Assembly: GCF_900187405.1 (NCBI RefSeq)
Contig: NZ_LT896716.1
Coordinates: forward strand, 1,240,001 to 1,304,000
Direction: 5' to 3'
Length of the DNA stretch: 64,000 nt
From: Geobacter sp. DSM 9736
GTDB taxonomy: Bacteria > Desulfobacterota > Desulfuromonadia > Geobacterales > Geobacteraceae
Part shown: positions 1 through 64,000 of the stretch, piece by piece
Position numbering within the stretch: the first letter of the stretch is position 1
How the letters are laid out: each line of letters starts with the position of its first letter
Notes under the pieces: generated by a model
Database searches by the model: none
What the model was told of the DNA's origin: nothing
Seen by the model: only the letters and a program-made list of their open reading frames with translations
Program-made: the position numbers and the translations under genes

Positions 1-1
1 T

Positions 2-283
2 CTTCCCGAGGACGAGCGGCAGCTCTTGACGGCACTGCGCCAGACGTACGGGAGCGGGCTCCTCAACGGCCCCTTTGCGATCCTCTTCGCCAGCAACGAA
101 GGGCTGATCGGACTGAACGACCGTGTCAAGCTCCGGCCCCTCATCTGCGCCACAAAGGACGACTTCGTCTATATGGCCTCTGAGGAGGCGGCAATCAGGG
201 AAATCTGCCCGCAGCCGGACCGGGTCTGGGCGCCGCGGGGAGGCGAACCGGTAATAGCAAAACTTCAGCCGGGGGTGGTGTAA
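2..283 (+). CDS. Class II glutamine amidotransferase of split glutamate synthase (3' part)
   Basis: The 5' part lies outside the window; the reading frame is open from base 2. The visible 93 residues are the end of an N-terminal-nucleophile glutaminase domain like that at the front of glutamate synthase large subunit; the segments NDRVKLRPL and ASEEAAIR are typical of this family. The catalytic N-terminal Cys is not in view. It ends about 70 bp before a GXGXG protein, so the glutamate synthase domains appear to be encoded as separate genes, as in archaea and several Deltaproteobacteria. The domain would release ammonia from glutamine and channel it to the synthase. Identification is good at family level; the exact enzyme it serves is inferred from the neighbour. 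Confidence 0.7.
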
Positions 284-291
284 GGCAGGAA

Positions 292-318
292 GAGGTAAAG
301 GTAGAGGTAGAGGTAGAG
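292..318. repeat. Short tandem hexamer repeat AGGTAG
   Basis: Roughly four copies of a six-base unit (AGGTAA then AGGTAG three times) fill the gap between the amidotransferase and the GXGXG gene. Each copy resembles part of a ribosome binding site, but the true binding site of the next gene (AAGGAG) lies further downstream. Confidence 0.6.
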
Positions 319-355
319 AAAAACCAAGCTACGCTTTGCTGTGCAAGGAGCATTT

Positions 356-1102
356 ATGAGAATCGACGCGCAAGGAATGTACTACAAGGACCTCAACGGC
401 AAGATCCGTGAAGCGGTTTCCGCTGGAGCCGCCGAGATCGACCTCCTCAACGTCAACGGCCAGTACTTCATCGGCGACGGGATCAACAAGCCTGTCACCC
501 TCACCATTCACGGTGTCCCCGGTAACGACCTCGCTGCTTTCATGAACGGAGCGAAGATCGTCGTCAGGGAGAATGCCCAGGACAACATCGGAAACACGAT
601 GAACGCCGGAAAGGTGATCGTCCACGGCCACGCTGGCGACGTGCTCGGCTACGGCATGCGGGGCGGCAGGGTCCACATTCTGAAGGACGTTGGATACCGC
701 GTCGGCATCCACATGAAGTCGTACGACGAGAACAAGCCGGTCCTCGTGGCCGGCGGGAAGGCAGGGGACTTCTTCGGCGAATACATGGCAGGCGGTGTCC
801 TCATCCTTCTCGGGATGTACTCCGACGAGCCTGAGAAGCCGAAGCACGGATACTGCTTCGGCACCGGAATGCACGGCGGCGTGATCTACGTCCGCGGCGG
901 GGTCGACGAAGGGAAACTCTCCAGGGAGGTCGGGGTCTTCGACCTGACGCCCGAGGACAAGCAGGAACTGGAAGGATACCTCAGGGATTACTGCAGCGAC
1001 TTCGGTTTGGACGTGAAGCAGGTTCTCAAGGAGAAATTCGTGAAGATCGCGCCGAAGAGCAGGCGGCCCTACGGCAACATGTACTGCCCGATGCCGCGGT
1101 AG
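356..1102 (+). CDS. GXGXG-domain protein, glutamate synthase C-terminal-domain homologue
   Basis: This 248-residue protein is a stand-alone version of the C-terminal right-handed beta-helix (GXGXG) domain of glutamate synthase large subunit, a structural domain also found in formylmethanofuran dehydrogenase subunit C. The repeated G-x-x-x-G pattern runs through residues about 50-190 (for example GNTMNAGKVIVHG and YGMRGGRVHI). The ATG at 356 is preceded by AAGGAG with 6-7 bases spacing; an upstream GTG at 341 has no binding site. It follows the amidotransferase gene and probably belongs to one split enzyme; the FMN-binding synthase subunit is not in the window. A 115-bp palindromic element follows directly. 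Confidence 0.8.
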   Translation: MRIDAQGMYYKDLNGKIREAVSAGAAEIDLLNVNGQYFIGDGINKPVTLTIHGVPGNDLAAFMNGAKIVVRENAQDNIGNTMNAGKVIVHGHAGDVLGYGMRGGRVHILKDVGYRVGIHMKSYDENKPVLVAGGKAGDFFGEYMAGGVLILLGMYSDEPEKPKHGYCFGTGMHGGVIYVRGGVDEGKLSREVGVFDLTPEDKQELEGYLRDYCSDFGLDVKQVLKEKFVKIAPKSRRPYGNMYCPMPR

Positions 1103-1108
1103 ACGATT

Positions 1109-1223
1109 GTTGAAAAACAGTCATCTCGCCGCCGTCCTCGAAAGCCTCCGTGTGCGGCGTAGCGCTGCTACGCCTCCGTGGAGGCTTTCTGCGGGTTCGA
1201 CGATCTGACTATTTTTGAACAAC
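1109..1223. repeat. Palindromic REP/MITE-like element
   Basis: The element opens with GTTGAAAAACAGTCATCTCG and closes with the imperfect inverted copy ending TTTTTGAACAAC. Its core has perfect inverted arms: AAAGCCTCC/GGAGGCTTT and, at the centre, GCGTAGC-GCT-GCTACGC. It begins seven bases after the stop codon of the GXGXG gene. The size, terminal inversion and central cruciform suggest a mobile non-coding repeat family rather than a simple terminator. Only one copy is visible in this window. Confidence 0.65.
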
Positions 1224-1256
1224 CTGACTTTTCAATAGCCTCGTACAATTTCTATA

Positions 1257-1277
1257 GCGGGGCCTTCACGGCCCCGC
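1257..1277 (-). terminator. GC-rich hairpin downstream of the YecE-like gene
   Basis: GCGGGGCC and GGCCCCGC form an 8-bp stem with a five-base loop, a few bases past the end of the reverse-strand gene. The T run after it is weak. Confidence 0.5.
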
Positions 1278-1284
1278 TCATAAC

Positions 1285-2013
1285 CTACCCCTCCATCATC
1301 CCCCTAAGCTCTACCGCGTTCCGCGGCGCATACCCCCCAATATCGTTATTGAAATAGATGTAGACGTCCCTCCCCTTTTCCAGATACCCCCGAATCCGTC
1401 CTGCGTCGACCTCCAGTTCCTTGGCGGAGTAGTTTCCGGTGTAGTGCATGTCGTGACCGTGTCGCCTGATGTAGACGAAATCTGCAGTTTGGGGTGGATC
1501 GACAAGGAAGGGTGGGTTGTCGGCGGCGCAGATGTTCACGCCGTAGCGGCGGCAGATGTCGGTTACGCTGGGAATAAGCCAGCTCGGGTGGCGGAATTCA
1601 AAGGTGTGGCGCACGGGATAGGGAGCGATGAGCTCGAGGAACGACGCGAAACGGTCGAGGTCGAGCTGGAAGCCCGGGGAAAGCTGCCAGAGTACCACCT
1701 TCAGCTTGTCACCGAGATTGCGGGCGGCATCGAAGTAGCGGTGTACCGCTTCCTCGGCGTCGGCCAGACGCTTGATGTGAGTGATGAACCTGCTCCCCTT
1801 TATGGCGAAGGCAAACCCTGACGGGGTATCATTTCTCCATTTCGAGAACGTTTCGGGGGAAGGGAGACGGTAGAAGGTTACATTCAGCTCCACCGTGGAG
1901 AAGACGGTGCAGTAGTGCTCGAACCACCTTCTCTGGGGGAGCTTTTCAGGGTAGAAATTCCCCCGCCAGTGCTTGTAATTAAAGCCGCTGCACCCGATTT
2001 CGATAGATGCCAT
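1285..2013 (-). CDS. DUF72 (YecE-like) family protein
   Basis: A 242-residue protein with the opening IEIGCSGFNYKHWRGNFYP and the WFEHYCTVFSTVELN segment characteristic of DUF72/YecE, a TIM-barrel family of unknown function. The segment with EFRHPSW matches the family's conserved C-terminal half. The ATG is preceded by GAGGG at suitable distance. It is the last gene after sppA on the same strand (about 75 bp gap). No function can be assigned beyond the family. Confidence 0.8.
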   Translation of the reverse strand: MASIEIGCSGFNYKHWRGNFYPEKLPQRRWFEHYCTVFSTVELNVTFYRLPSPETFSKWRNDTPSGFAFAIKGSRFITHIKRLADAEEAVHRYFDAARNLGDKLKVVLWQLSPGFQLDLDRFASFLELIAPYPVRHTFEFRHPSWLIPSVTDICRRYGVNICAADNPPFLVDPPQTADFVYIRRHGHDMHYTGNYSAKELEVDAGRIRGYLEKGRDVYIYFNNDIGGYAPRNAVELRGMMEG

Positions 2014-2089
2014 CGAACCCTCGCAACAACCTGTTCTTCCATCAACAGATTATCTACCACGTTACCACAACCTCCCGAAGGCGCAACAT

Positions 2090-2977
2090 TCACCATACTC
2101 CTGCAGCAGGTTCATATATGGCGCTGAGTCCCGTCTCCTGCCGGAGCGTCTGAGTAACTCTGACGGCAGCCTCCTCAACTAGCAGATCGAGAAGGAGTTT
2201 CTTCTTTTTCGGCGGGCAGATCACCTGCGGTTCTCCCTGGATTCCTCCGAGTCTGCCGGCCTCCTCGATGGCATCCTGAAGAGTTCCCAGTCGGTCAACG
2301 AGCTTCAGATCCTTTGCCTGCTCCCCTGACAGCACACGGCCATCGGCTATTTTTCTTACCTCATCTACCGGTATTTTTCGTCCATCAGCGACAGCCCGGA
2401 CGAATTGGCTGTGGGCACTGTCGATTACGCTCTGCAATACCCCCTTCTCCGCTTCAGTCAAAGGACGGAGAGGAGAACCGGAGTCCTTGAACTCTCCTGT
2501 TTTCAAAGTAAAAGCTTTCAGCCCTATCTTATCCATCAGCCCTTGCACATTCGTAAGCTTCATCAGAACGCCTATACTGCCGGTGATGGTGCCTGGATTG
2601 GCAAATATGAGACTGGCGGGGGCGGAGATGTAGTATCCACCGGAGGCGGCGAGACTACCCATCGAGACCACCACCTTCTTACGGCCCGCCAGCTTCTTCA
2701 CCTCGTCGTGAATCTCCTGTGATGGTGCCACTATTCCACCAGGTGAATCGACACGTAAAACTACAGCCTTCACACGACCATCCTTTCCAAGATCGCGCAA
2801 TTGCTTCACAACTTCCTGAGAGTCCAGGATCATCCCCTTCACCTCAACGAGACCTACCCCATCCCCCCTGAGGGTTCCAGCTCTACTAAAAAGAAGAATT
2901 ACTGATAATACGGCGGTTAAAGCGCAGGCCAAAAAACCGCCCGCAACGACCCAAACCCATACCGGCGTTTTTTTCAC
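2090..2977 (-). CDS. sppA: Signal peptide peptidase SppA, short type (S49 peptidase)
   Basis: This 295-residue membrane-anchored serine protease would cut leftover signal peptides in the cytoplasmic membrane. Residues about 7-30 form an N-terminal membrane segment. The S49 core follows: VLRVDSPGG, the nucleophile region VSMGSLAASGGYY with the catalytic Ser, and TGEFKDSGSPLRPLTEAEK with the expected general-base Lys. The length fits the single-domain, half-size SppA that assembles as an oligomer, not the 67-kDa E. coli form. It lies between a Cys-tailed small protein gene upstream and the YecE-like gene downstream on the same strand. Confidence 0.88.
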   Translation of the reverse strand: MKKTPVWVWVVAGGFLACALTAVLSVILLFSRAGTLRGDGVGLVEVKGMILDSQEVVKQLRDLGKDGRVKAVVLRVDSPGGIVAPSQEIHDEVKKLAGRKKVVVSMGSLAASGGYYISAPASLIFANPGTITGSIGVLMKLTNVQGLMDKIGLKAFTLKTGEFKDSGSPLRPLTEAEKGVLQSVIDSAHSQFVRAVADGRKIPVDEVRKIADGRVLSGEQAKDLKLVDRLGTLQDAIEEAGRLGGIQGEPQVICPPKKKKLLLDLLVEEAAVRVTQTLRQETGLSAIYEPAAGVW

Positions 2978-3062
2978 GCTAGCTTCTCCTGGTTCGAAAG
3001 GAATACGCTCCGTTTATCCGGGCGACATATTAACTGCAAAAATCTGAATAGAGACAAGACGA

Positions 3063-3455
3063 TCAGCAGCCGCAGCCACAATTGTGGCAGACCTTGCGGT
3101 TGTGATCTTCGGGGGGGATTGTTTCAGGAGCAAAAGCAACGCGGTTCACAGCTCTCCTGATATCTTCCTGGAGGTCGAGATTTGCACTCTTACCTATGAC
3201 ATGCCCGACACACAGACTGCTGAACCCATCTGCAGGCGAGGATATCCGGACCGAGTTAAGCAGGTCAGCATAGCTGTTGATTGCGATGGTAATGGCGTCG
3301 TTTTCCGCTCTTTCGAGTTGGACGCCGTACCGCAACAGATCTCCCGCCAGGTCTTGCAAAAACGATTCGAACGACGGACCGGCGATATCCACCTGCCAAT
3401 CGTTTCTCACGTGTTCCTGACGAAAGAACGTCAGCACCATTTTCTTACCGTTCAT
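3063..3455 (-). CDS. Small protein with a Cys-rich C-terminal tail, unknown function
   Basis: I do not recognise this 130-residue protein. It is hydrophilic, with no signal peptide or membrane segment, and ends in CHNCGCGC, five cysteines plus a histidine in the last nine residues, which looks like a metal-binding tail. It starts about 16 bp after a single-domain response regulator and closes the operon that contains the decahaem cytochrome. A role as a metal-binding or redox accessory is inference from the tail and location only. Confidence 0.6.
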   Translation of the reverse strand: MNGKKMVLTFFRQEHVRNDWQVDIAGPSFESFLQDLAGDLLRYGVQLERAENDAITIAINSYADLLNSVRISSPADGFSSLCVGHVIGKSANLDLQEDIRRAVNRVAFAPETIPPEDHNRKVCHNCGCGC

Positions 3456-3471
3456 CCCTGCGCTTCCTTTC

Positions 3472-3858
3472 TTACCCTACCTGAGCCTTTTTCTGGAGCG
3501 AACTGAAGATCATGTCCAGTACTGCCTGCTGCTTCGATTCGAATTTATTGAGAACCGCGAGACAGGTTCCAAGGGGAAAATGCTCATGGAGGTAATCCGC
3601 ATCCCTGCCTGAAAGAATAATGATCCTGTTCTTGTCGATGCCGATTTTCGAAGCGAACTGGAATATCTTCATCCCGTCGATCATCGGCATTTCAAGATCT
3701 ATCACAAGAAGGTCGATCCCCTTCTTACGTATGATCTTCAACGCCTTGAGCGGTTCGTTGCAGACTTCGACCTGCAGAAGCGGATAATACAATTTGATGT
3801 TGTTGCTCAATGCGGTCGAATAAGTTTTATCATCATCTACGATCAGGATCTTTCCCAT
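3472..3858 (-). CDS. Single-domain response regulator (receiver only)
   Basis: The 128 residues form one receiver domain: acidic pocket DDD at 8-10, phospho-acceptor Asp at 54 (VIDLEMP), Ser 83 at the switch position (IILSG) and Lys 105. The usual Lys-Pro pair is Lys-Phe here. There is no output domain, so it would act through protein contacts or as a phosphate sink. It follows the substrate-binding protein by 29 bp in the cytochrome/barrel operon; no histidine kinase is adjacent, so its partner is unknown. Confidence 0.85.
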   Translation of the reverse strand: MGKILIVDDDKTYSTALSNNIKLYYPLLQVEVCNEPLKALKIIRKKGIDLLVIDLEMPMIDGMKIFQFASKIGIDKNRIIILSGRDADYLHEHFPLGTCLAVLNKFESKQQAVLDMIFSSLQKKAQVG

Positions 3859-3887
3859 TTACACCTCAGACCTGCTGCTGGTCTCCA

Positions 3888-4850
3888 TTACTTCAACACC
3901 CTCGTCGCCTGGCCAAGCACCTGAAAAGGAACGTGAAGATCGAGTGACTTCGCGACACGCATATTGATGACGAGGTCCACCTTCTTGGGGGAGATAATCG
4001 GCATCTGAAGAGGCTTTTTCCCACCTATTATCCTGGCCGCGTACTCCCCGGCTAGCTGGCCCTGCTCCGCCGGACTTACTTCCAAAGAAATAAGAGCTCC
4101 TTTTTCGCAGGCATCCGGCATTTGCGACACGACAGGTATACGGTGCTCATTGGCTTTCTGTACTATCTTCTCAAATCCACGGCACCCCACGGCGCATTCG
4201 GAGACATAGATGGAGTTTACCTGGGAGATAACGGAATTCAATGCTCCATCAAGCGCTGCCACGGAGGAAACGTTTAACTCGGTGACAAGAAAACCCTGCT
4301 GAGCCGCAATTCGCTTGATCTCCTTCAGCTGCACCATGGACCCGATCTCCCTGGAATTGTATACTACCGCGATGTTCTTGATTGGCTTTATCCCAAGGAA
4401 ATTGGAGATGAGTGTCGTCATGGGCACCTTCGAGCTTACCCCCGTCAGATTATGGCCGGCGACCGTCAGACTTCGCGTGATTCCCGTTTCCACGGGGCCA
4501 TAGACATCCACGAACACTACCGGCACATCCACTGATTCGCGAACAGCCGCCAGTGTGACCGGAGCGCCGTACGTCACTATTATGTCGGCACCTAGAGCAT
4601 TCAGTTTCCTGATGCTGTTCGCCCAGGAAATCGGATCCGGATTCGGCGTCTGAAGAACGATATCAAGATTATCCCGATCGAACCCCCTGGCCGCCAGACT
4701 TTTGACGAGCGCCTTATGAGCCTCCCGGTAGCGGGGTTGATCGCTGCTGATCACCGCAGCCAGGAATTTACCTGCGGCAGTGGCGGATACTGCCGGTGAT
4801 AGCAGCAGCATAAGCAGCAAAATGTATTTAATGCAGCGTAGCGACATCAA
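3888..4850 (-). CDS. Periplasmic ABC-type substrate-binding protein (PF04392 type)
   Basis: A 320-residue exported protein: a signal peptide covers about residues 1-25 (hydrophobic LLLMLLLSPAVSATAAG), followed by a two-lobe binding protein of the ABC_sub_bind family, with typical segments VISSDQPRYREA, IIVTYGAPVTLAAV and VVFVDVYGPVETG. Members usually bind aromatic amino acids or other small ligands, but the ligand here is unknown. It lies 13 bp after the beta-barrel gene. There is no matching permease nearby, so it may serve as a sensor rather than a transporter part; this is inference. Confidence 0.8.
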   Translation of the reverse strand: MMSLRCIKYILLLMLLLSPAVSATAAGKFLAAVISSDQPRYREAHKALVKSLAARGFDRDNLDIVLQTPNPDPISWANSIRKLNALGADIIVTYGAPVTLAAVRESVDVPVVFVDVYGPVETGITRSLTVAGHNLTGVSSKVPMTTLISNFLGIKPIKNIAVVYNSREIGSMVQLKEIKRIAAQQGFLVTELNVSSVAALDGALNSVISQVNSIYVSECAVGCRGFEKIVQKANEHRIPVVSQMPDACEKGALISLEVSPAEQGQLAGEYAARIIGGKKPLQMPIISPKKVDLVINMRVAKSLDLHVPFQVLGQATRVLK

Positions 4851-4863
4851 TGCTCCGGAAGTA

Positions 4864-6954
4864 TTACCATGCGGCGTTCAGCAAGAGCATGTAGCTGTGA
4901 ATCGTGCCATTGAAAATAGAAGCACTGGCCTCATCGTCATAGTCGCGGAATGAATAATCGAAGGCACATGAGACATTTTGCGTAATCCGATACTCCGTTC
5001 TGGCAGAAACCGTACTCTCAACTGTCTTCGTACGTGAGATATCACGGATTGAGGCAGTATCCCCGATAACAGCGCCACCCTGGGAGACTGCAAGAAAAGC
5101 CGGATCAAACTCGGACAGAGAACGTACCTGCTGGAGGAGAACCGAAAGATCGAGATTCTCGTTTAACCGGTAGGTGGAGTTTAGTGCGTAGACGTGCGCT
5201 TGGGAAGTGAAGGCTGCTGCATTGGACACTGCATCGGCAAAGGATGTGAAAAGGACCGATTGGTCGACTGAAGTACGGAGGAATCCGTAACTCGCGGTGA
5301 CAGTGAAATCGGTAAGGGGAGTTGCCCACAAGCTTGCTGTAAGCCTGTTGTCCCTCTTGTCCCTTGCTAGCGGCGACCCGTAATTGCCGAAAGTAATATC
5401 GGGAAAAGTAAGTATAACCGAACGGGCTATGACGTCGTTTGAATCACGTGCCGCCACGTACCCGGCAGTTGCTCCCCAGCGATTGGAGCTGTTGTAAGTT
5501 GCCAGGAGCTGCCCCTCGTGACGTTCAGAGAATGAAGTGCCGTACGAGGGGGTATCGGCGGAGCTGTATTCGTACTGTGCCTTCAGGCGCAGCCCCTTGT
5601 AGGCTCTGCTTATGACGGAAAATCTTCCCCTATGGGTGGTTGTCGTCTCAGGCAAGTCTCTCCAGTGCATCAGCGTATCCCGATCGCCAAGGTCTGAACG
5701 GCGGAGGAAGCTCCCCCGGTATTCGCCAACGAAGGTCAGTGAATTGGCCGGCCTGACGGACAAGGTGGCTGTGACAATGTTGTTCACGCTGTCAAGTGTC
5801 GGACGCACGGAGATGGCGTCGGTGAAACGGCTCCCGATGGTTGCCGGAGTGCTGTGGTCAACCTCCTGCAGCCGGTATTTTATAGCCAGCGAAAACTCCT
5901 TGCAGGGGGTGTAGACAAAATCGGTGGCAGCGTTATGGAGGGTGGTTGAAGTACCGTCAGCTCCAGAAATATCCGACAATCTGGAGAGATTTTCCCTTTT
6001 ACCGTAAGAATAGGATGCGGCTCCGACGAGACCGCCAGCCAGGGAGGTGTGGAATTTTACGGTGTGCGAGATGAGCCTGCTGTCAGGGTCCTCGTTATGC
6101 TGCTGAAGTCCTGCAACTCTCAAGGGGTTACCGCCGACAAAGCTGGTTACCGGTATCGGCGCATCATCTGCGAACTGCCTCACCTGAAAGGAGTAGATGA
6201 GGTCGACGGGGCCAAGATGAGTGTCGAAACCGATGGTGCCCTCATGGGTTTTCCGGTCGACAGGGCGACTGACTGCGTAGATACGGTTCAGGGGTCCCTC
6301 GAACGCTTGATCGGCAAAGATCTGCTGGCGGTTCCCTTCCCGGAAAAGCCGCCAGTATCCGAGGTTCAGGTGGAACGGGAAGTCGTGGATCTTGTATCGG
6401 AAGGTTGCGAGGTCCTGTTCGGTGCGAATTCCGTAGCGGTAAGTCGGGTCGGGAACAGCCACGTAGGATGCGACACTGGGGCTGTCAGCGCGCCCTGTAA
6501 AAAAATCGGGCGTAAACAGCTCCTCCCGGTCCAGGTTGTGGAACATCGATTCGGTGCGGATGTGAAACCTGTAGTCTCCCCGGTAGTCGAAAAGCAGATC
6601 ACCGTAATAATCATGATCGTTGAGAAAACTGCCGTCGAGGGAGTATTTTAGATTCGCTCCGAGCCTGTTGTAATAGGCTCCGAAGACGGGGCTCGAGTGG
6701 AGGTAGTCGAACTCCGCCCCCCTTCCGCCATACCCGTCGATCTGGAGAAAACGGTAGCCCAAATGCCCGCCGGTAACGATACGAGGCTCCAGGGGAGCAG
6801 TGTCGGCATTACCCCCGTCCGCACCATCCTCGGAATCAGCGATGACATAAGGCTGATCGTCCGCCTCCGCCACCAATGTCTCAGCTCGAGCGGAAACGGC
6901 GGCTGCCACGAGAACGACAGGGATGGACAGCTTCCAGAGCAGTTGTCTCAACAC
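4864..6954 (-). CDS. Large outer-membrane beta-barrel, probable porin of a porin-cytochrome complex
   Basis: The 696-residue protein has a signal peptide (about residues 1-24, ending SARA) and then alternating hydrophobic/polar strands rich in aromatic residues to the end. It closes with a C-terminal aromatic strand (MLLLNAAW), as expected for an outer-membrane barrel. The size fits MtrB/PioB-like barrels that sheath a decahaem cytochrome, and the gene starts 19 bp after a decahaem cytochrome gene. The sequence is divergent, so MtrB homology is an inference from size, fold and context. A conduit role would pass electrons across the outer membrane. Confidence 0.72.
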   Translation of the reverse strand: MLRQLLWKLSIPVVLVAAAVSARAETLVAEADDQPYVIADSEDGADGGNADTAPLEPRIVTGGHLGYRFLQIDGYGGRGAEFDYLHSSPVFGAYYNRLGANLKYSLDGSFLNDHDYYGDLLFDYRGDYRFHIRTESMFHNLDREELFTPDFFTGRADSPSVASYVAVPDPTYRYGIRTEQDLATFRYKIHDFPFHLNLGYWRLFREGNRQQIFADQAFEGPLNRIYAVSRPVDRKTHEGTIGFDTHLGPVDLIYSFQVRQFADDAPIPVTSFVGGNPLRVAGLQQHNEDPDSRLISHTVKFHTSLAGGLVGAASYSYGKRENLSRLSDISGADGTSTTLHNAATDFVYTPCKEFSLAIKYRLQEVDHSTPATIGSRFTDAISVRPTLDSVNNIVTATLSVRPANSLTFVGEYRGSFLRRSDLGDRDTLMHWRDLPETTTTHRGRFSVISRAYKGLRLKAQYEYSSADTPSYGTSFSERHEGQLLATYNSSNRWGATAGYVAARDSNDVIARSVILTFPDITFGNYGSPLARDKRDNRLTASLWATPLTDFTVTASYGFLRTSVDQSVLFTSFADAVSNAAAFTSQAHVYALNSTYRLNENLDLSVLLQQVRSLSEFDPAFLAVSQGGAVIGDTASIRDISRTKTVESTVSARTEYRITQNVSCAFDYSFRDYDDEASASIFNGTIHSYMLLLNAAW

Positions 6955-6973
6955 GCGAATACTCCTTGCCGGC

Positions 6974-7996
6974 CTACTGACGAAGCGTTCCGGGACCGGT
7001 GAGGGCCGGGGCCGGTATGTCGGTGCCGTGGACCTGGGAATGGCAATCAGTGCAGCGGTTGGTAAAGAGCTTCTTCAACTCGGTAGCTCCTGTCCTGTAC
7101 TCCCCAATCGAGTTCTGGGGATAATTGATCATGTGCCCCGCATGGCACTGGAGGCAGAGAAAGGGCATCGAGGCGCTGAGCAGGTTGTTATTGACGGAAC
7201 CATGCGGCGTATGGCAGTTGGCGCAGTTTTCGGTGACGTCGCCATGCTCGAATACAAACGGCCCCTGCTTTTCCATGTGGCACCTGGTGCAGGTATCCTT
7301 CGGAGTTATCCCCCGCAGGAGATGCTCCTGAGTGGACCCGTGCACCTCGTGGCAGTCGACGCAGGCAATCTTCTTCTCAAGGAGCGCATGGTGAGAGAAG
7401 AGCTGGTTTTCGGCCTTCACTTCCGGATGGCAGCCGTAGCACATCTCTGCCATCTCCCGATGGCTCACCTTCTGCTGCGGCCCTTGATGAAGCTTATGGC
7501 AATCGAAGCAGCTCACGTCGTTGAGAGCATGGGCGCTGGCATTCCAATGAGCGAGGGCGGGAATGGAAGCGGCTGAATGACACTTAAGGCAGATCAGCGA
7601 CTGTGCCTGGGGAGGAAGGTTCATGATATCCAGGAAGGTGGTGGTGTCGCACTTTTTGTTGAGGCGGTCGTTCTCTTCCGGATTGTCCGGCAGATTCTCT
7701 ATTGCCAGGCTTCCCGGACCGTGACACGACTCGCAATTCACCAGGGGAAGTCGTGTTTCCGGTTTTATCTGCTCCCCATGTACGCTACGCCTGAAATCGT
7801 CGGTGATTCCGTCATGCTTGTGGCATTTGGCCACACAGTTGTCGGTTCCGACATATTCGGCATCTAGGCGACCAACGATCATCCTCTCGTATTCACGTAC
7901 CGGAAAGAGCGGTTTACTTTCCTTGAGGTTGGCACAGGCGGCGAGAAAAAAGGAAACCGAGGACAGCAGGAAGACCCACCCGAAGATACGTCGCAA
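6974..7996 (-). CDS. Decahaem c-type cytochrome lipoprotein (DmsE/MtrA-like)
   Basis: Starting at TTG (7996), which has AGGAGG eight bases upstream, the protein is 340 residues. A longer frame to 8047 lacks a binding site. The N-terminus is a lipoprotein signal with lipobox LAAC. Nine standard haem motifs follow (CESCH, CLKCH, CFDCH, CYGCH, CVDCH, CTRCH, CANCH, CLQCH, CTDCH), preceded by an unusual CVAKCH with three residues between the cysteines, giving ten possible haems. This spacing and size fit the DmsE/MtrA family of periplasmic electron carriers that insert in an outer-membrane barrel; the barrel gene is immediately downstream. The lipid anchor is a departure from soluble MtrA. Confidence 0.85.
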   Translation of the reverse strand: MRRIFGWVFLLSSVSFFLAACANLKESKPLFPVREYERMIVGRLDAEYVGTDNCVAKCHKHDGITDDFRRSVHGEQIKPETRLPLVNCESCHGPGSLAIENLPDNPEENDRLNKKCDTTTFLDIMNLPPQAQSLICLKCHSAASIPALAHWNASAHALNDVSCFDCHKLHQGPQQKVSHREMAEMCYGCHPEVKAENQLFSHHALLEKKIACVDCHEVHGSTQEHLLRGITPKDTCTRCHMEKQGPFVFEHGDVTENCANCHTPHGSVNNNLLSASMPFLCLQCHAGHMINYPQNSIGEYRTGATELKKLFTNRCTDCHSQVHGTDIPAPALTGPGTLRQ

Positions 7997-8058
7997 ACGC
8001 TTCTCCTCCTTTGACAGCACACACAGCCGTAAGATGCAGCGGCACATAACAAGGCGAA

Positions 8059-8940
8059 CTATTCTTTCGCAATACCCTTCGTCGTAGTATAGATGAATCC
8101 GGTAACGATAGGATTACTGCTCCCCTTGATCTCCCGAGGGGTTCCGACCTCGACTACCCTACCGTCATGCATCATGGCGAGCCGGTCAGATATGTAGAGC
8201 GCGAAATTGAGATCGTGAGTAACGATTACAGTGGTGTTTTTGGTAGTTTCTTTCAATTTGATAATCGTGTTGGCCAACTCGTCGGTGGTTACAGGATCGA
8301 GTTCGGCTGTCGGCTCGTCATAAAGAATAAGGTCGGGATTCATAGCAAGGGATCTGGCTATTGCCACCCTTTTCTTCATTCCTCCCGACAGTTCTGAGGT
8401 ACGCAGTGTTTCGGTTCCCTCCAGCCCTACCAGGGCCAATTTCTCGCGTATGATCTCCCTGATTCTGTATTCCTTGCATATCCGCTTTTCCCTAAGCCAT
8501 AACCCAACGTTTTCACCGACGGTCAGAGAATTGAAAAGGGCAGAAGATTGAAAGACCATACTGTACCGGTAGTCAGGCACGTTCGTTGTGCGATTCTCGC
8601 TGAAAATCGGCAACTCATCGATGTATATCTCTCCTGAATCCGGATTCTCCAGTTTCACCACATGCTTCAGAAGGACGCTTTTCCCCGTTCCGGATGGACC
8701 AATGATTGAAAATGTCTCTCCAGGTCGGATCTCCAGATCGACATCCTTCAGGACATGCTTTTCCCCATAATACTTGTTCAGCTTCTCTATCCTTATGGAG
8801 ACCCCACGGGTATTGGAAAGATTGATGGCGCATTCAGGTTCTTCATCATGAAAGATGGACCCGGACAAACCATGCTTCAATTTGTCGAAAAAAATGCCAA
8901 CATTGGATTTGTGATGGTCGTTGAGGAGCTTAGGAAACAC
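8059..8940 (-). CDS. ABC transporter ATPase, MlaF/Ttg2A-like
   Basis: A 293-residue ATPase with Walker A GPSGTGKS, signature LSGGMKKR and Walker B LILYDEPTAELDP, in the arrangement of the Mla lipid-transport ATPases. It carries about 45 extra N-terminal residues before the ATPase fold begins (VSIRIEKLN). The GTG start at 8940 has AAGGG eight bases upstream; a shorter version is possible. No MlaE-type permease or MCE protein lies next to it, which is unusual. It is 62 bp upstream of the decahaem cytochrome on the same strand and may be the first gene of that operon. Confidence 0.8.
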   Translation of the reverse strand: MFPKLLNDHHKSNVGIFFDKLKHGLSGSIFHDEEPECAINLSNTRGVSIRIEKLNKYYGEKHVLKDVDLEIRPGETFSIIGPSGTGKSVLLKHVVKLENPDSGEIYIDELPIFSENRTTNVPDYRYSMVFQSSALFNSLTVGENVGLWLREKRICKEYRIREIIREKLALVGLEGTETLRTSELSGGMKKRVAIARSLAMNPDLILYDEPTAELDPVTTDELANTIIKLKETTKNTTVIVTHDLNFALYISDRLAMMHDGRVVEVGTPREIKGSSNPIVTGFIYTTTKGIAKE

Positions 8941-9026
8941 GTTAATTTCCCTTTGACGGTAGTGAAATCACCGAATTCGGCACTTCATGCAGGAACAGGC
9001 ACAGCGCCCGCTCCTTGCTGGATGCT

Positions 9027-9470
9027 TCAGAAGATATACCTGCGCGCGTTGGTAAAGTAGCTCTTGTGCCGATAGATGTACTGGGTAAGCAAAAGTATGG
9101 CCAATGCTGCAGCGACATTATTAACCACCAGAGCTTCCTGCTCTATCCGCCCCCCAAGCACTTTTTCAAGTTCAGCAGGGGCGATGAGAGTGAGGTTGAC
9201 GATGGTATTGCAGATCTCAAAAAGATTGTAGAAGAGGAGAAGATACCATGTCAGCATCTGCCGTTTCATGAGGCCAAGAAACAGGTAAAGGCAAACGAGG
9301 CTATCGGCAAATACTAGAACCTTACCTGGGGTGTCGAGATAGATCTTCCCCATAAAGGGAAACGGGTTCCCGAAGGTGGAGGCCGAAACAAGAAAGAAAA
9401 AAAGGTACAGGCCGGTGATCAGCGTCAACCCGAGAGGTCTACGTATTTCCTGCTCATCAGTCTCTGTCAT
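9027..9470 (-). CDS. Small integral membrane protein, four predicted helices
   Basis: The 147-residue protein has hydrophobic stretches near residues 13-32, 48-66, 74-96 and 112-131, consistent with four membrane helices. I do not recognise the family. The ATG is preceded by GAGG. It follows the CoA-binding gene by 28 bp and precedes the Mla-like ATPase by 86 bp on the same strand. Confidence 0.65.
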   Translation of the reverse strand: MTETDEQEIRRPLGLTLITGLYLFFFLVSASTFGNPFPFMGKIYLDTPGKVLVFADSLVCLYLFLGLMKRQMLTWYLLLFYNLFEICNTIVNLTLIAPAELEKVLGGRIEQEALVVNNVAAALAILLLTQYIYRHKSYFTNARRYIF

Positions 9471-9498
9471 TGAAACCTCACACGCATCGGACTGAGAG

Positions 9499-9912
9499 TT
9501 AGTGGGTTACCAGGAACCGGTGCTCCTTCAGGATGCACCTGTCCATAATCACCGTGAGACCAGCCTCTTCTGCTCGTCTTGCAGCATCTTCATTCACTAC
9601 ACCTTCCTGCATCCAGACTACTCTTGCACCTATTGCTATAGCGTCTTCCACTATGGAAGGGACTGCCTCTGAACGTCGGAAGATATCGACTATATCGACC
9701 TGATCGGGGATATCACGAAGGCTGGCGTAGCATTTTTCTCCGAGAATCTCCTGCTCCGCCGGGTTAACAGGAATAATGCGAAAGCCGGCGCGCTGTAGAT
9801 ACTGTGCGACTCCGTGGCTCGGTCGGAAGTGATCCGATGAGAGCCCCACGACGGCAATTGTTTTGCACATGTTAAATATCTGTTTCAGGTCCTTCCCTAT
9901 TTGTGCTTGCAT
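9499..9912 (-). CDS. CoA-binding domain protein (YccU family)
   Basis: A 137-residue protein with a Rossmann CoA-binding fold: IAVVGLSSDHFRPSHGVAQY, the YLQRAGFRIIPVNP segment and the C-terminal GLTVIMDRCILKEH typical of YccU-like proteins. The ATG at 9912 follows GGGAGGAG closely; the longer open frame upstream overlaps a 31-residue gene and is not used. The physiological role of this family is not settled. Confidence 0.82.
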   Translation of the reverse strand: MQAQIGKDLKQIFNMCKTIAVVGLSSDHFRPSHGVAQYLQRAGFRIIPVNPAEQEILGEKCYASLRDIPDQVDIVDIFRRSEAVPSIVEDAIAIGARVVWMQEGVVNEDAARRAEEAGLTVIMDRCILKEHRFLVTH

Positions 9913-9923
9913 GGCTCCTCCCT

Positions 9924-10019
9924 TCACTTTCTTCTCATGTCGCTGACCCAGACACAGATGAAGATGACTACCATGACTCCTGCGATGAATATCCAGTCTG
10001 CTGCACTGAAACCGAACAT
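9924..10019 (-). CDS. 31-residue single-helix membrane protein
   Basis: A short reading frame sits exactly between the TPR gene (7 bp gap or so) and the CoA-binding gene (11 bp gap). It encodes an N-terminal MFGFSAADW, a hydrophobic helix IFIAGVMVVIFICVWV and a positively charged end MRRK, a classic one-pass small membrane protein. AGGGG precedes the ATG. Its tight fit in the operon argues that it is real; function is unknown. Confidence 0.65.
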   Translation of the reverse strand: MFGFSAADWIFIAGVMVVIFICVWVSDMRRK

Positions 10020-10027
10020 CGTAACCC

Positions 10028-10990
10028 CTATGCGTTAAGATCTTCGAGAGCCCGTCTCGCATCGGCGTGATCGGGATCAAGGCTGAGCGCCTCCTTCAAA
10101 TAATCCTCGGCGTACTTGGGCATCCCCATGTTCCGGTAGCAAAGCCCGAGAACGTACCATATCTCCGGAATCGGAAACTCAGCTGTAAAGACCGAATCCT
10201 CCAGCACATCCAGGAGAAGAGCCGAAGCCTCCTCATCTTCCCCCTGCTGATGCAGGCCGAAAGCAGTCGCAACTACTTCCAGGTAATCAACAGCCGGAAC
10301 GTGAGAAAGCAGCCCCTGCTCGATCCTTTGGAGGCGCTTGTCCAGTTTTTCCGCAACTGACTCATCAAGACCAGTCTCTATCACCCTGCGCCAGAGCTGC
10401 TTCGCCTGATCGTATTTCCCGAGGATGTAGGAAATCTCTCCAAGATTATAGAGAGCATCTCTGCTATCCGGGTCCAGTTGTACAGCCGAAGCAATGTATT
10501 TCTCGGCACGATACAGGGAGACTGTCGTGAACTGGAGACCCGAAAGGCGCATGCCTTTGTCAAAGTAGGTCATGCCGATTTCGAGGGGAAAGCGTGAATT
10601 CTCAGGTTCCAGGAGCGCGAAGATCTTAAGGTAATTTATCTTGCGATCAAGGTACGGCACCTCCACATCCTTCTTGTCGAGCATCACGATGTGGCTGGCA
10701 AGCTCAGAGAGATAGTGCGGGTATCCATCCCTCAGAAGTTCTGCATATCGTGACGCATTCAGACAATCCGGATTGCTGCGCAGTGCCTGGTAAATTCCAC
10801 GACCGACTGCATCGTAGGAAGGCTGCTCATCCCCGAGTTTCTGAAAATCATCCTCCAGAAGAGGTACGGGTAGCTCATCATAGAAAAAACGGAACTTTCC
10901 GTCTCTCCCTTCCAGCAGTGCGCCGGCAGGGGGCGTATAGTAACGGATGCCTGTTATCGGCGTCGGTGCTTGTGTTTGAGGTTTCTTGAT
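10028..10990 (-). CDS. TPR-repeat protein with a non-standard ATC start
   Basis: The reading frame from the stop at 10028 stays open to an in-frame stop at 11003-11005, and contains no ATG, GTG or TTG before 10687. A strong ribosome binding site (GAGAGGAGAG) lies six bases before an ATC codon at 10990, giving a 320-residue protein beginning (M)IKKPQTQAPTPITGIRYY. Starting at the internal GTG 10687 would drop 101 well-formed residues and has no binding site. The C-terminal two-thirds contain tetratricopeptide repeats (for example YRAEKYIASAVQLDPDSRDALYNLG and a last repeat near the end). ATC starts are very rare and known mainly from genes with feedback on initiation. The protein partner is unknown. 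Confidence 0.75.
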   Translation of the reverse strand: MKKPQTQAPTPITGIRYYTPPAGALLEGRDGKFRFFYDELPVPLLEDDFQKLGDEQPSYDAVGRGIYQALRSNPDCLNASRYAELLRDGYPHYLSELASHIVMLDKKDVEVPYLDRKINYLKIFALLEPENSRFPLEIGMTYFDKGMRLSGLQFTTVSLYRAEKYIASAVQLDPDSRDALYNLGEISYILGKYDQAKQLWRRVIETGLDESVAEKLDKRLQRIEQGLLSHVPAVDYLEVVATAFGLHQQGEDEEASALLLDVLEDSVFTAEFPIPEIWYVLGLCYRNMGMPKYAEDYLKEALSLDPDHADARRALEDLNA

Positions 10991-11166
10991 GACTCTCTCC
11001 TCTCACTGGATGGTACTCCGTTTGATACATTGTATGCGAGCCACCGTCAACCTCTATTTCCCCATCGCCTTTTTTTTAGGCAAACAGGCTTTGAAAACGT
11101 GCAGGCGATTCTATCCAAACATCCAGAAACTATGCGTATCCTGCTGATATCAAGAGTTTACCATAT

Positions 11167-11182
11167 TGGCAAACAGCTTGCT
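11167..11182 (+). promoter_or_regulatory. Sigma-54 promoter of the ammonium transporter gene
   Basis: TGGCAAACAGCTTGCT carries GG and GC elements separated by ten bases, the -24/-12 pattern read by RpoN. It lies about 65 bp before the amt start codon. An NtrC-type activator would be expected; no clear activator site was found by eye. Confidence 0.75.
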
Positions 11183-11246
11183 TTGCATTGCAGGCAGTGC
11201 GACGGTCACCATCGCCGGTGCCGCATCTTGCCAACGGGGGTAAAAA

Positions 11247-12464
11247 ATGGAAGCTTTGTCGATGGAGACGCTGCGAAGCAGCACGGATGTGCTCTTTCTT
11301 ATGCTCGGGGCTGTAATGGTCTTCGCAATGCACGCGGGGTTCGCCTTTCTCGAAGTAGGAACGGTGCGCCAGAAAAATCAGGTGAACGCACTTGTAAAGA
11401 TACTTACCGATTGGTCCGTGTCGACCATCGTCTACTTCATCGTCGGCTTCCCCCTCGCCTACGGGGTCTCTTTCCTTGTACCTTCCGGCACGCTCATAGC
11501 CTCGGCACAAGGCTACGACCTCGTTCGCTTTTTCTTTCTTCTATGCTTTGCAGCCTGCATTCCGGCCATAATTTCGGGAGGTATCGCGGAGCGAGCCAAA
11601 TTCTGGCCACAAGTCATCGCCGGTGCCATCTTCGCCGGGTTCACCTATCCGCTGTTCGAATCGCTGATCTGGGGTCAGAATGCATCCCTGTTGCAGGGGC
11701 TATTCAAGAAGATCGGCGGCGCCGAGTTTCACGATTATGCCGGGTCAGTCGTGGTTCATTCTATCGGGGGATGGCTTGCTCTTCCTGCTGTACTGATCCT
11801 CGGCCCGCGCATGGGGCGCTACCTGCGTGGTAAATCGCATCCGATTCCGGTCAGCAATATCCCATTTCTTGCACTAGGCTCGTGGATTCTCGCTGTAGGC
11901 TGGTTCGGCTTCAATGTCATGAGCGCCGGTCACATCGAGAAGATTTCCGGACTGGTTGCCGTGAACTCCCTTCTTGCCATGATTGGAGGTGTGCTCTTCG
12001 CTCTTGTCGCCGGCAAGAACGATCCCGGCTTTATACACAATGGCGCCCTTGCCGGACTTATCGCCGTCTGCGCCGGAAGCGATATCATGCACCCCCTTGC
12101 GGCTTTTTTCACTGGGGGCATAGCTTCACTGATCTTTGTCTACGGGTTCCACATCGAACAGGAAAAGCTGAAAATAGATGATGTCCTCGGGGTCTGGCCG
12201 CTACACGGAGTTATAGGATCGTGGGGTGGGATCGCTGCCGGCATATTCGGTCTCGAAACGTTCGGGGGCTTGGGTGGTGTAAGCTTCGTGAGCCAGCTGC
12301 TGGGAAGCCTTTGCGCAGTCCTTTATGCGCTCGCAAATGGCTTTGTCATATATGGTCTTCTTTCCAGAACGGTCGGAATACGACTGGACGAGGAACAGGA
12401 ATTCTCCGGAGCGGATTTGAGCGTGCACCACATTGGGGCATATCCTGAGAACAACGTCCGGTAA
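11247..12464 (+). CDS. amt: Ammonium transporter (Amt/MEP/Rh family)
   Basis: A 405-residue membrane protein with about eleven helices. Conserved Amt segments are visible: the N-terminal FAMHAGFAFLEVGTVRQKN, the region around FHDYAGSVVVHSIGGWLALP containing the first pore histidine, and the GVIGSWGGIAAGIFG region with the preceding HG of the second pore histidine. The gene has a sigma-54 promoter, which fits induction under nitrogen limitation. No glnK gene lies beside it, unlike most bacterial amt loci. The cytoplasmic tail after the last helix is short. It converges on the threonine aldolase gene with 16 bp between them. Confidence 0.92.
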   Translation: MEALSMETLRSSTDVLFLMLGAVMVFAMHAGFAFLEVGTVRQKNQVNALVKILTDWSVSTIVYFIVGFPLAYGVSFLVPSGTLIASAQGYDLVRFFFLLCFAACIPAIISGGIAERAKFWPQVIAGAIFAGFTYPLFESLIWGQNASLLQGLFKKIGGAEFHDYAGSVVVHSIGGWLALPAVLILGPRMGRYLRGKSHPIPVSNIPFLALGSWILAVGWFGFNVMSAGHIEKISGLVAVNSLLAMIGGVLFALVAGKNDPGFIHNGALAGLIAVCAGSDIMHPLAAFFTGGIASLIFVYGFHIEQEKLKIDDVLGVWPLHGVIGSWGGIAAGIFGLETFGGLGGVSFVSQLLGSLCAVLYALANGFVIYGLLSRTVGIRLDEEQEFSGADLSVHHIGAYPENNVR

Positions 12465-12480
12465 GCCTTTGGCAACAGGT

Positions 12481-13551
12481 TTAGAAACCGGGAGAAGCTT
12501 CCTGTCTGGCAAGCTCCTGAATATCCAGGACCAGCTGATCTATATCAGCATCGGTGGTTTCCCAGGAGCACATGAATCGAGCCCCCCCTGAGCCGATGAA
12601 CGTATAGAAGTGCCACCCTTTCCCGCGCAGCGCGCTAAGCATCCGTTCAGACATCTCGATGAAAACGGAATTGGCCTGGCAGGGAAACATCAATTTAATG
12701 CCGGCGACTGTCTGAAGCCGCTCCGCAAGTCTTCGAGCACACCGGTTTGCATGGGCTGCATTCCGGATCCAGGCCCCGGATTCAAGCAAGCCCACCCAAG
12801 GAGCCGAAAGATACCGCATTTTGGAAGCAAGCTGCCCCGCCTGCTTGCAACGGTAGTCGAATTCCTTGGCAAGCTCCCTGTTGAAAAAAACAACCGCCTC
12901 CCCCACCGCCAGCCCGTTTTTGGCTCCACCAAAACAAAGTACGTCAACACCCGCCTGCCAGGTCAACTCCCGCGGACGCACGTTCAGCGCCGCAACAGCA
13001 TTGGCAAACCGCGAACCATCCATATGCACATGAAGCTGCAACCGTTTTGCCAGGTCGCCGACCTCCCGCAATTCATCCACAGAATAGACCGTGCCGAGTT
13101 CGGTACATTGCGTGACGCTCAGCGCCCTAGGTTTCGGGTAGTGAATATCTGATCGACGTTTCACCGTATGCTCAACCGACTCCAGGTCCACCTTTCCGTC
13201 CGGCCCTGGGACAAGAAGAACTTTCGTCCCGTTTGAAAAAAACTCGGACGCTCCGCATTCGTCCGTTTCCACGTGGGACGTCTCATGGCAAATGATGCTG
13301 TGATAGGAATGACATAGTGAGGCCAATGCCAGGGAGTTTGCTGCCGTCCCGGTAAAGACGAAAAAAACTTCACAATCGGTCTCAAAAAGATCGCGTATGC
13401 ACTGACATGCCCGTGAAGTCCAGTTGTCATCCCCATAAGAAGCGGCGTAACCTTCGTTTGCCGCGGCCATTGCAGCCCAAGCCTCGGGACATATTCCCGA
13501 GTAATTGTCGCTGGAAAACTCATTGCGTAAAGACACCTGCACCTTCTCCAC
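12481..13551 (-). CDS. Low-specificity threonine aldolase (PLP enzyme)
   Basis: The 356-residue protein belongs to the beta-eliminating lyase/threonine aldolase family, which splits threonine to glycine and acetaldehyde. It has the PLP-stacking region FVFTGTAANSLAL, His-Glu-Thr-Ser-His near 90, the Asp that contacts the pyridine nitrogen (HMDGSRFANA, Asp 178) and the Schiff-base Lys 211 in CFGGAKNG. Full length. Convergent with amt and upstream of the TPM/LemA module on the same strand, with only 25 bp to that gene. Confidence 0.88.
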   Translation of the reverse strand: MEKVQVSLRNEFSSDNYSGICPEAWAAMAAANEGYAASYGDDNWTSRACQCIRDLFETDCEVFFVFTGTAANSLALASLCHSYHSIICHETSHVETDECGASEFFSNGTKVLLVPGPDGKVDLESVEHTVKRRSDIHYPKPRALSVTQCTELGTVYSVDELREVGDLAKRLQLHVHMDGSRFANAVAALNVRPRELTWQAGVDVLCFGGAKNGLAVGEAVVFFNRELAKEFDYRCKQAGQLASKMRYLSAPWVGLLESGAWIRNAAHANRCARRLAERLQTVAGIKLMFPCQANSVFIEMSERMLSALRGKGWHFYTFIGSGGARFMCSWETTDADIDQLVLDIQELARQEASPGF

Positions 13552-13576
13552 ATCTCCCTCCCGTACCCGTTCGTGA

Positions 13577-14218
13577 TCAGATTATTAAGTGGTCAGGCAA
13601 TTCGTTCTTGTCGTCGCTGCGCAGCGGAAAATGGCGCTCCAGTTCCAGCCCGCATGCAGTAATTACTCTGCAGAGCGTATCGCACCCATTTCCTTTCCTG
13701 ATACCGGATGCAAGTTCGCCCGCTAGGTGCTGCCAGAAATCGGGTGGTATCTTCGAGTTTATGCCTCGGTCTCCGAGTATCCAAACCTTCCGTTCAAGAA
13801 GAGAGATATAAATGAGGATGCCGGTCTCGTCCCTGGTACGGTAGAGTCCTTTTTCAAAAAATGCCCGAACGGCCCCGCTTCGTACTGCAGTTGCAATGCG
13901 TACTCGACCTATGAAGCCTAGCTTCAGGCGCGGCACTCGCCTCAACACAAGGAGCAGTGGGTAGTACCCTAGGCAGACAAGGGGTACATAGGTCCAAATC
14001 GAGACATGCCGGACAGCGACGGAAATGACCAGGGAAAGAAGTCCGCTCAGCAGAATTGCCCCCAGGTAATCGGCCTCCCGGTAATCATCGCTTTGCGGAA
14101 CGACCATAGTCGCAATTTCGCCCGAAGTCCTGGCCTCGGCCTTCTGCGTCGTGCTCCGTATACACTCCTGCTCTTCGACTGTAAAAAAATTCCTAGCCAT
14201 TTTAAGACTCATGTGCAC
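13577..14218 (-). CDS. TPM-domain membrane protein, second copy
   Basis: A 213-residue protein with the TPM_phosphatase opening (FFTVEEQECIRSTTQKAEARTSGEIATMVV), two central membrane helices (about 50-95) and the second half of the TPM fold (GILIYISLLERKVWILGDRGIN). Several ATGs cluster at the start and the exact one is uncertain. It follows the YgcG-like gene by 15 bp, so lemA, ygcG-like and this gene form one unit. Such modules are thought to act in membrane-protein quality control or photosystem repair in other bacteria; the job here is unknown. Confidence 0.78.
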   Translation of the reverse strand: MHMSLKMARNFFTVEEQECIRSTTQKAEARTSGEIATMVVPQSDDYREADYLGAILLSGLLSLVISVAVRHVSIWTYVPLVCLGYYPLLLVLRRVPRLKLGFIGRVRIATAVRSGAVRAFFEKGLYRTRDETGILIYISLLERKVWILGDRGINSKIPPDFWQHLAGELASGIRKGNGCDTLCRVITACGLELERHFPLRSDDKNELPDHLII

Positions 14219-14233
14219 ATGCTTCGGTCGTTG

Positions 14234-15097
14234 TCACCAGTCACCGGAGGCACCGCCGCCTCCAAATCCGCCCCCTCCACCTGAAAAGCCTCCACCGCCG
14301 AACCCTCCGCCACCGCCAAAACCACCACCGAAACCGCCGCCGTAGAAGGGGCCGTGAAAGCCACCTCCTCTCCGCCCGTTTCCGAACAGCAATGCCAGTA
14401 CAAGTCCCAGCACGAAACCGGCCACTCCGAGAAGGACGAGAAGCAGAAAACTCAGGCCAGGAAAGGTGATACCGGCTACGAAAGGCAGTCCAGCTGCACC
14501 AGCCAATCCTCCGAGAAGCCGAGAAATAGCTCCTAGAAAAATACATGCAACAAGCAGGAAAATGACAAGCGTGAAGACTGGTGAAGCACTCGTCTGTCCC
14601 TGGCGAAGGTCGCGCGAGTGCGCATACTCTCCCTTGACAGCCGCCATAATAGCGGAAATTCCTGCCACGACCCCGCCATCAAAATCACCTGCTTTGAATC
14701 TCGGAGAAATCTCCCCTCGAATGATCCTGCCGGACAGAAGGTCCGTCATCGTACCCTCAAGCCCCCTCCCGACCTCTATCCGTACGCGACGTTCCTCCTT
14801 GGCAATTATAATTATAAGGCCGTTATCGACCTTCTTCTGTCCAATACGCCAAGCCTCAGCAACTTTGATCGAGTACTCCTCAAGAACTTCTCCTCCCAGC
14901 GTAGGAATAGAGAGAACAACGATCTGAGTACCCTCACGCTCTTCGAACTCCGCGAGGCGGCGCTCAAGACTTTGTGCGGTCTCCGGAGAAAGGATGCCGG
15001 CATAGTCGTTAACGTGCCCTTGCAAAGGAGGTACATCAAGAGGATGTCCCCACTGGGGAAGAAGCAACAGCAAAAAAAGGATTAGGAGGCGTTTCAT
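14234..15097 (-). CDS. TPM-domain protein with glycine-rich tail (YgcG family)
   Basis: 287 residues: signal peptide (1-20), TPM domain (about 25-150: VNDYAGILSPETAQSLERRL, GTQIVVLSIPTL, GLIIIIAKEERRVRIEVGRGLEG), two or more membrane helices (about 180-245) and a C-terminal tail made almost entirely of Gly with Phe and Ser. This is the standard YgcG architecture. It follows the LemA gene by six bases. Confidence 0.85.
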   Translation of the reverse strand: MKRLLILFLLLLLPQWGHPLDVPPLQGHVNDYAGILSPETAQSLERRLAEFEEREGTQIVVLSIPTLGGEVLEEYSIKVAEAWRIGQKKVDNGLIIIIAKEERRVRIEVGRGLEGTMTDLLSGRIIRGEISPRFKAGDFDGGVVAGISAIMAAVKGEYAHSRDLRQGQTSASPVFTLVIFLLVACIFLGAISRLLGGLAGAAGLPFVAGITFPGLSFLLLVLLGVAGFVLGLVLALLFGNGRRGGGFHGPFYGGGFGGGFGGGGGFGGGGFSGGGGGFGGGGASGDW

Positions 15098-15103
15098 GAC
15101 TGA

Positions 15104-15688
15104 TCAGAATTTGACCTTGGGCGCGACTTTGGCTCCCTCGTCCGCCTGGAACGGCTCCTTCCGACTCAGATGAAGCAGCAAAGAATTGGTAAGGCTGTTG
15201 GGAAAGGTTCTGATGCTGGTGTTGAAGTCCTGGACCGCCTTGTTATACCGAACCCTCGCTACATTGATCCGGTTCTCGGTCCCCTCCAACTGGTTCTGAA
15301 GATCAAGGAAATTCTGGTTTGCCTTAAGATCGGGGTAACGCTCAACCACTACCATAAGTCGGGAAAGAGCACCGGAAAGTTGACCTTGAGCAGCCTGAAA
15401 TTGGGAAAAGGCCTGCGGATTGTCGATCAGCTGCTTCGACGCCTGAATCGATCCCACCTTTGCACGGGCTTCAGTAACCGCGGTGAGTGTCTCAGCTTCA
15501 TGTTTCGCATACCCTTTAACTACCTCAACCAGGTTGGGAATCAAATCTGCACGTCGCTGATAGGCCGCCTCCACATCCCCCCACGCCGCAAAGACCTGCT
15601 CCTCCATGGCCTGCATTGTGTTGTAGCCGCAGCCCGAAAGGACCGCCAGAACTGTCAGAATCGGGACCAGCCTGAGCATTTTGCGCAT
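15104..15688 (-). CDS. LemA family lipoprotein
   Basis: A 194-residue LemA protein: N-terminal lipoprotein signal (lipobox LSGC), then the long helical LemA fold with [21 protein letters not shown] and the closing FPNSL. A binding site (AAGGGGGG) precedes the ATG. It pairs with the YgcG-like gene downstream, a common LemA/TPM pairing. Its first 164 bases overlap the end of the SemiSWEET frame. Confidence 0.88.
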
Positions 15689-15998
15689 ATACCCCCCTTT
15701 TCATCTTGCTATCACAAGGATAATCACCATTCCGACGGTTGTCATCCCGCCGGTAGGAAATAATCATAAAGAGCAGCAGAAGGCAACAGACCAGCGAGAT
15801 GATATCCGCCACGATAAGCGGTATGTCATTGATGATGATGCCGTAAATAAGCCACAATGTGACGCCGATGCTCAATAGGATCGGCTGCCAGATCGACAGG
15901 TCCCGCACCTGGCGGGTACGGTATACCCTTATCACCTGCGGAATTCCGGCAATACTGGTAAGTGCGCCAGCAATGAGTCCAAGATGCGTTACCGTCAT
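15525..15998 (-). CDS. SemiSWEET-like transporter with a run-on C-terminus into lemA
   Basis: Residues 1-87 are a standard bacterial SemiSWEET: three helices with the PQ-loop motif [11 protein letters not shown], a half-transporter that dimerises to move sugars. The family usually ends at about 85-95 residues, but here no stop occurs and the frame continues 164 bases into lemA in another frame, adding about 54 low-complexity Gly/Ala/Cys-rich residues. Loss of the original stop is the likely explanation. Its ATG shares a base with the TAA stop of trmJ (TAATG), so the two are translationally coupled. Confidence 0.72.
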
Positions 15999-16732
15999 TA
16001 CCTTTTTTTCCCTTTATATTCGTTGGTGGCCCAGTCTATCTGAGTCATCATACCGCGAAAGATGGCTACATCACGGCTGTCCATTTCCGAGCGTGCGAGT
16101 ATCCGACGGAACGTTCGCATCAGATGGTCAGGATTCTGCGGGTTGAGAAAGCCGATCCGTAGAAGGGTCTGCTCCATGTGACTGTACAGCGATTCGAAGT
16201 CACCGGCGGCAGCGAGTTGTCTACCGCTCTTCTCCCCCTTGCTGCTCCTTGCTTTGAAAAATTCGTATGAAAAAATGAGGACCGCCTGTGCGAGATTCAA
16301 GGACCCGTACTCATCATCAGTGGGTATAGTTGCCTGCCATGTGCATTGCGCAACCTCTTCCGTTGTTAGACCGCTGTCCTCACGACCGAAAACGAAGGCA
16401 GCACGGTTAATATCTATTTGTGCATTCAGGCGCGCGGCAACCTCTACAGGAGACATGATATCCCTGCGATATTTTCCGTGGCGGCGCGTGGTAGCTATCG
16501 AAATATGACGATCTGATAGCGCCTCGGCCAAGCTTCCAAAAATCCGAGCACTGTCAAGGACATCCCGAGCAGAGACGGCAAACCTGTACGCATCAGGATG
16601 CTGAACAGGACAAGGGTTCACAAGGAGCAATTCACGCAGCCCCATGTTCTTCATGGCACGGCATACCATGCCGATGTTTCCGGGGCTCTGCGGCTCTACT
16701 AGAACCACCGCCACGCTACTTTGGTTTTGCAT
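15998..16732 (-). CDS. trmJ: tRNA 2'-O-methyltransferase TrmJ (SpoU family)
   Basis: A 244-residue SPOUT methyltransferase that uses S-adenosylmethionine to methylate the ribose at position 32 of tRNAs. The three SpoU motifs are visible: the N-terminal VVLVEPQSPGNIGMVCRAMKN, the middle FGREDSGLTTEEVAQC and GSLNLAQAVLIFSYE. Full length. Placed eight bases after the DedA gene, on the same strand. Confidence 0.9.
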   Translation of the reverse strand: MQNQSSVAVVLVEPQSPGNIGMVCRAMKNMGLRELLLVNPCPVQHPDAYRFAVSARDVLDSARIFGSLAEALSDRHISIATTRRHGKYRRDIMSPVEVAARLNAQIDINRAAFVFGREDSGLTTEEVAQCTWQATIPTDDEYGSLNLAQAVLIFSYEFFKARSSKGEKSGRQLAAAGDFESLYSHMEQTLLRIGFLNPQNPDHLMRTFRRILARSEMDSRDVAIFRGMMTQIDWATNEYKGKKR

Positions 16733-16739
16733 TTAATGA

Positions 16740-17360
16740 TTACCTGTTACCAGCGCGATATTCTTTGATTCTTTTGAGTCGCCGACGTGCGGGCCTTCGG
16801 CGCCACCATGCATGAACAAAATGAAAGGCCCACATGCAGCCGATGATCGTTATCAGAATGAGCAGGAGGTGATGTTCATATTTACCGACATCCTCAACAA
16901 ACAGAGCAGCGCTTTTACCAAAAAGGTAGCCGGCCAGAGAAAAGATGACAGACCAGGAAAAGGCGCTGAGCAGGTTCAGCCACGCGAATTTCCTCCCGGG
17001 AAAGCTCGTAATCCCGAGAATAACGGGTAAGACAATCCGGAAGCCGTAAGTGTAACGGGAAATGAAGGCTACAAAGGTGCCGTATCGTTCTATCAGGCGT
17101 ATGGCTTTACGAAACTTCCGGGCTATGAAAGGAAATTTTCTGAGAAGACGAGTCCCTTGCCACCGTCCAACGTAGAAGTAAAACTGATCACCGAGGAAAG
17201 ATCCGCTAAGGGCAACCAGAATGACTCCGGCAATGTGCAGATAACCCTGAAAGGCGAGGAACCCGGCAATAATGAGCCCCGCCTCCCCCTCAAGAAAGGT
17301 CCAGAGAAAGAGGACCCAATAGCCATGTGCCTGGAGGTATTCACGTAGGAACTCCTGCAA
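16740..17360 (-). CDS. DedA family membrane protein
   Basis: The 206-residue protein shows the DedA/SNARE-associated pattern: an early acidic FLEGEAGLIIAGFLA, the GDQFYFYVGRWQG segment, the RYTYGFRIVLPVILG motif and a final helix. Members move or flip lipid carriers such as undecaprenyl phosphate in the inner membrane. Upstream neighbour of trmJ. Confidence 0.88.
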   Translation of the reverse strand: MQEFLREYLQAHGYWVLFLWTFLEGEAGLIIAGFLAFQGYLHIAGVILVALSGSFLGDQFYFYVGRWQGTRLLRKFPFIARKFRKAIRLIERYGTFVAFISRYTYGFRIVLPVILGITSFPGRKFAWLNLLSAFSWSVIFSLAGYLFGKSAALFVEDVGKYEHHLLLILITIIGCMWAFHFVHAWWRRRPARRRLKRIKEYRAGNR

Positions 17361-17474
17361 GGCGCCCCCGGTTCCTCATGATACAAACGTGTCTATATTA
17401 CAGATCGAATGCTGTTGCGTCAATGGGGGCAGATGGAACGATCCGGATTGCTGCTCAGCAAAAAACTACGTGCC

Positions 17475-17506
17475 AAAAAAAAGCCCGGCAGAATACTCTG
17501 CCGGGC
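17475..17506 (-). terminator. Intrinsic terminator of the kor operon
   Basis: A 9-bp stem GCCCGGCAG/CTGCCGGGC followed, reading the reverse strand, by eight T residues. It lies 27 bp past the korC stop. Confidence 0.85.
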
Positions 17507-17532
17507 ATTATACAGTAACAGGACTGTACTGT

Positions 17533-18081
17533 TTACTTCTTAGCAGCCAGTGCCTTCTCGAAACCGACCTGAAAAGCCTTCTTGTTCAATTCCAGAAACG
17601 CCTCAGGAACGCGGGCAAGAACAGCTTTCTCGGCACTTTCCTTGGTAACGACACCGGTAAGAGCGACCATCGCGCCGAGAGCAACGATGTTGGTAACGAT
17701 CTCACGTCCGATTTCATTCTTCGCGGTGTTGGTGATATTGAATTTGGTCACCTTGAAGTTCCCGGGCGGCTCACGGAGAACCAGGTCGGAGTCGATGAGA
17801 AGCACGCCCCCTTCCTTGAGATCATGGGAGTACTTGTCGGCTGCTTCCTGGGTGAGCGCGAGGAGCGCATCACACTGGGTAACCTTTGGGTAGTCGATCG
17901 CGGTATCGGAGATGATAACCTCCGACTTGGATGCACCACCGCGGGCCTCCGGGCCGTAGCTCTGGGACTGGACTGCCTGAATCCCGTCATAGATCGAAGC
18001 GGCCTCGGCCAGAATGACGCCGGCCAGGATCAGGCCCTGTCCGCCAGCGCCAGAAAACCTCAGTTCATATCTTCCAGCCAT
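17533..18081 (-). CDS. korC: 2-oxoglutarate:ferredoxin oxidoreductase, gamma subunit
   Basis: 182 residues of the pyruvate/ketoisovalerate oxidoreductase catalytic gamma domain, with the opening ELRFSGAGGQGLILAGVILAEA-type segment and QSQSYGPEARGG. Last gene of the kor operon. The complex oxidises 2-oxoglutarate to succinyl-CoA with ferredoxin, the low-potential version of the TCA step that can also run backwards. Substrate is inferred from the neighbours mdh and icd; other 2-oxoacids are possible. A strong terminator follows. Confidence 0.88.
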   Translation of the reverse strand: MAGRYELRFSGAGGQGLILAGVILAEAASIYDGIQAVQSQSYGPEARGGASKSEVIISDTAIDYPKVTQCDALLALTQEAADKYSHDLKEGGVLLIDSDLVLREPPGNFKVTKFNITNTAKNEIGREIVTNIVALGAMVALTGVVTKESAEKAVLARVPEAFLELNKKAFQVGFEKALAAKK

Positions 18082-18109
18082 TATTGTTATCTCCTTTTAT
18101 AGCAGTGAA

Positions 18110-18931
18110 TTACTTGGCAGCGCCCTGGGCCCGCTCGATGACCTTCTGATACTGCTCGCAGTACTCCGGTTTGTCTTCTTTGTAGAGGACACCTGTAAGA
18201 ACCTTCCCCTTGAGCTGCTCAGGGTCCATCTTCTCGGCAGCCTTAACAGGAACAGCAACGTTCTTCAGCTCGTTCATCATCTCGACAACCGAACGGAACT
18301 TGTTGCGGCGACCATAGCAGGTCGGGCAGTCATCGAGGATTTCGACTACGGACATCCCCTTGTGCTGTACGGCTTCAACTATGAGCTTGTCTATCTGATT
18401 CGCATGGAAAGCGGTACCGCGAGCAACGAAAGTCGCACCAGCACCGATGGCAAGCTTGGCAATATCGAACGTCGGATCAGGGTTGCCATAAACAGTGGTG
18501 GAAGCCTTGGCGCCGGTCGGGGTGGCGGGAGAGAACTGGCCACCGGTCATGCCATAGATTTTATTGTTGAGGATGACGTAAGTCATGTCGATGTTTCTGC
18601 GGCAGGCATGAATGAAGTGGTTTCCGCCGATGGCGGTACCGTCGCCGTCACCGCCGACAACGAATACGTTCATTTCCGGCTTTGCCATTTTGACCCCTGT
18701 GGCAAAAGCAGCGGCGCGGCCGTGGGCAGTGTGAAGCGTGCAGCAGTCCATGTAGCCGGGGAGCCGGGAAGCACACCCGATACCGGAGACGATGGCAGTG
18801 TTCTCTTTCTTGAGCTGGAGGGCGTCCATTGCGCGGATCAGACCCTTCATGACAATTCCGTGGCCGCAGCCGGGGCACCAGATGTGCGGCAGCTTGCCGG
18901 GACGGATGTACTTTTCATATTCAAAAGCCAT
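18110..18931 (-). CDS. korB: 2-oxoglutarate:ferredoxin oxidoreductase, beta (TPP) subunit
   Basis: A 273-residue TPP-binding subunit. The entry WCPGCGHGIVMKG and the Mg/TPP motif VVGGDGDGTAIGGNHF...NNKIYGMTGGQ are complete, along with cysteines at the N-terminal and C-terminal regions that bind an iron-sulfur cluster in this family. It starts two bases after korA ends, with GGAGG within the korA tail. Confidence 0.9.
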   Translation of the reverse strand: MAFEYEKYIRPGKLPHIWCPGCGHGIVMKGLIRAMDALQLKKENTAIVSGIGCASRLPGYMDCCTLHTAHGRAAAFATGVKMAKPEMNVFVVGGDGDGTAIGGNHFIHACRRNIDMTYVILNNKIYGMTGGQFSPATPTGAKASTTVYGNPDPTFDIAKLAIGAGATFVARGTAFHANQIDKLIVEAVQHKGMSVVEILDDCPTCYGRRNKFRSVVEMMNELKNVAVPVKAAEKMDPEQLKGKVLTGVLYKEDKPEYCEQYQKVIERAQGAAK

Positions 18932-18933
18932 GG

Positions 18934-20067
18934 TTACTTGACCTCCTTGATCTTGGCAAGAATCTCATTCGGATTCACCGGCTCACCGTCAACGTGGTAG
19001 ATGCCGTGGACCGGTGCATTCCCTTCAATGCATCCCTTGACAACGCCATTACACATGCCGAGGCTCATCTCGGGAGTAATGAATGCCTTGACTTTCTTGG
19101 AGATCTCGAGCAAACGCTCCTCGGGGAACGGCCAGAAGGTGATGAGACGGAAGAGGCCTGCCTTGAGCCCTTCCTTGCGGGCCTGGTCGACGGCATAGCG
19201 GGCGGAACGGGAGGTGGAACCGAAGGCAACGATGACGACGTCGGCATCATCAACCTGGTACTCTTCCCACTTCATGATGTCGGCCTTGTTTGCTTCTACC
19301 TTGCGGATCTGACGCTCTTCCTCGGCCTGGACGATCGACGCCTTAGTGGTCGGGAAGCCGTCTTCCATCTTGTTGAGGCCGGTGACATGAAACTTGTAGC
19401 CGGAACCAAAAGCGGCAAGGGGAGGAACATCCCCGAATTTTGTATCGTACGGCTTGTACTGTTCGGGCGGAACCGAGGGAGCAGTGCGGTCAATGACTTC
19501 GAGCTCGCCCGGCTCAGGGAAAACGATCCGCTCCCGCATGTGGCCGACGATCTCGTCGGGCATCACAAATACCGGCATGCGGTATTTTTCGGCAAGGTTG
19601 AAGGCGCGGACGGTCTCCTCGAAGAGCTCCTGGACGGATGCCGGAACGAGGGTGATGCTCGCGTGATCACCGTGGGAGCCCCATTTGGCGCACATGATGT
19701 CGGACTGGGAGGGGCCGGTCGGCATACCGGTGGAGGGGCCACCGCGCATGACGTTGACGATGACGCAGGGGACCTCGGTAATGCAGGCGTAGCTGATGAT
19801 CTCCTGCTTGAGGGAAAGTCCCGGGCCGGAAGTAGCAGTAAGCGACTTCGCACCTGTGAGCGCACCACCGATAACGGCGGACATGGCGCCGATTTCGTCT
19901 TCCATCTGAATGAACTTGCCACCGATCTTCGGCAGCTCAACCGACATCACTTCTGCCACTTCGGTGGAAGGTGTGATAGGGTAACCTGCGAAAAACTTGC
20001 AGCCGGCGTACAAAGCGCCATGGGCAGCGGCTTCGTTACCCTGAAGAAATGCAACTTTCTTTGCCAC
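18934..20067 (-). CDS. korA: 2-oxoglutarate:ferredoxin oxidoreductase, alpha subunit
   Basis: 377 residues covering the pyrimidine-binding domain (AGYPITPSTEVAEVMS, FIQMEDEIGAMSAVIGGALTGAKSLTATSGPG) and the C-terminal transketolase-like domain. Starts at GTG, preceded by GGAGG. Alpha pairs with beta to form the thiamine active site. Sits between the ferredoxin subunit and korB. Confidence 0.9.
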   Translation of the reverse strand: MAKKVAFLQGNEAAAHGALYAGCKFFAGYPITPSTEVAEVMSVELPKIGGKFIQMEDEIGAMSAVIGGALTGAKSLTATSGPGLSLKQEIISYACITEVPCVIVNVMRGGPSTGMPTGPSQSDIMCAKWGSHGDHASITLVPASVQELFEETVRAFNLAEKYRMPVFVMPDEIVGHMRERIVFPEPGELEVIDRTAPSVPPEQYKPYDTKFGDVPPLAAFGSGYKFHVTGLNKMEDGFPTTKASIVQAEEERQIRKVEANKADIMKWEEYQVDDADVVIVAFGSTSRSARYAVDQARKEGLKAGLFRLITFWPFPEERLLEISKKVKAFITPEMSLGMCNGVVKGCIEGNAPVHGIYHVDGEPVNPNEILAKIKEVK

Positions 20068-20090
20068 TTTCGATACCTCCTGTTGATTGG

Positions 20091-20285
20091 TTAAGGTGTA
20101 ACCTTGATTGCAAAGTCAGGACATCTCAGCTCGCACTGCATGCATTTGATGCATGCCTCGAGATTTTTTACAGCCGCGACGAACCCCTGCATTTCCAAAA
20201 CCTTGGTTGGGCAGAACTCGACGCAGATGTGGCATCCTTTGCAGTACTTCTCGATGATCTCGATTGTCGGAAGCTTCTTTTCCAT
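20091..20285 (-). CDS. korD: Ferredoxin (2x4Fe-4S) delta subunit of the kor complex
   Basis: A 64-residue ferredoxin with two complete cluster motifs, CKGCHICVEFC...CP-type and CIKCMQCELRCP. It is the first gene of the operon and transfers electrons from the thiamine site to soluble ferredoxin. AAGGAG precedes the ATG. Confidence 0.9.
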   Translation of the reverse strand: MEKKLPTIEIIEKYCKGCHICVEFCPTKVLEMQGFVAAVKNLEACIKCMQCELRCPDFAIKVTP

Positions 20286-20354
20286 CTACTTGCGCTCCTT
20301 TTTGGTGGATAAGCCGTTTTGGCTAAAAAAACCCGATCAAACTACCATACTTTT

Positions 20355-20367
20355 TTGTGTAATACAA
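20355..20367. promoter_or_regulatory. Short palindrome upstream of the kor operon
   Basis: TTGTGTAATACAA is a near-perfect inverted repeat about 70 bp before korD. Its outer TTGT/ACAA arms match those of the icd palindrome, though the spacing differs. A shared regulator is possible but not demonstrated. Confidence 0.35.
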
Positions 20368-20432
20368 CACTTCCGTAGCGGAGGGAATAAGTGGCGGCGC
20401 GTAGGGGGGTCTTTTCGGAAGTCAAAGCTAAT

Positions 20433-20468
20433 AAAGGGAAAGAAGGGCAGGTGCCCTTCTTTCCCTTT
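20433..20468 (-). terminator. Long perfect hairpin after mdh
   Basis: Two exactly complementary 17-base arms (AAAGGGAAAGAAGGGCA and its reverse complement) separated by two bases end about 25 bp past the mdh stop. On the reverse strand it finishes in TTT. It separates mdh from the kor operon. Confidence 0.8.
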
Positions 20469-20492
20469 GCAGTTACAACACATCAAACGATG

Positions 20493-23776
<3,284 letters not shown>

Positions 23777-23900
23777 CTACCACAAAAAGCTTCATCCGGT
23801 TCTTTAACCAGAAGATAAACCACCGGAACACCTACACAAAAATACATACAAGCGCCCCAGCAGAAGCCACCCTAAACACTCCACCAGGCCCTATAATGAG

Positions 23901-23936
23901 TTTGTATACAGTATACAAAGAACATTAAGCTGTCAA
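23901..23936 (-). promoter_or_regulatory. icd promoter with overlapping operator palindrome
   Basis: A perfect inverted repeat TTTGTATACAGTATACAAA (23901-23919) lies next to a TTGACA -35 hexamer (reverse strand, 23931-23936), so it covers the likely -10 region. This is the geometry of a repressor site; the TTGTATAC arms resemble GntR-type operators. About 190 bp upstream of the icd start. Confidence 0.6.
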
Positions 23937-24005
23937 GCAAAATGTCCTCTTATTTTTAACGTTTACTAAGAATAAAAATGAAGGGAACCACATCGGCTGG
24001 CGAGG

Positions 24006-24704
24006 TCAATAGATCGAGCGTTGTTGTGCGTAACGGCGGGCCTCGTTGATGTCGTCACGTGAAAGGTTGCGCGGGATGCGCAGAACCTGCCCCGGCCAAA
24101 TATGCCGGGGATCTTTTATTTGGTCGCGGTTCGCGCGGTACAGAAGAGGCCAGAGAGATGGATCGTTATAAACGTCTGGCGAAGCTGCAATGAGAGGAAG
24201 CGTCTCGCCCCTCTTCGCGGTATGGAAAGCTGGAAGCGGACGCTCCCTGCTCGGGCGGGTTTTCTCGGGAAACCGCTGCTTTTGTTCACGCCTCAAGCGC
24301 GACTCTGCATCGGCTTTTTCCTGCTCCTGCCTGCGCTGCTCCTCCAAAAGGTGTTGTCGACGCTGCTCCTCAAGTCGCTTGGCCTCAGCCAGTCTAACGT
24401 TTTCCTCCTGCTGCCGCCTTTGTTCAGCTGCGAGCTCGCTTTCGAGGAGTTTACCCTTGGTCAGTGCGAGGCCAAAATAGTTGTCTGCTTCCTTCACATC
24501 GCCTGCCGAGAGGCGCGCATCTCCCATCCGCATCGCATCTTCGGCACTTGTATATTCTTCGGGGAAAATGCGCCCCCCCCCGGAAAGGCGGACACGATCC
24601 AGGGTCATTGCAGCCTCATGCCGCCATACAGGAACAGGCGAAGCACAGGATGAAACCAACACCCCCACAAGCGCCGCGCTCGACATGAAATACTTGATGC
24701 TCAT
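24006..24704 (-). CDS. LysM-domain lipoprotein with a coiled-coil linker
   Basis: 232 residues: lipobox SSC after a short hydrophobic signal, a helical segment (about 45-85), a long Glu/Gln/Arg-rich coiled coil (about 85-150) and a C-terminal LysM peptidoglycan-binding domain (HTAKRGETLPLIAASPDVY, then IWPGQVLRIPRN). It is likely an outer-membrane lipoprotein that touches the cell wall. Follows aspS by 18 bp; a weak binding site precedes the ATG. Confidence 0.78.
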   Translation of the reverse strand: MSIKYFMSSAALVGVLVSSCASPVPVWRHEAAMTLDRVRLSGGGRIFPEEYTSAEDAMRMGDARLSAGDVKEADNYFGLALTKGKLLESELAAEQRRQQEENVRLAEAKRLEEQRRQHLLEEQRRQEQEKADAESRLRREQKQRFPEKTRPSRERPLPAFHTAKRGETLPLIAASPDVYNDPSLWPLLYRANRDQIKDPRHIWPGQVLRIPRNLSRDDINEARRYAQQRSIY

Positions 24705-24722
24705 CCAGATCCCGGTTTCGGG

Positions 24723-26504
24723 CTATTTAACCGATAATTTGAGACCCAGTTCGCGCAGCTGCTTATCATCTACCCGGGAAGGAGCCTCCGACATGAGACA
24801 AGCCCCTTTCTGGGTTTTCGGGAATGCAATGACGTCACGGATGGAGTCACTGCCGGTGAGTAGCATGATTAAGCGGTCCATGCCGAAGGCAATACCCCCG
24901 TGGGGCGGGGTACCATATTCGAGTGCATCAAGCAGAAAGCCGAACTTGCTTCGGGCATCTTCATCTGAGAGCCCCAGCATGCGGAACATGAGGGACTGAA
25001 TCTTTTCCTGGTGGATCCTGATACTGCCCCCCCCGATCTCGTTACCATTCAGCACAAGGTCATAAGCCTTAGCACGGCATCGTCCGGGGTCCGCTTCTAC
25101 AAACTCCAGATCTTCGTCCATAGGGGCAGTGAAGGGATGATGTACCGCCGCCCACCTCTTCTCCTCATCGTCCCATTCGAGAAGTGGAAAATCCGTAATC
25201 CAGACGAAGCGGTAGGTCTCCTTGTCCACAAGACCCAGAATTGCGGCAAGATGGTTCCGCAGCTTTCCAAGGGAGTCATTCACCACCTTCGGTCTATCTG
25301 CTACAAACAGCAGCAGATCTCCCTCTTCGGCACCGAACTTCTCGTTCATGGCAGCAATTTCGTCAGCGGTGAAAAACTTGGCAATAGGTGAATGCCACTC
25401 TCCCTGCTCTATCTTCACGTAAGCAAGACCCTTCGCACCATATATTTTTGCGAATTCCGTCAGGTCATCGATCTCCTTACGCGAGAAGCGGGCACAACCC
25501 TTTGCGTTCAGGCCCTTGACAATGCCACCTGAAGCAACAACCTCGGCAAAAACCTTGAAGCCGGCGTTCCTTACTGTCTCTGACAGTTCAACAAGTTCAA
25601 GGTCGAACCTGAGATCGGGATTGTCGACACCGAAACGGCGGATCGCCTCAGAATAAGTCATTCGTTCAATGGGCAACTCAACTTCCACCCCTTTCGCTTC
25701 ACGGAAAACGAGGGCCATGAGCCCCTCCATTACACGAATAATGTCATCCCTGTCTATGAATGACATTTCACAATCTATTTGTGTGAATTCCGGTTGGCGA
25801 TCCGCACGCAGGTCTTCGTCCCGGAAACAGCGTACGATCTGGAAGTACCTGTCGTACCCGGAAATCATAAGTATCTGCTTGAAAATCTGAGGCGATTGCG
25901 GAAGGGCGTAGAACGACCCCTGATTGATACGTGAGGGAACAAGAAAATCACGAGCTCCCTCCGGCGTTGATTTAGTGAGAAAAGGAGTTTCTATTTCGAG
26001 AAAGCCGTTGTCCGTCAGATACTGCCGGGTCACTTGGGCAACCTTGGATCTGAGGATGATGTTGTTCTGCAGCGCAGGGCGACGGAGATCAAGATAACGG
26101 TGCTTCAGGCGGAGATTCTCCGCCACGTCCACATAGCCGTCCAGAGTAAATGGCAGTGCCTTGGATCGATTGAGTAGCTTGCACTCTGTGACGAGAACCT
26201 CCACTTCACCTGTGGGCATTTTCGGATTAACAGTCCCATCAGGGCGAGGTACGACTGTCCCACGTACCGCCACAACATATTCGTTGCGTATTGCTTCAGC
26301 CTTCACGTGGGCAGACGCGCATTTCTCGGGATCGAAGACCACTTGCGCCACGCCTTCCCTGTCACGGAGGTCGATGAATATTACTCCACCGTGGTCGCGC
26401 CTGCGGAGAGCCCACCCCATCAGCACAACCTCCCTACCCACGTCTTTTCGGGTCAGCATCCCGCAGTAATCAGACCGCTTCCAATCCCCCAAAAAATCAA
26501 TCAC
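24723..26504 (-). CDS. aspS: Aspartyl-tRNA synthetase
   Basis: 593 residues of a class II synthetase of the bacterial type: N-terminal anticodon-binding OB fold (about 15-110), motif 2 around [18 protein letters not shown], the bacterial GAD insertion (about 300-420) and motif 3 [13 protein letters not shown]. Starts at GTG 26504, seven bases after GGGGGAGGA. Whether it is discriminating or also charges tRNA-Asn cannot be judged here. Confidence 0.93.
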
Positions 26505-26664
26505 AGATACGTCCTCCCCCACTCGACAATGAAAAAATCCGGGGCAGTATACTCAAAAAGCCCCGTAGCTTCAAGGAATAAAGCCATGGACTCTGCCTCA
26601 GCACTTCCCGCAGTCATTTATCGCTACACGCTCCATTGTCACAAAAACCGAGCGCACGGAATAC

Positions 26665-27183
26665 CTACTGCTGCCTGCTCCATAGCACGCGGACGAAGTT
26701 GTGCTCGTGACTCCACAGATATTGAAGGTCACCGCTGTGTGCCTTGAACACATCCCGCCCTATCTTTTGTGCAAGTTTATCATCGGAGGTGGAAATTGTG
26801 AGGACATTTCCTTCTTGGACTACTTCCATAATCCGTGAAAGCGGATTCTTCATGCGGGACTTTTTCTCTGTATTCTTAATTGTATTAAGTATCTCGTCTT
26901 CATGCTGGATCAGGTAATCACCTCGGAACGTAGCTATGCCTGCAGGATTATTGTCCAGCATTCGCTGGCATGCCGGGCAGACAATCGAGTGTCTGATGAC
27001 TCCCCGGCTGGTTACCGAAAACTGTTCCTCATCGAGATACCAGCGCTTGTTCCAGTAAATCGCTTTGCATCGGGAGCACCGGGCAGCCTGTTTGGAGGTA
27101 GCTTCAGTATGATAGACATCAGTACTGCGGGTCGCTCTCTGACCTTTTTCCTCCATACTTATCCTATGTCCTCTCGGCGTCAT
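26665..27183 (-). CDS. BCAM0308-like zinc-ribbon protein
   Basis: A 172-residue protein with a zinc-ribbon-like region formed by CSRCKAIYWNKRWY and IVCPACQRMLDNNPAG, followed by a region around HEDEILNTIKNTEKKS. It matches the BCAM0308 family as I remember it, whose function is unknown. The ATG has a strong GGAGGGG binding site. Confidence 0.65.
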   Translation of the reverse strand: MTPRGHRISMEEKGQRATRSTDVYHTEATSKQAARCSRCKAIYWNKRWYLDEEQFSVTSRGVIRHSIVCPACQRMLDNNPAGIATFRGDYLIQHEDEILNTIKNTEKKSRMKNPLSRIMEVVQEGNVLTISTSDDKLAQKIGRDVFKAHSGDLQYLWSHEHNFVRVLWSRQQ

Positions 27184-27351
27184 GACCCCTCCTTCCAGGT
27201 ATCATTACTCTGGGCGATCAACAGCTGGTAATTTTAGTATAGGCGAGACAGAACCCTTTACAACTAACGGAGAGACGGGTAGCTAATCCAGATGAGGAAC
27301 AACGGGGAAATTCGAGGGGGAAAAGTCAGCCCCGGCAGGCGCGAGAACGTC

Positions 27352-27801
27352 TTAGCGCAAACCGAGGCGACCCAGGAAACGGCCGAGGAATTTGTTTAGG
27401 GGATGATCGCGAGACATAAATGACAAAACGGGTGGCTTCCGTGTCCCTATCTCTTCGAGCCTGTTCCGTATATCCTCATTGTCACCGAGAGCAAGACCGG
27501 CCCTAAAAGCTTCCAGAGCTTCAGCCTTTTGATTCTGTATTAGGTAGATCTTGCCCATGTTGAGGAAATGTACAGGGTTGGGATCGAGCTCAGCCGCCCG
27601 TGCGCAAAGATCCAGTCCCTTCCGGAACTGTCCACGCTCTCGTGCGGAACAGTACCCAAGGTACGACCACCACTCGATTCGATCATGTAGCTTAAGCGCT
27701 TTTTCTATGTGCGCCAATGCCGTAAGCGTATCATCAGCATCCAGCGATTTGAGGGCGCGGGCAAACTCCCGCCCTGCCTCGGTTTCACAATCTGATATCA
27801 T
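27352..27801 (-). CDS. Small TPR-repeat protein
   Basis: 149 residues with about three tetratricopeptide repeats (ALAHIEKALKLHDRIEWWSYLGYC, GLDLCARAAELDPNPVHFLNMGKIYL, ALEAFRAGLALGDNEDI-type units), so a scaffold for protein contacts. The start is the ATG after GGGAGGAG; an upstream TTG is within the binding site. Partner unknown. Confidence 0.72.
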   Translation of the reverse strand: MISDCETEAGREFARALKSLDADDTLTALAHIEKALKLHDRIEWWSYLGYCSARERGQFRKGLDLCARAAELDPNPVHFLNMGKIYLIQNQKAEALEAFRAGLALGDNEDIRNRLEEIGTRKPPVLSFMSRDHPLNKFLGRFLGRLGLR

Positions 27802-27875
27802 CCACTCCTCCCGCAAGCAGCATATCGCGCTCTTATCTTCCTAACATGAAAGCACTAAATGTCAAAACAGTCATG

Positions 27876-28469
27876 CTAACTCCCATTGATCAACCTTGTT
27901 TTCTCATCTGTCGCGAAATCGATCACTCTCGGCAAGAACTCCTGAAAATCCTCTAGCAGTTCATCATAGTTGCGCGCCAGCTCTTGATGCCCTTGAGCCA
28001 GCGGATTCACCCTCGCCACTCGACGTGACATCCGTTCCAATGCTCGAGCAATTCCGGAAACCTCAGTATATGAGGGGATCAATTCCCCGAAAATAAGGGG
28101 AACGATCGGGCGCAGGCGTTCCGGAAGCATAAATGCCCGCCCCTCCACCTGGGTTCGAACCCAAAGCAAATATCCTTCTAGCGGCTTGTCAGACCATTTA
28201 TCCCATTGCCTGGCAAGAAAGTGATCATAAAAGAGATCGACCAGCACGCCCCTGTACAGTCCATACCGTGATGACAGCCTGTAGCGGCTTCGGCGGAAAA
28301 CCAAGTCGCTCTCGGCAAAACGGTCGATTCGGCGGTGGAGTATGATACCCGCCCTTAAATCTAAAGGATAATCGGTACCCACCCTTCCCTTCACAAAATC
28401 GCCCATGAAGTTACCGACGATAATATCGGGATTTGTCCCGGAGAGAAAAAGGTGGATTAAGAAATTCAT
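27876..28469 (-). CDS. ACP phosphodiesterase family protein (DUF479)
   Basis: The protein of about 197 residues has the DUF479/AcpH pattern: MNFLIHLFLSG, GNFMGDFVKG, LRAGIILHRRIDRFAE and LVDLFYDHFLA, with conserved metal-binding His/Asp residues. The E. coli homologue removes the phosphopantetheine arm from acyl carrier protein. Start placed at the ATG after AGGTGAGA. AT the 3' end nothing unusual is seen. Confidence 0.8.
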   Translation of the reverse strand: MNFLIHLFLSGTNPDIIVGNFMGDFVKGRVGTDYPLDLRAGIILHRRIDRFAESDLVFRRSRYRLSSRYGLYRGVLVDLFYDHFLARQWDKWSDKPLEGYLLWVRTQVEGRAFMLPERLRPIVPLIFGELIPSYTEVSGIARALERMSRRVARVNPLAQGHQELARNYDELLEDFQEFLPRVIDFATDEKTRLINGS

Positions 28470-28884
28470 TCTCACCTGCAATATCGGTTTACGAAAGGTT
28501 TTGTTTTAACCTTTTTCTCACTGATTCGCAACCGGTTTACACATTTTCATGAAAAAATAGTGCATCACGGCTTGTTCCAGAGCTTCAATGAAAATCCATC
28601 TCTTACAGGTAGGCGGAGGATGTATTTAGGGAAAGAAAAAAGGGGATCAAGGAAGAGCACGAAAAAATGGAAAAAACACGCCTGAGGGCGCGAGCGGAGA
28701 CTTGGAAAAATTCACAGGCTACGGCACAGAAGGAGCGGGGGGAAGTTAATTTCCCGGCAGGTTCAGGTACCGGCGCCTGCCATTTCCCCATAGGATGTAA
28801 CCGGCAGTTCCAGCAGCGGCAGGAAAGTCAGGCGGATCATTAATCAGAACCTGCTCCGAACCCCTCGTCTCGGCTGAACCTGAA
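28470..28884. other. Gap without a supported gene
   Basis: About 400 bases hold no convincing gene. A weak hairpin with a short T run (AAAGGTT/AACCTTT near 28494-28516) is present. A reverse-strand open frame of about 60-71 codons (to 28746) overlaps the next small gene and has no clear binding site. Confidence 0.4.
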
Positions 28885-29055
28885 TTATCGCCTCCACGCA
28901 AGAAGAATTTTTTTCCTCCATTCTTCATGGCGGCAGAAGGCATGCGTTTCGACAATGGCACGAATTACGTAGTTGAGTGCTAAAGCCATAACAAGAGCGA
29001 GAGCAGCTGCGGCAGCAGCAGTCACAGTCGAAACCAACATAAGATCATTCATCAT
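28885..29055 (-). CDS. Possible 56-residue single-helix membrane protein
   Basis: A short frame preceded by GGGGTGA encodes an N-terminal Ala-rich hydrophobic helix (about residues 7-30, with many Ala, Leu and Val) and a basic tail ending KKILLAWRR. This is the usual build of a small inner-membrane protein. No recognised family; not conserved as far as can be told here. Confidence 0.4.
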   Translation of the reverse strand: MMNDLMLVSTVTAAAAAALALVMALALNYVIRAIVETHAFCRHEEWRKKILLAWRR

Positions 29056-29212
29056 TCACCCCGTCATTTGCTTCATGAGTATCCTGCACCCACACTGACT
29101 TTGTCAACCACGAATCCTGAGGGGAGCAAAACCGGATCAGTCGCAGGATGCGCTGCCGCACAGACTTCTAACAATCTGCTACACTGTAATTAATATTTCA
29201 GAACTGAGGAGC

Positions 29213-29368
29213 ATGAATATTTTCGGGAGATCCAGCAAAGGGTTACAGATCAACTTCATCCTATTTGGCTGCGGGGGATCGATCAACCTATTGACGAACA
29301 TGCGCCTAAGGGGTCATGTTCTTCTTTTGGATCGTTCGCTATCAATGCTAAGTAAAGTAGTCGCCTGA
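29213..29368 (+). CDS. Possible 51-residue protein upstream of glgP
   Basis: An ATG with GAGGAG upstream opens a 51-codon frame beginning MNIFGRSSKG, with a hydrophobic centre. It ends 70 bases before glgP on the same strand. Only the binding site and position support it. Confidence 0.3.
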   Translation: MNIFGRSSKGLQINFILFGCGGSINLLTNMRLRGHVLLLDRSLSMLSKVVA

Positions 29369-29438
29369 GGCGCCGAAGAAGAGAGAATGCCTAAGAATCC
29401 ATACCGCAGCGGTATCGCGTGATGCCGCAGGAGACCCT

Positions 29439-31946
29439 ATGACCGCCAAAAAGAAAGGTTCACTCGCGGCTGCCTCAGCATTGGCCGAACTCCCTTCACT
29501 GCCGATGGATGCGCCTTCTTTGCGTACCGCCTTCCGCCACTACTTCGCCTACAACCTGGGAAGGGATAAATACTGCAGGTCAGTCTATTACCTGTACCTT
29601 GCACTGGCGCTTACTGTCCGTGACCGGCTTATAGAACGGTGGAAGAACACACGTTATACGCACCTGGAGTCAAAGTGCAAGCACTCATACTATCTTTCAC
29701 TGGAATTTTTGATGGGTCGGACTCTCGGCAACGCTATGCTGAATCTGGGCATGACGGATGCCGCTTCCATTGCGCTCCATGAGCTAGGCGTAATCCTGGA
29801 AGAACTTTCAGACGCTGAGCATGACGCAGGACTCGGTAACGGAGGCCTGGGACGACTGGCCGCCTGCTTCCTGGATAGTTGCGCTACGCTTCAGTTACCG
29901 GTTATGGGTTATGGAATCCGATATGAGTACGGGATGTTCCGCCAAAGAATAGACGACGGGAAACAGGTAGAAGAACCGGATCACTGGCTCCGAGAAGGAA
30001 ATCCGTGGGAAGTGGCACGACCGGAATACACACAGCGGGTGTGTTACGGCGGTCGCAGCGAATTCTATCAGACATGTGACGGTCGCACGGCAGTTCGCTG
30101 GGTCGACACTAAGGATGTGCTCGCAGTCCCATATGATGTACCTATACCAGGTTACCGGAACGGAACTGTCAACACCCTTAGACTTTGGAAAGCCGCGGCC
30201 ACGGACGAGTTTGATCTTGGCGAGTTCAACGCCGGGAGCTATCCCGAATCAGTGGCAGCAAAGAATGCTGCTGAAAACATAACCATGGTTCTTTACCCTA
30301 ATGATGCAAGTGAAAACGGAAAGGAATTGCGCCTCCGTCAGCAGTACTTCCTCGCATCCGCCAGCCTGCAGGACGTGCTTGCACGCTGGAAAGCGTTACA
30401 TAAAAACGGGTTCAACGACTTCGCCTCCATGAACTGCTTTCAACTCAACGACACCCATCCAAGCTGCGCTGTTCCTGAACTGATGCGGCTGCTGATGGAC
30501 GAGCATGGATTGGGCTGGGATCAGGCCTGGGAAATAACCAGCGAAACAATGGCGTACACTAACCACACCCTGCTTCCGGAAGCGCTTGAAAAATGGCCGG
30601 TACACCTATTCCGGCAACTTCTCCCGCGAATTCTCGACATAATATTCGAAATCAACGCACGATACCTTCGGGAAGTCGCGCACCGGTGGCCAGGTGATCA
30701 CGAGAGACTGCGTCGGATGTCTATCATCGAGGAGGGAGAAACACCGCAGGTGAGGATGGCTTATCTTGCGGTAGCGGCAAGTTTTTCAGTAAACGGCGTC
30801 GCGGAACTGCACTCCCGACTCCTGACAGAAGGTCTTTTTCGAGACTTTTACGAACTGTGGCCAAAGAAATTCAACAACAAAACAAATGGAGCAACTCCCC
30901 GGCGGTGGCTGGCATTGTGCAACCCACGATTGAGCTCTCTCATTACCGATACCATAGGGGACAAGTGGATAGCAGACTTGAGTGAGGTTCTACGGCTCTC
31001 AGATCACGCAGGCGATGCGGCACTCCGGGAACGATGGCACAGTGTAAAGCGTCAAAACAAGGAGCGGCTGGCCGCCCTCGTGAAGTCGGAATGCGGGATA
31101 ACACTCAGCCCCGATGCTCTGTTCGACGTCCAGGTAAAGCGAATCCATGAGTACAAGCGCCAACTCCTGAACGTTCTCCATATTATTCACCTGTACGACA
31201 GAATCAAAAGGGGAGACACTGCCGATTGGACGAACCGCTGCGTCCTGATAGGCGGGAAGGCCGCCCCTGGCTACTTCATGGCGAAATTGATCATCAAACT
31301 GATAAATAACGTTGCCAAGGTCATCAACGAAGATGATGAAATCGGCGATCTCCTGAAGGTGGTCTTTTTCCCCAACTACCGCGTGAGCGCATTGGAAGTC
31401 ATCTGCCCCGGCACTGACTTGTCCGAACAGATTTCGACCGCTGGCAAGGAAGCATCGGGTACCAGCAACATGAAGTTCATGATGAACGGAGCATTGACAA
31501 TAGGGACTCTTGATGGGGCCAACATTGAGATTCTCGAAGAAGTAGGCGAAGAGAACTTCTTTCGTTTTGGTCTTGACTCAGCTCAGGTAGAGAACCTCCG
31601 TAAGCATTATGATCCATCGGGAACCATCAACGGTGACCCCGACCTTGCGCGGGTAATTCAGCTTCTAAAGAGCAGCTACTTCAATATGTTCGAACCGGGA
31701 ATCTTCGATCCTCTGATCAACTCCATCACAAGCCCCCGGGATCCTTGGGTAACTGTGGCAGATTTCCGCAGCTACGTCGACACGCAGCAGCTGGTATCCC
31801 AAAGCTACCGTGATAAAGATCGATGGAGCCAGATGAGCATTCTCAATACCGCCCATAGCGGTAAATTTTCAACTGATCGTACTATCGCCGAGTACAACAA
31901 CGAAATTTGGAAACTCAAGCCTGTCCAGCCACACCCGATAGCTTAG
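29439..31946 (+). CDS. glgP: Glycogen/starch phosphorylase
   Basis: An 835-residue GT35 phosphorylase, which releases glucose 1-phosphate from glycogen. It has the family's HSYYLSLEFLMGRTLGNAM entry, GLGNGGLGRLAACFLDS, KRIHEYKRQLLN and, near the end, EASGTSNMKFMMNGALTIGT with the PLP-binding Lys. Full length with AGGAGA before the ATG. No other glycogen genes are adjacent. Confidence 0.94.
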   Translation: MTAKKKGSLAAASALAELPSLPMDAPSLRTAFRHYFAYNLGRDKYCRSVYYLYLALALTVRDRLIERWKNTRYTHLESKCKHSYYLSLEFLMGRTLGNAMLNLGMTDAASIALHELGVILEELSDAEHDAGLGNGGLGRLAACFLDSCATLQLPVMGYGIRYEYGMFRQRIDDGKQVEEPDHWLREGNPWEVARPEYTQRVCYGGRSEFYQTCDGRTAVRWVDTKDVLAVPYDVPIPGYRNGTVNTLRLWKAAATDEFDLGEFNAGSYPESVAAKNAAENITMVLYPNDASENGKELRLRQQYFLASASLQDVLARWKALHKNGFNDFASMNCFQLNDTHPSCAVPELMRLLMDEHGLGWDQAWEITSETMAYTNHTLLPEALEKWPVHLFRQLLPRILDIIFEINARYLREVAHRWPGDHERLRRMSIIEEGETPQVRMAYLAVAASFSVNGVAELHSRLLTEGLFRDFYELWPKKFNNKTNGATPRRWLALCNPRLSSLITDTIGDKWIADLSEVLRLSDHAGDAALRERWHSVKRQNKERLAALVKSECGITLSPDALFDVQVKRIHEYKRQLLNVLHIIHLYDRIKRGDTADWTNRCVLIGGKAAPGYFMAKLIIKLINNVAKVINEDDEIGDLLKVVFFPNYRVSALEVICPGTDLSEQISTAGKEASGTSNMKFMMNGALTIGTLDGANIEILEEVGEENFFRFGLDSAQVENLRKHYDPSGTINGDPDLARVIQLLKSSYFNMFEPGIFDPLINSITSPRDPWVTVADFRSYVDTQQLVSQSYRDKDRWSQMSILNTAHSGKFSTDRTIAEYNNEIWKLKPVQPHPIA

Positions 31947-32052
31947 ATGGACATGAAGTGCTGGATGATAGTGATATACTTTAGACTGTGTGGTCAGAAA
32001 ATTTACTGGAAAAGGAGGTAACGGCAGCATAGGAAAAGGGAGGTGAGAGAAA

Positions 32053-32235
32053 ATGTTAAGGTGGGCGGTAATATTTTTCATCATCTCCGTCATCGCCGCT
32101 ATTTTCGGCTTTGGAGGCATTGCCTCCGCAGCAGCCGGCATAGCCAAGGTCCTGTTCTACCTGTTCCTGGCAGTGGCGGTGATCATGCTGATTCTGGGCC
32201 TGACGGCAGGCCACCGTCTTACCCATCACCGGTAA
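32053..32235 (+). CDS. DUF1328 small membrane protein, copy 1
   Basis: A 60-residue protein with two helices: MLRWAVIFFIISVIAAIFGF, a small-residue turn [12 protein letters not shown], then VLFYLFLAVAVIMLILGL. This matches DUF1328 (YtjA-like), usually linked to stress-induced expression. GGGAGGTGA precedes the ATG. A strong terminator follows. Confidence 0.85.
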   Translation: MLRWAVIFFIISVIAAIFGFGGIASAAAGIAKVLFYLFLAVAVIMLILGLTAGHRLTHHR

Positions 32236-32247
32236 TGATCACACTGG

Positions 32248-32275
32248 AAGGCGGCAATACTTGCCGCCTTTTTTA
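32248..32275 (+). terminator. Intrinsic terminator after DUF1328 copy 1
   Basis: AAGGCGGCAA and TTGCCGCCTT pair perfectly around a three-base loop and are followed by TTTT. Confidence 0.85.
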
Positions 32276-32337
32276 TTGACATTTGATCGCGGCTATTGTA
32301 AATGAAAAATACTTTCATTTTCACGAGGAGCCATTGC

Positions 32338-32985
32338 ATGAAAGTTAACCACAGGATTAACCCCGGACGAAATACATCTTGGAGCGACCTCGCCGGCAGA
32401 TTCCCCCAAGGTCGTGACTGTCTCGCCTCCTTTTTGGCAATGAACTGCGCTGAAGTCGTGGCTGGAGTAAAACCCGCCAATCTCTTAAATATCGTTGGAC
32501 GGACGCGTCGTTGCGGTACGAATCTTCTACTTCTTTGGGAGCTTCACGGAGCAGATTTGATGGCGGAAACTGAACTCAATGTAGTTGAGCTCTGCAAAGA
32601 GGATAACAGGCTACTTCTGCTTGTTTTCAATAGCAAGCAAATGCAAAACATACTTGACGCAATACCGGTTCAGCGCGTGCTAACGGAATGTGGTTACGAC
32701 AATCCTGGCTCCATCCCCCACGTTCTGGACATATTGAAAAGAAGAGTAAACAAAACCTGCTTTCCACATGAAATAGGAGTGCTTCTAGGTTACCCGCTGA
32801 AGGATGTACTCGCGTTTATGGGGCGGATAAATCTTCCTTTCACTTGCCAAGGACCATGGAGAATTTATGGCGACCCCATGCGGAGCCTTCTGCTGGCTGA
32901 CTGTTACAGGGATTGCAGAAAAAATATGGCAAAGCGTCTCAATGCGTGCATTACTCCAATAGACTGCCTAGTGAATGCAGCCTGA
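32338..32985 (+). CDS. DUF3793 family protein
   Basis: A 215-residue protein with the DUF3793 hallmark CFPHEIGVLLGYPLKDVLAFM (about residues 140-160) and a number of cysteines. The start chosen is the ATG at 32338, seven bases after GAGGAG; an upstream ATG has no site. The family is of unknown function and often found in anaerobes. It lies between two DUF1328 genes on the same strand but after a terminator, so it has its own promoter. Confidence 0.72.
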   Translation: MKVNHRINPGRNTSWSDLAGRFPQGRDCLASFLAMNCAEVVAGVKPANLLNIVGRTRRCGTNLLLLWELHGADLMAETELNVVELCKEDNRLLLLVFNSKQMQNILDAIPVQRVLTECGYDNPGSIPHVLDILKRRVNKTCFPHEIGVLLGYPLKDVLAFMGRINLPFTCQGPWRIYGDPMRSLLLADCYRDCRKNMAKRLNACITPIDCLVNAA

Positions 32986-33068
32986 TAATAAGAGATAATG
33001 TTTTAAGTCGATATATTGACTACATCTTACAAATTTATATTGCTGGGCGGTTGTGCTGGCGTGTGGAA

Positions 33069-33077
33069 TGATATAAT
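33069..33077 (+). promoter_or_regulatory. Extended -10 promoter of DUF1328 copy 2
   Basis: TGATATAAT provides an extended -10 (TGn) joined to a perfect TATAAT about 40 bp before the start codon; no good -35 is seen. Confidence 0.55.
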
Positions 33078-33117
33078 CCAAAATGTAAGGATAGGTTAGA
33101 AAGGGAGGTGAATGGGG

Positions 33118-33306
33118 ATGTTGTACTGGGCAGCTGTCTTCTTCATCATTGCCATAGTAGCCGCGGTTTTCGGGTTTGCAGGGATAGCCTCTGCAGCAGC
33201 CGGCATCGCAAAGATACTATTCTTCCTGTTCATAGCAGTAGCCATTATAATGCTGATACTAGGCCTCGTTGGAGGTGGGCGTATCACTCGTCGGCCACAT
33301 CTGTAA
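33118..33306 (+). CDS. DUF1328 small membrane protein, copy 2
   Basis: 62 residues ([43 protein letters not shown]), a close paralogue of the gene at 32053. AAGGGAGG precedes both ATGs at 33112 and 33118; the second has the better spacing. A terminator follows. Confidence 0.82.
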
Positions 33307-33330
33307 GACTTCCATGGAAGGGTCTGCTTC

Positions 33331-33364
33331 AAGAAGGCGGCTGTTTGAGCTGCCTTCTTTAGTT
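33331..33364 (+). terminator. Intrinsic terminator after DUF1328 copy 2
   Basis: AAGAAGGCGGCT and AGCTGCCTTCTT form a stem with one mismatch and a five-base loop, followed by a short T run. Confidence 0.75.
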
Positions 33365-33438
33365 TCTGGACCATTCGAATTTCTGCTGGACGATGAACTC
33401 ATCCTATTGTAATGTTCGCCTGCAAAAGGAGGAATATT

Positions 33439-33705
33439 ATGTTCATGAATGATGACCTTGGTGCATCGGTTTACAAATCCTGGAGTAACAAACAGCAGCG
33501 GGACGAGATAAAACGGCTGGTGGAAGGATATAGAAACGGACTTCCGGTTGGGGTGCTGTGCAAAATGTCGGAAGCGATAGCTGGCAGCCGTAAACGGGCC
33601 AGAAGGTACATCCAGCAGATGCTCACCCCCGAAGAGCGTAACGAAGCAGTCGCAAGGGAGACCACCGAAGGAATGCGCATGCTGCTGAAGGAGTTCATGC
33701 TGTAA
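33439..33705 (+). CDS. Small hypothetical protein
   Basis: 88 residues beginning MFMNDDLGASVYKSW, charged and helical, with no membrane segment or recognised domain. The ATG at 33439 follows AAAGGAGGAATATT, a strong site. It has its own region after the second DUF1328 terminator. Function unknown. Confidence 0.6.
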   Translation: MFMNDDLGASVYKSWSNKQQRDEIKRLVEGYRNGLPVGVLCKMSEAIAGSRKRARRYIQQMLTPEERNEAVARETTEGMRMLLKEFML

Positions 33706-33739
33706 TCCAGCACCGGCTCCGGGCGGATCAGCAGGAGTC

Positions 33740-35065
33740 TCAACCGAACCGGTAGACCTGCCTGCCATCCTGATATAGTTCGATAGGACCATCCTGCGAG
33801 ACCTTGATCACCCGCCCGAATATTGATGCAGCGCAGGCTGCCGTGGTCCTTCCGCCTCCACTTACTACCTCCCGGGCATGGGATGTGTCGATGATGAAGC
33901 CAGTCTCGACAAGCTTCCCCCCCTTGTTGAAAACCGTCATTCCGTCCGAAGAAAGAATTCGCAAAAGAGTTCCTGCACGTTTCAGCTCACCGATTTTCCT
34001 GCCTTTCACCCGGCTGACGACAAGCCTTCCTACAGGATCATCCCCTCCGACCGAACCCTTCTTTAAACCTTCGAGGTGCTTCGCTCCCCGCTCAAGAATC
34101 AAAATAACAGTGCCATGCCGTATTTTAGAAAGAGCGTACGCTGTCCAAAGCAGATCGTCGGCAGCACTTTGGTCGAGTGTGCCACCAAGAAATGAGCGGA
34201 AGATATCCGGGTCGAAAACCGCCCAGACGCCCTTCCGTCTCACGAGCAGTTTGTCCGGATTCAGAAGAACCTCGATTTCGGATGAATCATTTACAGTTAT
34301 GGCAAACGCACCGCTCCCCGCATTCCTGATGAAGGAAAAAATGTTACGATACGTCAACCGCTCGACATCGTCGCTGACCTGGTCGCTGCTCGTACGCAAT
34401 AGTCCCGTCACCTGCATAGCGACATTTGCGACAAAAAAAAGACTGTTTCCATCCACGAAACGATACGCGAGAGGGTTGTTGAAAAAATTCGGTGAGATAG
34501 ACTGGTACGGTTGCAAAGGGATCAACGTGTGCCCTCGCGATTCAATCAGCCTGCGAAGTTCGGGGAGTGTTGTACGGTGGACAATGAAGCCGCTCGTTGC
34601 AGGCTTGCCTTCGTATCTCTGGTAAGACAGGTTCTTTAGAAGCTGGATCAGCTGCTGGATTGGCCAGAAGCCCTTTCTGCGGTCACCTCTCAGCGAGCGG
34701 GCAACCGTGATATCCATAATCGAAGCCAGCAATGCAGTCCTGAAGTGAGCAGCATAACCTTCCTGCCGAAAACCGGTGAACATTGCAGCGAACGCGGTCA
34801 TCAGTTCACGGCAGAAAGCTACCTCTGTGCGGGTAAATGGAAGTTCGCTTCGGCGAGCCGTGAAGGTGTATGCGATTTCATCAATAATGAACCGTTCCCT
34901 GATAGTCTGTATCTCCGATTCCCCACGCTCCCCCTCGATCACTTCGAGATAAACAGAAGCTCCACCAAGAAGTGTCTCGATATTCCCCCGGATCGCATCA
35001 AATACGGCTGCCGGCATCCTGTTACCTCGCATTACGTAAGGCGTATAGTATAGCTGAACTTGCAT
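33740..35065 (-). CDS. Diadenylate-cyclase-like (DAC-fold) protein with a divergent active site
   Basis: A 441-residue protein without membrane segments. The last 150 residues resemble the DisA/DAC nucleotide cyclase fold: a strand HGTVILILERGAKHLEGL, then SSDGMTVFNKGGKLVETGFIID, then GGGRTTAACAASIFGRVIKVSQ ahead of IELYQDG. In active enzymes the matching motifs are DGA and RHR; here DGM and an R-T-T triplet stand there, so it may be a sensor or a degenerate cyclase. The N-terminal 280 residues are not recognised. Single gene between convergent units. Assigned by pattern only. Confidence 0.6.
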   Translation of the reverse strand: MQVQLYYTPYVMRGNRMPAAVFDAIRGNIETLLGGASVYLEVIEGERGESEIQTIRERFIIDEIAYTFTARRSELPFTRTEVAFCRELMTAFAAMFTGFRQEGYAAHFRTALLASIMDITVARSLRGDRRKGFWPIQQLIQLLKNLSYQRYEGKPATSGFIVHRTTLPELRRLIESRGHTLIPLQPYQSISPNFFNNPLAYRFVDGNSLFFVANVAMQVTGLLRTSSDQVSDDVERLTYRNIFSFIRNAGSGAFAITVNDSSEIEVLLNPDKLLVRRKGVWAVFDPDIFRSFLGGTLDQSAADDLLWTAYALSKIRHGTVILILERGAKHLEGLKKGSVGGDDPVGRLVVSRVKGRKIGELKRAGTLLRILSSDGMTVFNKGGKLVETGFIIDTSHAREVVSGGGRTTAACAASIFGRVIKVSQDGPIELYQDGRQVYRFG

Positions 35066-35106
35066 GGCTACGGAGCACAGGTCAATGCTCCACAGAAATG
35101 ACTATT

Positions 35107-35135
35107 TAAAAAGCCCGCAGAAGCGGGCTCTTTTT
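35107..35135. terminator. Bidirectional intrinsic terminator
   Basis: AGCCCGC-AGAA-GCGGGCT flanked by A runs on one side and T runs on the other works on both strands; it follows the lipoprotein gene on the reverse strand. Confidence 0.82.
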
Positions 35136-35138
35136 GAA

Positions 35139-36320
35139 TTACTGGTATTGTATGTAAATCGGCTTTGGATTGAGCCGCAGCAGGTCCTGGGGTGTCATGA
35201 GCGGATCCCCTTTTTTGGTGTCGTTGTGATAGAAGAGCTTAAACCCCGTGTACTGGACAGGCTCCGAAACTATGTAATCTCTGTAGGAGTCCCTCTTGAG
35301 CCAGGGAGCGCCCCATCCGTCCATGTGCATAACAAGCTGAACCTCGGGGCGAAGCTGAATCAGCTTTGAATTTGTCACCATATTGCGAGTGAAACGGTGG
35401 ACTATAAAAACCTTAGGGGGGAGCTTGTACTGCTTCACAAGCTTTTGCAGGTATTCCGATGCGAAGTTGATGTCCGCCGCATCATACGTACCAATCTTGC
35501 TACCAGGAATCTTTCCGCTCTTGATGAGGTTGAACTCCGGATCGATTGCAAGGTGAACGTCCGGGTTCTTGAGTATCCATTCGAAGCGGGGGAGGAGCGT
35601 CCTGAGGTTCTCGTGGCCGGTCTGAATATCTATGAACATGATGGCGTTGGCTTCCTTCGCCCACCCATACACCTCGTTGACAATCTTGTCCGGCATCACC
35701 ATCCTATACTTCCCGGCCTTCCCGGGAGCACCCTGTGCCACAGCAGCAATGAGATGCAAGGCAGGTTGTACCGGAAGCGACGGGTCCGCCTTTTCCCATT
35801 TCACAACCTCTCCCTTCAGGCGGCGCAGCATCTCATCCTTCGGATATTCCCCCAGAGCTCCCATGCGCTTGGAAAGAGGATTTCCGTAATATGCCACAAT
35901 ACGCTTCTTCGGCAGAATTGATCCGGGCAACGGTTCAGGACCTTTCACCGGCCAACCGGACTTCTCTGCGTACTCCGGATCTTCACCAGCGTTGTACTTC
36001 CTTTTCGGCGCAGTAGCGGCTGCTCCGCCACCTGTACTGGCCCCAGTTGTCGTTTCTGCCTGCGCAGCTTCCTGTTTGGCTGAAGTGCCTACTGCAGAAC
36101 TTCTTACTGCCTGCGTTGCGGCTTCCAGTGTAGATGCTTTCTCACCACCACTGGCGTTCTTTACGACGGCATCTTCACCTGCCCGAGCCGACTGCTGATT
36201 CTCCTGGGCACAGCCTGAAGCAACAGCAGCAAGAAATAATACTAGGGAAGCGACAAGAAGAGGACGGGATGAATGATGACTCTGCAGGTGTTTCACGGGT
36301 TTGCTCCTCGAAAACCGCAA
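35139..36320 (-). CDS. Lipoprotein with a TIM-barrel-like domain, unknown function
   Basis: 393 residues. A lipoprotein signal (lipobox ASGC about residue 37) is followed by a low-complexity Ala/Thr/Gly-rich linker to about 110, then a globular domain (about 135-393) that looks like an alpha/beta barrel: KRIVAYYGNPLSKRMGALG, ANAIMFIDIQTG, DVHLAIDPEFNL and VMHMDGWGAP. Acidic residues on several strand ends would suit a glycoside-hydrolase-like site, but I recognise no family. Probably surface or periplasmic. GAGGAG precedes the ATG. Confidence 0.6.
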   Translation of the reverse strand: MRFSRSKPVKHLQSHHSSRPLLVASLVLFLAAVASGCAQENQQSARAGEDAVVKNASGGEKASTLEAATQAVRSSAVGTSAKQEAAQAETTTGASTGGGAAATAPKRKYNAGEDPEYAEKSGWPVKGPEPLPGSILPKKRIVAYYGNPLSKRMGALGEYPKDEMLRRLKGEVVKWEKADPSLPVQPALHLIAAVAQGAPGKAGKYRMVMPDKIVNEVYGWAKEANAIMFIDIQTGHENLRTLLPRFEWILKNPDVHLAIDPEFNLIKSGKIPGSKIGTYDAADINFASEYLQKLVKQYKLPPKVFIVHRFTRNMVTNSKLIQLRPEVQLVMHMDGWGAPWLKRDSYRDYIVSEPVQYTGFKLFYHNDTKKGDPLMTPQDLLRLNPKPIYIQYQ

Positions 36321-36351
36321 TTAACTGCGGCCATGGGGGTAATAGGCACAT

Positions 36352-36376
36352 AAAAAACCACAGGCATACCTGTGGT
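36352..36376 (-). terminator. Hairpin-T6 terminator between two reverse genes
   Basis: ACCACAGG-CATA-CCTGTGGT followed on the reverse strand by TTTTTT. It stands between the AT-rich gene at 36511 and the lipoprotein gene, and has nearly the same arms as the hairpin before the ABC-F gene at 49076. An AGTGGTATAAA element lies 14 bp before it in both places. Confidence 0.75.
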
Positions 36377-36510
36377 CATAAGACCTTTTCTTTATACCAC
36401 TCGTGAGCCGGACTCGGCAAGAGACAAAAGCGTTCGCATAAATCATTCAAGATGTGCAATCGCAGAAAGGGAACAGGCATTGCCTGGAAGGCATTAAAAT
36501 GGAAGAAATC

Positions 36511-37413
36511 TCAAGAGGCAGGTTCGCGAATACAAGCCGCAGCCGGCGTTTCAGTCAGCCCGATAAGTTTATTGTAACTTTCCTTCATAAACAGCTTGGC
36601 CCCCTGCAGGACAAGGGGATTGATCCTGCAGTTACCGGGCAGTTGCAGAATTTTGCACCCTCTTATGATCTTGGATTCATCCAAAGAAGGCTTCCCTGTA
36701 GGCAGCCCCCTGAAGATGAATTTCGCGTTGGTCATTGCAGCCATCTCTCTTTTTGTATGAAGAATAAAATCGGTAATCTTGAATTTCTGGCTTTCATTAT
36801 TAGAAAAGAAAATATCGTCATAAATAACATCTTCTATATAGAGCGAAATATCGATGGCGCACAGTTTTTCCTGATAAAACACGCCAAGTATTAAAACTTT
36901 TGGATTTTCGAAAAGGATCTTGGCCCATGAGTAGAACTGATTCTTTATAAGCCTCTCTTTTTTGTAACTGTGCCTGGTGCGGTGGTAGAACTCGACGTAG
37001 GGTTCGTACGCCCCCTCCACGAACTCCATGATGTCCGTAACCTGCCTCACCTCGAAGTTTTTTAGCCCCTTCTTTGTTAGCCATCTCTGTTTTTCATTCA
37101 GCTTCTCAAAGGAATAGCTCTGCAATTCATCGTAAACTAGCAGGTTAATTTGCGAGTTAGCCGAGACCCGAGAAGGTACCGCATGAATGATACCCCCGAT
37201 GCAGGAGCCTCTCGGATATCGGTTCACGGAGGGATCGACTTCCGAGAACGGAAAGAGAGGTCTGAAAAAGAACGGCCTAACCTGCGCCCACCACACGCCG
37301 TCTATCAATTCCACCTTCATACCGTTTGCGCGGCTGTACTCAGCAAATTCATCGATTGTGATCGGCTCCCAGTTCATACTTCCAAAGTCTACCCGAGGTG
37401 TTGATTTAGTCAA
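36511..37413 (-). CDS. AT-rich orphan gene, weak resemblance to a FemAB/GNAT-like fold
   Basis: The 300-residue protein is rich in Phe, Lys and Ile and has lower GC than its neighbours. The N-terminal half reads MNWEPITIDEFAEYSRANGM after a short lead; the middle (VRQVTDIMEFVEGAYEPYV, LFENPKVLILGVFYQEKLCA) suggests a FemAB or acetyltransferase fold, which I cannot confirm. The start is uncertain between TTG 37413 (AGGTGA site) and the ATG 36 bases inside. Likely foreign DNA. Function unknown. Confidence 0.5.
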   Translation of the reverse strand: MTKSTPRVDFGSMNWEPITIDEFAEYSRANGMKVELIDGVWWAQVRPFFFRPLFPFSEVDPSVNRYPRGSCIGGIIHAVPSRVSANSQINLLVYDELQSYSFEKLNEKQRWLTKKGLKNFEVRQVTDIMEFVEGAYEPYVEFYHRTRHSYKKERLIKNQFYSWAKILFENPKVLILGVFYQEKLCAIDISLYIEDVIYDDIFFSNNESQKFKITDFILHTKREMAAMTNAKFIFRGLPTGKPSLDESKIIRGCKILQLPGNCRINPLVLQGAKLFMKESYNKLIGLTETPAAACIREPAS

Positions 37414-37636
37414 TTTCTAACTTCACCTAACAGTAAATATTAGCTTTAATTATAACGTGCAATGCCTTTGCTTATGTCAATAATTAGAACCATTCATTAG
37501 TAGTCAATTTTGCCTTTGTTACACATACGATATCTACAAAGTATTATTGGTTACAAATGATATACTCATTACCAGTGTCATGTAGTCATGCACTTCGATC
37601 AAAAGATAGTACGATTAGACACGGGAGGTAATGAAT

Positions 37637-38548
37637 ATGGCGGCTGCAGTGCAAATTCTAATTCTATGGGTACTCTTACTTTCAGGGTGCGGATCAGGAG
37701 GGGGTGGGGCTCAAGTGGTGCAGAATATTAATGGTGACGTCTCTACAGATAATGAACCGACTGGACCGTCTCCCACATCGGAAGGTCCCACATCGGTAAA
37801 CCCAGCACCGGCAAGCCCTGCATCCGAAGCCGCTACTTTGGACGATACTGCACCCGGCCCGTCGCGACCTGCACCGGTTGAGGTCCTTCGGACTTATCCC
37901 CATGACTCCTCTGCGTTTACTCAGGGCCTTCTCTTTGAAAACGGTTTTTTATGGGAAAGTACCGGAGGCTACGGAACATCTTCCATTCGACGTGTAAACA
38001 TCGAAAGCGGGCAGGTCATTCAACAGGAAGCTCTTTTCGGGGCATTCGGAGAAGGTATCGCGAGACTAGGGAACAGGCTGTATCAAGCGACACTAGAAGG
38101 TCAGACCGGCTATATATATGACCTTCCGGTTCTGCAGCGTAGCGGCACATTCACCTACGAGGGGGAGGGGTGGGGATTGACTAGTGACGGAAACCTGCTG
38201 ATCCTGAGCGATGGGACGAGTTCCCTTCGTTTCATAAATACTGAAATTAACCGAGTGGAACATACGGTACAGGTCACCGAGGGAGGGGTGCCAGTAGCCC
38301 AACTGAATGAACTTGAATGGGTACGGGGGGAAATCTGGGCCAATGTCTGGCATAGCGACAGGATTGTTCGTATTGATCCACAGACGGGGATCGTGCGAGG
38401 CTCCATCGACCTGTCCGCGCTCGCACCGGCCGTACGACATCAGAACCCGGAGGCTGTGCTGAACGGCATCGCCTGGGACAGCACATCGGACCGTATATTT
38501 GTAACAGGCAAATTATGGCCAGTGCTTTATGAGATAAGGGTGCCGTAG
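37637..38548 (+). CDS. Glutaminyl-peptide cyclotransferase, lipoprotein
   Basis: 303 residues: lipobox LLLSGC, a Ser/Pro-rich linker (to about 85), then a five-blade propeller glutamine cyclotransferase of the plant/bacterial type with YPHDSSAFTQGLLFENG, LWESTGGYGTSS, NELEWVRGEIWANVW and LNGIAWDSTSDRIFVTGK. The enzyme turns N-terminal Gln into pyroglutamate in exported proteins. Start placed at the second ATG, eight bases after GGGAGG. Confidence 0.85.
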   Translation: MAAAVQILILWVLLLSGCGSGGGGAQVVQNINGDVSTDNEPTGPSPTSEGPTSVNPAPASPASEAATLDDTAPGPSRPAPVEVLRTYPHDSSAFTQGLLFENGFLWESTGGYGTSSIRRVNIESGQVIQQEALFGAFGEGIARLGNRLYQATLEGQTGYIYDLPVLQRSGTFTYEGEGWGLTSDGNLLILSDGTSSLRFINTEINRVEHTVQVTEGGVPVAQLNELEWVRGEIWANVWHSDRIVRIDPQTGIVRGSIDLSALAPAVRHQNPEAVLNGIAWDSTSDRIFVTGKLWPVLYEIRVP

Positions 38549-38583
38549 TCGGATTTTCATACACCTAAGGCATTATCACTGTA

Positions 38584-39588
38584 TCAGAAGAGGGAGAGCT
38601 GGTCGGACGTGACCTTCTCCCTACCCTGATCCTTTTCGCCCTTCTCTTTTTTGCTGCTACCAGCCGCAACCCGCCTCTTTTTTTCCCGTGACGGCTCCGG
38701 CGTTTTCATAAAAGCCTCTTCTGCGCGTGACCGCTGCATTGCCGCCTGAAGGGTGCTGCACTTTTTAAGGATGCGCGAAATGCTTGAGTAGTGCAGTCTC
38801 AGGAAATCAGCAACTTCCTTCTGTGAATATCCCCATCGCTCTACCGCTTCCAGTATCCTCGTGTCCCGCTCCAGCTCCCGTCTCGACTCGAACAGAGCTG
38901 CCAGTTCCGGCCGGTTGACAAGCCTCTGGGAGACAGGTATCTCCTTAACATCCATATGGCTCTTCAGTAGGGGCTCAAGCTTTGTGCAGAAATCTTGACT
39001 TCCCAGCACCACCTGTCCCTTTACTCGCCGCAATGGGTTCTCTCCCTGCATACCTGCCAGAACATACTCGCGGAAAGAACCAGCGGCATCTTCACCTTCA
39101 AAAACTTTGAGTATACGCTTCATATCCAGACACTTGTGTGGGAGTTCCATTCCACAGGTGCTACGATAGCTGCTCCAGGCATACATTTCGATTTCGTTCA
39201 CGATACGCTCTCGCAAAGGATCGAGAAGAAGGTATCGAATAACATCCCGCAGGTCCGGGCCCTTTTCTACAAGGACCGATTTAAACCTTCCCTGAAACAG
39301 GTGCCCGCTTTTCTTTTCTGTGCGATTGAAGTATTGAGTGTATACGGAATTTACCTGTCGCATCCCCTTCGAGAGGTTTCCATCGGGTGTTTCAATTATG
39401 AGATGATAGTGTGAGTTCATCAGACAGTACGCATGGCAGACCCAATTGAACCGCCGCACCGTCGAATCAAGTATATCCAGAAAAGCCTCGCGATGATCAT
39501 CGGATAGAAAAACCCGCTGGTCATGGTTGCCGCGAGACATCACGTAGTAAATCGCACCGGGAAACTCCAGCCGAAGCGGTCGTGCCAT
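38584..39588 (-). CDS. REP-associated tyrosine transposase (RAYT, IS200-like Y1)
   Basis: A 334-residue Y1 transposase: MARPLRLEFPGAIYYVMSRGN start, the HUH-type motif NSHYHLIIE, the helix with the catalytic Tyr (MRQVNSVYTQYFNR) and the HLFQGRFKSVLV segment. A second region (about 240-300) looks like a helix-turn-helix (GYSQKEVADFLRLHYSSISRILKK), as in some Geobacter-type RAYTs. No classic REP pairs flank it. The start is the ATG after AAAGGAGGAGCTA; the longer frame is not used. Confidence 0.85.
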   Translation of the reverse strand: MARPLRLEFPGAIYYVMSRGNHDQRVFLSDDHREAFLDILDSTVRRFNWVCHAYCLMNSHYHLIIETPDGNLSKGMRQVNSVYTQYFNRTEKKSGHLFQGRFKSVLVEKGPDLRDVIRYLLLDPLRERIVNEIEMYAWSSYRSTCGMELPHKCLDMKRILKVFEGEDAAGSFREYVLAGMQGENPLRRVKGQVVLGSQDFCTKLEPLLKSHMDVKEIPVSQRLVNRPELAALFESRRELERDTRILEAVERWGYSQKEVADFLRLHYSSISRILKKCSTLQAAMQRSRAEEAFMKTPEPSREKKRRVAAGSSKKEKGEKDQGREKVTSDQLSLF

Positions 39589-39709
39589 TAGCTCCTCCTT
39601 TAGAGACAGTGGGACTATATCAAACATCAAAATATTAGTAAAGACCCGACCCCGCCGAAAGAGCAGCGATTCCTGTTCTGGAAAAATCTTGTTTGTTGTG
39701 ATACATACC

Positions 39710-39737
39710 GGAGCATAATGCTCCGCCGATAGCGGAG
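39710..39737 (+). promoter_or_regulatory. Alternative hairpins in the rubrerythrin leader
   Basis: GGAGCATAATGCTCC and CTCCGCCGATAGCGGAG share the CTCC, so only one of the two hairpins can form at once. They end about 13 bp before the rubrerythrin ribosome binding site. Confidence 0.4.
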
Positions 39738-39767
39738 ACTCATACCTTTCCAAGAGGAGATCGACCG

Positions 39768-40343
39768 ATGGGGAACCTTAAAGGAACTAAAACAGAAGAA
39801 AACCTTTTGAAATCCTTCGCAGGTGAGAGCCAGGCTAGAAACCGCTACACCTATTTTGCCGGAACCGCTCGAAAGGAAGGTTATGTACAGATAGCCGACA
39901 TTTTCGAGGAGACTGCAAATCAGGAAAAAGAACATGCGAAACGCTTCTTCAAGTTCCTCCAGGGTGGACTTGCAGAGATCACAGCCACTTTTCCTGCTGG
40001 GCGTATCGGCACAACCGCGGAAAATCTCCTGGCAGCTGCCGTGGGAGAAAACGAGGAGCATACCCAGCTCTACCCGGCTTTTGCAAAGGTAGCCATAGAA
40101 GAAGGTTTTACGGAAATCGCCGCAGTATGGACCGCAATTTCCGTCGCCGAAAAGCAGCACGAAAAACGGTACCGTGACCTGCTTGCCAACATAGAAAAAG
40201 GGCAAGTCTTTGAAAGAGCAGAGTCGGTCACATGGCGATGCCGTAACTGCGGGTACCTACATGAGAGCAACGGCGCACCGGAAACTTGCCCCGCTTGCGC
40301 GCATCCCAAGGCACACTTCGAACTCCTGGGGGAAAACTGGTAA
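39768..40343 (+). CDS. Rubrerythrin
   Basis: A 191-residue rubrerythrin that reduces hydrogen peroxide in anaerobes. The four-helix diiron domain carries the Glu and His ligands (SQARNRYTYFA, EETANQEKEHAKRF, ENEEHTQLYPAFA, AEKQHEKRYRDL); the C-terminal rubredoxin-like knuckles are CRNCGY and CPACAH. GAGGAGA with seven bases spacing precedes the ATG. Lone gene. Confidence 0.92.
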   Translation: MGNLKGTKTEENLLKSFAGESQARNRYTYFAGTARKEGYVQIADIFEETANQEKEHAKRFFKFLQGGLAEITATFPAGRIGTTAENLLAAAVGENEEHTQLYPAFAKVAIEEGFTEIAAVWTAISVAEKQHEKRYRDLLANIEKGQVFERAESVTWRCRNCGYLHESNGAPETCPACAHPKAHFELLGENW

Positions 40344-40480
40344 TAGCTACAGCTTGTGGAGCTTTTGGGCATCAAGAGCTTCACTCGCTCTGTACCGCAG
40401 CTTCCCGCTGTACGTATACTCTGACATAACTTCCTGCTCTGGTATACTGCATGTAAATGACTAGCTTGGAAAGGGTAAGA

Positions 40481-41788
40481 ATGAAACGGTCAGCGCTCCT
40501 GTTTTTCTTCATTTTGCTCGTTCTCGCATCTGCCCTCGGTCTTTATTACTTTTTTGGCACTCCTGCTCCCACAGTGTCGATCAGTCCCGATGGCGGACCG
40601 GTTTCCGCTCAACGGGAAGTAGCGGTGAGCGTCGACGCCTCCGGGAGCGTTCTGAGACACATCTCAGTTGTAGCCAGCCAAGGGGACAAGTCCTTCACGG
40701 TGTTCTCGAAAGAGTATCCCGGCAGCCTTCAAAAAGCCAAGGAAGCTTTTACTCTGGCTCAGGCCGGGCTGAAAGAGGGGGAGTTCAAGCTTGAGGTAAA
40801 AGCCAGCAACGCCCCTCTTCATTTCGGGGCCGGCAGAACTTCATCCGTTGCCCGATCGTTTCAATACGACAACACCCCTCCCGCAATTTCCGTACTTAGC
40901 CCTGCCCATAACATTTCCCACGGTGGTGCGGGGATTGTCGTCTATTCCGTATCCAAGGAGGTGGAAAAGACCGGGATCATATTCCATAACAGGTTCATAC
41001 CGGGATACCGGCAAGGCGGGAACTTTTATGCGTGCCTCTTCCCGTTCCCCTACAATGTTGCTCCTGAGCAGTTCATCCCCAGAGTTGTAGCAGTTGATCG
41101 GGCTGGCAACGAGCGTCAAACAGGAATCAACTACCACCTGCTCAGAAAGAGTTTTCCCACCGATCGTATTACCCTTTCGGATCCGTTTCTTGAAAAGACA
41201 GCTGCCGAGTTCAAAAATAAATTCCCACAAATAACTGACCCACTGGAGATGTTTCTTAAGGTAAACAGGGAACTCCGAGAGCAGGACGCACAGGCCCTTT
41301 TCCAGTATGCCCGCCAGACTTCCCCCCTCCCCCTCTGGCAAGGTCAGTTTTTACGTCTACCCAATTCTGCTCCGCGGGGTGCCTTCGCTCAAACTCGCAC
41401 CTACATCTACAAGGGAAAACGGATAGACCAGCAGACCCATCTCGGAATAGATCTCGCCTCACTGGCCCAGTCTCCGGTGCCGGCCGCCAACAGCGGTAAT
41501 GTCGTTTTCTCGGGTGACCTTGGTCTCTATGGGCAGTGCGTCATAATAGACCACGGACTCGGACTCCAAAGCCTCTACGGCCACTTGAGCAGAACCGCCG
41601 TCAAAACAGGCGACAAAGTTGAAAAGGGGCAGGTGATCGGAAATACCGGAGCAACCGGTATGGCTGCCGGAGACCATCTTCATTTTGGAATTGTTGTTTC
41701 GGGAATACCGGTCAGTCCTGTAGAGTGGTGGGACCCATCATGGATCAAGAACAACATTACGGGTAAGCTGGAGATGGTAAGGAAATAA
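40481..41788 (+). CDS. M23 (LytM-type) metallopeptidase, membrane-anchored
   Basis: 435 residues: an N-terminal membrane anchor (about 7-25), two beta-rich domains (about 30-290) and a C-terminal M23 domain with the zinc-binding HLGIDLAS, the YGHLS turn and GDHLHFG catalytic motif. It would act on peptidoglycan in the periplasm. Start chosen at ATG 40481 after AAAGGG; an ATG 24 bases earlier is possible. Confidence 0.85.
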   Translation: MKRSALLFFFILLVLASALGLYYFFGTPAPTVSISPDGGPVSAQREVAVSVDASGSVLRHISVVASQGDKSFTVFSKEYPGSLQKAKEAFTLAQAGLKEGEFKLEVKASNAPLHFGAGRTSSVARSFQYDNTPPAISVLSPAHNISHGGAGIVVYSVSKEVEKTGIIFHNRFIPGYRQGGNFYACLFPFPYNVAPEQFIPRVVAVDRAGNERQTGINYHLLRKSFPTDRITLSDPFLEKTAAEFKNKFPQITDPLEMFLKVNRELREQDAQALFQYARQTSPLPLWQGQFLRLPNSAPRGAFAQTRTYIYKGKRIDQQTHLGIDLASLAQSPVPAANSGNVVFSGDLGLYGQCVIIDHGLGLQSLYGHLSRTAVKTGDKVEKGQVIGNTGATGMAAGDHLHFGIVVSGIPVSPVEWWDPSWIKNNITGKLEMVRK

Positions 41789-41846
41789 GGGATAGCTCGT
41801 TCCTCCCTGTCCTGTATACCACTTTTTTGTTGAAATCAATTTCACC

Positions 41847-42752
41847 TTACCGATCACCCCGGCTGACATCACAACTCCCCCTCCACATATCTGTCGCCGC
41901 AACCACGGGAAGAATGGCCCTTACCCCTTCAACCACGGCCTCAAGAGGATGGGGAGCAAAGGTTACCGTTATCCCGGTCTGCTCCTCTACACGCTGCCGC
42001 ATCCCGGGTATAAGCGCACCGCCTCCGGTGAGACGAATCCCGCTATCGATCAGTTCGCTGCCGAGACGGTGAGGCGCATCCTGGAGGAACGAGCTGATTG
42101 ATCCAAGCATTTCCTTCATTACGGGTTCGACGGCACTGATCATTTCCTCACCAGCCGCGAGCTTGTCACGCCGTGCTACTCCGATCCTTCTGATGAATTC
42201 CTCCGCTTCATTTTCCGTTATGACCTTACCCAGAAGACTCCAAGCTTTCTCAATTACGGCGCCTCGCATCCTGGCAATGCCACCCCTTATCGTGACTGTA
42301 GTCACTATCCTCCCCGAACTTATGATCGCGCAGTCGGTGACCCCTTCCCCAATGTCGATCACCGTATGGGCAAAGGGAGATGCCACGTCGACCCCGGCGC
42401 CGATGGCGGCCGCAAGCGGCTCTGGAACTATGACGACGGAAGAGGCCCCTGCACGCAGTACCGAATCCACGAGCAGATCTCGCTCAGCTCGTGACACATC
42501 GCCTGGCGCACATGCAACTACGCGAGGACGCACCAAGCCGAAACGGCGCGTCTGCCTCAGTAATGGCTCCAATACAGCCACCGCAGCTTCGCCATCGACG
42601 ACTGCGCCTGCAGTTACTGCATGATGATCCCCTGCCAATGAGGGGGTAGAGATCACAGGACCGCTCGATGTTGCTACCCGCGTTGTAGCTGTTCCCACAT
42701 CGATCGCTACATCCTGCGTCCAAATGGAACAGCAATGTTGAATTGATCCCAT
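41847..42752 (-). CDS. Short MreB-like actin-fold ATPase
   Basis: The 301-residue protein has the actin/Hsp70 nucleotide motifs (phosphate 1 VAIDVGTATTRVA, phosphate 2 TVIDIGEGVTDCAII, adenosine GIRLTGGGALIPGM) and ESP-type MreB spacing, but is about 45 residues shorter than normal MreB, lacks the usual mreCD neighbours and has a variant front (MGSIQHCCSIWTQD). Probably a specialised paralogue rather than the main cell-shape protein. Confidence 0.75.
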   Translation of the reverse strand: MGSIQHCCSIWTQDVAIDVGTATTRVATSSGPVISTPSLAGDHHAVTAGAVVDGEAAVAVLEPLLRQTRRFGLVRPRVVACAPGDVSRAERDLLVDSVLRAGASSVVIVPEPLAAAIGAGVDVASPFAHTVIDIGEGVTDCAIISSGRIVTTVTIRGGIARMRGAVIEKAWSLLGKVITENEAEEFIRRIGVARRDKLAAGEEMISAVEPVMKEMLGSISSFLQDAPHRLGSELIDSGIRLTGGGALIPGMRQRVEEQTGITVTFAPHPLEAVVEGVRAILPVVAATDMWRGSCDVSRGDR

Positions 42753-43111
42753 AAAAAACCGCCTAGATTCGATGTTCGGGATAGCCCCACAATGATCATC
42801 GGAGGTATCAGGGAAATCTTCAATAATAATTGCGTGTTCCTATGTGAACAGGACACATTGTTCATGAATGAGCCCATCTTCTCTTATAGGCGTACACATT
42901 GAGATCCATAACGGATACGATACGCTGTTGAAAAGGATCAGGTGTAGTCACGAATTTGATGGTTGCTGCTTCGGCAGTTACCGAAGCAGTGGCACGACGG
43001 GAGATTTTGTTAGTGGCGTGGCACGTGCGTCACCACCCCTGTTACTTCCAGGAAAAACAAGCTGCTGGCAGACCTCTACCAGGAGGTTGTGGTAGCCATG
43101 GAGGGAATATG
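42753..43111. promoter_or_regulatory. Divergent intergenic region with a 9-bp hairpin
   Basis: About 360 bases separate the divergent MreB-like and queuosine genes. CTGCTTCGG (42966-42974) and CCGAAGCAG (42981-42989) form a perfect hairpin with a six-base loop inside the leader of the queuosine gene; several frames are open but lack binding sites. No tRNA or known riboswitch was recognised. Confidence 0.4.
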
Positions 43112-44077
43112 ATGGATCATGGATTTCTGGAAAAGGTCAGAACGCGGTGCAAGGCGGTAGCGGAGCAGGCAAAGCACGTTGTTATAAAGCATGATGCCAT
43201 TCCGGAATATGCCGCTTCGCTACCTCTTTCACGCATAGCAATGCCGGAGCATCATCCCGACCATCACTATCTGGGCCATGAATATGATACTGTTGCCTTC
43301 TTCCTCACTCTCGACAGCATCAACTTCGGTTCCGGGTATTTCCCGTACCTGAGGAAAAACACAGACCTATCGGGGTACTTCACCATTGCTACCGCCCTGA
43401 ATTCTTATTTCCGTAAGGCCGGGCACATCCCTCCAGAACGATTGGAGAGGATCACGCCAAAGCAGTGCGAGGAGCTACTAGAACAGAACGCTTCGGACGA
43501 ACCGGTGCGGGATCTGATGACTCTCTATGCTAAAGCTTTGAACGACTTGGGAAGATATGTCATTGAACGGTTCGGCGGTAGTTTCACTTCTTTGGTGGAA
43601 GCTGCGGGCTTTTCCTGCGACCGGCTAGTCGGCATCCTGACCCAGATGCCGTATTTCAATGACTCCGCCTGCTATGGAGAGCTTTCGGTTCCTTTCTACA
43701 AACGGGCGCAGATAGTCTCCGCTGACCTGTTCATAGCTTTCTCCGGGAAAAAGTGGGGGCGGTTCGATGATCTTGAACGACTAACGATATTTGCAGACAA
43801 CCTCGTCCCTCACGTTCTGCAGATGGATGGGGTACTCGTCTACACGCCCCGACTCGCCGACCGCATAGTCCGTGAAGAACCTATCGAGAATGGCTCACCG
43901 GAAGAAGTAGAGATCCGGGCCTGCGCTGTACATGCGGTCGAACTCCTGGTTGCTGAATTGCACCGAAACGGGGCTATGGTGACAGCTATGGGGATCGACA
44001 ACCTCCTCTGGCACCGTGGGCAGTCCCCGAACTACAAAAGCAGACCCCGTCATCGGACGAGGTGCGTGTACTATTAG
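43112..44077 (+). CDS. Queuosine salvage protein (DUF2419/Qng1 family)
   Basis: A protein of about 321 residues matching the queuosine 5'-phosphate N-glycosylase family that frees queuine from degraded tRNA: HHPDHHYLGHEYDTVAFFLTLDSINFGSGYF, the AFSGKKWGRFDDLERLTIFADNLVPHVL segment and the late EVEIRACAVHAVELL. The start is the second ATG after GGAGGG; the open frame continues 50 codons upstream without a site. Mainly eukaryotic, scattered in bacteria. No queuosine biosynthesis gene is adjacent. Confidence 0.8.
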   Translation: MDHGFLEKVRTRCKAVAEQAKHVVIKHDAIPEYAASLPLSRIAMPEHHPDHHYLGHEYDTVAFFLTLDSINFGSGYFPYLRKNTDLSGYFTIATALNSYFRKAGHIPPERLERITPKQCEELLEQNASDEPVRDLMTLYAKALNDLGRYVIERFGGSFTSLVEAAGFSCDRLVGILTQMPYFNDSACYGELSVPFYKRAQIVSADLFIAFSGKKWGRFDDLERLTIFADNLVPHVLQMDGVLVYTPRLADRIVREEPIENGSPEEVEIRACAVHAVELLVAELHRNGAMVTAMGIDNLLWHRGQSPNYKSRPRHRTRCVYY

Positions 44078-44218
44078 CTCCAGAGTACCCTCCCCACCCT
44101 TCCACAGTCCCTCATAAGCCGGCGAATCACCCCTTCCTACAGGTTTAAAGCTTTGTCTTCTGGATTAGATTTACTGGCATAGTACACTTTAGCTAGATTC
44201 TCAGGCATAGGAGTCGGA

Positions 44219-45577
44219 ATGAGTCAACGTCATTTCCCGCTAAGCTGGTTCAGGAGTTGGGCTGGCTTCCTGAATGTGTGCCTAGGTGTATCCTTGCTTA
44301 CTGCGACCGTTTCCGCTGCAGATCCATGCCGATCTGTCATGTGGGAAAAGACTATCGAGATCGCGGCAGGACATGGAGAACGTGGACCATGGCAGCAAAA
44401 CGAATCTTCGTATGACTACGTCGATGATCCGACGGTCGATATGGATTATCGTGGCAACGTCTCCGTCGCTTGGGTAGATCAGGCTGACAAGGATATCTTT
44501 TTCCAACGCTTCTCTATCGATGGCAAGAAGCGAATCGGCGACCGGGTGAACATCTCCCGCACTCCGGAGACTTTTTCATGGTTGCCGCGCCTGGTCGTGG
44601 AGCCAAAGGAGTCGCGTAAGATCTACATCATCTGGCAGGAGATCATATTTTCAGGTGGAACGCATGGGGGGGAGATCCTCTTCGCATATTCAGTAGACGG
44701 GGGGGAGAGCTTCTCAGAGCCGGTTAACCTGTCCAAATCCACCGGTGGTGACGGAAAGGGACGCATCAACCGAAAACTTTGGGATAACGGCAGCCTTGAC
44801 ATGGTCGTGGATACGCGAGGTACTGTCTATGCAGCGTGGACCGAATATGACGGAGCGCTCTGGTTCAGCCGCTCCAGCAACGGCGGAAAAACCTTCTCCT
44901 CACCGCGCAGGATAAGCGGCACGCGTGCCAGCCCTGCCCGGGCACCTTCGCTGTCGCTAGGGCCAGGCCGCACATTGTACCTTGCGTGGACTGTGGGGGA
45001 GCAGAATTCCGCTGATATCCATCTCGCCGCTTCGCCGAATGGAGGAGAGCCCTTCCATGAAACAAATGTAGTGGCACGCACACCGGGTTATTCCGATGCA
45101 CCAAAACTTGAAGTCGACCGGAAGGGGGTGCTGCACCTGGTGTATGCAGAGAGCCTGAGGGATAGTATAGAGCCAGTCAAAATCATATATACTTCCACAA
45201 CAGATGGAGGTCGTACATTCCTCCCGCCGCGGGACATTTCTGGTCCCGTGCCCAAAGCAGGCAGCAGAGCAGGCTTTCCGGACATCGAAATTGACGCTGA
45301 GGGGAAAATCTATGTGGTTTGGGAATCGTTTCAAGGCCGCAATGAGCGTCCAAGAGGGCTGGCAATAGTCTGCTCGAAAGACGGAGGGAGAAGATTCACC
45401 ATCCCGAAGCTCATCGCTGGAAGCGCAGACCGCGATGGGTACAATGGCAGCCACCAGGGCTTGCTTATGAAAAAGCTGGCTGTGAACCCAAACGGAGAGG
45501 TGGTCCTGGTGAACAGCAGCCTGGTGCCGAATGTAAGGAGCCGAGTATGGATGGTTCGTGGAAAGAGCATGGAATGA
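44219..45577 (+). CDS. Exported sialidase-like beta-propeller with Asp boxes
   Basis: 452 residues: signal peptide to about 34 (ending VSA), then repeated BNR/Asp-box units such as SVDGGESFSEP, SSNGGKTFSSP, SPNGGEPFHE, TTDGGRTFLPP and SKDGGRRFTIP around a six-blade propeller. The catalytic residues of true sialidases are not obvious, so binding or another glycan activity is equally possible. GGAGTCGGA precedes the ATG. Convergent with the phosphoesterase. Confidence 0.72.
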   Translation: MSQRHFPLSWFRSWAGFLNVCLGVSLLTATVSAADPCRSVMWEKTIEIAAGHGERGPWQQNESSYDYVDDPTVDMDYRGNVSVAWVDQADKDIFFQRFSIDGKKRIGDRVNISRTPETFSWLPRLVVEPKESRKIYIIWQEIIFSGGTHGGEILFAYSVDGGESFSEPVNLSKSTGGDGKGRINRKLWDNGSLDMVVDTRGTVYAAWTEYDGALWFSRSSNGGKTFSSPRRISGTRASPARAPSLSLGPGRTLYLAWTVGEQNSADIHLAASPNGGEPFHETNVVARTPGYSDAPKLEVDRKGVLHLVYAESLRDSIEPVKIIYTSTTDGGRTFLPPRDISGPVPKAGSRAGFPDIEIDAEGKIYVVWESFQGRNERPRGLAIVCSKDGGRRFTIPKLIAGSADRDGYNGSHQGLLMKKLAVNPNGEVVLVNSSLVPNVRSRVWMVRGKSME

Positions 45578-45590
45578 ACAGCAGGAAAAA

Positions 45591-46400
45591 TCAAGATAGC
45601 AGCCATCCCTCTCCGGCTTGCTGGTACCGTTCTTCCCTGAATACCTGAAAAATCCCCTGCTCCACCCGCCAATAATACCGTTCGATGGTTACAAACGGCC
45701 TTTCTATCCGAAGCACGTTAAACGTATTCAATTCACCTCTTCCCCGGGTAGAGGTAGCTGTTCCTGCATGGACCACCAGTGCTGAGTACCCCTGAATCGG
45801 GTAGCGTGATGCTGTCCCGCCGGTGTGGCTTACATGGTAATGTCCGGCCAGCAGCAGATCGGCTCCGCATGACGCCATGACCTTCATAGCCATATCTGCG
45901 CGGCCAACCACCGTCGCCTTGCGCCACTGCCGGGGCAGGTCAAGTGGGTGGTGCGTCACCAGGACCTTGATGACCTTACTGTCAATCGAGCAGAACCGCT
46001 GGCGGACCCGGCTGATCTGTTCATGATTTATCCGGCCGTTCTTGAAGGTCAATGAACGGGCAGTATTTAGCCCCAGCACCGCTATCTCATTATCGGAATA
46101 GAAAGGTTCGGCTTCGCTGCTTATGTACCTGCGGAAGTTAGCCAGCGGACGGAAGAAGCGACCCACCACGTTAAAAAGAGGGACGTCGTGGTTCCCGGGA
46201 ACAATTATCTGAGGAGAGGGCAGCTGAGCAAGGAAGTCACGAGCTTCTGCAAACTGCCTCTCGCTTGCCCTTTGTGTAAGGTCCCCCGAAACAACCACCA
46301 CGTCGGGATGTACACCGCGAACCGCATCTATCAGCGGTTGTACAGTGGGGTATGCAATTCGGCCGAAGTGGATATCGGATATATGGACGATGGTGCGCAT
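45591..46400 (-). CDS. Calcineurin-like metallophosphoesterase
   Basis: A 269-residue enzyme with all dimetal motifs in order: DIHFG, GDLTQRA, GNHDVP, VTHHPLD and AGHYHVSHTGG. Substrate unknown; cyclic nucleotides are common for this branch. Follows the lipid kinase by 22 bp. Confidence 0.88.
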   Translation of the reverse strand: MRTIVHISDIHFGRIAYPTVQPLIDAVRGVHPDVVVVSGDLTQRASERQFAEARDFLAQLPSPQIIVPGNHDVPLFNVVGRFFRPLANFRRYISSEAEPFYSDNEIAVLGLNTARSLTFKNGRINHEQISRVRQRFCSIDSKVIKVLVTHHPLDLPRQWRKATVVGRADMAMKVMASCGADLLLAGHYHVSHTGGTASRYPIQGYSALVVHAGTATSTRGRGELNTFNVLRIERPFVTIERYYWRVEQGIFQVFREERYQQAGEGWLLS

Positions 46401-46422
46401 CTTGAGCTCACGAGAAAAGAAA

Positions 46423-47346
46423 TCAGCTTGAATCGCCTTCCCTCTTCGGCACTAGCACCCTCAGGCCGCCTTTCCGGCAACGGAACCGAAGTGGAGGCGC
46501 CATAACTACTACTTCTCCGTCAAGAGCAACCCTGGTGCGATGGGTGCGGATATCTACCTGCAGCTCTTCGGTACTGAATATGTCCAGTTGCTCCGCATCC
46601 CTGATTCGGCCGAACATCGCACGCAGCACAAGAGCGAGAAGCCCCGATCTGCCTACCTGGTGCGCCATATACACCGACAATGCCCCTGCATCCATACTGG
46701 AACGGGTTCCGAGTTTCAACCCGTCGATCTTGTACTCATTGTTGCCAACGAAGAGAAATGGCGTCTTCCTGATGATGGTTTTTTCTCCGGCTGACAGTGT
46801 CACATGCAGAACCGGATACCACCCGAGCACAGTCAGCGCACCTCTGAAAAAGGCCCACCATTTGGAGCGTCCCATCCGTTGGTGCATCTCTCGATGCTGA
46901 ACGATCAACGGGTAAAGGCCCAGGCTCGAATTGTTTATGAATGTCCGGCCGTTGACTTCTCCCAGGTCCAGCACTGCGGTGTGCCCTTGCGCGACAGTGG
47001 CGACTGCATCATCAAGGTCAAGCGGAATGCCGGCATCCTTTGCAAAGTGGTTCAACGTACCAAGGGGAAGAACGCCGAGTGCCGCATCGGTCGCCGCAAC
47101 AACCGAAGCGACTGTACTTACCGTGCCGTCACCACCGCCGGCTACAACGGCCCAACAGCCTCTCTGAAGCGCCTCTTCGGCATGCTGCCGGATCTCCTTG
47201 TTCTGAACGCAGACGCAAGATTCCGGGTCTATGCCCTGCGCATGAAACCGTTCCCGAACACGTACGGCTTCGTCGGGCGCTCCGACGCTTCCCGATCCTG
47301 CATTGATGATCACCGCTATTCCGGAACCGATCGCGCGCCGGCCCAC
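46423..47346 (-). CDS. Diacylglycerol/lipid kinase family protein (YegS/BmrU-like)
   Basis: 307 residues with the DAGK catalytic motif AGGGDGTVS, PLGTLNHFAKD and the C-terminal VALDGEVV. Starts at GTG, preceded by AAGGAG. Would phosphorylate a membrane lipid; substrate unknown. Forms a pair with the phosphoesterase. Confidence 0.87.
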   Translation of the reverse strand: MGRRAIGSGIAVIINAGSGSVGAPDEAVRVRERFHAQGIDPESCVCVQNKEIRQHAEEALQRGCWAVVAGGGDGTVSTVASVVAATDAALGVLPLGTLNHFAKDAGIPLDLDDAVATVAQGHTAVLDLGEVNGRTFINNSSLGLYPLIVQHREMHQRMGRSKWWAFFRGALTVLGWYPVLHVTLSAGEKTIIRKTPFLFVGNNEYKIDGLKLGTRSSMDAGALSVYMAHQVGRSGLLALVLRAMFGRIRDAEQLDIFSTEELQVDIRTHRTRVALDGEVVVMAPPLRFRCRKGGLRVLVPKREGDSS

Positions 47347-47433
47347 ATATTCTCCTTGAAAAATCCGTATTTTTAAACGTACTCACAACATTATTGTATA
47401 CGAAATTCCGGCACTTGACAGAGCTCATATCGT

Positions 47434-49059
47434 TCAGGCATCTGCCTGGATTTTTGAAAGATAGTATTCATAGTTCCCTTCGTAGGAGCGCATCTCGCCG
47501 TGGTCTATTTCGAACACCCTGTCTACCAGCGACCGGAGAAAGTGTCGATCGTGAGAAACGATGAGAACGGTTCCCGTGAATTCCTTCAGCGCATCCAGCA
47601 GTATCTCACGGGAGCGGATATCCAGGTGGTTTGTGGGTTCGTCCAGTACAAGCAGGTTCACCGGCCTTGCAAGGATCGTCGCCAGCACCACCCTGCTCTT
47701 CTCCCCCCCGGAGAGCGTCTCGACCCGTTTGTCCACTGCGTCGCCGCTAAACAGGAAAGCCGCAAGGAGGTTTCGTATGACGCCTATGCCCGCCAATGGT
47801 ATCGCCTCCTGCACCGTCTCGAAGACCGTCTTCTTTGGGTCAAGGACATCCATGGCGTGCTGACTGAAATACCCGACGGCTACGTTGGCACCCAGAACAA
47901 CAGTGCCCGTCGTTGGCTCTGTCTGCCCCGCCAGCACCTTCAGAAAGGTGGATTTTCCGGCTCCGTTCACCCCCACCACCGCCACCTTGTCACCCCGACG
48001 AACCATACCAGACACCCCGCCGAAAACCGGCTTAGGAGCGCCATCAGGGTTGGACCAGCATTTCGATAATCCATCCATAGCCACCACATCGTCGCCGCTT
48101 CGGGGGGGAGGTGCGAATTCGAATTTCACCATCCTTTCCTCGGCCGGAATCTCGATCCTCTCGATCTTCTCCAGCTTCTTCACCCGTGACTGTACCTGGG
48201 CCGCATGAGAAGCCCGTGCCGCAAATCGGGAAATAAATTCCTCCTCCTTGGCGAGCATCTCCTGCTGCCGTTTGTGCGAAGCCAGCAGCTGCTCCCGCCG
48301 GATTTCCCGCTCGCGTTCGTAAAAATCGTAGTTGCCACTGTAGGTTGTAATCGTCATGTTGGACACTTCAACGATGCGAGAAACTACCCGGTTCATAAAG
48401 TCACGGTCATGGCTCGTCATGAGCAGTGCTCCCGTGAACTCCTCGGCAAGCCACTCTTCGAGCCAGATGATCGACTCGACGTCCAGGTGATTGGTCGGCT
48501 CGTCGAGAAGCAGCACGTCGGGCTGCAGGGTCAGGATGCCTGCCAGCGCTATCCTCATCTTCCACCCGCCACTGAACGACTCCACCGGATGGTTAAAACG
48601 ATCTGGACCTATGCCGAGGCCGGTCAAAACAGCCTGTGCCCTCGTATCAAGCTCGTATCCTCCGGCATGCTCGAACCGCTCTACCGCCTCGCCATATCGT
48701 TCCAGCAGGGCGGCCATCTCCTCATCCGACTGCGGTTCGCACATCGCCGACTCCATCTCTTTCAGCTCCGAAGCCAGCCTGACAGTTTCGGCACACGTAG
48801 CCATAACCTGCTCCAGTGCCGTTTTCCCCGACATCTCCCCCACGTCCTGGGAGAAGTAGCCTATTGTCGTCTTTTTCGCTACGGTCATCTCGCCGGCATC
48901 CGGCTCCTCCTGCCCCGTGATGATGCGAAAGATGGTCGTCTTACCGGCGCCGTTGGGACCGACGAGACCGGTGCGCGTTCCGGAAAGAATCTGAAAGCTC
49001 GCGTCACGGAACAGCACCTGGCTACCGTGCTGGCGTGTAATGTTCGAAAGGTGGATCAT
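47434..49059 (-). CDS. ABC-F ATPase (YbiT-like)
   Basis: A 541-residue soluble protein with two ABC domains: Walker A GPNGAGKTT and GVNGAGKST, signatures around SFSGGWKMR and LSGGEKSR, and a charged linker with RVKKLEKIERIEIP. ABC-F proteins bind the ribosome and assist stalled translation. No acquired-resistance signature. A terminator hairpin lies directly before its binding site. Confidence 0.9.
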   Translation of the reverse strand: MIHLSNITRQHGSQVLFRDASFQILSGTRTGLVGPNGAGKTTIFRIITGQEEPDAGEMTVAKKTTIGYFSQDVGEMSGKTALEQVMATCAETVRLASELKEMESAMCEPQSDEEMAALLERYGEAVERFEHAGGYELDTRAQAVLTGLGIGPDRFNHPVESFSGGWKMRIALAGILTLQPDVLLLDEPTNHLDVESIIWLEEWLAEEFTGALLMTSHDRDFMNRVVSRIVEVSNMTITTYSGNYDFYEREREIRREQLLASHKRQQEMLAKEEEFISRFAARASHAAQVQSRVKKLEKIERIEIPAEERMVKFEFAPPPRSGDDVVAMDGLSKCWSNPDGAPKPVFGGVSGMVRRGDKVAVVGVNGAGKSTFLKVLAGQTEPTTGTVVLGANVAVGYFSQHAMDVLDPKKTVFETVQEAIPLAGIGVIRNLLAAFLFSGDAVDKRVETLSGGEKSRVVLATILARPVNLLVLDEPTNHLDIRSREILLDALKEFTGTVLIVSHDRHFLRSLVDRVFEIDHGEMRSYEGNYEYYLSKIQADA

Positions 49060-49075
49060 GTTCTTCTCTCCTCAA

Positions 49076-49104
49076 TAAAAAACCACAGGAGGGTTCCTGT
49101 GGTT
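49076..49104 (-). terminator. Hairpin-T6 terminator before the ABC-F gene
   Basis: AACCACAGGA-gggt-TCCTGTGGTT followed on the reverse strand by TTTTTT and then directly by GAGGAG of the ABC-F gene. Either the terminator of the polysaccharide operon or an attenuator; twin of the one at 36352. Confidence 0.8.
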
Positions 49105-49159
49105 CGTGCTGAGTCCGTTTATACCACTGCCAGGGGATGAGACGCAACTTCAACCTACC

Positions 49160-50500
49160 TCAGAAGGTTGATTCCTCCGCTCCCGTCAATATCCGTTCAA
49201 CAACCTCCACCCCCTGCATGAAGCTGTGATCCATATTTCCAACCTCGTACTTCCATGCTCCAAAACGCCCACGCGAGTATACCCCCTGGGACTCAAGAAA
49301 CGGGTTGATCACAGCGAGCGCAGCATCCCTGCCGAGGGATGGGACAGGATAGGAGTATGGAATATCGATAAGGTAGCGACTGATTATCCGTTCTCTCTCC
49401 TCTGTAGTGAGCAGGCCTACGTTGACCAGCCCCTGAACCGTGTCTTCGATTATAGTTTCGCGCCTCACCGGTTTATGGGAAGAATATGTCGTTTCGCACA
49501 TCAGCGAGAAGTAGCGGCTTATGTCACCATCCGGCAAGTTCCACGGCGAGTAATTGTGGAAGTTGGTAACCCGGTAAAATGGACAGTTATCCTCGGGGAA
49601 GTACATCCAACATCTACTGTCGCGCCTTTTTCCTTCGACGCCGATTCCGACGATTAGGCCGCTGTTGTGAATGAGCTGGGAAGCCGCCTCATGCACCCGG
49701 GCCGGAACATTCTTGCAGAGGCCGATGAAAATATCGAGAGGGATGGTGGTGATGAGGACGTCATAGTATTCCCGCCGCCCATTGGCAAAGGCAAGCTCTC
49801 GGGCGGCAAGATCGACCTCAATCAGCTCATGGGTGAGCATGATGCGATCCGGGAACCTGCGTGCGATGCCGCTGAATATTGCTCCAGTCCCTCCCCTTTT
49901 CGGAAACCTGAAGGTATTGTTGGGCCCCCAGCTCAGATCGTCGCGACCTTCGGCGATGTTCCGCTCGATCCTCGCCAGATCCACTACGCTCACCCGTTCA
50001 GCGATCCACTCCTTGCTCATCTGCTCCAGCGGTGTGCCCCATACCTTCCGGTTATAGGGTTCCATGAAATGCTTGACGATTCCCGCACCAAACACCGCGT
50101 CCAGCCATTGACTGAAATTGGCAGCACCAGCCAGGTTGCCTTCGAGGTTGCGCAAGCCATCGACGCACTCCTGCAGAACCAGCTCTGGAAGGTACCGTAC
50201 GTTGTTCTGAAAAGGGTACGGGACCCAGGTGCCGCAGGTTCTGACCCAGCTCTCCCGCTGGTGCTCGTAATACTCCCCTTGCAGCGACTCTTCAACAGCT
50301 CTGTCGAAGTAATCGTAGTGGGAGAATAGGACATGGCCGCCGATGTCCCATGTGAAGCCGTTGTCATCGGCAAAGGATGCGGATAGGCCGCCGACATGGT
50401 CGGAAAGCTCATAAACTTGCCACGTTTGATAACCAAGGCTATTAAGACGGTGAGCAGCGCCAATCCCACAGGGGCCCGCGCCTACAATGGAAAAATTCAT
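49160..50500 (-). CDS. FAD-dependent amine-oxidase/UDP-galactopyranose-mutase-like protein
   Basis: A 446-residue flavoprotein: FAD-binding GAGPCGIGAAHRL, YELSDHVGGLSASF, then the mutase-like PYNRKVWGTPLEQMSKEW and a final GRFGAWKYEVGNMDHSFMQG. The family joins sugar-nucleotide mutases and amine oxidases; the polysaccharide operon favours a sugar role. Its ATG overlaps the stop of the preceding glycosyltransferase (ATGA). Confidence 0.72.
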   Translation of the reverse strand: MNFSIVGAGPCGIGAAHRLNSLGYQTWQVYELSDHVGGLSASFADDNGFTWDIGGHVLFSHYDYFDRAVEESLQGEYYEHQRESWVRTCGTWVPYPFQNNVRYLPELVLQECVDGLRNLEGNLAGAANFSQWLDAVFGAGIVKHFMEPYNRKVWGTPLEQMSKEWIAERVSVVDLARIERNIAEGRDDLSWGPNNTFRFPKRGGTGAIFSGIARRFPDRIMLTHELIEVDLAARELAFANGRREYYDVLITTIPLDIFIGLCKNVPARVHEAASQLIHNSGLIVGIGVEGKRRDSRCWMYFPEDNCPFYRVTNFHNYSPWNLPDGDISRYFSLMCETTYSSHKPVRRETIIEDTVQGLVNVGLLTTEERERIISRYLIDIPYSYPVPSLGRDAALAVINPFLESQGVYSRGRFGAWKYEVGNMDHSFMQGVEVVERILTGAEESTF

Positions 50501-51732
50501 GGTACCTGCAGTAGCGCTTGGCTGCTCTGGCGCACAACGCTGAGACTCTCAACATGTTCGCGAAAAAGCTCTTCATAAGACTTGTACATTGTATTTAACG
50601 AGAAAAGCTCATTTACTCTTTCTCGCGAGTTTTCAACACACTTGGCCATATCAGGTTCATCGCGAAGAAATTCAATTATCGCCTTTTGTAGAAGGTCAGG
50701 CCTTTTCGGCAGTACAATGGCTCCATAAGCAGTGCATTCTATCTCTGATGAGGTTTCACTTCCAAGAATCTCTGCAGGACCTGTTTTACACCTCGTTGCT
50801 ATAACAGGTGTACCTATTGCCATGGATTCAACCAATACAAGTCCAAATCCTTCAAAAAGTGAGCTAGAGACAAGACATCGAGCTTTCTTTATGTATTTGT
50901 AGGGATTCGATCTATATCCAGCAAAAACGACTTTATCCGATAGACCGAGCTTCGAAGATAGTTTCTTAAGTGCCGAGGTATGACACTTTTCAGGTGAAAC
51001 ATCATCGCCTAGTATCAATAGATTTAAATCATTGAAATGTTCTGTAACGGCTTTGAATGATTGTAAAAGATAAGTAAGTCCTTTCTGATAAGAAATTCTA
51101 CCTACAGTTATTATATAATTGTCACTAATATCTATATCTTCGATTGGTTCCTCGGATTTTATTTGAACCCTATCAATATCTATTCCATTATATATAACTC
51201 GCACTCTGTTTGAAATTCTGCTTCCGCATATATCGATAAGATCAGACATCCCTTCTTTTGACACGCACACCACACAATCGGCCAAATTATAGTAATGTTT
51301 GGTAATAAGCTTTTTTAACCATGTGAGGGTTTTGTATTTGATTTCATAACACATCGATGCGTAGGTGTTAATGTGATCAGATATAATACACGTAACAGGA
51401 AAAGATACTTGATTACCTTTACAGGCTAGAACATTAACAAGATTATTGATCCACAACCCGCTATAGACGATGTCAGGTTTAATCCGATTAAGTAGCGCCG
51501 CGATTTTAGCAGACAGCCCGTATATTTTTACAAAATCCAATATCCCGTCTATATTTGTATTAAAACCGTACACTTTGACGCCCTCAGGGAGAGAATCTAA
51601 CAATACACCTTTAGCCTGAAACAGGATCAAAGAACATTCATGGCCGTTACTGGTCAGATTTCGTATTAAGTCCAGATAAATATTCTCCGTTCCACCTGAT
51701 TCAAAATGATGCAATAAAAAAGAAATTTTCAT
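50497..51732 (-). CDS. Glycosyltransferase family 4
   Basis: 411 residues in a GT-B fold: ISFLLHHFESGGTENIYLDL at the front, KGLTYLLQSFKAV, the donor-site segment and ARCLVSSSLFEGFGLVLVESMAIGTPVIATRC at the end. The DNA is visibly richer in A and T than its neighbours, so it may have been acquired. Start chosen at ATG 51732 after GAGGG. Confidence 0.85.
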   Translation of the reverse strand: MKISFLLHHFESGGTENIYLDLIRNLTSNGHECSLILFQAKGVLLDSLPEGVKVYGFNTNIDGILDFVKIYGLSAKIAALLNRIKPDIVYSGLWINNLVNVLACKGNQVSFPVTCIISDHINTYASMCYEIKYKTLTWLKKLITKHYYNLADCVVCVSKEGMSDLIDICGSRISNRVRVIYNGIDIDRVQIKSEEPIEDIDISDNYIITVGRISYQKGLTYLLQSFKAVTEHFNDLNLLILGDDVSPEKCHTSALKKLSSKLGLSDKVVFAGYRSNPYKYIKKARCLVSSSLFEGFGLVLVESMAIGTPVIATRCKTGPAEILGSETSSEIECTAYGAIVLPKRPDLLQKAIIEFLRDEPDMAKCVENSRERVNELFSLNTMYKSYEELFREHVESLSVVRQSSQALLQVP

Positions 51733-51734
51733 AT

Positions 51735-52460
51735 TCAACCCTCTATAGCAAAAGATGACATAACACCAGAGTCTACTTGGATCAATGTATTACATATTGA
51801 ATTAAGCTGCTCGATATTGTGGCTCACAATGATCATGCTTTTGCCGCTCTGTCTAATCTTCATCAATCTTTCCAGACAACGAGCCTGAAAACGTTCATCC
51901 CCTACTGCCAGAACCTCATCAAACAAGAAAATGTCTGCCGGGCTGTGAACTGCTATGGAAAAAGCCAGACGAAGATACATGCCGGAAGAATATTTTTTTA
52001 CCGGCACATTCACAAAGTCCTGTAATTCCGAAAATTCCATTATTTCACCGAGCTTCCTCTTTGTTTCACGGACGGAAAGACCTAGAATGCTACCATTCAT
52101 GTAGATGTTTTCTATACCAGTCAAATCTGGATGCATACCGGCACCCAGCTCAATCAACGGGGCAACCCTGCCATCGACGTTGATGCTGCCTCTTGTAGGA
52201 TAGGTCACATTTGAGATAAGTTTCAGTGAAGTACTCTTACCGGAGCCATTCGGTCCATACAATCCAAGGCACTGTCCGCGACGCACATCGAGACTCACGT
52301 CTCTCAATGCCCAGAATTCCCCATCATCTAATTCTGCATTATGATTTCTGCGCCTGGTAAAGAGGTTGATGATTTCCTCTCTTATCGAATTATTCATCAC
52401 AGGTCGCTTGGAATATTTTTTCCATACGTTTCTGAATTGTATGACTGGTTCAGATAACAT
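51735..52460 (-). CDS. ABC polysaccharide exporter ATPase (Wzt/TagH-like)
   Basis: A 241-residue ATPase with GPNGSGKST, VKKYSSGMYLRLAFSIAVHS and LFDEVLAVGDERFQ, the pattern of O-antigen and teichoic acid exporters. It lacks the extra C-terminal glycan-binding domain of some Wzt proteins. The ATG overlaps the permease stop, with AAAGGG nine bases upstream. Confidence 0.88.
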   Translation of the reverse strand: MLSEPVIQFRNVWKKYSKRPVMNNSIREEIINLFTRRRNHNAELDDGEFWALRDVSLDVRRGQCLGLYGPNGSGKSTSLKLISNVTYPTRGSINVDGRVAPLIELGAGMHPDLTGIENIYMNGSILGLSVRETKRKLGEIMEFSELQDFVNVPVKKYSSGMYLRLAFSIAVHSPADIFLFDEVLAVGDERFQARCLERLMKIRQSGKSMIIVSHNIEQLNSICNTLIQVDSGVMSSFAIEG

Positions 52461-53223
52461 CGGCGAATGCCCTTTCGATACGGATGAAGATGCGGTACAC
52501 AATGAAATACAGCACCAATACTCCGCACGTCATCAGTCCCATCTGCCACAAAACAACTCCTCTTCCCTCTATACTTACACGTCTCATATTCTCGACTATG
52601 AACGTCAAGGGATTGAGAAAAAGGACCCACTTCCAGCGATTATCCACTGCATCAATCGAGTAAACCACCGGCGTGGCGAAAAATATGAACTGTAGTACAA
52701 AGTTAGAGGCCATTTTCACATCCCGATACCATACATTCAGTGCAGCAAGCAAAAGTGAAATCGATGTCGTATAGATCACAAGTAAGACCATAAGAGGAAA
52801 GATCCACAGAATATTGTATGTCAACGGCGTACCGTATATCAGGAGCAGAAGGAAATATATAAGAAGGCCGACGAGATAATCTATAAAGTTGATAGCCACT
52901 CCGGACAGCGTGATTATTTCTCGTGGAAAATATATTTTGGTAACCAGATTGAAGTTGCCCGAGAGACTTGTAACTGCAAAATTGGCGGCCCCTGAAAAGA
53001 AAGTCCAAGGGAGAACACCGGCATAAAAAAACAATACATACGGGTACCCTTTGTGGGTGGTATTCAGGATAACTCCGAAAATGAACGTGAAAAGCGCCAT
53101 TAGACTTAATGGCTGTATCACTGCCCACAGAAGGCCGATGAGTGTCTGCTTGTAGCGGATAAGGAACTCCCGCCATATAAAAACCAGCAGAAGATCCTTA
53201 TATGAGGCGAGACGATTTATCAT
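52450..53223 (-). CDS. ABC polysaccharide exporter permease (Wzm/TagG-like)
   Basis: 257 residues of an ABC-2 permease with six helices and the typical front LLLVFIWREFLIRYKQTLIGLLWAVIQP. Pairs with the ATPase downstream to export a lipid-linked glycan across the inner membrane. Overlaps the glycosyltransferase by four bases. Confidence 0.88.
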   Translation of the reverse strand: MINRLASYKDLLLVFIWREFLIRYKQTLIGLLWAVIQPLSLMALFTFIFGVILNTTHKGYPYVLFFYAGVLPWTFFSGAANFAVTSLSGNFNLVTKIYFPREIITLSGVAINFIDYLVGLLIYFLLLLIYGTPLTYNILWIFPLMVLLVIYTTSISLLLAALNVWYRDVKMASNFVLQFIFFATPVVYSIDAVDNRWKWVLFLNPLTFIVENMRRVSIEGRGVVLWQMGLMTCGVLVLYFIVYRIFIRIERAFADVI

Positions 53224-54122
53224 TTGTAGGCTTGCTCCCGTACGCCTCTAACAGCATCGATAAGGCCAAACATGAATCCCCTGCCGAATGCCCCCTGTTC
53301 CCGAAATTTACGCACCGGCAGTATTGACAGAGGTGCGTGGCGTGCACAATTAAGTAACAGGAGCAACCAGATCGGGTGGGAGTAACGAGCCTTCAGGGTG
53401 TAGAAGGAATACCCGACAGCTCGTGGCTTGCGGGTATTGGGCACCAGTAGCGGCGGATGGTAGTACTGGAGTCTCTTAGTCGTCACTGCTATTTTCCCTG
53501 CAATGGCGAAGCGGGTTACGAACTCAACATCCTCCTGGCCGACGAAAGGAGCGACAAAACCTCCAAGCTCCCGGAGGACCTCGCGTCGATAGGCAGTGCA
53601 ACGACTGGACATAAAAAAGGGATCGTGAAAGGAGTACCTGTCTTCAATGCAGCCGTAACTTGCCAGACCGAACGGTACGATGGCGTCGCCCTCAGGATGC
53701 TGAGCGAACATGGAATGAAGAACCGACAGGAAGTCGTTCTGCAAAATCACCGTGTCGTCATCGAGGAAAAGAATGTATTCCCCTCGCGACAGCCCGAGGC
53801 CGTAGTTTCTGGAATACCCCATCAATCCATGGTGCTTGTCCAGAGGAGCATAAACAACCGGCAGCAGAGCTGAAAAACCTTCCGCCAGTGCCCTCCCCTC
53901 TTCACTCCCTCCCCGGTCCTCTACGAGAATGACCTCGAACAGATCACTCGGGATATCCTGCTGGACCAGGGACCATAATATCCCCTCAAGAACATTCAGA
54001 CGGCCATAAAAGTTTATAATACAGGATAGCTTTATCCCATCCCGCGCCGGAGGCACTTCGCAGTCCCCCCGCAGGTCGAAAGGAAAGAGCTTGTAAAGCG
54101 TTTTCAAAACTATCTTTCGCAT
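53220..54122 (-). CDS. Glycosyltransferase family 2
   Basis: 300 residues, GT-A fold: LSCIINFYGRLNVLEGILWS, the nucleotide-sugar region and FLDDDTVILQNDF with the metal-binding DxD, plus the acceptor region AFVGQEDVEFVTR. It would add a sugar to the growing glycan. Short AGGA site before the ATG. Confidence 0.87.
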   Translation of the reverse strand: MRKIVLKTLYKLFPFDLRGDCEVPPARDGIKLSCIINFYGRLNVLEGILWSLVQQDIPSDLFEVILVEDRGGSEEGRALAEGFSALLPVVYAPLDKHHGLMGYSRNYGLGLSRGEYILFLDDDTVILQNDFLSVLHSMFAQHPEGDAIVPFGLASYGCIEDRYSFHDPFFMSSRCTAYRREVLRELGGFVAPFVGQEDVEFVTRFAIAGKIAVTTKRLQYYHPPLLVPNTRKPRAVGYSFYTLKARYSHPIWLLLLLNCARHAPLSILPVRKFREQGAFGRGFMFGLIDAVRGVREQAYK

Positions 54123-54128
54123 AATATC

Positions 54129-54980
54129 CTAAAAATAAAGTCGCCAGCCGATGATGAATGCCCAGGCAAGGCTGACCAGCAGAAGCGGCGTATCTTTCAG
54201 CAACAACTCGGTCGGGTCGCCGCTTTGCCCGGACTTCACGCTCATGATGTAGCGAAGGAGACCGAAGCAGCAGAGCGGAACCGTATAAAATAGATAGTTT
54301 CGGGAAAGGGTGTACATTCCGTACGTCACAAGAACGGCTCCACCCGTCAAATACATGGCTCCGTCAAGGAATCCATCGGGGTAGCCAGAGAGACTTTTTC
54401 GATGCAGACGCGCATCTTCCCCGAGGCTGCGCTTCTCCGTAAGCCGCTTCCCGATGCTGAGGAAGAGCGCCAGCAGAAACACAGTAAGAAAGAGCCAGTC
54501 CGAGATAGCAACAGCAAAAATCTCGCCACCAGCTTCAAGCCGGATGATGAACCCCGTGGCGATACAGAAAATATCGACGAGGGAATATTCCTTAAGTTTC
54601 ACCGAGTAAGAAATGGAGACGAGAAGGTAGAGGACAAGGTAGACGAAAAAACGCGGCGAAGCAATGAGTGCTGCGACCAGCAGGGAGCCACAGACCAGCG
54701 CCAGCGACAGTACAGCACCGGCGATCCGGGAGACTGCTCCGGAGGAAATCGGGCGGGCCTGCTTTCGGGGGTGATGGGCGTCCTGCTCATGATCCAGAAT
54801 GTCATTCAGAACATACGTGGCGCTCGAACCCAGACAGAAGGCCGTAAGCGGCAGAAGGCCCTCAACAGCAAGCCCCAGCGTCATCTGCCCTCCCAGAAAC
54901 GGAGGGAAATAAAGCATCAGGTTCTTCAGCCACTGATGAGGGCGGAGGAGTTTTATATAAGCAAGCCACACGTCAGACAT
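54129..54980 (-). CDS. UbiA-family prenyltransferase (decaprenyl-phosphate phosphoribosyltransferase-like)
   Basis: A 283-residue membrane enzyme with about eight helices. The front LLRPHQWLKNLMLYFPPFLGG and first Asp motif NDILDHEQDAHHP fit the branch that puts 5-phosphoribose onto prenyl phosphate, a step to lipid-linked arabinose-type donors. The substrate is inferred. Its ATG overlaps the upstream stop by eight bases. Confidence 0.8.
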   Translation of the reverse strand: MSDVWLAYIKLLRPHQWLKNLMLYFPPFLGGQMTLGLAVEGLLPLTAFCLGSSATYVLNDILDHEQDAHHPRKQARPISSGAVSRIAGAVLSLALVCGSLLVAALIASPRFFVYLVLYLLVSISYSVKLKEYSLVDIFCIATGFIIRLEAGGEIFAVAISDWLFLTVFLLALFLSIGKRLTEKRSLGEDARLHRKSLSGYPDGFLDGAMYLTGGAVLVTYGMYTLSRNYLFYTVPLCCFGLLRYIMSVKSGQSGDPTELLLKDTPLLLVSLAWAFIIGWRLYF

Positions 54981-56766
54981 TGCTTATCTTTGCTCGTTTC
55001 ATAAGTTTGATAGCGAAAGCTTTATAGGGACTCCCTTGCTCAAATTTTTCTGAAGCTTTTGCGAAATATTTCAAAGCTCGCCCACTCTCTTGTAATGATA
55101 ATGCAATCTTACCAAGCATATAATGCACTTCAGCGGAAGGCTCGAGAGCATAAAGTCTGTCAGATGCATCCATTATGCTCGCGACGACTGCCTGCCGCTG
55201 CGACGGAGGACATTCCACAAGCCGTCCCTGGTGTACATGTATCAGCTCTTCATATGCAAGAATGGATTTGCCCTTCGTTTTCTTTACGACCTTTTGCAGA
55301 ACCTCAAGACATTCCTGGTATCTCTTCTGCTCACGAAGCACCGATGCATAATTAAGATCGAATTTTTCGTCATACACGAAGCTGTAGAGCGACCTGGCTA
55401 TCGCCATCTCTCTTTCTGCCCCTGCAATGTCGCCACTCCTATAGAGAGCAATGCCATACATGTTCCTGACCTCGTTAAAGTCTGGAACCTTTTTGACTGT
55501 ATCGGCATAAAGGGAAAGATTGCTGCACCATGCAAGATTTCGCTGGGCTGTCCCTACCAGTGCAGCACAAAAAAGAGGAACAAACGCCCACTTCCAACGA
55601 GCTAAGGGGGCCGGTCGAGACAAGTTCTTCACGCTGAGTTGAAGAATCCCGTTAAAAGGGGAGATCCGTGGTTGCTGTTCCCACCTTTCAAATAACTGAT
55701 GCATAGCATGCACAGCCGCGGTCACAATAAAAGCCGAGGCCATGTAGACATAACGTTCAGAAAACGGGGTCCATGCTATCTGACCAAATGCAATCACAAA
55801 GGATGGAATAATCAGCCCGACGCCAGCGACAAAGACAGCGGAAAGCAGGCTTCTGCGCCACAGTATCCATATGCACAACATAACGAGAGGCAAAGCCATC
55901 AGTTCATATAAAGGATCGATCTGAACGATCGCGAAGTTGAGAGGAAACGGCCAGAATATCTTCTTCAAGTAAAACCCGAAGCTTCGCAGGATCAGCATGA
56001 ATGAATAGAGCGGACTGATCTCCCAGTACTGCAACGTCAAGCCTATGTTGCTCTTGTTCGATATAAAAGCTGAACTCCGGAAAAAGAAAAAAAAGACACC
56101 GGCCCCTGCAACTGCCAGTACCATTAGTGATTTGGAGACAGCATTTCCACGTGCGTTACCACCTTCTTCCACCTTGGCGACTATGAACAGTGCCCCCCCC
56201 AAAAGGAATCCAAGGGCGCTTTCCTTGGACATGAACCCGCAACAAAGCGCTAGCGCAGATGCTGCCACATATCGAACTGATCCCGTTTTTCGAAACCTTA
56301 TCAGAAGTATTGCAGCGGTAAGTATAAATACCAACGCAAGGGGGTCTGTTCTTCCGGATACCCAGCTTACCGATTCGACATTGACAGGATGGAGGCCAAA
56401 AGCCAAGGCGCAGATAAGAGGAATATAGGTGTTACCAACCTCCTGCCTTGCTACAAGCTCTCGCGATAAAAAGAACACCAGGAGTGCGTTCAAGAGATGA
56501 AGCAAGATATTCTCAAGATGCATGAAGCTGCTATTGAGACCCCAGAAGTACTTGTCCAGGTAGAAGCTGAGCCCCAACAGCGGGCGGTAGTAAAGTCCGT
56601 TCCCATATCCTGGCAGGAATAGGGACTTTAGCGATAGAGTATCCTGGTGCTCAATCGCCCGGATCATACCGATGTCGTCAACCTGATTGAACTCGGCGAA
56701 TATAGCGGGATAATAGGCTGCTAGTACAAGCGCAGATACAAGCAGCAATTGAAACCTGACTCTCAT
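54973..56766 (-). CDS. GT-C type membrane glycosyltransferase with C-terminal TPRs
   Basis: 597 residues: about ten to twelve helices with the DD pair in the first outside loop (FNQVDDIGMIRA), HLENILLHLLNALLVFFLSREL and HPVNVESVSWVSGRTDPLA, which are typical of TMTC/O-mannosyl-type enzymes using lipid-linked sugars. TPR-like repeats fill about 420-590. It would glycosylate a protein or glycan on the outer face. Confidence 0.82.
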   Translation of the reverse strand: MRVRFQLLLVSALVLAAYYPAIFAEFNQVDDIGMIRAIEHQDTLSLKSLFLPGYGNGLYYRPLLGLSFYLDKYFWGLNSSFMHLENILLHLLNALLVFFLSRELVARQEVGNTYIPLICALAFGLHPVNVESVSWVSGRTDPLALVFILTAAILLIRFRKTGSVRYVAASALALCCGFMSKESALGFLLGGALFIVAKVEEGGNARGNAVSKSLMVLAVAGAGVFFFFFRSSAFISNKSNIGLTLQYWEISPLYSFMLILRSFGFYLKKIFWPFPLNFAIVQIDPLYELMALPLVMLCIWILWRRSLLSAVFVAGVGLIIPSFVIAFGQIAWTPFSERYVYMASAFIVTAAVHAMHQLFERWEQQPRISPFNGILQLSVKNLSRPAPLARWKWAFVPLFCAALVGTAQRNLAWCSNLSLYADTVKKVPDFNEVRNMYGIALYRSGDIAGAEREMAIARSLYSFVYDEKFDLNYASVLREQKRYQECLEVLQKVVKKTKGKSILAYEELIHVHQGRLVECPPSQRQAVVASIMDASDRLYALEPSAEVHYMLGKIALSLQESGRALKYFAKASEKFEQGSPYKAFAIKLMKRAKISNV

Positions 56767-57626
56767 CTGTTCACATTCACCAGCCTGAGGAAAAAGTCCT
56801 CGAGGCTCTTTCGGTCCGGCTCAATAAGAACCACTTCGGACTCTCCTGGCAGTTCAGTCAGGAATCTTTGCAGATCTTGTTTTTGTACATAAACCTGCCG
56901 CACCCCTGACACATCTTGAAGATGGACGGTATAGCCCTCTATCCTTTCCCGCAATATGGAACCCACTTCTTCTACACGCTCGAGTTTTCCTCGGACTATT
57001 ATACCCACCCTGTCGCAAATGGATTCGACATCAGAGGTGATATGTGTGCTGAAAAAAACAGATTTTCCCTGCTTCTTCAGTTCGAGCAGTATCTCCTTCA
57101 CCAACGCGCGTCCGACCGGATCAAGGCCACTCATCGGCTCGTCGAGTATGTAGAGGTCAGGGTCATGCACAAGCACCTGAGCAAGTCCAAGGCGCTGAAC
57201 CATCCCTTTGCTATAGCTTCGCACCTGCCTCTTTCTCGCTTCCCAGAGGTCCATCCTCTTCAGAATTTTCTCCATATCTTCATAAGCGCTTAAGCGAGGC
57301 AAGCCGAACGTGTCGCAGACAAAAAGAAGATATTCCTCTGCGGTCAGAAAATCATAGAAGGAAGGGTTTTCAGGAAGGTAGCCAACCCTTGTGCGGGAGT
57401 TGCCATCTCTGGAATCAAGGCCAAATATTCGGGCCGATCCAACTGTCGGGGCAATAAGGCCCATCATTATCTTTATGGTAGTACTTTTGCCGGCACCGTT
57501 CGGTCCCAAAAAACCGAAGATCTCGCCAGGGTTAACGAGAAGCGAAAGATCTTTCAACGCTTCCACTTTGGTCCCCTGCTTCCCCCTGTATGTTTTGGAG
57601 ACTCCTGTGAGTTCAATTGCATTCAT
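56763..57626 (-). CDS. ABC transporter ATPase (ABC-2 / CcmA type)
   Basis: A 287-residue ATPase: GPNGAGKSTTIK, YSKGMVQRLGLAQVLVHDPDLYILDEPMSGLDP. Works with the permease at 58504. Best start is the ATG at 57626. Overlaps the following gene by four bases. Confidence 0.87.
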   Translation of the reverse strand: MNAIELTGVSKTYRGKQGTKVEALKDLSLLVNPGEIFGFLGPNGAGKSTTIKIMMGLIAPTVGSARIFGLDSRDGNSRTRVGYLPENPSFYDFLTAEEYLLFVCDTFGLPRLSAYEDMEKILKRMDLWEARKRQVRSYSKGMVQRLGLAQVLVHDPDLYILDEPMSGLDPVGRALVKEILLELKKQGKSVFFSTHITSDVESICDRVGIIVRGKLERVEEVGSILRERIEGYTVHLQDVSGVRQVYVQKQDLQRFLTELPGESEVVLIEPDRKSLEDFFLRLVNVNR

Positions 57627-57646
57627 AGCATACATTCCTCACCCTG

Positions 57647-58507
57647 CTATTGATTCTGCACTTTCTTATCGCTACCGGATGCAAATTTACTGGTGCTCCT
57701 CACCTGTCCTCGGTCGTCGATATAGAAGCTGCCGCCGTATGGATCTACCGGGGGTGGCGAAAGGTAGCCATCTTTCACGAGAGACTGCACATCCTCCGGC
57801 ATTACGCTATTTTTTTCCTGAAACCGATCTCTGGCAATCTCGATACGTCTTACCTCTTTAAACGCTTTGAGGCGTCTTGCAAAACTCTTCTTCACAGCAT
57901 CGTTCCGTGCCCTTTTTTCCATAGTGGAAAGATAAGCGATAGCAAGGTCAGTTTTTCCTGACTCGTACATGTACCGCCCGGCCAGATTTATATGCAACTC
58001 GTTCCCGGTAAGTTCTCCTGCCCTTTTATAGTATCTTGCAGCTGTCGTGTAATCCTTGAGGAAGTAGGCGTAATTGAAACCGGCAAAGAACGGAAGATAA
58101 AAATCCCATTTCCGGTATTTCATACCATGCTCCAGGAGCTGGTTCGCTTCCTTTATACGCTTCAGGTCCCATACAAGTATCGCTTGCGCGAAATAGTAAG
58201 CATCCATGTTATAAGGATCAACTGTCACGGCAGTCTGGATAGTCCTGTACATCCCGTAGTAATCAGGAGGTATCACCACCTTGTTTGCCTCTTTCTCGAC
58301 AAGATCGCCATAGTAAAGGAGAACATTCATGACCAGTGAAGCTGCTACAGCTTGTTTCTGATCAGCAGAAATGAATTTCAGCACCTCAGGCCGTGGGACG
58401 TAGCCGAGCTTCTCCGCGAAGGGCTTCCTCTGCATATAAGCTGCAAGAGGATTGATTAGTGCAATGTACAGGATAATAAGAACAGAAAAAAAAACTAGCC
58501 GCCTCAC
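57647..58507 (-). CDS. TPR-containing membrane-anchored protein
   Basis: 286 residues with one N-terminal membrane helix (MRRLVFFSVLIILYIALINP), a helical repeat region (about 80-240) with TPR-like pairs and a C-terminal part YLSPPPVDPYGGSFYIDDRGQ. Lies between an ABC permease and its ATPase, so it is probably an exporter accessory. GTG start overlapping the permease stop. Confidence 0.68.
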   Translation of the reverse strand: MRRLVFFSVLIILYIALINPLAAYMQRKPFAEKLGYVPRPEVLKFISADQKQAVAASLVMNVLLYYGDLVEKEANKVVIPPDYYGMYRTIQTAVTVDPYNMDAYYFAQAILVWDLKRIKEANQLLEHGMKYRKWDFYLPFFAGFNYAYFLKDYTTAARYYKRAGELTGNELHINLAGRYMYESGKTDLAIAYLSTMEKRARNDAVKKSFARRLKAFKEVRRIEIARDRFQEKNSVMPEDVQSLVKDGYLSPPPVDPYGGSFYIDDRGQVRSTSKFASGSDKKVQNQ

Positions 58508-59295
58508 ACCAGCTCCCGGCGTGAAAACAGGGCAGAAGAGAGTAGCAGGATAATTGCGGTATAGACACAGAAGTACAAGGTAGTCAGCAGCAGCCCAGAA
58601 GGGGAGACTTTAACGGCATAAATAGCATTAACCTTGAGATCAAAAGCGGCAAAATTAGGAAGCAGGTAGTACAGGATAGTAGCAAGAGCTTTAATTATTG
58701 CGGGCAACGACTGTCCCGTTGGGGTATGAATAAAATCATAAGCTTCCTGAGTAGCAGAACCAACGAGGAATATTGATATCGCGCCAAACACGGGAAGAAA
58801 GAATGATGTGCTGACAGTTGAAAAAAGGAACGCAAAGGAGACAAGCAAAATGTACTTGAACGAGTCGAAGAGAAGGGATAGCAGGATATTCGTCCATACA
58901 ATCGGACGATCTGGAGGATATACGGACGATACATACCACACTACCACACAACACGCTGCACCAAGGACTATCGTAGCAACCAGGATAAATAAAGCGACAC
59001 CAGAAAATCTCCCAAGAAGGTAAGAGCTCCTGCTTATGGGAAGCCCGAGCACGCTGAAGGTATAACGGCGCTCCATGTCCTTCCAAAGAGAAGTACCTCC
59101 CAAGAAGATGGACAGGAGGAGGAGAATGAAGGAAACCAGAGAGAGAGCAAGCGTCAGTGAAAGTTCCGTTACCTGCCGCATGGAGAGCGAGCTTACGGAG
59201 GGAATCCCGAGAAAAACAACGGCGGTCATCAGTATGCCATGAAAAACCCTGTCCCTGAGGACCCCCCTGAATGTCACGGACAAAACGGAGAACAC
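58504..59295 (-). CDS. ABC-2 type permease
   Basis: A 263-residue protein with six helices and the ABC-2 front VTFRGVLRDRVFHGILMTAVVFL. Start taken at GTG 59295, seven bases after GAGGAG; an earlier GTG at 59301 sits too close. First gene of the ABC/glycan cluster, directly behind the pilin terminator. Confidence 0.83.
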   Translation of the reverse strand: MFSVLSVTFRGVLRDRVFHGILMTAVVFLGIPSVSSLSMRQVTELSLTLALSLVSFILLLLSIFLGGTSLWKDMERRYTFSVLGLPISRSSYLLGRFSGVALFILVATIVLGAACCVVVWYVSSVYPPDRPIVWTNILLSLLFDSFKYILLVSFAFLFSTVSTSFFLPVFGAISIFLVGSATQEAYDFIHTPTGQSLPAIIKALATILYYLLPNFAAFDLKVNAIYAVKVSPSGLLLTTLYFCVYTAIILLLSSALFSRRELV

Positions 59296-59315
59296 GCTCA
59301 CACTCCTCTATGCGC

Positions 59316-59349
59316 AATAAAAAGAGAGGGCTGATCGTAATCAACCCTC
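59316..59349 (-). terminator. Terminator after pilA-C
   Basis: GAGGGCTGAT and ATCAACCCTC pair with one mismatch around CGTA; on the reverse strand TCTTTTTATT follows. The permease ribosome binding site starts only a few bases later, leaving no room for a separate promoter. Confidence 0.8.
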
Positions 59350-59371
59350 CATATTATCTGATATACTGAAG

Positions 59372-59689
59372 CTATTGCCAGCCGCTTCCAATGTCAGTCG
59401 AATCGTTCGGTGCGTCAGGACCGTCTGCGACTGCGGCTTTCGAAAGGATCTTAGTCGGATCACCAGTAACACCGGTGCCTCCTACTGTTCCGAATTGCTT
59501 GCTTCCCTGTGAATTTTGAGAAGTAGCTGCATAGGAAGTCGTCGTAGCAGAAACCTTGAGAGTAACGTTTTTAGAGGGAGCGAAGACCCCTCCGCCAATT
59601 GTAGTGGAAGTAGTGATATCAACGGCAAATGCTGAAGCAGCAAAGGCAGACGCCATAAGGAATGTGGGTATTAGGATGGGCTTTTTCAT
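59372..59689 (-). CDS. PilA-C, globular partner of the short pilin
   Basis: 105 residues: signal peptide (about 1-22, ending ASAFA), then VDITTSTTIGGGVFAPSKNVTLKVSA and a Ser/Gly/Ala-rich body. It matches the Geobacter protein encoded behind the truncated pilin, which supplies the C-terminal half that PilA-N lacks. 20 bp downstream of pilA. Confidence 0.85.
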   Translation of the reverse strand: MKKPILIPTFLMASAFAASAFAVDITTSTTIGGGVFAPSKNVTLKVSATTTSYAATSQNSQGSKQFGTVGGTGVTGDPTKILSKAAVADGPDAPNDSTDIGSGWQ

Positions 59690-59709
59690 TAAATGACTCC
59701 TTTCATTGT

Positions 59710-59922
59710 TTACATTGCCTGATACTGCTGATTATCGGTGTAAGCCGACTCCATCTGCGTCTTGAAGTTCCTCAGGTCACTCTGCGCAGCAGTGTCAAAA
59801 GACTTCGCCCGGTAAGACGAGAACTGCGGAATTGCAATCGCCGCGAGGATGCCGATGATCGCGACGACGATCAGCAGCTCGATGAGGGTGAAACCTTTTC
59901 TGTTTCTCAATTTGTTTAACAT
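59710..59922 (-). CDS. pilA: Type IV pilin PilA-N (short Geobacter type)
   Basis: 70 residues: leader [10 protein letters not shown] cut before the Phe, then the conserved [16 protein letters not shown] helix with Glu 5 and a short tail (about 61 mature residues). It lacks the C-terminal beta domain found in most pilins. The ATG is preceded by AAAGGAG; the longer frame is a shadow. The gene has a sigma-54 promoter and sits beside pilR and pilS. Confidence 0.93.
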
Positions 59923-59990
59923 CTGTTTCTCCTTTCTCTGTTCTGTTGCTATCACCAATGGCTGTGATTGCTGAATTTGTAACGGGAGGA

Positions 59991-60006
59991 TGCGAGACCC
60001 GTGCCA
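59991..60006 (-). promoter_or_regulatory. Sigma-54 promoter of pilA
   Basis: TGGCACGGGTCTCGCA on the reverse strand has GG and GC elements ten bases apart, a near-consensus -24/-12 site, about 70 bp before pilA. PilR, an RpoN-dependent activator, is encoded just upstream. Confidence 0.85.
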
Positions 60007-60100
60007 ACCTGCAACAGCTACTAGAGAGCAATAATTACTACTGGTTAAGCCGAATCCAAAACTAGATAACTGCATCTGTACAATTTACCGTCAGCGATTG

Positions 60101-60115
60101 TGACATTTTTTGTCA
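60101..60115. promoter_or_regulatory. Candidate activator-binding palindrome upstream of pilA
   Basis: TGACATTTTTTGTCA is a perfect inverted repeat with 5-base arms about 100 bp before the sigma-54 site, a usual enhancer distance; PilR is the natural candidate. It could also be chance. Confidence 0.4.
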
Positions 60116-60121
60116 TCCACG

Positions 60122-61504
60122 TCAATCTCCCAGTCCCGGCTCCTCGTCCATGCCGAATTTGGCGAGGCGGTAGCGGAAGGAGCGGAAACTCATGCCGAGA
60201 AGCTCCGCCGCCTTCTTTTTTACTCCTCCTGTCTTCTGGAGCGCCTGAAGAAGAAACCGCTTTTCCACTGCATCGAGATATCCCTCAAGATCCATCCCCC
60301 CCTCCGGAAGCTCCTGATCGGTCGCAACGGTTGACTGGGGGCGCTTCAATTGGGAAGGAAGGGAGTCCACCGTTATTGCATTGTTGCCAATGATGAGACA
60401 GCGCTCGACAATGTTCTCAAGTTCGCGGACGTTGCCGGGATAGTGGTAGGTGGAAAGCAGCTTTACCGCTTCCGGAGCTACGACATCGTGACGGCAAGGC
60501 TGCTGGGTGAACTTGGTAACGAAATGCTCAACGAGAAGCGGAATATCCTCCGGCCTCTCCCGAAGTGAGGGCATCCTGAGCTCCACTACATTCAGCCGAT
60601 AGAAAAGATCCTCACGGAAACAGCCCTCCTTTACATGCTCTTCCAGGTTCCGGTTCGAAGCGGCGACGATGCGTACGTCCACACGCTTGTCTTCGCTTCC
60701 GCCTATCCGCCTGACCTCCCTCTCCTGGAGGACCCGCAGGAGCTTGGCCTGAAGCTGCAGCGGTATCTCTCCGATCTCATCAAGAAAAAGGGTACCGCCG
60801 TCCGCCTGCTCGAAGAGCCCGGCTCGATCGCAGATTGCTCCGGTGAACGAGCCTTTCTTATGGCCGAAGAGCTCGCTCTCAATAAGAGTCTCTGGGATCG
60901 CGCCACAGTTGACAGCAATGAAGGGCCTGTCCCTGCGAGGGCTGTTGTAGTGGATTGCTCGTGCCGCAAGTTCCTTGCCGGTTCCGCTTTCCCCGAGAAT
61001 GAGAACGCTGGCGACGCTCGCCGCAACCTTCTCGATGAGAGAGTAGATGTCCCGCATGGCCCGACTCTTCCCGATCAGCCCGCTGAAGTCGTACCGCCCC
61101 CTGACCTCCTGGCGCAGCCGTACGTTTTCACGCTGCAGATCCCGCTTTTCCAGCGCGTTCCGGATAAGAACCTTGATTTCCTCAACTCGGAAGGGTTTTG
61201 CGATGTAGTCGTAGGCCCCAAGCTTCATCGCTTCGACCGCCTGTTCCGCAGTGGAAAAAGCCGTAACCATCAGGACAGACGTTTCAGGGGTAAGCTGCTT
61301 TATCCGCTCCAACAGAACAAGCCCGCCCAGCCCCGGCATCGAGACATCGGAGATGACCAGGTCATAATCGTTTTTCTCAAGCATCGAGAGCGCCACTTCA
61401 GCAGTGTCCGCCTCTGAAGTCCGGTATCCCTCCCGTTGAAGAAGAATCCCGAGGAACTCCCTCATGCTCAATTCGTCATCGACTATCAGAATGTGTGGCT
61501 GCAT
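60122..61504 (-). CDS. pilR: PilR, NtrC-family response regulator
   Basis: 460 residues: receiver (phospho-Asp 53, Lys 103), AAA+ sigma-54 domain with GESGTGKE, the GSFTGA loop contacting RpoN (Ser in place of the usual Ala) and a Fis-type helix-turn-helix ([19 protein letters not shown]) at the end. It activates pilA when phosphorylated by PilS. Its start overlaps the pilS end by 19 bases. Confidence 0.93.
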
Positions 61505-63144
61505 GCAATATGCTCCTCAAGTGGTGCCTCACCTAAAACAAGAGGAAGGTTTACTGTGAACACCGACCCTTTCCCCTTGCTGCTCTCTACAGTAATGGTC
61601 CCGCCGTGGGCCTCGATGATGCGATAGACCGTGGCGAGCCCAAGACCGGTCCCCTTCTTCTTGCTCGTAAAAAATGGTTCAAAGACTCTGTTCATCTCAC
61701 TGCGGTCCATCCCGCAGCCGGTGTCAGAGACTGATATGGTCACCGACCCGACCGCATCCTGCTTAACCGTAATTTTTATCGTCCCCTGGTACTCCATCGC
61801 CTCCGCGGCATTCACCATCAGGTTCCAGAACACCTGCTCCATCTGATCGCAATCAGCCTCGATGATGACATGATCATCACACGAAACCTGTATGGAGACA
61901 TGAGCAAAACGTACGTCCTGGCGCAAAAGCAACTCTACGGAGCTCAGAAGCTCCGATAGACGCATGGCGCGCAGGTCGGGTTTTACCGGACGTGCATAGG
62001 CCAGGAAGTCGTGAATGAGCTTGTTTAGCCTGTCCGTCTCCCTTACTACGATGTCGATAAGCTTTCCGTTGTTGGCGTCGGCAGCTACTTCCTGAGCAAG
62101 GAGCTGCACAGAGCCGCTTATGGAAGCCAGCGGGTTTCGGATTTCATGTGCGATGTGTGCCGCCAGCTGCCCGATTGCCGACAACCGGTCCGCCTTTTTC
62201 AGCTCTTCTTCCATCCTCTTGAGGCGCGTGAGGTCCTGAAAAATAACGATAACACCGGTTTTTTCCCCAACGGCATCCGACAGCGGGACCGATTTGAAGC
62301 CGATGGTCCTTTCGGTTCCGTCAAAGCAGGTGAAGAAGAATTCTCCTCGCTGGACATCGTTCATCGTCTCGCCGAGATAACAGATACTCGGAAAGATCTC
62401 GTGAAGGTACCTGCCATAGGCCTCTGTCTGCGTCATCCCTGTCAGGGATTCCGCGTACTGGTTGAACACACGGATCCGCCCCTCGTGATTTAGGGTCAGA
62501 AGCCCGCTATTGAGATTGGCGACGATGGAGCTGTTGAGCCTGTCCAGTTCCTCGTAATCGATACCCTTTTCCACCAGGGCCCGCTCGCTCCTGCGATTTC
62601 GCTCGGCCAGGTATCCCGTAAGAAACGCAGTGAGATAGAAGGCAAGGATGTTGAGAAAAATGGTGTAGAGAAGCCGCTGTTCTCCCATCTCCAGCGCGGG
62701 GCTCGCACTCAATCCGAAGGGAAGGAGCCTGCCGTAATACTGCAGGTCGAGCAGTGCGCCATAGAGGATCGCACAGAGCGAAGCGGTATAGATGGCACCT
62801 TTCCTGGCGAGTAGCACGCAGGAATTGACGATGCAGAGTAGGTAGAGAAAGGAGTACGGGGAAGACACTCCGCCGGTAAAGAGAATGAGGAGCGTTACTA
62901 GAAGGATGTCCCACACTACCTGTACGTGCGGGATCGCGGAACGCAATTTATTGAACTTCAGGGCGATGAGCGACAGGAAGGAAAAGAGGTATGTTGCGAC
63001 GATGAGCCTGGCGACACCGGAATAAGGCTCATCATCGGGAACGACTGAATACTTGCGGTTCAGGACATAGGTCACGGCAAGAACCAGCGAGATAGCGGCA
63101 AGCCGGACAATTATGTACCAGGAGATGCGGTTCTTGTCCGTCAT
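61486..63144 (-). CDS. pilS: PilS sensor histidine kinase
   Basis: 552 residues: six membrane helices at the front, a PAS domain (about 210-320), the H-box QLAAHIAHEIRNPLAS with its phospho-His, and an ATPase domain with NLMVNAAEA, DTGCGM and GTGLGLATV. Partner of PilR. Three bases downstream of pilC. Confidence 0.92.
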   Translation of the reverse strand: MTDKNRISWYIIVRLAAISLVLAVTYVLNRKYSVVPDDEPYSGVARLIVATYLFSFLSLIALKFNKLRSAIPHVQVVWDILLVTLLILFTGGVSSPYSFLYLLCIVNSCVLLARKGAIYTASLCAILYGALLDLQYYGRLLPFGLSASPALEMGEQRLLYTIFLNILAFYLTAFLTGYLAERNRRSERALVEKGIDYEELDRLNSSIVANLNSGLLTLNHEGRIRVFNQYAESLTGMTQTEAYGRYLHEIFPSICYLGETMNDVQRGEFFFTCFDGTERTIGFKSVPLSDAVGEKTGVIVIFQDLTRLKRMEEELKKADRLSAIGQLAAHIAHEIRNPLASISGSVQLLAQEVAADANNGKLIDIVVRETDRLNKLIHDFLAYARPVKPDLRAMRLSELLSSVELLLRQDVRFAHVSIQVSCDDHVIIEADCDQMEQVFWNLMVNAAEAMEYQGTIKITVKQDAVGSVTISVSDTGCGMDRSEMNRVFEPFFTSKKKGTGLGLATVYRIIEAHGGTITVESSKGKGSVFTVNLPLVLGEAPLEEHIACSHTF

Positions 63145-63146
63145 TT

Positions 63147-64000
63147 CTAGCCGCCGACGGCTCCCGCCAATTTGAAAATGGGAAGATACATGGCGATGAC
63201 GAGACCGCCGACAGTGGTTCCGAGGAAGACCATCAGGAGCGGTTCCATCATAGATGTGAGCGCAGCCACAGCGTCATCCACCTCATCGTCGTAGAAATCT
63301 GCGATCTTGTTCAGCATGGTATCCATGGCGCCAGTTGCTTCGCCGACCGATATCATCTGAACGACCATCGGGGGAAAGACACCCGATTCCTGAAGCGGCT
63401 CCGCTATGGTCTTCCCCTCCGAGATCGCGCTGCGGACCTTGTATATCGCTTCCTCCACCACAACGTTTCCTGAAGTCTTTGCAACGATCTCCAGGCCATC
63501 CATGATCGGCACACCGCTGCTGATCATGGTGCCAAGGGTCCGGGTAAACTTCGCGACGGACACCTTCCGGATGAGAGAACCGAAAACCGGCGCCTTGAGA
63601 GCCAGGCTGTCAATGACTTTCCTTCCCTTTTTGGTTGCGTAGTATTTCCTGAATGCCGCAGACAGCATGAAGAGTCCCAGGATCATGACGATGATGTACT
63701 TCTTGAAAAAATTGCTGAGAGCGATGACGAATTTGGTTGGAGCAGGCAGATCCCCTCCGAAATCGGCGAACATTTTGGCGAAGGTGGGGATAACGAAGAC
63801 AAGGATGACGCCGATGACGATGACGGCGATCGCCATAATGGTGGAAGGATATACCATCGCCCCCTTCACCTGCTTCTTTAGCTTCATTGCCTTTTCGATA
63901 TAGGCGGCTAACCGCCCCAGTATCGTATCTAGAATGCCTCCAACCTCACCGGCCGCTACCAGATTCACGTAGAGCTGGTCGAATGCCTTGGGATGCTTGG
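63147..64000 (-). CDS. pilC: PilC, type IV pilus inner-membrane platform (5' part missing)
   Basis: The gene runs off the window end; its reading frame stays open to base 64000. The visible 284 residues contain two T2SSF domains with VTLVAAGEVGG-like (YVNLVAAGEVGGILDTILGRL here), GVPIMDGLEIVAKTSGN, VQMISVGEATGAMDTMLNKI and a final helix pair. It anchors the pilus assembly ATPases. Confidence 0.92.
   Translation of the reverse strand, partial: KHPKAFDQLYVNLVAAGEVGGILDTILGRLAAYIEKAMKLKKQVKGAMVYPSTIMAIAVIVIGVILVFVIPTFAKMFADFGGDLPAPTKFVIALSNFFKKYIIVMILGLFMLSAAFRKYYATKKGRKVIDSLALKAPVFGSLIRKVSVAKFTRTLGTMISSGVPIMDGLEIVAKTSGNVVVEEAIYKVRSAISEGKTIAEPLQESGVFPPMVVQMISVGEATGAMDTMLNKIADFYDDEVDDAVAALTSMMEPLLMVFLGTTVGGLVIAMYLPIFKLAGAVGG

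Follow-up and report, generated by a model that had tools for sequence, protein, structure and literature searches.

Within the window, a 64,000-nt stretch of DNA from Geobacter sp. DSM 9736 to which all positions given here refer, six open reading frames lie on the minus strand between 3063 and 8940 and encode an ABC ATPase, a multihaem cytochrome, an outer-membrane barrel, a substrate-binding protein (SBP), a single-domain receiver and a protein ending in CHNCGCGC (Table 1). From the ATPase downward, the intergenic gaps measure 62, 19, 13, 29 and 16 bp, the first being counted to the TTG start of the cytochrome at 7996 and shrinking to 11 bp if translation begins at ATG 8047. The tight same-strand spacing of 13-62 bp described in the first-pass annotation thus holds, and all six genes are where that annotation placed them. 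The block was nevertheless drawn too short: it continues upstream with genes for a TPR protein, a CoA-binding protein and a 147-aa membrane protein, and downstream with the gene for the peptidase SppA, and these neighbours are mostly retained in relatives. The CoA-binding gene was noted in type II locus L224 and in locus L268 as well, and SppA is probably not a conduit component. A promoter and terminator scan of window positions 2000-11300 gave 10 against 6.9 and 5 against 8.4, which is near chance; weak terminator-like sites were seen at 8070-8054, between the ATPase and cytochrome genes, and at 4932-4919, close to the end of the barrel gene.

Table 1. Genes of the block and its conserved surroundings (positions within the 64,000-nt window; last column, Geobacterales loci retaining the neighbour).
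Feature	Position	Strand	Basis or remark	Loci
TPR protein, upstream neighbour	10028..10687	-	start uncertain	38/40
CoA-binding-domain protein, neighbour	9499..9912	-	PF13380	
147-aa membrane protein, neighbour	9027..9470	-		36/40
MlaF-type ABC ATPase	8059..8940	-	PF00005; NCBIfam MlaF below cut-off	
Decahaem MtrA/DmsE-family cytochrome	6974..7996	-	TTG start behind AGGAGG; ATG 8047 possible	
MtrB-like outer-membrane beta-barrel, 696 aa	4864..6954	-	AlphaFold2 model, Foldseek	
SBP, apparent signal peptide	3888..4850	-	PF04392/TrpX-related; ATG 4847 possible	
Single-domain receiver	3472..3858	-	PF00072; Asp and Lys kept	
130-aa protein, C-terminal CHNCGCGC	3063..3455	-		
SppA peptidase, next gene	2090..2977	-	TIGR00706	26/40

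Conservation of the block was assessed at several depths. In 40 Geobacterales loci, drawn from 63 barrel-bearing genomes of that order, the SBP was present in all 40 and the receiver and the ATPase in 37 each. The association of these genes is far beyond chance, and the locus counts are not independent because most loci belong to related genomes. A wider gene-order survey covered 87 loci and ignored matches below 60 bits; its profiles were built from type I members, except that those for chemoreceptors (MCPs), MlaE, MlaD and WPLF came from types II and III, and distant genes may be missed. The survey of relatives took the best 80 of 116. For the co-occurrence counts, presence sets and coordinates were transferred by hand from the search tables, and genomes with a completeness of 90% or more and contamination of no more than 5% (n = 103) are referred to below as good genomes. 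What emerges is a gene order that is old, yet one whose genes are modules with separate fates.

The cytochrome scores 275.1 bits against TIGR03508 (DmsE family; cut-off 192.2) and matches MtrA (6r2q_A) at E 2.1e-48. Its description as a lipid-anchored decahaem protein stands as regards family and lipobox (LAAC), the latter being recognised in 58/83 and 36/43 loci with repeated sequences counted in; only nine of the haem motifs are CXXCH, however, the first being CX3CH (CVAKCH). After 28 repeated sequences had been removed, CX3CH was present in 96 of 98 distinct members and the full 9+1 pattern in 95, the other three being broken or cut. For the adjacent barrel, neither a Pfam match nor a match to TIGR03509 (MtrB/PioB) was obtained, three of its relatives reached only 19-22 bits against the TIGR03509 cut-off of 240, and a sequence search against solved structures returned no matches. 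Its AlphaFold2 model (pLDDT 80.8) is closest by Foldseek to MtrB (6r2q_B; E 2.0e-20, TM 0.67/0.72), the next match falling to E 3.6e-9 and TM 0.40/0.39, and as modelled the barrel folds as MtrB. The annotation as a cytochrome/barrel pair is thereby borne out; the pair is of MtrAB type, and cytochrome and barrel would form an MtrAB-like electron conduit across the outer membrane. No surface cytochrome of MtrC/OmcB type is encoded among the genes at window positions 2090-10687.

The proposed tie between the conduit pair and a solute-binding protein is supported. Where the gene directly after the barrel can be seen (82 loci), it is the SBP gene in 75, which come from both Desulfuromonadia and Nitrospirota. 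Within Geobacterales, 62 of the 63 genomes with a barrel also have the SBP, and in the remaining one a contig end truncates the barrel. Cytochrome, barrel and SBP therefore constitute a core module, although the seven loci lacking an SBP after the barrel mean that it is not strictly needed. PF04392 covers nearly the full length of the SBP, which can be aligned to three solved proteins (3lft, which we take to be a tryptophan binder, 6hni and 3lkv). Assignment as a tryptophan-binding protein was rejected, since the score against the TrpX equivalog NF041285 is 133.7 of 390 bits.

In Geobacterales, the core is followed by the receiver. It retains the Asp and Lys residues expected for phosphorylation, as do 37 relatives inspected by eye, and a solved-structure search with it gave one weak match, PmrA (1.8e-7). 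The receiver is not bound to the conduit: besides its presence in nearly all loci read, the gene occurs in 128 of 141 Geobacterales genomes and in 97 of the 103 good ones, 49 of these 97 being without a barrel. As it is near-universal in the order and half the time unaccompanied by a conduit, its place may be inherited order. Outside the window's clade, an MCP adjoins the core in 21 of 41 loci, and over the 87 loci of the wider survey the MCP gene follows the SBP in 15, follows the barrel in 4 and precedes the cytochrome in 2. Both MCPsignal and HAMP domains were found by Pfam in all 7 scanned of these 21 proteins, and the MCPs of Nitrospirota and Desulfuromonadia differ across most of the sensor half. 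At a further locus (L145), the SBP gene is followed by those for a PhnD-type SBP and a histidine kinase. The window's block itself has no gene for a cognate kinase or receptor, but the suspected link to signalling is strengthened by relatives in which the place of the receiver is taken by an MCP or, in one case, by a histidine kinase.

The ATPase probably has a different affiliation. It reaches 160.6 of the 441 bits required by the MlaF equivalog, and a comparison with solved structures, at a cut-off set too strict, returned no matches. The same genome carries an MlaE-MlaD operon without an ATPase at about 1,959,000-1,962,400 of its contig C1 (contig coordinates), some 710 kb from the window ATPase, and all 30 loci read, that of the window genome among them, have no ATPase between MlaE and MlaD. 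Among the 103 good genomes, ATPase and MlaE are both present in 60, discordant in 0 and 1, and both absent in 42; in the sole discordant genome, G002, a fragment of the ATPase lies next to the receiver, where the contig ends. Inside family f4 alone the corresponding figures are 11, 0, 0 and 42, and with incomplete genomes counted 12 of 141 are discordant. MlaE was called at E <1e-70, a cut-off chosen after a gap between 3.5e-79 and 3.0e-57 had been seen, whereas the other gene-presence cut-offs were set together with their searches. Expressed as phi over the good genomes, the ATPase co-occurs with MlaE at 0.98 and with the SBP at 0.55. The order MlaE-MlaF-MlaD in nine deeper loci points the same way. 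The window ATPase is thus probably the ATPase subunit of the remote MlaE-MlaD system and, because of this co-occurrence with an operon lacking its own ATPase, probably no part of the conduit; conduits without it are found in genomes G119 and G129. Its candidacy as a partner of the conduit or the SBP was accordingly rejected, and of the partners that the first-pass annotation expected to stay with the cytochrome and barrel in relatives, the SBP does so, the receiver gives a mixed picture and the ATPase does not.

The last gene of the block encodes a protein without a Pfam match whose CHNCGCGC tail is unchanged in all 25 relatives found. A sequence search gave a best E of 0.48, and Foldseek with the predicted structure (pLDDT 86.7) gave none of 798 matches at E <=0.001. 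In VIA-align, the best matches of the model were mitoribosomal and thioredoxin-like chains (best Z 5.9, rmsd 3.0, 82 aligned, a range that the tool calls common), which weakly suggests a thioredoxin-like fold.

The reading favoured here, to which we assign a probability of roughly 0.55, is that the locus encodes an MtrAB-like conduit that has its own ligand sensor in the periplasm, feeding signalling, and is set in an MlaF-receiver backbone whose ATPase serves a split Mla transporter. Gene anatomy, the order of the modules, co-occurrence and the genes of the split transporter are observed; electron transfer, ligand binding and the tie to signalling are inferred. The lipid-anchored decahaem cytochrome would sit in the MtrB-like barrel and allow electrons to cross the outer membrane, while the SBP would most likely bind a small, perhaps aromatic, molecule and pass its state to a signalling output. 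In other lineages that output would be a chemoreceptor or histidine kinase, and in Geobacterales the single-domain receiver, fed by an unlinked kinase. The cell could then tune its taxis or expression according to whether an acceptor or shuttle served by the conduit is present, and these bacteria may sense what their probable outer-membrane wire is in contact with. In this genome the conduit module lies inside a second conserved block, comprising the TPR protein, the membrane protein, MlaF, the receiver and the Cys-tailed protein. The ATPase of this block would energize a lipid transporter of MCE/Mla type, the permease and MCE protein of which are encoded in a separate operon.

Alternatively, the SBP might be no sensor but serve the structure or assembly of the conduit, as a periplasmic plug, chaperone or docking protein, with MCP and receiver as bystanders of operon order. 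In Geobacterales, a barrel without an SBP occurs only at a contig end, as for an obligate subunit; the receiver is mostly independent of the conduit, and the stretch fetched for nine type II loci showed neither an MCP nor a receiver of these families behind the SBP. Against this, the SBP occurs without a barrel in 12 Geobacterales genomes, with the receiver immediately behind it in 10; elsewhere the SBP is followed by either of two kinds of MCP or, at one locus, by a histidine kinase, and four loci have an MCP and no SBP. We hold such a structural or assembly role with low confidence. It is far more difficult to view the six genes as a single unit, an ABC importer with a porin, formed by ATPase, SBP and barrel, that takes up a solute for reduction by the cytochrome. 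Although ATPase and SBP share the block, and an ABC-system solute-binding protein is among the closest solved relatives of the SBP, the block has no permease, the ATPase tracks MlaE and not the SBP, and TrpX-type systems, as far as is known, use a different ATPase; such an importer is highly improbable.

A link through lipids has more in its favour and is still unlikely. Mla might supply or clear phospholipid around the conduit barrel or the lipid-anchored cytochrome, which would keep ATPase and conduit together: genes in the order MlaE-MlaF-MlaD stand before the cytochrome-barrel-SBP trio in nine deeper loci, and in the window's clade the ATPase remains beside the trio even though MlaE-MlaD lies elsewhere. 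However, good genomes without a barrel still have the ATPase (14) and MlaE (15), three good barrel genomes lack both, and no Mla genes were found in the stretch fetched around MCP-type loci.

A bolder extension of the favoured sensor reading, which we regard as doubtful, is that the conduit is itself the receptor, contact of this haem wire with an external electron acceptor or shuttle being read by the SBP and relayed to the chemoreceptor in Nitrospirota and part of Desulfuromonadia or to the receiver pathway in Geobacterales. It would then act as a sensory organ for electron acceptors outside the cell, instead of or besides a respiratory route. The matter bears on the way in which metal reducers locate and assess solid electron acceptors, and a conserved cytochrome-barrel-SBP module, repeatedly beside chemoreceptors, a kinase or a receiver, provides concrete genes for that question. 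The ATPase is also very probably the subunit that a lipid transporter seemed to lack, which corrects a likely misreading of the block; without it, the transporter would look incomplete in these genomes.

Several known systems resemble parts of the locus. The ATPase scores on MlaF and the genome encodes MlaE and MlaD, as for the Mla/MCE phospholipid transporter, but here the transporter genes are split between two loci. The TrpX-type SBPs (3lft, 6hni, 3lkv) share PF04392 and can be aligned, whereas the window SBP falls far below the equivalog cut-off and has no permease beside it. With the OmcK-GSU2204 pair of Geobacter sulfurreducens, the locus shares the cytochrome-barrel order and a homologous cytochrome, and a lipobox is likewise seen in 7 of 9 OmcK-type loci. 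Membership of that family was rejected: the scores lie below both cut-offs (NF041028, 256.5 of 325 bits; NF041027, 90.9 of 350), OmcK-type cytochromes have ten CXXCH motifs and no CX3CH as against the 9+1 of the window type, and they form a separate, strongly supported clade in a cytochrome tree of 65 hand-chosen rows, whose midpoint root and warned long branch leave the outgroup order uncertain. None of nine OmcK-type loci yielded an SBP.

The Pcc clusters OmbB-OmaB-OmcB are also conduits of a barrel and multihaem cytochromes, with different haem numbers and gene sets (PMC4245776). In the portion of that paper available to us, cytochromes, regulators, a chitinase and hypotheticals are named as associated genes, an SBP is not, and some known conduits are likewise described as lacking a surface cytochrome. 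Clustered mtrAB genes in Desulfuromonadia, with expression in Desulfuromonas acetexigens, have been reported (Shaw et al. 2025, PMC12133095), and the Desulfobacterota Mtr lineage of that study may include the window's clade; its main text, apart from the supplements, does not contain the terms 'substrate-binding', 'response regulator', 'ABC transporter' or 'chemotaxis'. In the accessible part of PMC7784907, a Shewanella MCP is named in an expression table only, and the open-access literature, supplements aside, yielded no description of cytochrome-barrel-SBP or cytochrome-barrel-MCP operons.

Also among the closest parallels is MtrAB of Shewanella (6r2q), with which DmsEF, MtoAB and PioAB are grouped as further conduits. 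As there, an MtrA-type gene of the decahaem family TIGR03508 directly precedes a gene for an MtrB-fold barrel. To our knowledge, MtrA has no lipobox. The window's version departs from MtrAB in its barrel, unmatched by TIGR03509, in the absence of a surface cytochrome from the block, in a cytochrome bearing a lipobox and CX3CH as its first haem motif, and in the SBP gene that comes next in 75 of 82 loci.

All six open reading frames of the single-orientation block proposed in the first-pass annotation (window 3063-8940, minus strand) are present, and its intergenic gaps of 13-62 bp are upheld: from the ATPase downward they measure 62, 19, 13, 29 and 16 bp when a TTG (7996) preceded by AGGAGG is taken as the cytochrome start. 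In Pfam/NCBIfam domain searches, the products were recognized as an ABC ATPase, a DmsE/MtrA-family cytochrome (275 bits against TIGR03508, cut-off 192), a PF04392 substrate-binding protein (SBP) and a PF00072 receiver, while the barrel and the Cys-tailed protein had no match in the Pfam search. The cytochrome carries one CX3CH motif, the first, plus nine CXXCH motifs. The C-terminal CHNCGCGC of the Cys-tailed protein is identical in 25 of the 25 relatives found, and in its model (pLDDT 86.7) strands and helices follow one another in a thioredoxin-like order, all structural matches being weak.

Features of the block and its surroundings (window coordinates unless a locus is named)
Feature	Position	Strand	Remark
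SppA	2090-2977	minus	
Cys-tailed protein	3063-3455	minus	
Receiver	3472-3858	minus	
SBP	3888-4850	minus	
Barrel	4864-6954	minus	
Cytochrome	6974-7996	minus	
ATPase	8059-8940	minus	
TM147	9027-9470	minus	147-aa membrane protein
CoA-binding protein	9499-9912	minus	
Small ORF	~10020-9925	minus	31-residue peptide, probably single-span membrane; between TPR and CoA-binding genes
TPR protein	10028-10687	minus	
WPLF protein	L236:6876-8372	minus	498 aa; apparent signal peptide; rich in WPLY/LYPFF-like repeats; no Pfam match

Across Geobacterales, the barrel was found in 63 of 141 genomes. At the 40 loci of the order where gene order was read, the genes present keep the sequence TPR-(CoA-binding)-TM147-ATPase-cytochrome-barrel-SBP-receiver-Cys-tailed-SppA, with the SBP at all 40, TPR at 38, ATPase and receiver at 37 each, TM147 at 36, SppA at 26 and the Cys-tailed gene at 25. 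In barrel-less genomes, of which twenty regions were read, the remaining genes keep their order. Where barrel and SBP are both absent, the receiver comes directly after the ATPase in 21/21 loci (20 genomes; gaps 13-331 bp); three barrel-less genomes have ATPase-SBP-receiver, and SBP-receiver occurs in 10 of the 12 genomes with the SBP and no barrel. One genome (G044) carries the window's block minus exactly cytochrome, barrel and SBP, two others (G005, G013) are alike with no CoA-binding gene detected, and four (G121, G124, G140, G079) retain the receiver with ATPase and SBP gone. Of 103 good genomes (at least 90% complete, at most 5% contaminated), 97 carry the receiver, and 49 of these 97 have no barrel. 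Since barrel-less genomes keep the order and the receiver is mostly independent of the barrel, the block consists of a backbone (TPR, TM147, putative MlaF, receiver and Cys-tailed protein) plus a conduit module that is optional, and the SBP bridges both. Another genome lacking the conduit (G058) has the ATPase-receiver pair twice.

The ATPase follows a different partner. The window genome (3.96 Mb, one contig) encodes MlaE and MlaD twice each; the set at locus L237 includes an ATPase, and the other (L236) reads WPLF-MlaE-MlaD without one, its MlaE and MlaD genes lying ~60 bp apart. In all 30 loci of the latter kind that were read, these two genes have no ATPase between them. Among the 103 good genomes, ATPase and this MlaE occur together in 60, ATPase alone in 0, MlaE alone in 1 and neither in 42 (phi 0.98), compared with 46, 14, 3 and 40 for ATPase and barrel (phi 0.69). 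In the sole exception (G002), a piece of the ATPase adjoins the receiver at the edge of a contig. The corresponding counts within one family (f4) are 11, 0, 0 and 42 for ATPase and MlaE, and all 141 genomes, incomplete ones included, give 8 + 4 discordant cases (phi 0.83). Owing to this co-occurrence and the ATPase-less MlaE-MlaD loci, the MlaF that this set lacks is very probably the window ATPase, although the latter scores below the MlaF equivalog cut-off. The WPLF protein precedes MlaE in 30/30 ATPase-less loci (L238-L267), is also the first gene of the type II operons described below, and may be an outer-membrane or bridging component of this lipid transporter.

The conduit is MtrAB-like on two bases, sequence for the cytochrome and fold for the barrel. 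The cytochrome profile matches MtrA of the Mtr complex (6r2q_A, E 2.1e-48; this chain is labelled otherwise in the structure entry list). For the barrel, a sequence search against solved structures gave no match, and the top Foldseek match of its AlphaFold2 model (pLDDT 80.8) is chain B of the same complex (6r2q_B, E 2.0e-20, TM 0.67/0.72), followed by a second-best at E 3.6e-9 (TM 0.40/0.39). A lipobox ahead of the first haem is common within the cytochrome clade, though not recognized in every member. Anatomy, gene order and co-occurrence are what the analysis shows; the conduit would carry electrons. Several individual loci deserve mention. The cytochrome frame of L046 is interrupted, giving two pieces in the gene-order search, perhaps through sequencing error or gene decay. 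Barrel, SBP and receiver lie near both ends of one contig (L067, G116:C1:4060000-4078000, and G116:C1:3100-6319), with the barrel fragmented at one of these ends and the L067 cytochrome frame broken; this duplication is probably an assembly overlap at the ends of a circular chromosome. A Nitrospirae MAG, MnB_6 (L126, contig Mn-Nitrospirae-1), perhaps from a manganese-oxidizing enrichment, judged by title, has the cytochrome-barrel pair on a contig that stops inside the barrel.

Beyond the order, 87 loci were ordered (the best 80 of 116 relatives from a cytochrome-alignment scan, plus seven more). The gene after the barrel, where visible (82 loci), is the SBP in 75, a chemoreceptor (MCP) in 4 and something else in 3. 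Type I (46 loci) shows the window arrangement, with losses. Type II (nine loci) reads TPR-WPLF-MlaE-MlaF-MlaD-cytochrome-barrel-SBP, its profiles favor the ATPase-less L236 set over the other (MlaE 385 vs 176, MlaD 370 vs 134), and downstream of its SBP neither an MCP nor a receiver of these families turned up. Type III reads cytochrome-barrel-SBP-MCP and comprises 15 loci, of which ten are Desulfuromonadia-like and five belong to Nitrospirota; an MCP lies just upstream of the core in two further Nitrospirota loci. By these counts, the core has an adjoining MCP in 21 of 41 non-type I loci, and five of the 41 are cut by a contig end near barrel or SBP; all seven scanned of the 21 MCPs contain MCPsignal and HAMP by Pfam. 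A PhnD-type SBP follows the SBP at L136 and L145, with a histidine kinase at the latter.

In the MCP comparison INDEPENDENCE, the Desulfuromonadia receptors align over their full length at 50-97% identity, as do Nitrospirota L140 and L141 with L148 (73-74%). Alignments between the two sets (32-38% identity) mostly start at or near HAMP, or in two pairs up to ~90 residues ahead of it; L135 and L148 match only from residue 153 onward. The sensor halves therefore differ. The difference suggests that sensor parts were recruited separately or exchanged, and no other observation hints as strongly at a sensory role for the module. The earlier proposal that electron export could be tuned to a ligand is strengthened as regards the SBP and its signalling partners (MCP or, at L145, kinase) and loses the ATPase, which goes with MlaE. 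In such a scheme, the SBP would bind a ligand and its state would pass to an MCP, kinase or receiver. SBP and receiver should occupy different compartments, so an unlinked membrane kinase or receptor would have to join them in Geobacterales. Solved-structure relatives of the SBP include TrpX-type proteins, a name taken from a family-profile search, which suggests that its ligand may be aromatic; an attractive guess would be a redox-active aromatic shuttle.

No description of the cytochrome-barrel-SBP trio, or of its link to MCPs, was found in the open-access literature searched. Shaw et al. 2025 (PMC12133095) describe mtrAB in Desulfuromonadia, expressed in D. acetexigens with electrodes or iron oxides, in a main text where the terms substrate-binding, response regulator and ABC transporter are absent; these mtrAB may belong to the window clade or to OmcK. 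The OmcK profile (NF041028) scores above cut-off in 60 of 277 genomes of the class, and the window's SBP family was not found at nine OmcK-type loci examined. A third, distant decahaem cytochrome (L226, L227 and L228, in G075, G050 and G051) has a lipobox and ten CXXCH, with neither the barrel nor the SBP family of the window in the stretch fetched. The module is a real, old and conserved variant of MtrAB-type conduits. Its cytochrome clade carries CX3CH in 96 of 98 distinct members, the other two having broken frames, whereas CX3CH is lacking from the twelve cytochromes examined of OmcK or other type, which have ten CXXCH; in the midpoint-rooted tree of the cytochromes, type I and OmcK each form a single, strongly supported clade, separate from one another, which does not hold for the MCP-type groups.
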